IMG/VR virus record: IMGVR_UViG_3300035187_002872
Span: 1 to 28,757 of that record
DNA length: 28,757 nucleotides
From: a virus
Direction: 5' to 3' (one strand)
Notes under the pieces: generated by a model
The model's database searches: none
Told to the model about the DNA's origin: nothing
Seen by the model: only the letters and a program-made list of their open reading frames with translations
Program-made: the position numbers and the translations under genes
In this document: positions 1-28,757 of the stretch, piece after piece
Position numbering within the stretch: position 1 is the first letter of the stretch
Layout: each line of letters begins with the position of its first letter

Positions 1-1237
1 TACTTAATAGTCCCTGATTATTTGTATATCCAATTCCAGCAGTAAATGCACCATCAACGACTCTGTATAGTGTGGTCGGACCGAAAGCATTAATTACAAA
101 TCCACCAGTAGAAGTTGTAACGTCAGTAATTGTAAGATTATCATTAACATTGACCGTTCCACCATTAGAATCAAGTGTTAAATTACCAGTGACGGTATCA
201 ATTGTATTATCATTTGTAATTCCAATTTGAATATTATCAATCGTAGCTCCGCCGTTCGCATCAATCGCACCAGCAAATGTGGAAATACCGGAAACATTTA
301 GATTGGTTAGATTAGTCTGAGTGCTATTCAGTGTGGCAATCGTACCAACACCAGTATAATTCAGATTTGTACCACTAATATTAGTTACAATTCCACTATT
401 AATATAAGCATTAGTAGAATATAATGTGGCAATACTACCAATACCACTGTTCAGAAGATTATTGGTTAGATTATTAATCGTACCAGTTGAGCTATTCAGA
501 GTGGTGATTGTAGCGATACCACTTGAAAGTCTTGTGTTGGTTAAATCAGTTACGACACCAACATTAATATAACCATTCGATGCATAAAGGTTGGTAATCG
601 TACTGGTGCCAACAACTTCTCTAGTAACATCTAGATTTGTAATTGTACCAACACCAGTATAATTCAGATTTGTACCAGAAATATCGGTTACAATTCCACT
701 ATTAATATAAGCATTGGTAGAATATAATGTAGCGATACTACCAATACCACTATTCAGAAGATTATTAGTTAGATTATTAATATTACCAGTCGAACTATTC
801 AGAGTAGTAATTGTAGCGATACCACTCGTAAGTCTGGTGTTTGTAATATCAGTAATTACACCAACATTGATGTTAGCAGTTGGTGAATATAAAGTAGCAA
901 TTGATCCAACACCACTGACATTCAGAATGGTGCTGTTTAGATTGTTAATTGTGCCAATACCACTGTTTAGGATATTGACTGTACCTACACCAGTGTTATT
1001 AAAGTCGCTGATTACATTATTAATTGTACCAATACCGCTAGTCAGTCTAGTATTGGTAAGATTGGTAATTGTTGAATTAGTGCTGGTAAAGGTTGTAATC
1101 GTACCTATACCTGCATTTATATTTCCATTAAAAGTAGTGGCTGTAACTACACCAGTAACTAATACATCCCCAATAACATGCAGAGCAGATGTTGGATTAG
1201 TTGTCCCTATACCAGTATTAGTTCTTAGTAGAGCCAT
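1..1237 (-). CDS. Virion structural / tail-fibre-like repeat protein (C-terminus outside window)
   Basis: The reading frame starts at ATG 1237 and stays open to the window edge (412 codons seen), so the C-terminus lies outside. An AGGA element precedes the ATG closely. The N-terminus carries the phrase NPTSALHVIGD, typical of phage fibre and baseplate-associated proteins. The rest is a low-complexity beta-rich array of S/N-G-I-G-T-I-x-N-L-type units, consistent with a trimeric beta-helical fibre. Two tandem in-frame units of 101 residues are visible (see repeat entry). A late-promoter motif lies 20 nt upstream. It heads the group of structural genes running off the window. The family is recognised only by composition and style; which part of the virion it forms is not determined. 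Confidence 0.8.
   Translation of the reverse strand, partial: MALLRTNTGIGTTNPTSALHVIGDVLVTGVVTATTFNGNINAGIGTITTFTSTNSTITNLTNTRLTSGIGTINNVISDFNNTGVGTVNILNSGIGTINNLNSTILNVSGVGSIATLYSPTANINVGVITDITNTRLTSGIATITTLNSSTGNINNLTNNLLNSGIGSIATLYSTNAYINSGIVTDISGTNLNYTGVGTITNLDVTREVVGTSTITNLYASNGYINVGVVTDLTNTRLSSGIATITTLNSSTGTINNLTNNLLNSGIGSIATLYSTNAYINSGIVTNISGTNLNYTGVGTIATLNSTQTNLTNLNVSGISTFAGAIDANGGATIDNIQIGITNDNTIDTVTGNLTLDSNGGTVNVNDNLTITDVTTSTGGFVINAFGPTTLYRVVDGAFTAGIGYTNNQGLLS
358..963 (-). repeat. Two tandem 303-nt in-frame repeats in fibre-like gene
   Basis: The block 358-660 is repeated at 661-963 with many scattered substitutions. The period is 303 nt, exactly 101 codons, so the reading frame is kept. 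Each unit encodes a run of short beta-repeats beginning around the SGTNLNYTGVGTI segment. Differences fall largely at third codon positions, which suggests an older duplication under protein-level selection. Confidence 0.75.
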
Positions 1238-1257
1238 CTTTTTCCTTTATATAAGGT

Positions 1258-1265
1258 TATTTATT
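1258..1265 (-). promoter_or_regulatory. Candidate T4-type late promoter (AATAAATA)
   Basis: The minus strand reads AATAAATA, one base from the T4 late consensus TATAAATA. It ends 20 nt before the ATG of the structural gene at 1237. The same octamer recurs at 5260, 5659 and 12891, and the exact consensus occurs at 8129. Confidence 0.55.
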
Positions 1266-1279
1266 CTGCGATATTAACA

Positions 1280-2149
1280 TCAATAATTTACATTGTAACC
1301 ACTATATATGGTCCAACTTGTACCATCACCATTTCCTTCAAAAACATAACTTTGATTTTGTGACAATGTATAAGTTGCATATTGTGTGGTAGCACTTGCA
1401 ACCATTCTTGCACCAGTTAATCTAGCGTGATTGCCAACTAATAATTCTAAAACATTTTTTCCACCAATTACACTTGGATTAAATAATGTAATTTCAATAA
1501 CAATATTGGGAGATCCTACAGTACCAGAAGTTGCCGCCGTTCCCTCATAACGAATTCTTTGATAATCAGTTCCAAAAGCAAATCTAGAAACTCTTTGATA
1601 TGAGTTATCTGCAGATCCAAAATGAAACTTGGGAACTGGTGGACGAGTTGCTCCTAATGCACCAAGATTTCCATATTCACTCGCCCCAGAACCAAAGGTC
1701 AAATAAGTATTCGACCCCATATAGGTTGTAGTATATCCACTTCCAGCAATATAAAATGTAAATGGTAGGTTAATCGTTAAGAAGTTATCATCTACCGAAG
1801 CATTTTGAATACCTGTCCAACTTCCAGTAGGAGGATAAGTTCCACCACCTGTCCCATAGATTGGTAATTTAGTACCAGCAACAATACTATAAATTCCTGC
1901 AGGTGGAGGAGGAGTTACATCACTTACTCCAGTCAATTCGTCAAAATAATTATAAACTCTCAAATCTTTATTATCTACAATTCTCATAGGAATAGTGCCA
2001 GTCAATTCAGAAAATTCACCCTCCTTCATTGTATTGGAATAAAAAATTCCATACTGATCAACACTCACATTTCTACTTGGTGAAGAAAACTCATCAAATA
2101 GATTTGCAAAAAGCACACCGTCAGATCTTAATCGTGCTACAGTATTCAT
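1280..2149 (-). CDS. Virion structural protein, fibre-associated (289 aa)
   Basis: The ATG at 2149 overlaps the stop of the upstream structural gene by one base (TGATG), implying translational coupling. The N-terminal ~75 residues are charged and mixed. A proline run (TPPPPAG, about residue 80) then leads into a Gly/Ser/Thr/Tyr-rich beta domain of about 200 residues with no enzyme motif, which resembles a fibre tip or adhesin head. There is no signal peptide or membrane segment. It sits between two fibre-like genes, so a virion role is likely, but I do not recognise a named family. Receptor binding is inference from composition and position. Confidence 0.7.
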   Translation of the reverse strand: MNTVARLRSDGVLFANLFDEFSSPSRNVSVDQYGIFYSNTMKEGEFSELTGTIPMRIVDNKDLRVYNYFDELTGVSDVTPPPPAGIYSIVAGTKLPIYGTGGGTYPPTGSWTGIQNASVDDNFLTINLPFTFYIAGSGYTTTYMGSNTYLTFGSGASEYGNLGALGATRPPVPKFHFGSADNSYQRVSRFAFGTDYQRIRYEGTAATSGTVGSPNIVIEITLFNPSVIGGKNVLELLVGNHARLTGARMVASATTQYATYTLSQNQSYVFEGNGDGTSWTIYSGYNVNY

Positions 2150-3003
2150 CAGATAAAGATAAAGTCAAGAGAATTAAGAGAATTATTATGTTGAATTACA
2201 AAACGATTTGCAGCACCTGATGCCTGCACTCCAATATCACCAACTACGTCTAGTTCTTCTCTAGGTGCAGTAATACCAAGTCCAACCGCACCAGAAACAT
2301 AAGCACCACCAGTAACTTGAAGTCTCTGTGACGCTGTTCCTGTTGTTGTACCAGATCCAATGAATACTGGACCATTGGTAAATGTTGAGATGCCGGAAAC
2401 TTGTAACTGAGAAAATGATGTGGCAGCAGCAACAATACGATTAATTGTCGCAGCAACACCAGTGATACTTGTAAATGTAGCAGCAACTCCAGTCAGATTT
2501 GTAATAATTCCGCTACTTACATTTAAGTTTGCAACTGTTGCAGCAGTTCCAGTTAAATTTACAATTTGACCACTTGTAAAAGTAACAGCAACACCACTTA
2601 GGTTAGTAATAATACCACTACTGACATTCAAATTAGTGATAGTTGCACCAGTACCAGAGATACTTGCAATTGTTGCAATACCAGTAATATTTGCATTTCT
2701 AATAGTTGCAATGCCAGTAAAGTTTGCATTGCGAGCAGTTAATTCGTCAAATACTAAATCATCAGCAATATAAAGGTCACCACCAACATAAAGGTCTCCA
2801 CCAGTGGTCGTAATACCACCAGAAGATGCAAGCGTGGTAACGCCTGTAATTTCAGTATCACCAATTACGTATAAACTTCTACTCCCAGCATTAGTCGTCC
2901 CAATTCCGACCTTGCCAGTTACTTGAAGTACTGTTTTACTTTCAGTACTTGAGGATACTCCTACATTCAGTTGTGTTTGTCTACCGGAAAGAAACTTTGC
3001 CAT
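2149..3003 (-). CDS. Tail-fibre-like structural protein with GIGTTN / T-G-I-A-T repeats (284 aa)
   Basis: The start of the protein has the phage-fibre phrase VGIGTTN followed by LYVIGDTEITG, close to the NPTSALHVIGD phrase in the gene ending at 1237. Residues of about 85 to 190 form short repeats of the type NxxGIATI / NLNVSSGIITNLTG, characteristic of beta-helical fibre shafts. The C-terminal ~60 residues (AVGLGITAPREELDVVGD onward) repeat the same head phrase and end in a hydrophobic LDFIFI. Its stop overlaps the next ATG (TGATG). It is probably part of the fibre or baseplate periphery. Confidence 0.75.
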   Translation of the reverse strand: MAKFLSGRQTQLNVGVSSSTESKTVLQVTGKVGIGTTNAGSRSLYVIGDTEITGVTTLASSGGITTTGGDLYVGGDLYIADDLVFDELTARNANFTGIATIRNANITGIATIASISGTGATITNLNVSSGIITNLSGVAVTFTSGQIVNLTGTAATVANLNVSSGIITNLTGVAATFTSITGVAATINRIVAAATSFSQLQVSGISTFTNGPVFIGSGTTTGTASQRLQVTGGAYVSGAVGLGITAPREELDVVGDIGVQASGAANRFVIQHNNSLNSLDFIFI

Positions 3004-3011
3004 TTAGAGTA

Positions 3012-3353
3012 TTAGTTAAGAGTTTCTAGGACACTAGCAATAAATTTAATATTGGATGCGTTACTTGCAGAAAGAACTAACACATCATTCGACTCAAGAG
3101 TTAATTTACCAGAGAGCAAACTTACACTATCATTACCTTGAACTGCAAAATCTTTTAAGATTTCAGTTGTCACAGCAATACCAGAAGTTGTCCTTTGGTG
3201 AGAAAAAGAAATAGTATGAGTTGTATTACTAATATTTGCACATTGTGCAAGCAAAACAACTCCAGTATAACCAACTGGAGCAGTATAAATTCCAACTGGA
3301 TTTATTGTTGCTACTTTAGTAATTGTTTTAAATACATTTAATGGTAAAGCCAT
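3012..3353 (-). CDS. Small conserved-type virion protein (113 aa)
   Basis: A short, complete frame lies 3 nt downstream of the 617-residue structural gene and 8 nt upstream of the next fibre gene, so it belongs to the same transcript. The protein is beta-rich (alternating V/I/T/S), lacks cysteine-pair or catalytic motifs, and has one Cys near residue 38. It has no signal peptide or transmembrane helix. The composition suits a small beta-sandwich capsid decoration or fibre attachment protein, but no family was recognised. The virion assignment rests on neighbours. Confidence 0.65.
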   Translation of the reverse strand: MALPLNVFKTITKVATINPVGIYTAPVGYTGVVLLAQCANISNTTHTISFSHQRTTSGIAVTTEILKDFAVQGNDSVSLLSGKLTLESNDVLVLSASNASNIKFIASVLETLN

Positions 3354-3356
3354 TGA

Positions 3357-5210
3357 TTAATCTCCTCCTAATGCTAGAATGAATGGTGTGAGTGTTGAAA
3401 ACAAACTCTTAGAATAAAAAATACCTGAAATAGAACCTGTTGTTTGATTGACAACAACACCTTCACCAATTCTAAAGTTTCCTGCTTGGTCCGTACTTGT
3501 ATAGACTACAAGACCACCATTTCTCATATCAACTTCATTATCTTGAATTGGAACACCACCTTGATTTGGAAGAGCAGAATTGATATCAGTTCCAGAACCA
3601 ATGTATTCAAAAGAGTGTCCAGAAGCAAGAATTCTACTTTGTTTAAAGAATGGAATTGAAACTCCAGCGCCCACAGCATAGGGGACATTTTCATTTACAG
3701 TAATTGTAGTTATCCCTGCAGAAATGGGTGTTGAGCTTAAAATTGCATAATATGTTGGAAGTGTTTCAAGTAAAGCTGATGCATTATTTGCACCAACATC
3801 GGGAGGTGAGATTGTAATTGTAGGCAGTGATGTATATCCCCTACCACTTGAAATTAATTCAATATTAACTACACTGCCGTTTCTAATTTCAGCAGCAGCT
3901 TGAGCAGTAACTCCCCAGTCTGTAGGAGGTGCTGAAATTGTAATTGTGGGAGTAGTTAAGTATCCACTTCCACCAGATACAATACGAATTTTAGATACAG
4001 TATAATATAAATTGTCAAAATAAATTACTTGTCCATCAAATGGACGAATTAGATTTAGTTTAACTGTTCCACCAGAAACATAAGTATGGGGTAAAGTAGA
4101 AGTTCCAACATTAGCACTGAAAGTATATGTTGTTGGTGTAGATAATACATCAAAAACATATCCATTATTTCCACTCGGATATGTTACAATTCCAGGTCCA
4201 GATGGACAAGAAAAACTAAGACCTGCAATTGTAACTCCCATTCCAACTTCAAATCCGTGCTCATTATCAGTCGTAATCGTCACAATGCCTGTTACATTAT
4301 TGTAAATTGCATTTGTAACATTAAATGTTGGATTATTAAAAGCTACTGCAAATGTATCTGCATTAACATCACTTGATGTTGAAAGTATTCCAGAGTATTT
4401 TCTAGGTCCAACACCATCAGAAACTAGTCCATAATTTCCAAATGATGCATTAGAATTTGTAAGATCGCAAGCACCACCACTTCCACAAAATACTGCGGTG
4501 TCTGGGCAGATGGTAAAGAGTGAAACTAACTGTGCATATCCTTCATTTGTAATTGAAACACCAATACCACCTTGATTATATTGAGTATAAGAGTCAAGGA
4601 CCATTGATTTAGTTGGTCCAATCGAATATCGCCCATCAACTTTCATTCCAATGCTGCTTGGAATAAAGTTAGTGCAATTTTGAATATAAGGAGACTGATT
4701 GTTATAAACTGGTTTACTAGGGTTAAATGCAAAAATTGCCCCTGTATTTGCAGTTCCTACAAAAGACATTTCAGCAATATAGTTTCCATTGCTGACGTAA
4801 AAAAGATCTCCTTGATTTTGAGGAGTAACGGAAACTTCTCTTAAACTATCACCAACAATACTTACTTGGTTTGGTAGTGCAATTGGATTATTTTCTACAT
4901 AAGATCCAGCAGCAACTTTAATAACAGTTCCCGTTGTTGCTGCTGTGACTGCTGCTCCGATTGTTCTTTTTGCGTCTCCGAGTTTGAGTCCTGTGTTTGT
5001 GTCTTTTCCATCAGGAGTAACATAAAGAATATTTGTAACAGTAGCACCCGCTGCCACCCTAACGACTTCCGATCCAATACCTACTCTATTTCTGACAGCA
5101 TAGAGTTCAGCATCATTAATATTGTAAGCTAATTCGCCATATTGGAGCACTCCTTGTGCAGGTATTTTACCTGGCACGGCAGAGCGTTTAATTCGAATCG
5201 GAGTTGCCAT
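3357..5210 (-). CDS. Large virion structural protein with beta-helix (pectin-lyase-like) region (617 aa)
   Basis: The N-terminus (MATPIRIKRSAVPGKIPAQG, then LQYGELAYNINDAELY) is a phrase frequent in cyanophage structural proteins. Residues of about 60 to 130 (YVTPDGKDTNTGL..., AAGSYVENNPI, SIVGDSL) look like the first coils of a right-handed beta-helix as found in phage tailspikes and pectin-lyase-like folds. Two near-identical inner phrases, GGSGYLTTPTITIS and SGRGYTSLPTITIS, mark a short duplicated module at about residues 415-470. Cysteines cluster near residues 235-247. No catalytic triad is evident, so polysaccharide-depolymerase activity is not claimed. A late-promoter motif lies about 50 nt upstream. 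Confidence 0.75.
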   Translation of the reverse strand: MATPIRIKRSAVPGKIPAQGVLQYGELAYNINDAELYAVRNRVGIGSEVVRVAAGATVTNILYVTPDGKDTNTGLKLGDAKRTIGAAVTAATTGTVIKVAAGSYVENNPIALPNQVSIVGDSLREVSVTPQNQGDLFYVSNGNYIAEMSFVGTANTGAIFAFNPSKPVYNNQSPYIQNCTNFIPSSIGMKVDGRYSIGPTKSMVLDSYTQYNQGGIGVSITNEGYAQLVSLFTICPDTAVFCGSGGACDLTNSNASFGNYGLVSDGVGPRKYSGILSTSSDVNADTFAVAFNNPTFNVTNAIYNNVTGIVTITTDNEHGFEVGMGVTIAGLSFSCPSGPGIVTYPSGNNGYVFDVLSTPTTYTFSANVGTSTLPHTYVSGGTVKLNLIRPFDGQVIYFDNLYYTVSKIRIVSGGSGYLTTPTITISAPPTDWGVTAQAAAEIRNGSVVNIELISSGRGYTSLPTITISPPDVGANNASALLETLPTYYAILSSTPISAGITTITVNENVPYAVGAGVSIPFFKQSRILASGHSFEYIGSGTDINSALPNQGGVPIQDNEVDMRNGGLVVYTSTDQAGNFRIGEGVVVNQTTGSISGIFYSKSLFSTLTPFILALGGD

Positions 5211-5259
5211 TTATGATATGCGGTATCTACCATAAGGTCAGTATTTACTGCCTTTGATA

Positions 5260-5267
5260 TATTTATT
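5260..5267 (-). promoter_or_regulatory. Candidate late promoter (AATAAATA) ahead of structural genes
   Basis: The octamer AATAAATA on the minus strand overlaps the last base of the HNH gene and lies about 50 nt before the ATG at 5210. It would allow structural genes 5210 to 1280 to be transcribed independently of the HNH gene. Confidence 0.5.
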
Positions 5268-5638
5268 CAAGTTGCATTATTGCGTCTTGGGCGATAAGAA
5301 AATAGATTTGTAGGAGGATCTGGTTTCATCCACTCTTCTATTTTATTAAATTTATCTTCACTATAAAAATCTTGCTGGACATACCATAACTTCCAGTGCT
5401 CGTGTCCCTTCGATTGATTACAAGAATGGCAGCAGCACACTACATTCTTTGTGAAATCTGCACCCCCTTTACATTGTGGAATGATATGATCAATTGTTAG
5501 ATTGTCTTCAGATCCACAATAAGCACATTTATTTTCCCAACTGTCCTTTATGTTTTGTCTCCATAATCGTTTCGCATCCCCACTATTTGTCACATATAAA
5601 TGAAACAAATATTCTTGAGGCGAATGGAGAGGAACCAT
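5267..5638 (-). CDS. HNH endonuclease, free-standing (123 aa)
   Basis: The protein has a canonical zinc-stabilised HNH module: CAYCG at about residues 37-41, LTIDHIIPQCKGG with the DH pair of the active site, then N and a second Cys pair in the CCCHSCNQSKG stretch. The length of about 120 residues fits small phage HNH proteins, either mobile homing endonucleases or packaging-associated nucleases. It sits alone between a small-protein cluster and the structural block rather than beside terminase genes, which favours a homing-type element. A late-promoter motif ends 20 nt upstream of the ATG. Its cleavage target is unknown. Confidence 0.85.
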   Translation of the reverse strand: MVPLHSPQEYLFHLYVTNSGDAKRLWRQNIKDSWENKCAYCGSEDNLTIDHIIPQCKGGADFTKNVVCCCHSCNQSKGHEHWKLWYVQQDFYSEDKFNKIEEWMKPDPPTNLFSYRPRRNNAT

Positions 5639-5657
5639 AAAAACCTTTGCTTTTCTT

Positions 5658-5750
5658 TTATTTATTTTTTGTTTTTATAACTTTAACTAATTCTTTTAAT
5701 GTAATGTAAATGTAATGAAGTTGCTCTTTTAATGTAGTTTTATCATTCAT
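5658..5750 (-). CDS. Very small protein (30 aa), translationally coupled
   Basis: The ATG at 5750 overlaps the TGA of the upstream 93-residue gene (ATGA). The product is a charged, lysine-rich, probably helical peptide starting MNDKTTLKEQL and ending KVIKTKNK. The overlap and dense packing support expression, but no family is recognised. It could be a spurious frame in an AT-rich gap. Confidence 0.4.
   Translation of the reverse strand: MNDKTTLKEQLHYIYITLKELVKVIKTKNK
5659..5666 (-). promoter_or_regulatory. Candidate late promoter (AATAAATA) for HNH gene
   Basis: AATAAATA on the minus strand ends 20 nt before the HNH ATG (5638), the same spacing as at 1258. It falls in the last codons of the 30-residue frame, so chance occurrence in AT-rich sequence is possible. 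Confidence 0.4.
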
Positions 5751-6028
5751 ACTCTTACAGGTTCTTCTTTTCCTTCTGGTAACCAAATCTGTTGCTGCAA
5801 TTCCACAAAAGGCAATTCTTCTTGTGCAGCAGGAAGTCCAATCTGTCCTGGAAGTTGTTTATCAATGCTAGAGGAAACGTCAATGACCTGATCCATTATA
5901 AACCGATGACGACTATAAGTTCTATTTTGAGAATCAAATGCAACCATCATAATCGCATCATTGATATCAGCACAATGACAAATGACTCTTCCTGTTCTAC
6001 GTTCTCTTACAATCCAGTATTCATTCAT
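5747..6028 (-). CDS. Hypothetical phage protein (93 aa)
   Basis: The complete frame starts at ATG 6028, overlapping the previous gene's end by 8 nt. The N-terminal half (MNEYWIVRERRTGRVICHC, then DINDAIMMVAFD) looks like a small alpha/beta domain. The C-terminal third is Gln/Pro/Glu-rich (LPAAQEELPF, QQIWLPEGKEEP) and probably disordered. No catalytic motif or membrane segment is seen. It belongs to the small-protein train that runs from 7501 down to 5658; function unknown. Confidence 0.65.
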   Translation of the reverse strand: MNEYWIVRERRTGRVICHCADINDAIMMVAFDSQNRTYSRHRFIMDQVIDVSSSIDKQLPGQIGLPAAQEELPFVELQQQIWLPEGKEEPVRV

Positions 6029-6272
6029 TACTCGGTGCCTTTGAGGGTGTTACTGGATTGCGATTCACATTTTTAATCACAATGAAAGCATCGTTCTGAT
6101 AACTTGTGGTTCCATAAGGTTTTGACCACTTCGGATTGGCACCTTCTATTTGCTCAATACCACTGAAAGCAACTCCACCAATATGAACTTCTAATTTATC
6201 ATTCTTATCCCATCCAAGTTTTTCAAGAGCAATTGCCAGTTGCCCCAACATATCACCTGTTGCTTGTATCAT
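6021..6272 (-). CDS. Hypothetical phage protein (83 aa)
   Basis: I start this gene at ATG 6272 (MIQATGDMLGQLAIALEKLG). A longer in-frame version up to 6356 would begin on a non-ATG codon and run through another plausible gene in a different frame. The product has an N-terminal amphipathic helix followed by a segment with HIGGVAFSGIEQIEG and PYGTTSYQNDAFIVIKNV, suggestive of a small beta domain. Its 5' end overlaps the 43-residue gene upstream by 20 nt and its 3' end overlaps the next gene by 8 nt. No function is recognised. Confidence 0.55.
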   Translation of the reverse strand: MIQATGDMLGQLAIALEKLGWDKNDKLEVHIGGVAFSGIEQIEGANPKWSKPYGTTSYQNDAFIVIKNVNRNPVTPSKAPSNE

Positions 6273-6384
6273 TTTGCTTATCTGTAGTAGAAGTATTATA
6301 CGACTTTTTTGGAGGATTGTAAATACCAGGCCAAGTATCTCTAATAATCTCTGCAAGTTTATATGGTGTTTCTGAACTAATCAT
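6253..6384 (-). CDS. Small protein (43 aa), coupled to phosphoesterase gene
   Basis: The ATG at 6384 shares one base with the TGA of the phosphoesterase gene (TGATG). The product begins MISSETPYKLAEIIRDTWPG, followed by a Pro/Lys segment and a Thr/Asn/Asp-rich tail. The first 25 residues look like a structured helix, with aromatic residues in a pattern typical of conserved phage mini-proteins. No function can be assigned. Confidence 0.5.
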   Translation of the reverse strand: MISSETPYKLAEIIRDTWPGIYNPPKKSYNTSTTDKQNDTSNR

Positions 6385-7088
6385 CAATATTTCTCAAGTG
6401 AATAAATGCCATTTTTCTCTACAATGGCAGAACAAGTATCACACCAATCTCCACAGCACATATAAGTGATTTTACCAAAGTTGCGAATATGCCCGTGATG
6501 AATATGCCCACAAATCACACCATCATACTTCTTATCTCTTTGAGCACAATATGAAGCAATATCAGTCTCATATTGATTAATATAATTTTTTCCACGCACC
6601 GTATTCTTCAAAGCATAAACCAAAGAGAACCGAAAGAATCTTTCCAACCAAAAACTTAATGGAGTGATAATCTCATAACCTTTATTGAATACCAACTGCT
6701 TCCAAGACCCAGAAGAATACTCTGAATACTTGTCACCGTGAACACAAAGAAACTTATTTCCGTTTGAGTCCTTGTGAATATATTCATCTACCATTTTAAA
6801 GTTTTTATGCTCAAAATCACAATAGCGACGAATCTGTCCTTCGTGATTTCCAAGAATGTAAATGACTTCTGTGCCTTTCTTTGCAAGGTTGAGAATCTGA
6901 TGAACACATTCTGTATGCTCTTTCTTCCAACGAGTATTGTATTTTTCCATACAATGAATGTCAATAATATCACCGACCAAAACTAACTTCTTGGTCTTAA
7001 GTTCTTTAAGAAACTTCAGAAACTTTTGAGTATTGCAGCGAGGAGTGCCTAGATGCACATCTGATATGAAGACTGTATCATAAGTCAT
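6384..7088 (-). CDS. Calcineurin-like metallophosphoesterase, LpxH-like (234 aa)
   Basis: All metal-binding blocks of the calcineurin-type phosphoesterase superfamily are present: D-x-H in ISDVHLG (about residue 9), GDIID (about 40), GNHE (about 82), a His in VHGDKY (about 115) and GHIHHGH (about 195). The layout resembles UDP-2,3-diacylglucosamine pyrophosphatase-like proteins, so a phosphoester or pyrophosphate substrate, possibly lipid- or nucleotide-linked, is likely. I use ATG 7088 with GAGG 8 nt upstream; an alternative TTG at 7094 has poor spacing. The C-terminal part contains a Cys cluster (MCCGDWCDTC) that is unusual for the family and might bind metal. The substrate is not determined. 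Confidence 0.85.
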   Translation of the reverse strand: MTYDTVFISDVHLGTPRCNTQKFLKFLKELKTKKLVLVGDIIDIHCMEKYNTRWKKEHTECVHQILNLAKKGTEVIYILGNHEGQIRRYCDFEHKNFKMVDEYIHKDSNGNKFLCVHGDKYSEYSSGSWKQLVFNKGYEIITPLSFWLERFFRFSLVYALKNTVRGKNYINQYETDIASYCAQRDKKYDGVICGHIHHGHIRNFGKITYMCCGDWCDTCSAIVEKNGIYSLEKY

Positions 7089-7090
7089 AT

Positions 7091-7270
7091 TCAAGACCTC
7101 TTTGGGGTGTAATTCATATCTTCAAGAAGTTCGTCTAGCATTGCTCCATATTCTTTAAATCTTCTGTCTCCTGCAATAAAACATCTTTGTCTCATCCACA
7201 CAGCATCTGCTAAAAGTTTGATTTGCTCTTCTGAAAGTGAGAGTGTTTTCATTTTTTTAGGAAAAACCAT
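7091..7270 (-). CDS. Small hypothetical protein (59 aa)
   Basis: Two in-frame ATGs are possible: 7270 (MVFPKKMKTLSLSEEQ) and 7252 (MKTLSLSEEQ, 53 aa). The first leaves an 8-nt gap to the preceding gene, which fits the packing; neither has a clear ribosome binding site. The protein is helical and charged (EEQIKLLADAVWMRQRCF, then DRRFKEYGAMLDELLEDM). It ends just before the phosphoesterase start. No family is recognised. Confidence 0.55.
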   Translation of the reverse strand: MVFPKKMKTLSLSEEQIKLLADAVWMRQRCFIAGDRRFKEYGAMLDELLEDMNYTPKRS

Positions 7271-7278
7271 TCTATGTA

Positions 7279-7344
7279 TTATAGCAGAGATATTAAGAAT
7301 AGGAACACTCCGAAGAGTTGGAATATTATGAGGAGGGTGAGCAT
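7279..7344 (-). CDS. Candidate 21-residue single-helix membrane peptide
   Basis: The ATG at 7344 lies one nucleotide after the stop of the 51-residue gene. The product, MLTLLIIFQLFGVFLFLISL plus one Leu, is one uninterrupted hydrophobic helix long enough to cross a membrane. It fills the only gap in the small-gene train. No ribosome binding site is evident, so expression is uncertain. A TATAAT on the minus strand near its end (7278-7283) could be coincidence. Confidence 0.4.
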   Translation of the reverse strand: MLTLLIIFQLFGVFLFLISLL

Positions 7345-7345
7345 T

Positions 7346-7501
7346 TTATTGGTGCTTTTCAAGATAAGACATTAAATCTTTGAGATAGTCAGATGCATTA
7401 TTCCAATCACCACCAAATCTTTCTTCTAGATGATTGTAAAGTTGTTCCGCCTTCTCAGGTTCAAGTCCAGTTGATTGAATAAATCCTTCTTTAGTAATCA
7501 T
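7346..7501 (-). CDS. Small hypothetical protein (51 aa)
   Basis: The ATG at 7501 overlaps the end of the homing endonuclease gene by 11 nt. The product (MITKEGFIQSTGLEPEKAEQ..., ending LMSYLEKHQ) looks like a small helical protein: a helix-turn-helix-sized N-terminal part, then an FGGDWNNASDYLKDL segment. It is acidic and shows no catalytic motif. Function unknown; position suggests co-transcription with the endonuclease gene. Confidence 0.6.
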   Translation of the reverse strand: MITKEGFIQSTGLEPEKAEQLYNHLEERFGGDWNNASDYLKDLMSYLEKHQ

Positions 7502-8105
7502 AGTGTTTTAATGTTTTTTCTGTAAGGTTAATGATTTCAGTTATGGGTAATTCTACCACATAACACTCCGTATATCCACTATCCGTGGTCTCAAAATCAA
7601 TTTTATAATCTTGGTATTTTTGATGAATAAACTTTTCAAGATGATGCACTTGATGATGTATTCCTTTCCATATTTTGATTACACTATGTAATTTATTTTT
7701 AGTGTGATTTGATAACTTATTAAAACTTCTACCCACCTTATAAACCAATTTGCCCTCAAGATAAACAATAACCAAATACAAATAATCCACATCAAAATAT
7801 CTTTTACTCCAAGGATTTTGATAGTTGTTTCCTTTTAACTTCTCACCATATTTTCTAACTCTCTCATCAGTTTCTTTGGTTAATCCTTTATTCCAAGATA
7901 CTTGTGCTCCTTTTACTCCCTTATTCCAAGGTTCTTTTCCTATTTGCCATTCAGACCAATTTCTAGAAATACCACAAGATTTGATATGTTTATATACAGT
8001 TGGTTTTGGAACATTCAACTGCCTTGATATTTCATATGAAGACAAACCAGACAGATACATTTGTTCCCATACCTTTTTATCTTTATCAGTATATCTTACA
8101 TTCAT
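7491..8105 (-). CDS. Free-standing homing endonuclease, HTH + NUMOD3-like + GIY-YIG/T5orf172-like (204 aa)
   Basis: Three parts are visible. Residues 1-50 form a resolvase-type helix-turn-helix (MYLSGLSSYEISRQLNVPKP, then TVYKHIKSCGIS). Residues of about 55-95 carry NUMOD3-like phrases, GKEPWNKGVKG and SWNKGLTKET, which are DNA-minor-groove-binding modules of homing endonucleases. Residues 105-204 read YLYLVIVYLEG, VYKVGRS and GYTECYVVEL, resembling a GIY-YIG/T5orf172-type nuclease fold, although the GIY and YIG triplets are degenerate. The gene follows the psbA terminator directly and has its own TATAAATA promoter. Synechococcus phage S-PM2 has a free-standing endonuclease (F-CphI) next to its intron-bearing psbA; this gene is in the analogous place, but orthology is not shown. 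Confidence 0.75.
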   Translation of the reverse strand: MNVRYTDKDKKVWEQMYLSGLSSYEISRQLNVPKPTVYKHIKSCGISRNWSEWQIGKEPWNKGVKGAQVSWNKGLTKETDERVRKYGEKLKGNNYQNPWSKRYFDVDYLYLVIVYLEGKLVYKVGRSFNKLSNHTKNKLHSVIKIWKGIHHQVHHLEKFIHQKYQDYKIDFETTDSGYTECYVVELPITEIINLTEKTLKHYDY

Positions 8106-8128
8106 TATGGTCTGCTCATAGTTATTAT

Positions 8129-8136
8129 TATTTATA
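8129..8136 (-). promoter_or_regulatory. Late promoter, exact T4 consensus TATAAATA
   Basis: The minus strand reads TATAAATA, identical to the T4 late promoter. It lies immediately after the T-tract of the psbA terminator and 23 nt before the endonuclease ATG (8105). This suggests late, psbA-independent expression of the endonuclease. Confidence 0.65.
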
Positions 8137-8161
8137 AAAAAAGAGACCTTTGCAGGTCTCT
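8136..8161 (-). terminator. Intrinsic terminator downstream of psbA
   Basis: Read on the minus strand, an 8-bp perfect stem (AGAGACCT / AGGTCTCT, loop of 4) is followed by seven T. It lies about 30 nt past the psbA stop codon and before the next gene's promoter. Confidence 0.85.
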
Positions 8162-8188
8162 CTATTATATCATATACTTAGTTTTATA

Positions 8189-10521
<2,333 letters not shown>

Positions 10522-10684
10522 TTTTCGTTAAAGGGTAAGTATAGGTTCAAGGGGATTGAACAGTTACATTATACTCCACAGCACCCTCCGCTGTGGATAT
10601 GAGAGACGTAATTTACCCTCCCATAGGTCTCGGTTAAACGGGAGCACAAGATTAAGGATTTGTTACTTTCCTTAACGTGTTGTT
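10522..10684 (-). promoter_or_regulatory. Structured psbA 5' leader (about 160 nt)
   Basis: Between the predicted start of transcription (near 10684) and the psbA ATG, the minus strand can form several stems: TTAAGGA/TCCTTAA; CTCCC/GGGAG; GAGAC/GTCTC (10603-10607 with 10627-10631); and an 8-bp stem TCCACAGC/GCTGTGGA (10575-10597) whose loop exposes GGAGG. A minimal start-stop ATGTAA (10569-10564) follows GTGGAG. No Shine-Dalgarno lies next to the psbA ATG, so the fold could control translation. I cannot match it to a named RNA family. Confidence 0.5.
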
Positions 10685-10685
10685 G

Positions 10686-10719
10686 TATTTATCATAACAT
10701 TGTCAGGATTTCCTGTCAA
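10686..10719 (-). promoter_or_regulatory. psbA promoter: sigma70-type with overlapping late motif and dyad
   Basis: The minus strand has TTGACA (10714-10719), a 17-bp spacer and TATGAT (10691-10696). GATAAATA, a late-promoter-like octamer, overlaps the -10 box (10686-10693). A 20-bp dyad, TTGACAGGA-AA-TCCTGACAA (10700-10719, one mismatched pair), covers the -35 box and spacer and could be an operator. Confidence 0.75.
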
Positions 10720-10745
10720 TAGGTAATATTACTCATCCGGAAAAT

Positions 10746-12869
10746 TTACAACATGTTTGTTTTTTTTAGTTCTGTATTAAGTTGATCAAGTTTTTCACCA
10801 ATCATTGATTTTTTCTTTTTTTTCCTACCAAATATCTTTTTTACTATGCCTTTCCTTTTCAGATATAATTTTTTCTGCATTTCATTATCATCATTTACAA
10901 AATCTTTGGATGCCAGTTGACTATAAGTAAGAACTCCTGCAGGAGACTTAAACGTTTTTGGATCAGTAAGTTTAATATTTTTTTTAATTGATTTTTGAAG
11001 TCTATTAAAAAGTTTTTTGTTTTCTGGAAAATGCGTATCAATGTATAAATCTGATGTTTTAACCAGCAACTCATTTTGAATTTCTTTTTCTTTAAACTGT
11101 CTTTCACTTGGAGATAAAGTCGCCAACTTCATAGAAGTTTCAAACTCAAGTAAAAGATATTTTTTAATTGGAGATGGAAGATTTTGTATCTCTTGAATTA
11201 ATAAATCATATTCACTTACTTCATTTACTTCATTTACTGTTTGATTTGATTGATTTTGTCTCTTAAATTTTTCAAATAAACTTTCTTCTTTAACTGGTTG
11301 ATTTCTATAATTTGGAGATAATTTTTGTGCTTGACTTGCAGGAATAACAGTTTCAAAGTGAACTATAGGTGCTTCTTTTCCTGGAGTTCCTGGTATAAAT
11401 CCAAAACCAGATTGGTCAAAAAATGTTTGTATATTTGCACTAACCTCTTGCTTTGCTTTTTCTCCACCTAAAGCATCAGCAACCGCACCAAAAAAATTTA
11501 CTGTTTGTTTTACAATTTGTTTATTTGCAATATCTTCTGATGGTCCAAAACCATAAGTATCAGGAATACGAATGTTTCCTTTGTTATCAATATATGGTGT
11601 TCCTGTAATATTGTTATGTGTTCCTTTTGCTCCGAAATTTCCACCAATATTGGGATTAATAGAAGTTTTTCTTTGTAAATGTTGTCCTAAAGATCCATCT
11701 ATTTTAGGATCATATCCCTGTAAAAGATACTCTTGAGTTGATGATGAGAGTTTATTTGATAAAGGATTGTTTTGAGTTCCCAAAGAACCAGGAGGAAGAG
11801 TATATCTTCCACCAGAATCTTTTGGTCCCCATTGTGTAGATCCTAAAATATTTTTAACATTACTCAATAAATTAATCCCATCTTCTATACCATCAGTAAT
11901 TCTTGTTATTGGTTTAGTAAAATTAGATAAAGACTTTTCACCTTCCCTTATTTTATTTCCAATTTGAGTAATTGCTTGTTCTGCACCTTTTCCAAAATCA
12001 GAAATTGCTTTGCCTACATTTTTTATAAAATCAATACCCGCATTAAAAACAGTAGGGTAATATCGAGGATCACCCAAATTATATCTACCTATAATAACTT
12101 GTTGAGGAGGAATTGCAGGAACTCCAGGAATCGCAGGAACCTCTGGAGATCCTGGATCGGTCATTATACGATTAGGTAAAACATTTCCATTTGCATCTGC
12201 AGCAAGCCAAAGTGTGTATGCATACAAAGCATAATTTGCTTTTGGAGTCGTTTCATTAGTTAGTCCCGATGGATAATATTGTGATGCTCCTCTACAAGAT
12301 CCAAGAAGACAATCTAATTGTCCCCAAAGATAAATTGTTTTTACTATTTTACCAGGATAGGGCCAGTTATAATAAGCTTGCTGATAGGCACGACCCAAAT
12401 CAGTATCAGCATTTGCAAAAGTACCAACTGCAGCGATTCTTGTAAATCCACCAGAACCTAGGTATCCAACTTGATAGGTAGATAACCAACCATCCCCTAT
12501 TAAATATCCAAGAGGAGTTACACCTTCAGGATACTCACCTTCAATTTGACGTGTCGCCGCTACTTGCTCTCCATTATAAGTTGTATATAAATTTGCAGGT
12601 ATATTTACTGGAGCATTTGGATCACTACCATCTCCCTGATCTCCCCAAACAAAATCATTCTGATTAGAAAGTCCACCTGTAACATTTTCATAAGTTGGTG
12701 GAACTGCTGGAATTGCAGGAATTTCTGGAACCGCAGGAACTCCAGAGTCCATTCCATAATCTAGATATAACCCTGTAGTGGTCATCTTTTCATTCAAAAA
12801 ATTAATCTTTTGATTAATCTCTTCTGACTTTAGATGATTTAATATTTTTTTATATCTATTCTTTCTCAC
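10746..12869 (-). CDS. Large virion-type protein with Pro-rich repeats (707 aa)
   Basis: The frame opens with GTG 12869 about 20 nt after a late-promoter motif; ATG 12785 (MTTTGLYLDYGMDSG, 679 aa) is an alternative start. Two proline-repeat segments, PAVPEIPAIPAVPP (about residue 45) and PEVPAIPGVPAIPP (about 250), bracket an aromatic Gly-rich domain (GYLIGDGWLSTYQVGYLG). The middle is helical (FIKNVGKAISDFGKGAEQ) and Gly/Asn-rich. The C-terminal 150 residues are strongly basic and helical, ending with KKIFGRKKKKKS. No enzyme motif is seen. Size, late promoter and composition suggest a virion or internal protein; no specific family is recognised. Confidence 0.7.
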   Translation of the reverse strand: MRKNRYKKILNHLKSEEINQKINFLNEKMTTTGLYLDYGMDSGVPAVPEIPAIPAVPPTYENVTGGLSNQNDFVWGDQGDGSDPNAPVNIPANLYTTYNGEQVAATRQIEGEYPEGVTPLGYLIGDGWLSTYQVGYLGSGGFTRIAAVGTFANADTDLGRAYQQAYYNWPYPGKIVKTIYLWGQLDCLLGSCRGASQYYPSGLTNETTPKANYALYAYTLWLAADANGNVLPNRIMTDPGSPEVPAIPGVPAIPPQQVIIGRYNLGDPRYYPTVFNAGIDFIKNVGKAISDFGKGAEQAITQIGNKIREGEKSLSNFTKPITRITDGIEDGINLLSNVKNILGSTQWGPKDSGGRYTLPPGSLGTQNNPLSNKLSSSTQEYLLQGYDPKIDGSLGQHLQRKTSINPNIGGNFGAKGTHNNITGTPYIDNKGNIRIPDTYGFGPSEDIANKQIVKQTVNFFGAVADALGGEKAKQEVSANIQTFFDQSGFGFIPGTPGKEAPIVHFETVIPASQAQKLSPNYRNQPVKEESLFEKFKRQNQSNQTVNEVNEVSEYDLLIQEIQNLPSPIKKYLLLEFETSMKLATLSPSERQFKEKEIQNELLVKTSDLYIDTHFPENKKLFNRLQKSIKKNIKLTDPKTFKSPAGVLTYSQLASKDFVNDDNEMQKKLYLKRKGIVKKIFGRKKKKKSMIGEKLDQLNTELKKTNML

Positions 12870-12890
12870 AGTATGATTATACTTTTAACT

Positions 12891-12898
12891 TATTTATT
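12891..12898 (-). promoter_or_regulatory. Candidate late promoter (AATAAATA)
   Basis: AATAAATA on the minus strand overlaps the stop of the 53-residue gene and lies about 21 nt before the GTG start of the 707-residue gene, the same spacing as at 1258 and 5659. Confidence 0.5.
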
Positions 12899-13058
12899 AT
12901 ACCCTATACTCCTCTATTTTCTCAAGCACCTTATTTAAATATTTATGTGCAAGTCCTTTTGGGTCTGAAGTATAACCGATATTTTCTTCATATAATTCGT
13001 GTTTATACATTAACAAGATTCTTTTCATTTCTTGCAATGTCAGTTGTCCTCTGGGCAT
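12897..13058 (-). CDS. Small hypothetical protein (53 aa)
   Basis: The complete frame from ATG 13058 encodes MPRGQLTLQEMKRILLMYKH followed by an acidic stretch and a helix ending LEKIEEYRV. It looks like a compact two-helix protein with a central YTSDPKGLAHKYLNKV segment. It starts 6 nt after the T-tract of the hli-operon terminator, so it depends on read-through or an unseen promoter. No family is recognised. Confidence 0.6.
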   Translation of the reverse strand: MPRGQLTLQEMKRILLMYKHELYEENIGYTSDPKGLAHKYLNKVLEKIEEYRV

Positions 13059-13063
13059 ATAAG

Positions 13064-13095
13064 AAAAAACTCTGCCTCTTATTTAGAGACAGAGT
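13064..13095 (-). terminator. Intrinsic terminator of the hli operon
   Basis: Read on the minus strand, an 11-bp stem (one G-U pair, loop of 5) formed by 13085-13095 with 13069-13079 is followed by six T (13064-13069). It lies 24 nt past the last gene of the hli cluster. Confidence 0.85.
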
Positions 13096-13118
13096 ATGAG
13101 TATATTTGCTTGGTGTCT

Positions 13119-13244
13119 TTATTTACTCACATAAACTGGTTGAAGTTTTCCGCCACCCCTGCCATCATCGTCAGGTGGTTGAGATATCTTCCACAAAATT
13201 AAAACGACCCACAAAACTAAAAGTGTTTGGGGTAAGAAAGACAT
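13119..13244 (-). CDS. Small single-pass membrane protein in hli operon (41 aa)
   Basis: The ATG at 13244 comes one base after the stop of the hli gene upstream, with GGTGAG just ahead. Residues of about 5-19 (PQTLLVLWVVLILWK) form one transmembrane helix; a soluble tail follows with PPDDDGRGGG and ends QPVYVSK. Such mini membrane proteins accompany hli genes in cyanophages and could bind photosystem or thylakoid complexes. That role is inferred from location only. It is the last gene before the terminator. Confidence 0.6.
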   Translation of the reverse strand: MSFLPQTLLVLWVVLILWKISQPPDDDGRGGGKLQPVYVSK

Positions 13245-13245
13245 C

Positions 13246-13365
13246 TCACCATACTCCAGGAATTACTTGCCCGGTCGTCAGATAAGCACCAACGGCAGCA
13301 ACGAATCCAATCATCGCAAGTCTTCCATTCAGACGTTCTGCTGCTTCAGTAAAGATTTTGTCCAT
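13246..13365 (-). CDS. hli: High-light-inducible protein (39 aa)
   Basis: The product MDKIFTEAAERLNGRLAMIG... contains the chlorophyll-binding core of the one-helix Hli (LHC-like) family: E-R-L-N-G-R-L-A-M-I-G-F, with the Glu, Asn/His-position and Arg residues that ligate chlorophyll and form the salt bridge. One transmembrane helix follows (FVAAVGAYLTTG). At 39 residues it is near the minimum for the family. AAGGAG stands 9 nt before the ATG, the best ribosome site in the window. Hli proteins dissipate excess light energy and protect photosystem assembly, matching psbA carriage. Confidence 0.9.
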   Translation of the reverse strand: MDKIFTEAAERLNGRLAMIGFVAAVGAYLTTGQVIPGVW

Positions 13366-13377
13366 TGTTTTTTCTCC

Positions 13378-13464
13378 TTAAAATGTTTCAGAAAGTTGAT
13401 TAATAGCATGTGCCAGAAGCACAAAGAAAGCAATACTTGTAAGAGTAAAAATAACTTCAGTCAT
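13378..13464 (-). CDS. Mini membrane protein between two hli genes (28 aa)
   Basis: The ATG at 13464 shares a base with the stop of the upstream hli gene (TGATG), and the stop is followed by the AAGGAG of the next hli. The 28 residues (MTEVIFTLTSIAFFVLLAHA...) form one transmembrane helix with a short polar end (INQLSETF). Size and context recall small photosystem or cytochrome subunits, but no specific match is made. Confidence 0.55.
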   Translation of the reverse strand: MTEVIFTLTSIAFFVLLAHAINQLSETF

Positions 13465-13658
13465 CAGAAGATTCCGAAGAAGAGTTTACCAGTGAGAGCA
13501 TAAGAAATAGCACCAGCAATAATGCCGACCATTGCCCAGCGTCCATTGATGCGCTCCTTTACTTCTGCGGGGGAATACATTCCATAATTTTCATAATACA
13601 TTTGCGGTTCTTTCGCAAACATATTTTGCTGACCACGATCATTTGTTGTGACAGTCAT
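13464..13658 (-). CDS. hli: High-light-inducible protein (64 aa)
   Basis: A 30-residue soluble N-terminal segment (MTVTTNDRGQQNMFAKEPQ, then tyrosine-rich) precedes the Hli core ERINGRWAMVGIIAGAISYA, with the conserved Glu, Asn, Arg and A-M-x-G residues, and ends TGKLFFGIF. One transmembrane helix is present. It is the first gene of the operon, 28 nt from a near-perfect promoter. It should sit in the thylakoid membrane, bind chlorophyll and protect photosystem II. It is the longer of the two hli copies. Confidence 0.93.
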   Translation of the reverse strand: MTVTTNDRGQQNMFAKEPQMYYENYGMYSPAEVKERINGRWAMVGIIAGAISYALTGKLFFGIF

Positions 13659-13686
13659 TGTTCGTTTTATTACGAATTGTTACACA

Positions 13687-13715
13687 ATTATATAGGAAAT
13701 CTTAAGACTTGTCAA
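13687..13715 (-). promoter_or_regulatory. Sigma70-type promoter of the hli operon
   Basis: The minus strand reads TTGACA (13710-13715), a 17-bp spacer and TATAAT (13687-13692): exact consensus at both hexamers and optimal spacing. The start of transcription would be about 20 nt before the hli ATG at 13658. Such strength suggests early, host-polymerase expression. Confidence 0.88.
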
Positions 13716-13731
13716 GGGGTTCGGTCAGGAA

Positions 13732-14541
13732 TTATTGACTTTGCTGGGAGGATGGTTGAGTGATCCTTCCAAGATAAGGATCATAATTCATCAAATCATC
13801 AATACTCATATCATGTCCCTGCTTCTCCCAAAATTGAAGAAGACCATCATGACTTGCACGATGAAACACATCAATATGTTCTGGATGAATAGAAGACCCT
13901 AATTCAATCCTATAAAGAAAAAGAGGAATTGAAAAAGTATTACCAGAATTATAAATCAAGTCATCAGCAACTGCTCTGGGTTTAACTCCTTGATCCAACT
14001 TATACTTATCTCCACGAACATGAAGATTAATAAGTTTTTGGGCATGATGGCGAGTAATCATATAAGCAGCAGTTGAGAAATCATTAATGAATCTCTTGTG
14101 AAGTTTTACATGTAAATCTCCTGTGCAGATAATTGCAAGTTGCACAACATCCCAATCATAAGGAACCTTTGCTACAAAATCTGCCCAAGTAAAGTTCCAG
14201 AATCGAGCAAGTTGTAAATCCACATCATCTTCCATAATGATTGCATATGGAGAATCAGAAGTTTCATACCAATGTTTAATTGCTTTTAGGTGAGAAGTTG
14301 TGCAACCAATCTCCCCAGAAGTCATCGTGTCTGGATATCTACCTTTAATGATATCTCCCAAATCATCATCACGACCATCATAAGCAGAGATACGAGTATA
14401 ATTCTCAATCTCCCAATACTTAAATTGGTCTTCCATATATTGTTTTCTTTCTGGTTGACCATCCAAATTCAAGTAATAGATTGGTCCAATATTTTTAAGT
14501 TTATATGCTGATTTGTTTTTGTCCATCACATTCTCATCCAT
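13732..14541 (-). CDS. Glycosyltransferase family 25-type protein (269 aa)
   Basis: The N-terminus reads PIYYLNLDGQPERKQYM, the usual opening of GT25 (LPS-type galactosyl/glucosyltransferases). GEIGCTTSHLKAIKHW at about residue 76 and IIMEDDVDL (about 101-109, the metal-binding acidic motif) complete the family pattern. The length fits GT25. It is the last gene of the glycan island; its start overlaps the end of the GT11 gene upstream by 16 nt. The activity would be transfer of a hexose from a nucleotide sugar; donor and acceptor are unknown. It ends about 16 nt before the hli promoter. Confidence 0.85.
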   Translation of the reverse strand: MDENVMDKNKSAYKLKNIGPIYYLNLDGQPERKQYMEDQFKYWEIENYTRISAYDGRDDDLGDIIKGRYPDTMTSGEIGCTTSHLKAIKHWYETSDSPYAIIMEDDVDLQLARFWNFTWADFVAKVPYDWDVVQLAIICTGDLHVKLHKRFINDFSTAAYMITRHHAQKLINLHVRGDKYKLDQGVKPRAVADDLIYNSGNTFSIPLFLYRIELGSSIHPEHIDVFHRASHDGLLQFWEKQGHDMSIDDLMNYDPYLGRITQPSSQQSQ

Positions 14542-15332
14542 CTTTCTGGAATTAAATCTTTTGTGTTTTTATCTTTACAGGTTTCCCCAAACCAATTTAT
14601 AGGTGCAACGACGTGGTTAGAATTGGACAACCAAGCACCCCACCAGGAGAATGAGGAATTAGCAATAATATGATGTTTGCAGAGAGACATCAGACAGAGG
14701 TCAACATACTGGTCTCCAGATTCAGAAAGCATAAACCTCTCATCAGAGAAGATTTCCTGCTCCCTGCACCACTCAATATCATCAGAAAAGATAATGACTG
14801 GAAGATTCGAATCAAACTGTTGAAGTGCTGTTTGATAATACTCCAAGTCAAGAGCAGTGTGATTTGGATTTTGAAGGTAGTCTGTGCGACGAATATGAAG
14901 ACTAATTGCTTCTCCGACAGACCCCATCATTTCTTTACAAGGTTCTAGAATCTCATCCTTGAAAGAAAAGTCAATCCGAATTTCATCTTCAATATGTGCA
15001 AAGTATTTTTCAGACTGAAAAAATCCAGCAAGAGTAATTTCATCTGGACACATATTGAAAAGCACCTCATCAAAGTGAAAATGCCTTTCTTCTGCTACTG
15101 GAGCATGTCCCCTATCAAGAAGTTTAATGTTATGAGGAAGGACATAAGACATCTTAAATGGATAGAAGATTTCAATCTTCAAATCAAACCCATAAGGGTC
15201 CTTAACAACTTGATTATGATTTGGAACACAAAAATCGTATCCTCTATTAGAAGCAATACCTCTCAAAGAGGCATACTGAAACATTTGATTTCCTAATCTG
15301 CCCAGTCTACCAAGATGATTAAACGCCAGCAT
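14526..15332 (-). CDS. GT11 fucosyltransferase (alpha-1,2-type), copy A (268 aa)
   Basis: GT11 hallmarks are present: the N-terminal GRLGNQMFQYASLRGIA, the donor-binding ISLHIRRTDY (about residue 143), PVIIFSDDIEWC and the C-terminal IIANSSFSWWGAWLS. This family transfers L-fucose from GDP-fucose, usually in alpha-1,2 linkage, and gmd/fcl in the same island supply the donor. The His-Ile-Arg-Arg motif for GDP-fucose binding is intact. It is the most diverged of three GT11 paralogues in the window. Start and stop overlap both neighbours, so it is part of a coupled operon. Confidence 0.9.
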   Translation of the reverse strand: MLAFNHLGRLGRLGNQMFQYASLRGIASNRGYDFCVPNHNQVVKDPYGFDLKIEIFYPFKMSYVLPHNIKLLDRGHAPVAEERHFHFDEVLFNMCPDEITLAGFFQSEKYFAHIEDEIRIDFSFKDEILEPCKEMMGSVGEAISLHIRRTDYLQNPNHTALDLEYYQTALQQFDSNLPVIIFSDDIEWCREQEIFSDERFMLSESGDQYVDLCLMSLCKHHIIANSSFSWWGAWLSNSNHVVAPINWFGETCKDKNTKDLIPERWMRM

Positions 15333-16143
15333 TCAATTGTCTCCTTCTTTCTTTAACATAATTTTGGTCTTCATAGTATCTTATTATAGCATCTTTGTCT
15401 AGATTTCTCATTGTTTGCCAAAGATTATGATTATCCATAAACTTTGGATTGTGATAATGTGAATTAAAAGTCCGAGCGTGGTCAAAATGATAGACCACAT
15501 CATTTACTCTTCCTACACTATATCCAAGTGCTTGAAGACGATAATAATATTCGCAGTCTTCAGCACCCCAAGAAATAAAGTTTTCATTCCACATATAAGA
15601 GTCAATATAAACTTGACGCTTAATCATTTGACCCCAACCCATTACAGAAGGTTGCAGTTTACAATTTGGTTGCAAAACAGATAGGTTAAATTCAGATGAA
15701 ATAAAAGCATCAAAAAGAGAAATGGGATAATCAACTGCCCACTGATAAACTCCACAACCATATGGATAGACTGCATCAAATCCTCCTTGAGTAATCATAT
15801 TATACGCGGTAGTATAACTTGATACTGGATAGACAACATCGACATCGTAATTATAAACTACCTCTGTCTTTGCTGCAAGAAGAAGATCATTCAAAATACG
15901 TGTCTTGTAGAAGAATTTGTCTTCAGATTGTTCAAAGATGTGATAAAGATTTGTCGGAATATCTCCAACAATTCTTTCAATAACAGGAAGTGCCTTATCT
16001 TGAAAAACAGATTGCCTATCATTCTCCTTGACAATAATAGGAGATTGTGGAAAATGATGTGTGATATAACTGATTGAAGTGATAATGTTTTTCAGTCGGT
16101 CTTCACTTTCAATTCGACAAGGCATTAAAAAAGTTAATTTCAT
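15319..16143 (-). CDS. GT-A fold glycosyltransferase (GT2/GT7-like, 274 aa)
   Basis: An N-terminal nucleotide-sugar domain (MKLTFLMPCRIESEDRLKNI) is followed by YNYDVDVVYP at about residue 97 (D-x-D metal site). The acceptor-side motif FISWGAEDCEYYYRLQALGY (about 190-210) resembles the GWGxEDxD motif of GT7 and related GT2 enzymes such as galactosyl- and chondroitin-type transferases. A His-containing segment (VYHFDHART) follows, as in metal-coordinating sites of those enzymes. The ATG overlaps the preceding stop (ATGA). The sugar transferred cannot be told. Confidence 0.8.
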   Translation of the reverse strand: MKLTFLMPCRIESEDRLKNIITSISYITHHFPQSPIIVKENDRQSVFQDKALPVIERIVGDIPTNLYHIFEQSEDKFFYKTRILNDLLLAAKTEVVYNYDVDVVYPVSSYTTAYNMITQGGFDAVYPYGCGVYQWAVDYPISLFDAFISSEFNLSVLQPNCKLQPSVMGWGQMIKRQVYIDSYMWNENFISWGAEDCEYYYRLQALGYSVGRVNDVVYHFDHARTFNSHYHNPKFMDNHNLWQTMRNLDKDAIIRYYEDQNYVKERRRQLNAGV

Positions 16144-16997
16144 ATTTCAATCCAACTCTCAGGAATCAAATCACTCATATCATAATGATCATATTGTGAA
16201 CCAAACCATTTTTTAGGTGCAATTACTTTTTTATCAGAATTATTAATTAACCAGGCACCCCACCAACTAAAAGAACTATTAGCAATAATTGCGTCAGTAC
16301 AAAGAGTCATAAGACATAAATCAACCCAAGGAATTCTTTGACCATCGGAAAAGGTATCCATTGTCTCAGAGAAAATGAACCTATCAGATTTAAAATAATC
16401 TTGTTCTTTACACCAGTCTATTACATCCGAAAGAACAATAACAGGTATATCATCTGGAAAATGACTCAATGCTTCATCATAATACTCCCAAGTTTGAAGT
16501 GGATGTGCTTGTTGTAAATTCACATAAGACCAACAAAGTTTAGGATCTCCTCTACGAATATGCATAAAGATTTTTCTATCAGAACCAAGAGAATCAATCA
16601 TCTCTTTACAAGGTTCGTATATACTATCTTGAAATTGAAAATCTTCTCTAATTATATTTTCAATGTTTTTGAAATATTTTTCAGTTTGAAAATATCCATC
16701 TAAATTAATATTATCTGGACAATTATCAAACAAATTTTGATTAAAGTGAAATTCTCTCCAAACTGCCCATTGAGCTTCTGGTAAATATCCAAAATTCTTT
16801 TTTTGTACACTACCCATTTTAAATGTTTCAAATAAGCAATAATTATTTTGGTGCCCATACTCATCAATACTATTAATTCCTTGTGGAGGCATGACCCAAT
16901 CAAAACCTCTATTTGCCGCTATTCCACGCAGAGCAGCATATTGGAACATTTGATTACCTAGTCTACCTGATAGACCAAGTTTATTAAAACTGAGCAT
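16140..16997 (-). CDS. GT11 fucosyltransferase, copy B (285 aa)
   Basis: The ATG at 16997 overlaps the previous stop (TAATG); an upstream in-frame TTG is disregarded. Family motifs: GRLGNQMFQYAALRGIAANR, FMHIRRGDPK (about residue 151), VIVLSDVIDWC and IIANSSFSWWGAWL. Compared with copy A it has an insertion around SETMDTFSDGQRIPWVD. Its first ~40 codons are almost identical in DNA to copy C (16894-16930 matches the equivalent part of the next gene), indicating a recent duplication or gene conversion. Predicted use of GDP-fucose follows from the family and from gmd/fcl. Confidence 0.9.
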   Translation of the reverse strand: MLSFNKLGLSGRLGNQMFQYAALRGIAANRGFDWVMPPQGINSIDEYGHQNNYCLFETFKMGSVQKKNFGYLPEAQWAVWREFHFNQNLFDNCPDNINLDGYFQTEKYFKNIENIIREDFQFQDSIYEPCKEMIDSLGSDRKIFMHIRRGDPKLCWSYVNLQQAHPLQTWEYYDEALSHFPDDIPVIVLSDVIDWCKEQDYFKSDRFIFSETMDTFSDGQRIPWVDLCLMTLCTDAIIANSSFSWWGAWLINNSDKKVIAPKKWFGSQYDHYDMSDLIPESWIEI

Positions 16998-17845
16998 TAA
17001 ATTTTCTCCCAAATAATAGGAATAATATCATTAGTATCTAAGTGTGAATTTGATTCACCAAACCACTTTTTTGGTGCCACTATTGTTTTACTTGGATTAT
17101 TAATCAACCAAGCACCCCACCAACTCATAGAACTATTAGCAATTATAGCACCAGAACATAAAGACATCAAGCACAAATCCCAATAAGGTAACAAAGATTG
17201 TTCATAACTACCATCAATACCCCTAACTTTATTTGGAGATTTGATATTTTCTTCCGAAAGAAAAAATCTATCAGAATTAAACATTTTCTGATTTCTACAC
17301 CACTCCAAATCATCACTAAATACGAATACCGGTATATTAGAATCAAATTTAGATAAAGCTTCTGTATAATATTGTTCTGATAGTAGGGGATGAAATTGTT
17401 GAGATTTTACATAATCACCTCTTCTAATGTGAAGAAAAATTGATTTACCCACATCTTCTATTATCTCTAAACAGGACTCCATTATACTATCTTGAAATTC
17501 AAAATCTTTTCTAATAATATCTTCAATATGTTTGAAGTATTTTTCAGATTGAAAATATCCATGAAGATTGATATTATCTGGACATTTATTAAAAAGATCT
17601 TTATTGAAATTAGTATCTTCCCAGACAATTGATTCTACTTCTGATAAAAAACCAAAATTCTTATCAGATACAGATATCATTTTAAAGCAATTGAACAATC
17701 CATAATCGCAGGTTGATTGAATATTGCTTGGTGGTATAACCCAATCAAAACCTCTATTTGCCGCTATTCCACGCAAAGCAGCATATTGGAACATTTGATT
17801 ACCAAGTCTACCATTAGATCCCAATTGATTATAAGATATCGCCAT
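16997..17845 (-). CDS. GT11 fucosyltransferase, copy C (282 aa)
   Basis: It has the same motifs as copies A and B: GRLGNQMFQYAALRGIAANR, FLHIRRGDYVK (about residue 139), FVFSDDLEWC and IIANSSMSWWGAWL. It is closer to B than to A, mainly at the N-terminus, while the acceptor-facing middle differs (an extra KSPNKVRGIDGSYEQ segment). This pattern suggests a shared donor and different acceptors. The start overlaps the epimerase gene by 17 nt. Confidence 0.9.
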   Translation of the reverse strand: MAISYNQLGSNGRLGNQMFQYAALRGIAANRGFDWVIPPSNIQSTCDYGLFNCFKMISVSDKNFGFLSEVESIVWEDTNFNKDLFNKCPDNINLHGYFQSEKYFKHIEDIIRKDFEFQDSIMESCLEIIEDVGKSIFLHIRRGDYVKSQQFHPLLSEQYYTEALSKFDSNIPVFVFSDDLEWCRNQKMFNSDRFFLSEENIKSPNKVRGIDGSYEQSLLPYWDLCLMSLCSGAIIANSSMSWWGAWLINNPSKTIVAPKKWFGESNSHLDTNDIIPIIWEKI

Positions 17846-18683
17846 ACATTTTAGTAAAAATTTTGTTTACACCATCTACAATAGATGTTTTAGGTTGCCA
17901 CCACTTTTTGATAAAATCGTTAGCCTTATTTTTCATATTCATCTGAACTGTATCTTTTTCAATTGATGGAATAATTTGGACTTTTTTTCCAACCTTTTCA
18001 AATTGATTTTGAATAATGTGAGCAAGATCAATTATTTTTGTCGATTGAAAACTTGTTATATGAAGTTCATCATCTGGAGTAAAATCTTTATAATTTAACA
18101 TTATTGTTTCCAATGCTTCACAACAATCTTCGGCGTATAAAAATTCTCTCTCTTCTTCACCATCAGTAATTAAATCAATTACATCAGAGTTTAAACCTTT
18201 ACGAATCAAATCTGTAACAACATGAGATTTTTCATAATTATTTTCAACTCCATAAACATTCCAAAATTTAACAACAAAATAACCCAATGATTTGGTATAA
18301 AGTTCACCAACATGTTTTAAGACACCATATGGAGAATGCCCCATATTACTCATTTGAGATGATGCAAATATGAAAGGTTTTTCATATTTTTTCAATAAAT
18401 CAAAAGTATTGACCATTAATCTTGAATTATTATTAATAAAATCAAACGTATGCTGATACTTTTTCAAATACCGAGATCCACCAACATCAAAGGCAAGAAA
18501 AAATACAAAATCACTGTCCTTAATAATAGATTCAAGAAGAGGATTTGGAATAATAGTCATATCCTCAAAAATATTATTATCAATATCAAATTTATGAACC
18601 GCATATCCTTTATTGGTAAGATACTCAACAAGATGAGATCCTATTTGACCACTAGATCCTAACACCGAAATTTTATTGTTCAT
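17829..18683 (-). CDS. NAD(P)-dependent sugar epimerase/dehydratase (extended SDR, 284 aa)
   Basis: The N-terminal Rossmann glycine motif is GSSGQIGSH (about residues 9-17). The catalytic Tyr-x-x-x-Lys appears as YGVLK after SSQMSNMGHSP, and the substrate-side phrase FWNVYGVEN with DGEEEREFLYAEDCCEAL is typical of extended short-chain dehydrogenases acting on nucleotide sugars (RmlD/GalE/Fcl-like). The exact reaction (4,6-dehydratase, epimerase or reductase) cannot be read. It lies between a methyltransferase and the GT11 cluster, so it probably makes or modifies a sugar used by them. Confidence 0.82.
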   Translation of the reverse strand: MNNKISVLGSSGQIGSHLVEYLTNKGYAVHKFDIDNNIFEDMTIIPNPLLESIIKDSDFVFFLAFDVGGSRYLKKYQHTFDFINNNSRLMVNTFDLLKKYEKPFIFASSQMSNMGHSPYGVLKHVGELYTKSLGYFVVKFWNVYGVENNYEKSHVVTDLIRKGLNSDVIDLITDGEEEREFLYAEDCCEALETIMLNYKDFTPDDELHITSFQSTKIIDLAHIIQNQFEKVGKKVQIIPSIEKDTVQMNMKNKANDFIKKWWQPKTSIVDGVNKIFTKMYGDIL

Positions 18684-18696
18684 TATTTTTTAATAA

Positions 18697-19479
18697 CTAT
18701 TTGTTTTTCTTGGTGCCATACATAATAAAATTGGTATGACACTTCCTTACTTCATTTTCAACTTCAATATCAAAATCTTTAGATGCATATTCAAGAAAAT
18801 ATTCGGAACTCATATTTCTAGGAGTTATATTATTATATGTTATATAAAATTTATTAGCATTAGAAATAACACCATTATAATATGCTTCCTGCAATTCAAA
18901 ACTACATTCCGAAAAAGCATAGTTACTGATTAAAAGATCTATGTTATCTACAGAAGAAATTTCATCATAAAACATTTGCATTACTTTTTCATCTAGACTT
19001 TGAAAATTACTCAAATATTTTTTAGACAATTCATTTACTTCCGGAAGATCCAGAATCATATAATTTTCAAATCCAATATATGAATGGATAATTCTGCAGA
19101 GTCCCCCATAACCTCCACCAATTTCTACAATATTATCAACTTTCTCACCATCAAGAAAATCACTAATATCTAAAACATTTTTAATGTATCTTATAGTAGT
19201 TGGAGAAATATCTCCAAATTTTTCAAATTCAAAAGTAACAGGATTTCCAACTTCGTCATTTTTTTTCAAATCAAAAATATCATCACCTGTCAGATGACTA
19301 ATATTTTTCATTTCCTCAATATAAGATTTTGCATCATCATAACTAACGTGCTCAAGAATTTCATGATATAATTCATTTCTTCTAAAATCTTTAAAAAGAA
19401 GATTATCTTCTACAAAAGACTTACATACTTTTAAATAGTTTACTGCATTATTTTCTGGGATGTCCCAATCGTAAATCAT
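18697..19479 (-). CDS. Putative sugar O-methyltransferase (260 aa)
   Basis: The SAM-binding glycine motif is VEIGGGYGGLCRII (about residue 117), followed by the acidic NYMILDLPEV (end of strand 2) and LLISNYAFSEC, the signature order of the putative sugar O-methyltransferase family found in polysaccharide clusters. An N-terminal helical region of about 110 residues probably binds the substrate. The gene starts 22 nt after the GT10 gene. O-methylation of fucose or another deoxy-sugar in the glycan is a reasonable inference. Confidence 0.8.
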   Translation of the reverse strand: MIYDWDIPENNAVNYLKVCKSFVEDNLLFKDFRRNELYHEILEHVSYDDAKSYIEEMKNISHLTGDDIFDLKKNDEVGNPVTFEFEKFGDISPTTIRYIKNVLDISDFLDGEKVDNIVEIGGGYGGLCRIIHSYIGFENYMILDLPEVNELSKKYLSNFQSLDEKVMQMFYDEISSVDNIDLLISNYAFSECSFELQEAYYNGVISNANKFYITYNNITPRNMSSEYFLEYASKDFDIEVENEVRKCHTNFIMYGTKKNK

Positions 19480-19501
19480 TTTTTTAATTTCTCCTAAAAC
19501 T

Positions 19502-20311
19502 TTAATTAGATTTAAAATAATTCAAAAATATGAAGTCCTCTAAAACCTCATATTGTTTGCACCTTTCTAAGTTATCTTCAATGGCACTCATCTTATTATA
19601 ATACATATCGTCAGATATTTCAAATTCTTCACTCAGAAAAATAATTCCATCAGAATTAAAATATTTTGCAATATCAGGAGATCCCATATAAACAGGAATA
19701 GTGCCTGTAGCAAAACAATCAAGAATCTTTTCAGTAAAGTAGGAATTATAGAATCCATTCTCAATTACCACTGAGAACATATAGTCACAAAGTCCATCTT
19801 CCTTATTATCAATCTCATTAAATCCGCGACCATAAAGATCAACTTGATCTCCAATCATTTCTACCCATTTAACCCTCAATACTTGCCCTTCTGTTAGTTT
19901 TTTATTTGAAGCAATCATAGAAATTAACTTAGACTTCTCATAAATCTTAGGTTCTTTAATCCAAAATCCCTGAGCAGGAACCCATTTAAATTTAGAATCT
20001 AATACTATAAGATCTTTATCGTGAGTAAAAATTAAATCAAAGGTATTGATATAATCCTTATAATTATTTCGTATATGATTATTGATTTCTGGTTTTATAT
20101 ACTTTGATTCGAGTAACCAGGCATATTTTTTACCTTCTATACCATCGTGAAAAGCATTTAAAATAGTATCATCAACATAAAATGTGTCACCAATAGAATC
20201 ATCACAAACCCAGTCAATATACTTAGATACTTTACCATGAACAGAGTATCCAGTATGACCTCCTGTGCGGTGAGTAAAAGTATCTCCAACTAAATTGAAT
20301 TTTTTTTTCAT
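19502..20311 (-). CDS. GT10-type fucosyltransferase (alpha-1,3/1,4-like, 269 aa)
   Basis: The C-terminal half carries the GT10 donor-binding core: YMFSVVIENGFYNSYFTEKI, then LDCFATGTIPVYMGSPDIAK (about residues 178-220), matching the conserved F-E-N-S...T-E-K...G-x-x-P-V-x-x-G pattern of alpha-1,3-fucosyltransferases. The N-terminal half is variable, as expected for acceptor recognition. It is a bacterial-type soluble enzyme with no membrane anchor. With GT11 and gmd/fcl it adds a second fucose linkage type. Its ATG faces the divergent plus-strand gene. Confidence 0.85.
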   Translation of the reverse strand: MKKKFNLVGDTFTHRTGGHTGYSVHGKVSKYIDWVCDDSIGDTFYVDDTILNAFHDGIEGKKYAWLLESKYIKPEINNHIRNNYKDYINTFDLIFTHDKDLIVLDSKFKWVPAQGFWIKEPKIYEKSKLISMIASNKKLTEGQVLRVKWVEMIGDQVDLYGRGFNEIDNKEDGLCDYMFSVVIENGFYNSYFTEKILDCFATGTIPVYMGSPDIAKYFNSDGIIFLSEEFEISDDMYYNKMSAIEDNLERCKQYEVLEDFIFLNYFKSN

Positions 20312-20323
20312 AAATGATATAAT
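20295..20323 (+). promoter_or_regulatory. Sigma70-type promoter for the plus-strand gene
   Basis: TTGAAT (20295-20300), a 17-bp spacer and TATAAT (20318-20323) stand 27 nt before the ATG at 20351. The -35 box lies inside the start of the divergent GT10 gene. Confidence 0.7.
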
Positions 20324-20350
20324 ATATAAATCTGATGTTGAATTAAAAAA

Positions 20351-21031
20351 ATGCGAGTCATATCCTTTTCATTATACGGCAATAATTCAAAATATACAAT
20401 AGGTGCTATCAAAAACTCCAAATTAAAAGAAAGTTTTTTTCCAGATTGGGAAATGAGAGTCTATCATAATGACTCTGTACCTAACTATGTATTAGAGCAA
20501 CTGGAAGCAAATAATGTTGTTTTGGTTAATACTGGAGTAGATCAAGGTTTCTGTAACGCTATGTGGCGTTTTGCTCCAGCATCAGAAAAGGTAGAATGCT
20601 TCATTTCAAGAGATTGTGATTCCCGTCTCTCTAAGCGTGATGCTGTAGCAGTAGAAGAATGGTTAGAATCTGGAAAATGTTTTCATATTATTCGTGACCA
20701 TCCTGGTGGTCACGCTTGGGAAATCAATGCTGGTATGTGGGGAGCAAGAGGATGTTTTGTTGAAAATATTCAAGAAAAAATTGATTATTATATCAAAACC
20801 AGTTCTTGGGTAACAGATAGAGCAGTGGATCAAAGATTCTTACAAGAAGTCATTTATCCCAGAGCTCTTGAAAGTTTATTCCTTCACGATGAATACTTTA
20901 ATTATGAAGGTATCGGTGTCGCTATTAAGAGAGACCGCCAACTAGATAACTTTGCTTTTATTGGAGAACCTTTTGACGAAAATGATAATCAGTTAGAAGA
21001 TCATAGAGCAATGATTATTCAAAGATATTGA
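20351..21031 (+). CDS. GT-A-like glycosyltransferase-type protein, the only plus-strand gene (226 aa)
   Basis: The order of motifs resembles GT8/GT32-like enzymes: MRVISFSLYG at the start, FPDWEMRVYHNDSVP, FISRDCDSRLS (about residue 92, D-x-D) and FHIIRDHPGGHAWEINAGMWG (about 120-140, paired His, Asp and Asn near the active site). It could transfer a sugar within the same glycan, or act on a different acceptor. It runs opposite to all neighbours, has its own promoter, and its 3' end overlaps the convergent GT2 gene by 13 nt, so it is a separate transcription unit. The exact family is uncertain. Confidence 0.7.
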   Translation: MRVISFSLYGNNSKYTIGAIKNSKLKESFFPDWEMRVYHNDSVPNYVLEQLEANNVVLVNTGVDQGFCNAMWRFAPASEKVECFISRDCDSRLSKRDAVAVEEWLESGKCFHIIRDHPGGHAWEINAGMWGARGCFVENIQEKIDYYIKTSSWVTDRAVDQRFLQEVIYPRALESLFLHDEYFNYEGIGVAIKRDRQLDNFAFIGEPFDENDNQLEDHRAMIIQRY

Positions 21032-21726
21032 AGACTTTCTGGAAGAATCTTCTGCTTATAGAGTGAAAGATTCTTCTCATATATTGCCTGATCTTCAGAA
21101 TAAGGTGTTGCTACCTTATCTGCGGGAAGAGAACAAACTTTAATATGTCTGAGGTCTTTTACCTTATATTCAAAAGCCCAAGCACGATACGCCATATCAG
21201 CATCAGCATAATAATATCGATAATCTGGATTGTACCTTCCAATCTCTCTGAAAATCTTTTTGCGATAGAGACCATAATTCATCACAATCTCACCACCAGA
21301 ATCTGCAATATTACACAAACACCAACCTTCCGTATGGTCTCTTCCCTTTAACCAATCTGGGTTTTTTGTATCTTCATAAGTCCCATACTTCCAATTAAAG
21401 AGATAAAAGTCGTGATTTGATTGAAGTTCTAGGAATACCTCAGACCACTCATTACACAAAATTACATCATCATTCCATTGACAAATAACTTCATGTGTTG
21501 CTGCTTGAATACCTAGATTCATAAAGTGTGGATATGAACTACGACCACCAACTTCAATTAGTTTAATCTGTGGATGATTAAGTTTTTGAATATAATCAAT
21601 CGTACCATCATTACTTCCACCATCCACGAGCACAAGTTCTAATCTTTCATCAGATAAGACTGTATTTGCAATAAGTGTAGGAAGCATACCTACGCGATTT
21701 AAGGTGCCAGTTACAATACTAATCAT
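21019..21726 (-). CDS. GT2 family glycosyltransferase (235 aa)
   Basis: A classic short GT2: MISIVTGTLNRVGML at the N-terminus, LVLVDGGSNDGT (about residue 32, first Asp motif), CQWNDDVIL (about 80, D-x-D equivalent), and YYYADADMAYRAWAFEYKV near residue 172 on the acceptor/catalytic-base side. There is no membrane segment, so a cytosolic enzyme acting on lipid- or protein-linked glycan is plausible. TAATG overlap with the preceding gene shows coupling. It is the last gene of the operon starting at 28308. Confidence 0.88.
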   Translation of the reverse strand: MISIVTGTLNRVGMLPTLIANTVLSDERLELVLVDGGSNDGTIDYIQKLNHPQIKLIEVGGRSSYPHFMNLGIQAATHEVICQWNDDVILCNEWSEVFLELQSNHDFYLFNWKYGTYEDTKNPDWLKGRDHTEGWCLCNIADSGGEIVMNYGLYRKKIFREIGRYNPDYRYYYADADMAYRAWAFEYKVKDLRHIKVCSLPADKVATPYSEDQAIYEKNLSLYKQKILPESLQYL

Positions 21727-22403
21727 TATTTTATCTCGATAAAAGGATTAAAACCAGAAGAGTTCATTGACTCATCATATTGCCTTACGTAGTTATGCTG
21801 ATACAGTTTGGGTTTATCTAACTTGTAGGAGCACATTAGTTCTTTGAAAGATGACTGCATAAAATGAATCTCTTCTGCATTTTCAATCAGAGTAATATAA
21901 TCAAAAACATTGAATCTCTTATCATTCATAATCACCTTATATTCAGTTTCAATTCGATTCATATCAATTGAAAACCCACGAGAGGCATCATCGTGTACAA
22001 AAATATAATTCTCTCCAGTTGGATTCAGAGTATTCAATACTTCTTTCTCTTTTTCTAAATCCCGTTCAAAGTAAAACTCATCAAACCTAACTGAAAAATC
22101 CAATCCAGCAAGTTTATAGAATGCTTTATCAAATGGAAGTTCTGGCATCACTCCAGATAAATCACCAAATCCAATCTTCAAGCAATCTAACTTCTGATTT
22201 GAAATATAGTAGTCTGCTTGAGGGTCGCTTTCCACACCAAGAACTTGAAACTTTTCTAGGTCACGATACATATACTGCACATTCTTTACATTATGATTAT
22301 ATGCAAATAGGGTAATTGCACCATATTCCTTGTAAAAATGTCTAACCATACCATTATTAATGATATGGTCACCTAATCCCAAATGATGATAGATATATTT
22401 CAT
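21726..22403 (-). CDS. Unassigned glycan-island protein, possible GT-B-like (225 aa)
   Basis: It opens with YIYHHLGLGDHIINNGMVRH, reminiscent of the N-terminal LGLGD phrase of some glycosyltransferase B-fold and heptosyltransferase-like proteins that locate a nucleotide-sugar site. The C-terminal half has YIFVHDDASRGFSID and EEIHFMQSSFKELMC, also in the expected place for a second Rossmann-like domain. At 225 residues it is short for a full GT-B enzyme. Start and stop overlap neighbours (TAATG both sides). The glycosyltransferase role is inference; no family is certain. Confidence 0.55.
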   Translation of the reverse strand: MKYIYHHLGLGDHIINNGMVRHFYKEYGAITLFAYNHNVKNVQYMYRDLEKFQVLGVESDPQADYYISNQKLDCLKIGFGDLSGVMPELPFDKAFYKLAGLDFSVRFDEFYFERDLEKEKEVLNTLNPTGENYIFVHDDASRGFSIDMNRIETEYKVIMNDKRFNVFDYITLIENAEEIHFMQSSFKELMCSYKLDKPKLYQHNYVRQYDESMNSSGFNPFIEIK

Positions 22404-23170
22404 TAATTTAAATTAAGAATTGTTTGATGATGATTTGCCCCCATAATCAATGCTAGGAGACTGACATTCGAAAAACTATACAAAAAGTGACTACAACTTG
22501 AAAGAATAAAAACGCTCGATAATACTTCTTCATTAATTATATCCCTATTGGGTAAATTATGCAATGGAGCATTATCTGAACTAATATGAATTGTATCGTC
22601 ATATATGACTACATTTCCATATCTTTCTTTGATAGGATTTAGATACTTAATATCATCTGTTGCCAAAAAGATATTTTGTATATCCACCATATCAAAGTAT
22701 CTGTCAATTTTTTGAATAATATTATCTATACTTGGTTCAGGTATCTCATTTTTCTTATCTGTGCCTCTAATTTGAATACCAAGTGTCTTATTAGTAATTC
22801 CCAAATCGGCAAACTTCTTTTCAAATAGTTTTCTTTTATCGTCTTTAATCTTAAGAATACTATCAAACACTTTATTCTTCAATTTTAAATTTTCTACATT
22901 AGCAATTGTATGTGCAGTGTAGTCAGAATGATGCAATTGATTCTGAAAAAATCTATCTAACCACCAAGACCCCGCATCATATTCATCATCACCATCCTCA
23001 TAGACATTATCAAAGAGTTTAAGAGTTTGTGATTCAAAAACAGAGCAGTTTAAGTTTTCATAGACACAATAATGCTCCAATGCAATATCAATAATTGCAC
23101 ATACAATGGAGCAGAATCCTTTGTATGAATAATTGAATCTAGGGTCTTGAAGAGTTATGCAGGCATTCAT
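22403..23170 (-). CDS. Fucosyltransferase-like protein (GT23 / O-FucT fold-like, 255 aa)
   Basis: The motifs LGIQIRGTDKKNE (about residue 129), NIFLATDDIKYL (about 164) and a C-terminal SSVFILSSCSHFLYSFSN followed by VSLLALIMG match the three GDP-fucose-fold blocks of NodZ/FUT8-type alpha-1,6-fucosyltransferases and related O-fucosyltransferases (H-x-R-x-x-D-K, F-x-A-T-D, and the Ser/Asn loop). The His of the first block is Gln here (QIRGTDK). It overlaps the HAD gene (ATGA). A fucosyltransferase function fits the operon, but the divergence leaves this open. Confidence 0.62.
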   Translation of the reverse strand: MNACITLQDPRFNYSYKGFCSIVCAIIDIALEHYCVYENLNCSVFESQTLKLFDNVYEDGDDEYDAGSWWLDRFFQNQLHHSDYTAHTIANVENLKLKNKVFDSILKIKDDKRKLFEKKFADLGITNKTLGIQIRGTDKKNEIPEPSIDNIIQKIDRYFDMVDIQNIFLATDDIKYLNPIKERYGNVVIYDDTIHISSDNAPLHNLPNRDIINEEVLSSVFILSSCSHFLYSFSNVSLLALIMGANHHQTILNLN

Positions 23171-23508
23171 AGTCCAGTGTCTCTATCTAAATTATAAGCA
23201 TAAGCAGTTTTAAGACCGCTTGGTTTTTTATCATTAAATAATATCCTTTCACCTATAGGTAAATCATAGATGATATGGTCAAATCTAATATTATTTTCTT
23301 TAAGAAACTTTTCAGTAATTTCTTTATACTCCAAAGACCTTGCAGTTAGAATAACAATTTTATCATCCTTTGAAATCTTTGAAAAGAAATCTTTAACACC
23401 AGGAAGCAATTCTTCACCAGCATTCTTATAACCATTATGTTTGACTAGTGTCCCATCCATATCAAACAACCAGGTTTTATTTAAATCAGAGTAATTGCTT
23501 CCGTCCAT
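23167..23508 (-). CDS. HAD-superfamily phosphatase (113 aa)
   Basis: HAD motif I is WLFDMDGTLV (Asp nucleophile and Asp acid), motif II is VILTARS, and IYDLPIGERILFNDKKPSG near the end carries a late Asp and Lys pair (motifs III/IV). At ~113 residues it is a capless C0-type HAD, similar to small capsule-biosynthesis phosphatases that remove phosphate from a sugar phosphate. The gene overlaps the 3' end of the nucleotidyltransferase-kinase gene by 28 nt and precedes the GT23-like gene (ATGA). See the pathway finding for its likely place. Confidence 0.82.
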   Translation of the reverse strand: MDGSNYSDLNKTWLFDMDGTLVKHNGYKNAGEELLPGVKDFFSKISKDDKIVILTARSLEYKEITEKFLKENNIRFDHIIYDLPIGERILFNDKKPSGLKTAYAYNLDRDTGL

Positions 23509-25004
23509 AACTCACATCCCTTATAAAATGAATACAAAACCGCATCAATATCTTCCTTTACATAACCAGATAAAGAAAACCAAATACCTGCGTGGAGTAA
23601 AAGCATTTCAACTTTGGTCATTCTTGACCTCTGAATAATATATTCACCAAAGTGCTCATAACCATTGGATTCAATATCTAGTTTGATACCATTACTCATA
23701 TCCACACTAAACTTTTTAGAATTAATTTTATCATAGTTTCCCACTGCAGAATAATAAAGTTTTGCCCAATCATATCTGGGGTCTCCGTAGATTTTATTTC
23801 CCCCAAAAGTTCCTCTGGGGTCAATAAACCAAACTTGATTCTTGTCATCGACAAGAGTGTTACTAAAAGTGCAGTCACCGTGAATAACCGTGTAATGAAG
23901 ATTCTTGAGAAGATTATTTTCCATAATCTCTTCAAAACTTCTCATATCACAAAAAGGATTCCTACAAGACTTACGATTGATTTGAATTACTGGTTTAGAG
24001 AAATCCTCTATAATATGTCTAACCTGCATCACTCTCTGATACGGTTTAAACATATAAGTATCAGCACAATCATAATCATTATTTGGAGCACATTCATTAA
24101 TTGAATGTAATTCTTGAAGTGCATCACAATAATTTTCAATTATCCAATCCTTACCTTGCTTTATATCCCAAGCGTGTTTTCCTTCCACTTTAGACATAAT
24201 TAAAGGTTCTGTAGAATAAATTTTTGGTATTCTTTGAAAATCATTCTTCACATAGGCATACCATTCTTTTTCTGCCTGATGAACTTTATCATATTTTGCG
24301 TCAATACATTTTTTATAGACCTTATCATCTTCAATTTTAACTTCATTGAAAAATCGATGATTGACTGCTTTATTCAATAGTTCCTCATACTTATCTACAG
24401 TCCCAACCTCAAAGCAATCGTGATTTGTAAAGGATGATATCTCATAAGGCATATAAGTATCAGATAAAAATCCTCTCACCAATGACTTATCAGTTTTTAA
24501 ATTTTCAAATCTTTGCTTATTTTTAAAAGCAAAAAATCCCGATACTCCCTTTTCTTGAGAAGGAATGTTTTTAAAGACTCCATTCTCCAGTGACCACCGA
24601 CAATCAAAATTACCTGCAAGTCCCACAAGCATTTCATTATCAAACTCAAACTCCTGCTCCCGTTCAAAGAACAAATCAGACCAGGTGATAATAAATGGTT
24701 CTCCATCAGGAACATTTTGAAGTGCTGATTGAATACCTGCAGCAGTTCCTTCCTCTTCAGTCTGCATAAGAATGTAATTATCAAAATTACTAATCTCACA
24801 AATATAATGCAAAAGCATTTTAAAGTGAGTATCGCCAATGATAATGACTGTTTTATCTCTGTATATTTCCAGAGTCTGCTCAATCATTGGTTTGCCATAA
24901 ACTGGCACCAAACACTTTGGGCGATTCATTGTATATTTGCCCAGACGAGTGCCTTTTCCACCTGCCTGGACAATTACATACTTAATATCTTTATGGGTAA
25001 TCAT
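23481..25004 (-). CDS. Fused sugar-1-phosphate nucleotidyltransferase and APH/choline-kinase-like sugar kinase (507 aa)
   Basis: Residues 1-230 form a nucleotidyltransferase: QAGGKGTRLGKYTMNRPKCL holds the G-x-G-T-R-x(n)-P-K signature, with ITWSDLFF supplying the metal Asp (about 109). Residues of about 235-507 are an aminoglycoside-phosphotransferase/choline-kinase fold, with YTVIHGDCTFSNTLVD (catalytic H-G-D-x(4)-N, about 371-386) and WFIDPRGTFGG (metal Asp), then GDPRYDWAKLYY. The pairing recalls AmgK (anomeric sugar kinase) with MurU (nucleotidyltransferase), and LicA with LicC, here in one chain. It would phosphorylate a free sugar or alcohol and then activate it as an NDP-derivative. 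It is coupled to the SIS gene (ATGA). The substrate is not determined. Confidence 0.85.
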   Translation of the reverse strand: MITHKDIKYVIVQAGGKGTRLGKYTMNRPKCLVPVYGKPMIEQTLEIYRDKTVIIIGDTHFKMLLHYICEISNFDNYILMQTEEEGTAAGIQSALQNVPDGEPFIITWSDLFFEREQEFEFDNEMLVGLAGNFDCRWSLENGVFKNIPSQEKGVSGFFAFKNKQRFENLKTDKSLVRGFLSDTYMPYEISSFTNHDCFEVGTVDKYEELLNKAVNHRFFNEVKIEDDKVYKKCIDAKYDKVHQAEKEWYAYVKNDFQRIPKIYSTEPLIMSKVEGKHAWDIKQGKDWIIENYCDALQELHSINECAPNNDYDCADTYMFKPYQRVMQVRHIIEDFSKPVIQINRKSCRNPFCDMRSFEEIMENNLLKNLHYTVIHGDCTFSNTLVDDKNQVWFIDPRGTFGGNKIYGDPRYDWAKLYYSAVGNYDKINSKKFSVDMSNGIKLDIESNGYEHFGEYIIQRSRMTKVEMLLLHAGIWFSLSGYVKEDIDAVLYSFYKGCELWTEAITLI

Positions 25005-25576
25005 ACAACTGTCTTTCCAATACTACCACCTGGATGATTTTGCACAAACTGTTTGAGTGTAAGATTTTTTCTTCTTGATATTTCACAAGCAACAGATTGA
25101 AGAAAGATTGTGAAGATTGCAATTGAAGAAGTTGGCACAATATTCAAATGATCTGCTTCTTTATCGACGTGCAAGTTAATATCAAGAGATGAATATTTTT
25201 GAGATTGATTACCATTATTAGAGTGAATGGATACAATCTTACAGTTTTTATGACTTACGTGATGTAAAAAATTAACCAGTTCATCAGTGTTTCCACTTTT
25301 TGATACTGCGATTAAAAGGTCATTCTCATCAATTACCCCCATATCACCGTGAACACTATCAACAGCATCAATAAAAAAACAAGGGACTCCGATTGAAGAT
25401 ATTGTAGATGTTGCTTTAGCAGCAACATGACCGTTCTTACCAATTCCTGTAAGGAGAATTTTTCCCTTACAATTCATAATAAGGTCTATCATCTTCTCTA
25501 CATTTTCATCCTCAAGATGCTCATAAGAAGTTTGAAGTGATTCAATATGAGATTTATAAAAGTCCCTTACCGACAT
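25001..25576 (-). CDS. SIS-domain sugar-phosphate isomerase, KpsF/KdsD-like without CBS domains (191 aa)
   Basis: The signature is that of D-arabinose-5-phosphate isomerases: KILLTGIGKNGHVAAKATST, then VDSVHGDMGVI, LLIAVSKSGNTDELVNF (sugar-phosphate loop) and the C-terminal HPGGSIGK. Full-length KdsD/KpsF enzymes are about 320 residues because two CBS domains follow; this protein ends after the SIS domain, as in some capsule-cluster forms. The expected reaction is D-ribulose-5-phosphate to D-arabinose-5-phosphate, or a related ketose/aldose pair. It sits between fcl and the fused kinase, both overlapping. Confidence 0.87.
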   Translation of the reverse strand: MSVRDFYKSHIESLQTSYEHLEDENVEKMIDLIMNCKGKILLTGIGKNGHVAAKATSTISSIGVPCFFIDAVDSVHGDMGVIDENDLLIAVSKSGNTDELVNFLHHVSHKNCKIVSIHSNNGNQSQKYSSLDINLHVDKEADHLNIVPTSSIAIFTIFLQSVACEISRRKNLTLKQFVQNHPGGSIGKTVV

Positions 25577-26496
25577 TCTTTATACCATTGATAAGTTGAC
25601 TCAATACCTTCACGAAGTCCAATCTTTGGTTGCCATCCAATTGCTTTAATCTTATCTACATTCAAAACTTTGCGAGGAGTGCCATTTGGTTTAGTTGTAT
25701 CCCAATTAATATCACGACGATATCCAACAACATCAGCAATCATTTCTGCCAGTTGTTTGATTGTTACATCTTCACCAGTTCCAACATTGATATGCTCTGC
25801 TTCTTCATATTTTTTCATACAAACATAACACGCTTCTGCAAGGTCATCGACGTGCAGAAACTCCCTCATTGCCGACCCATCTCCCCACAATTTAACTTCA
25901 TAATGCTCACTATGCTGAAGAGCACCGTGAAACTTGGCAATCAGTGCTGGAAAAACGTGGGATGTCTCTAGATTAAAATTATCATTAGGACCATAAAGAT
26001 TTGTAGGCATCAACGAAATTGCATTGAAACCATACTGTTGACGATATGCCTGGCACATCATAATTCCAGCAATCTTTGCAATCGCATATGCATCATTCGT
26101 TGGTTCCAGAGGACCAGTCATTAGTTGGTCTTCTGTGATTGGTTGAGTTGCAAACTTGGGATAAATGCAGGATGAACCAAGAAACAGAAGTTTCTTCACA
26201 CCAAAATTATAAGACTGTTGAATGATATTAGTTTGAATTTGAAGATTCTCTGTAAGAAAATCTGCCTTGTAAGTATTGTTTGCCATAATACCACCAACTT
26301 TAGCAGCAGCAAGAAAAACATATTCGGGTTCTTCTGAACAGAAGTATCTTTCAGTTCCATCTTGATTTGTAAAATCAACATCATCACGAGTTCCTTTGAT
26401 GATGTTGGTATATCCTTTACTCTCAAGATTTCTCACGATTGCTGACCCAACCATCCCATTGGCACCAGCAACTAATACTCTAGAATTATTGTCCAT
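25567..26496 (-). CDS. fcl: GDP-L-fucose synthase (fcl / wcaG, 309 aa)
   Basis: The enzyme converts GDP-4-keto-6-deoxy-mannose to GDP-L-fucose by epimerisation and NADPH reduction. An N-terminal Rossmann motif [19 protein letters not shown], the catalytic YAIAK (about residue 137), [13 protein letters not shown] and [13 protein letters not shown] are hallmark stretches of the family. ATG 26496 is used; the 18 nt upstream would need a TTG start. It overlaps the gmd stop by 11 nt, the common gmd-fcl pair. Length is normal. Confidence 0.96.
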
Positions 26497-27487
26497 AAAT
26501 GCACATATCCTCAATCAATTGGTCAAATGTAATTTTAGGTTCCCAACCTAGTTTCTCCTTTGCCTTTGAGGCATCACCTAATAAGGTCTCTACTTCAGCA
26601 GGTCTAAAATATTTAGGATTGACCTTAATAACTTCTTTTCCGGTAAAAACATCATATCCAATCTCATCCAAACCATCACCCCTCCAGGTAATTTGCATTC
26701 CAAAGTAAAGTGCCGCTTTTTCAACAAACTCACGCACAGAGTATTGTTCTCCAGTAGCAATCACATAATCTTCTGGAGTTTCCTGCTGCAACATCAACCA
26801 CATTGCTTCAACGTAATCTTTAGCGTGACCCCAGTCACGTTTTGCATTTAGATTACCCAACTCAAGAATACTTTGCTGTCCTGTAGAAATTCTTGAAAGA
26901 GCACGAGTAATCTTTCTGGTAACAAAAGTTTCGCCCCTGCGCGGAGATTCGTGATTAAAAAGAATACCCGTACAAGCGTACATCCCATACGATTCCCGAT
27001 AGTTTTTGGTAATCCAGTAGGCATAAAGTTTTGCTACACCATATGGAGAACGAGGATAGAATGGAGTGGTTTCTTTTTGAGGAATTTCCTGAACAAGACC
27101 ATATAATTCACTTGTTGATGCCTGATAGATTCTTACTTTATCTTCCATACCCAGAAGACGCACTGCTTCCAGAACACGCAGAGTTCCCACAGCATCCACA
27201 TCAGCAGTGTATTCAGGCATCTCAAAGGATACTTTGACGTGACTCTGAGCACCCAGATTATAAATCTCATCTGGTTGGACCTGTTGTATTACTCTTACAA
27301 GATTTGTGGAATCAGTAAGATCACCATAATGCAACTTAATCCTGTTGTAAATATGGTCAATTCTTTGAGTATTAATTTGAGATGCACGACGAATAATACC
27401 GTGAACTTCATATCCCCTTTCTAAAAGAAATTCTGCAAGGTAAGAACCGTCTTGACCTGCAATTCCTGAAATTAACGCTTTTTTCAT
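26486..27487 (-). CDS. gmd: GDP-mannose 4,6-dehydratase (333 aa)
   Basis: The protein reads [20 protein letters not shown], the standard Gmd N-terminus with the G-x-x-G-x-x-G NADP motif. [16 protein letters not shown] is characteristic of the family (NADP phosphate and tetramer contacts), and the catalytic triad appears in STSELYG with YGVAK (about residue 150). Length fits GDP-D-mannose 4,6-dehydratase, which supplies GDP-4-keto-6-deoxy-mannose to Fcl. ATG 27487 overlaps the preceding stop (ATGA). The donor GDP-mannose must come from the host or another phage gene. Confidence 0.97.
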
Positions 27488-28308
27488 ACTTCGCAATTTG
27501 TAAAATCTATTTGACCATTTCGAGTTGCCCAGATTGGATACTCTTTACCATAAGTATTCCAAACATTTGCTTGTGCGTGACCAACCGGAATACCGGTCAT
27601 TCCAGCAGCATTCCAAATTGTTTCATAGGTGTCATCCTCGTGAAAAGTAAAGTCGTGAGATTCTGCCTGCTGTTTCAAAAGCAAAGACAAGATAGATTGG
27701 TCGTGCCTATTTTCTATAAAAATGGAATCATTAGATAGACTTGAACGACTATCATCCAAATACTTTCCACCATCCTCAACACAAATATCCATCCATTTCC
27801 TAACCAACTCTCTCATCATAAGAGTATTCTTGAGAAAGAAGATACCAGAAATAATTTGCCGTGTCATCAGATATTCATCATTATCTCCAAGTATATGACG
27901 ATATGTATCCATCTTTGTCCACTGAATTTCTGGCAAGTCTAGTGTAAAGAATACACCTTCAGTCTCTAGACATTCCTGATAATACTGCTGAAGTTTCTCC
28001 AATCCATTTTTATTCAACTCACAACCAGAATCAACATAAAGAAGCACTTCATTTTCAGGAATAGTATCAAGTGCTTTTAAAACAAAATAAGGTTTACATG
28101 CATAATACCCATAATATCGTCCAGGCATTCCTAAACGAGGTGCCATCATTGGTTTAGCGTATTCTTCCCAGAATGAATTGTTTTCTAAATCAGATTCTCC
28201 AAATTCCAGAATAGAATCAAATACTTCAAAATTTTCTGCTTGTTTTCTAATTCTACTTTTACCTATAGAGAAATTCTCATCTCCAAAGTAAGTTAAATGC
28301 AACTTCAT
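27484..28308 (-). CDS. GT-A-like glycosyltransferase-type protein, first gene of fucose operon (274 aa)
   Basis: The product begins [20 protein letters not shown] and contains [10 protein letters not shown] (about residue 90, D-x-G instead of the usual D-x-D) and [19 protein letters not shown] (about 122-140). [20 protein letters not shown] (about 155) and the late [15 protein letters not shown] match the pattern of GT-A transferases of the GT32/DUF-type found in polysaccharide clusters. ATG 28308 is chosen over an upstream GTG. It is the first gene after the terminator-containing leader, overlapping gmd by 4 nt. The function is probable but the family is not settled. Confidence 0.65.
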
Positions 28309-28339
28309 ACACACTAAAGTATTATTTTGTCATTATAGC

Positions 28340-28366
28340 AAAAAAGGAGAGTTTATGCAACTCTCC
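28340..28366 (-). terminator. Intrinsic terminator in the leader of the fucose operon (attenuator candidate)
   Basis: On the minus strand, GGAGAGTT and AACTCTCC form an 8-bp perfect stem (28359-28366 with 28346-28353, loop of 5) followed by six T (28340-28345). It lies 32 nt before the first ATG of the operon. A competing 7-bp pairing joins GCAACTC (28382-28388) to GAGTTGC (28357-28363). Confidence 0.85.
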
Positions 28367-28540
28367 CTTTAGTATATAACGGAGTTGCGCTTCTCCAGAC
28401 TGCTCGCCACTTGCCCTTTGACTGGAGGCAAGAAACCAGGCGGGGTTTCCCCATCCACACCAGTCGGCATATTTAATGTCCAATCCGACGAGGACAAAAT
28501 GGGTCATTGACTCCACCACCTAGTTTACTGACAAACTAGG
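28340..28540 (-). ncRNA. Structured leader RNA ahead of the fucose operon; candidate wcaG-type regulatory RNA
   Basis: Reading the minus strand 5' to 3', stems seen are: CCTAGTTT/AAACTAGG (28519-28540), GTCGG/CCGAC (28463-28489), GGGG-AAA-CCCC (28442-28452), CTTGCC/GGCAAG (28410-28432) and the terminator (28340-28366). The loop of the CTTGCC hairpin holds TCCAG, complementary to a downstream CTGGA (28394-28398), which would form a pseudoknot. The terminator arm is complementary to GCAACTC, giving a terminator/antiterminator switch. The wcaG RNA motif is known from cyanophage leaders of exopolysaccharide genes such as wcaG (fcl); this site fits by location. A match to that family was not tested. 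Confidence 0.6.
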
Positions 28541-28757
28541 AAAGGTTAGTTGAATAAGTTTTGGAACCTCAATTGCGGCATAGAAACCACAAAGAATGAG
28601 AATGTCCCAAAACTTATACTTGATTGCGAAAGGAATGACAAAAGCATTACCAACACATTTTACAAGTAGTCCAACTTTGGGATCTCCCCATAAAAGGACA
28701 AAGTATCCTGATAGAAGGAGAATGTTTCCAATGTATCTTAATACATCAGTGTTTTTC
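28520..28757 (-). CDS. Small membrane protein, N-terminus beyond window (78 residues visible)
   Basis: The minus-strand frame is open from the window edge (first full codon AAA, giving KNTDVLRYIGNILLLSGYFV...) to a TAG at 28522-28520. Only the first residues are missing, probably a Met just outside. Three hydrophobic stretches (IGNILLLSGYFVLLWG, GLLVKCVGNAFVIPFAI, FWDILILCGFYAAIEV) make it a small multi-pass membrane protein. I do not recognise the family. The stop codon lies in the first stem of the leader RNA, so transcription of this gene may run into the leader. Confidence 0.7.
   Translation of the reverse strand, partial: KNTDVLRYIGNILLLSGYFVLLWGDPKVGLLVKCVGNAFVIPFAIKYKFWDILILCGFYAAIEVPKLIQLTFPSLSVN

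Follow-up and report, generated by a model that had tools for sequence, protein, structure and literature searches.

A 28.8-kb IMG/VR virus fragment (the window, the whole 28,757-nucleotide stretch analyzed) carries a psbA gene interrupted by three group I introns and, directly behind it, a gene for a nuclease-like protein, P0001. The question raised by this locus is whether P0001 mobilizes a psbA intron in trans and, if so, which one. The first-pass annotation had pointed to intron 2 or intron 3 and stated that two of the three introns are ORF-less. The count holds. Introns 2 (209 nt) and 3 (232 nt) have no nuclease ORF because they are too short, and intron 1 holds an HNH-type ORF of 231 aa (9478-10173). 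Table 1 lists the features of the locus. Among named phages, S-SRM01, which infects freshwater Synechococcus, is the closest relative at the psbA locus.

Table 1. Features of the psbA-nuclease locus in the window
Feature	Coordinates	Strand	Basis
psbA, four exons (about 10198-10521, 8960-9391, 8490-8750, 8189-8257)	8189..10521	-	
psbA intron 1, group I, codon 108, boundaries approximate	9387..10197	-	Rfam
psbA intron 2, ORF-less group I, 209 nt, codon 250/251; proposed nuclease partner	8751..8959	-	Rfam RF00028
psbA intron 3, ORF-less group I, 232 nt, codon 337/338; not the partner	8258..8489	-	Rfam
psbA terminator-like hairpin	8140..8163	-	
TATAAATA, element resembling a T4 late promoter, between the psbA terminator and P0001	8129..8136	-	
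P0001, free-standing homing-endonuclease-like gene, 204 aa	7491..8105	-	ORF, relatives, dN/dS
P0001 N-terminal HTH DNA-binding domain, residues 6-46	7968..8090	-	profile and fold
P0001 linker, residues 51-76, containing two WNKG repeats	7878..7955	-	
P0001 C-terminal degenerate GIY-YIG nuclease domain, T5orf172 type, residues 105-204	7494..7793	-	
51-aa ORF overlapping the P0001 stop codon	7346..7501	-	
Proposed mobile unit, spanning intron 2, the 3' exons with intron 3 inside, the nuclease gene, and the 51-aa ORF	7346..8959	-	

The nuclease gene and its surroundings

P0001 is encoded on the minus strand with its ATG at 8105 and its stop codon at 7491. The psbA stop codon and the P0001 start are 84 nt apart with the terminator-like hairpin in between, which bears out the earlier description of a free-standing gene directly beyond the psbA terminator. 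There are 16 relatives of P0001 in IMG/VR with protein identities of 81-96%, all of them stand 3' of psbA, and dN/dS is 0.05-0.18 in almost all pairs. These relatives and the low dN/dS show that P0001 is not a chance ORF. The 51-aa ORF that follows is conserved across P0001-type loci. Pfam and PHROG searches returned no family for it at a meaningful score, and it is also located 3' of the nuclease gene where this slot is occupied by unrelated enzymes of the Endo VII type (L065, L073, L116). A 123-aa HNH endonuclease gene lies further downstream (5267-5638, minus strand), and an HNH gene is similarly placed in S-SRM01. A PhotoRC-II RNA is found upstream of psbA (10561-10657, minus strand), and a wcaG RNA (28396-28497, minus strand) marks the edge of a large sugar-nucleotide/glycosyltransferase-like gene cluster.

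The nuclease gene had also been assigned its own exact late promoter, and this claim was not confirmed. The TATAAATA element is present about 23 nt upstream of the P0001 ATG and is kept in 12/12 P0001-family loci of the neighbor sample described below, where it occurs in 16/23 F-CphI-type loci compared to 5/18 loci without a recognized HEG. However, the whole window contains two copies compared to 3.9 (SD 2.0) expected by chance, and at this frequency the motif alone is not evidence of a promoter.

Domain organization and predicted fold of P0001

Profile and fold matches agree on the N-terminal HTH domain that the first-pass annotation had recognized. This region has Pfam/NCBIfam HTH matches, PDB profile matches to 2lvs and gamma-delta resolvase, and fold matches to GcrA, Tc3, Hin, and resolvase. 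The part that had been called NUMOD3-like was not recovered. There is no NUMOD3 among the Pfam matches up to E = 10, and the segment is instead a linker of two WNKG repeats that is common to a second group of nucleases (L040-type) at high identity.

The C-terminal domain departs from the canonical GIY-YIG motifs, with LY in place of GIY and YKVG in place of YIG. The L and Y of the first motif, the K and G of the second, and Glu157 are invariant in 19 aligned members. The usual catalytic Arg position of GIY-YIG enzymes is not Arg in P0001-type proteins; Arg is present in relatives. A match to phrog_681, a family of phage endonucleases, covers residues 94-199 (E = 7e-12). The match of the domain alone to PF10544 (T5orf172) is weak (18.5 bits, curated cutoff 20), and relatives of P0001 reach E = 1.4e-4 against the same family. 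When modeled on its own (pLDDT 82.5), the C-terminal part matches viral T5orf172/CapR-domain proteins, including ICP1 ORF88, with E values of 3e-7 to 6e-4 and a probability of 1.00. The top six PDB rows after VIA-align re-ranking are the GIY-YIG domains of Slx1, UPF0213, and UvrC, with modest Z scores of 3.0-4.7 and an rmsd of 3.3-3.7 over 60-88 residues. Foldseek did not detect a significant PDB match to the catalytic domain, and a Foldseek search of the PDB with the whole model gave only weak matches, of which the credible ones cover the HTH. The GIY-YIG assignment draws on the VIA-align re-ranking, the viral structure library, and the profiles. The degenerate GIY-YIG part proposed earlier is thus borne out by fold (T5orf172 type, ICP1 ORF88) and is weak by profile.

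The suggestion that the fold is different from HNH also holds, as the model matches GIY-YIG/T5orf172 structures. Pfam matches up to E = 10 include no HNH domain, and the PHROG matches labeled HNH cover just the HTH part of the protein. The dN/dS of the catalytic domain is mostly 0.02-0.10, which indicates that the domain is kept functional. DNA cleavage has been shown for the T5orf172 nuclease ICP1 Gp88 (PMC8263062). By fold, the predicted structure places P0001 as a degenerate GIY-YIG nuclease-like protein in the T5orf172 subfamily.

psbA introns and target sites in nuclease carriers

Carriers of the P0001-type N-terminal family comprise 25 contigs, the window included. The L040-type group (8 contigs) combines nearly the same HTH and linker with another GIY-YIG catalytic half. 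An intron at the intron 2 position (intron 250) is present in 18/25 carriers, an altered codon-250 site in 7/25, and a standard intact site in 0/25. The altered sites read NICA (L003), SIVA (L053, L117, L127), and SIVNAHAYFG (L124, L125, and L129, an apparently frameshifted member left out of the models), and the psbA alleles of the altered-site carriers are divergent overall. Non-carriers nearly always have NIVA^AHGYFG at codon 250. Of at least 80 psbA loci with the intact site, 80 were fetched independently, and 62 have a visible downstream region. The N-terminal family was found at 0/80 of the loci listed and thus at 0/62 of those with a visible downstream region, and 3/80 carry catalytic-half relatives joined to other DNA-binding parts. 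Exclusion of the intact site therefore goes with the DNA-binding half.

The association was quantified in loci sampled via the downstream metallophosphatase gene (58 loci, 40 clusters after 97% dereplication). Intron 250 occurs in 9/12 carriers compared to 0/46 non-carriers in this neighbor sample (p = 2e-8, and p = 1e-3 after 97% dereplication); the carriers represent about six lineages, so p-values based on contigs overstate independence. No other psbA intron site comes near this strength, and there is no association at 334 or 337, where the intron-337 count misses L122 (the same contig as L004), which has intron 3 but a last exon too short for tblastn. F-CphI with intron 334, a pair established by experiment, gave p = 9e-5 in the same test and 6e-4 after dereplication.

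Intron 3 is found in just 4/25 carriers, and the carriers checked without it keep an intact HERNAHNFPLD intron-3 site. Intact intron-1 and intron-3 sites coexist with the nuclease in many carriers. Intron 1 was rejected as the partner on this ground, for its own HNH ORF, and for its lack of association. Of the two introns named in the first-pass annotation, intron 2 is retained by association, exclusion, and the conversion block described below, whereas intron 3 is rejected. Intron 250 is present without a P0001-type nuclease in S-SRM01, L036, and L043, where the downstream region is visible. The intron can therefore be maintained, or be served by something else, when this nuclease is absent.

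Two observations concern the site itself. The rare NICA and SIVA variants also occur in contigs without the nuclease (L141-L161), some of which have F-CphI or HNH genes after psbA. The exon ends at intron 2 (8735-8970) read GTGGCT^GCTCACGGTTAC in intron-bearing alleles and mostly GTTGCT^GCTCACGGTTAT in intronless ones. Because the intron guide GGTCACG allows pairing with GTG, the GTGGCT end could be explained by splicing as well as by co-conversion.

Five related loci (L006, L010, L011, L012, L015) contain a conversion block. Their pairwise identity is mostly 80-95% in the upstream exons and mostly 96-100% in the block, which starts where intron 2 is inserted and takes in the intron, the 3' exon, the nuclease gene, and the co-transferred 51-aa ORF; identity then collapses. 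The zero point of the identity profile is shifted two bases from the intron 2 start. Third-position differences are 14-35% in codons 109-250 compared to 0-7% in codons 251-336, with p from 5e-5 to 2e-9. Intron 2 differs at 0-1 of 209 positions within this subgroup, and upstream of the intron the first mismatch lies 13-61 nt away. Nuclease distance among eight carriers correlates with downstream exon distance (r = 0.95, p = 0.002) and not with upstream exon distance (r = 0.16, p = 0.19). Chance linkage by descent alone is made less likely by where the block begins and by the distance correlation. In its sequence pattern the block is a signature of collaborative homing, as break repair at codon 250 would leave.

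The limits of the mobile unit are demonstrated in these relatives and are extrapolated to the window. Intron 2 of the window is 99.5% identical to that of the L006 subgroup, and the 3' exon and nuclease have diverged, so there was no recent exchange of the whole unit between the two subgroups. The block is not shared by S-SRM01, which has intron 250 and no P0001-type nuclease. The F-CphI loci as a co-conversion control are confounded by other introns; the L055/S-SRM01 pair is 97% identical in the intron, 100% in the 3' exon and intergenic region, and 95% in F-CphI.

Proposed collaborative homing at codon 250

These data suggest, with a probability of roughly 80%, that P0001 is a GIY-YIG/T5orf172 homing endonuclease in collaborative homing with psbA intron 2. 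The HTH and WNKG linker would bind psbA near codon 250/251 (AACATCGTGGCT^GCTCACGG) in a co-infecting phage without intron 2, and the C-terminal domain would cut the recipient gene at this position. Donor-templated repair would then give the recipient a copy of intron 2 together with the 3' psbA exon, the nuclease gene, and the 51-aa ORF. Each carrier state is associated with the nuclease and may confer protection, because intron 2 would split the carrier's own target and the altered codon-250 site would shield intronless carriers. Points against collaborative homing are that the sharp block is seen inside one subgroup, that the Arg is not conserved, that intron 250 and altered sites also occur without this nuclease, that psbA is divergent overall in the altered-site carriers, that the carriers form few independent lineages, and that the PDB Z scores are modest, up to 4.7.

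An unlikely alternative is plain intronless homing, in which the nuclease spreads only itself via a cut in the 3' half of psbA and intron 2 is a passenger in the tract. A free-standing gene between conserved genes is the usual layout of the T4 seg and mob genes (PMC2988022), and three carrier lineages are without the intron. However, these intronless carriers have altered codon-250 sites, there is no such exclusion at the intron-1 and intron-3 sites, and the block extends to one side only, starting where the intron is inserted. It is also improbable that P0001 is linked to intron 2 by descent as a relic without catalytic activity or as a repressor domesticated for DNA binding. The absent GIY-YIG Arg would fit a relic, and T5orf172-derived repressors such as CapR exist (PMC10448857), but the catalytic domain is under strong purifying selection with Glu157 invariant, ICP1 Gp88 still cuts without another core residue (PMC8263062), and the relatives contain the conversion block. 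Mobilization of intron 3 (codon 337), or action at the F-CphI site (codon 334/335), is very improbable even though the nuclease fills the slot held by F-CphI in S-PM2 and S-SRM01 and intron 3 is present in the window, because 21/25 carriers lack intron 3, those checked keep its site, and neither 334 nor 337 shows an association.

The mechanism favored here, collaborative homing, is known already and was named for F-CphI, which pairs with the S-PM2 psbA intron (Zeng et al. 2009, as outlined in PMC6083498). According to that outline, the S-PM2 locus also has a free-standing nuclease just after psbA in the same slot and an ORF-less group I psbA intron, which shields the donor from self-cutting as intron 2 may do here. 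F-CphI has an Endo VII (DHHRN) motif and an intron at codon 334/335, whereas P0001 has a GIY-YIG/T5orf172 domain with an HTH and codon 250/251. An F-CphI ortholog (83%) occupies the slot in S-SRM01. P0001 was rejected as an F-CphI ortholog; the best BLASTP match spans 3 residues at E = 19.

T5orf172 homing endonucleases occur in ICP1-like phages, one of them beside an intron-split terminase gene, for which collaborative homing has been suggested (PMC10448857). The ICP1 enzymes, including Odn/Gp88 (PMC8263062), and P0001 have the nuclease fold class and the modular joining of DNA-binding and nuclease parts in common. The ICP1-type DNA-binding part is CapR/DUF723/RepA_N, whereas P0001 has the HTH and WNKG linker with psbA as the proposed target. 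The one-site association, the exclusion pattern, and the conversion block of the P0001 family go beyond the ICP1 case. T4 mobE and the nrdB intron are an example of trans homing, and in T4, homing is classically marked by co-conversion (PMC2988022). The resemblance to mobE and the seg genes (SegG) is that a free-standing nuclease cuts at a distance and, through co-conversion, mobilizes itself or an intron close by; unlike P0001, MobE is an HNH enzyme and the seg genes are unpaired with an intron at the cut site. The L040-type nucleases have the same slot and the same codon-250 relation (2 contigs with intron 250, 6 with an altered site), but their catalytic GIY-YIG domain differs from that of P0001 and keeps the Arg position. 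No paper describing P0001 or intron 250 was found in the literature searched, a scope outside which most subscription journals fall.

The interval between psbA and the metallophosphatase gene (L044-L123) is a nuclease hotspot that holds F-CphI-like, canonical GIY-YIG, and HNH genes and T5orf172 genes with CapR-like or other N-termini. Canonical GIY-YIG ORFs directly follow psbA in L043 and L036, and an F-CphI-like subgroup of 40-45% identity (L044, L054, L056, L094, L096) goes with intron 298. psbA introns are found at about ten sites (61, 77, 92, 108, 136, 183, 218, 250, 298, 331-337), with six in L043 and at least five in L029. The psbA of S-SRM01 (L018, MW015081, 4221-7121) is annotated as two partial genes; its sequence resembles that of a single gene interrupted near codons 92, 250, and 334 by introns. 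Catalytic-half relatives whose DNA-binding parts are CapR-like or of other kinds lie 3' of psbA in L046, L111, L149, L207, and L215, and the introns near codon 331-337 in these loci hint at further nuclease-intron pairs.

At the sequence level, what is new is the nuclease class with its apparent psbA target codon, the exclusion pattern with altered sites, and an apparent natural swap of the catalytic domain. We lean, with little more than even confidence, toward a history in which one HTH-WNKG module stayed fixed on psbA codon 250 while two GIY-YIG domains were swapped behind it, the slot was reused by unrelated nucleases, each with its own intron, and site mutation served as an alternative form of self-protection. 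Collaborative homing is known from a few cases, F-CphI in S-PM2, T7-like phages, and the related mobE case, and the origin of such pairs is an open question (PMC10448857). The psbA system described here would be a second one, at a different site and with a different nuclease class, and it is directly testable. Natural sequences are enough to read off its partner intron, its target codon, its mobile unit, and the self-protection that an intron or a changed site would give, and the natural domain swap separates target choice from catalysis. The system resides in a photosynthesis gene, and the phages that carry this gene are abundant.
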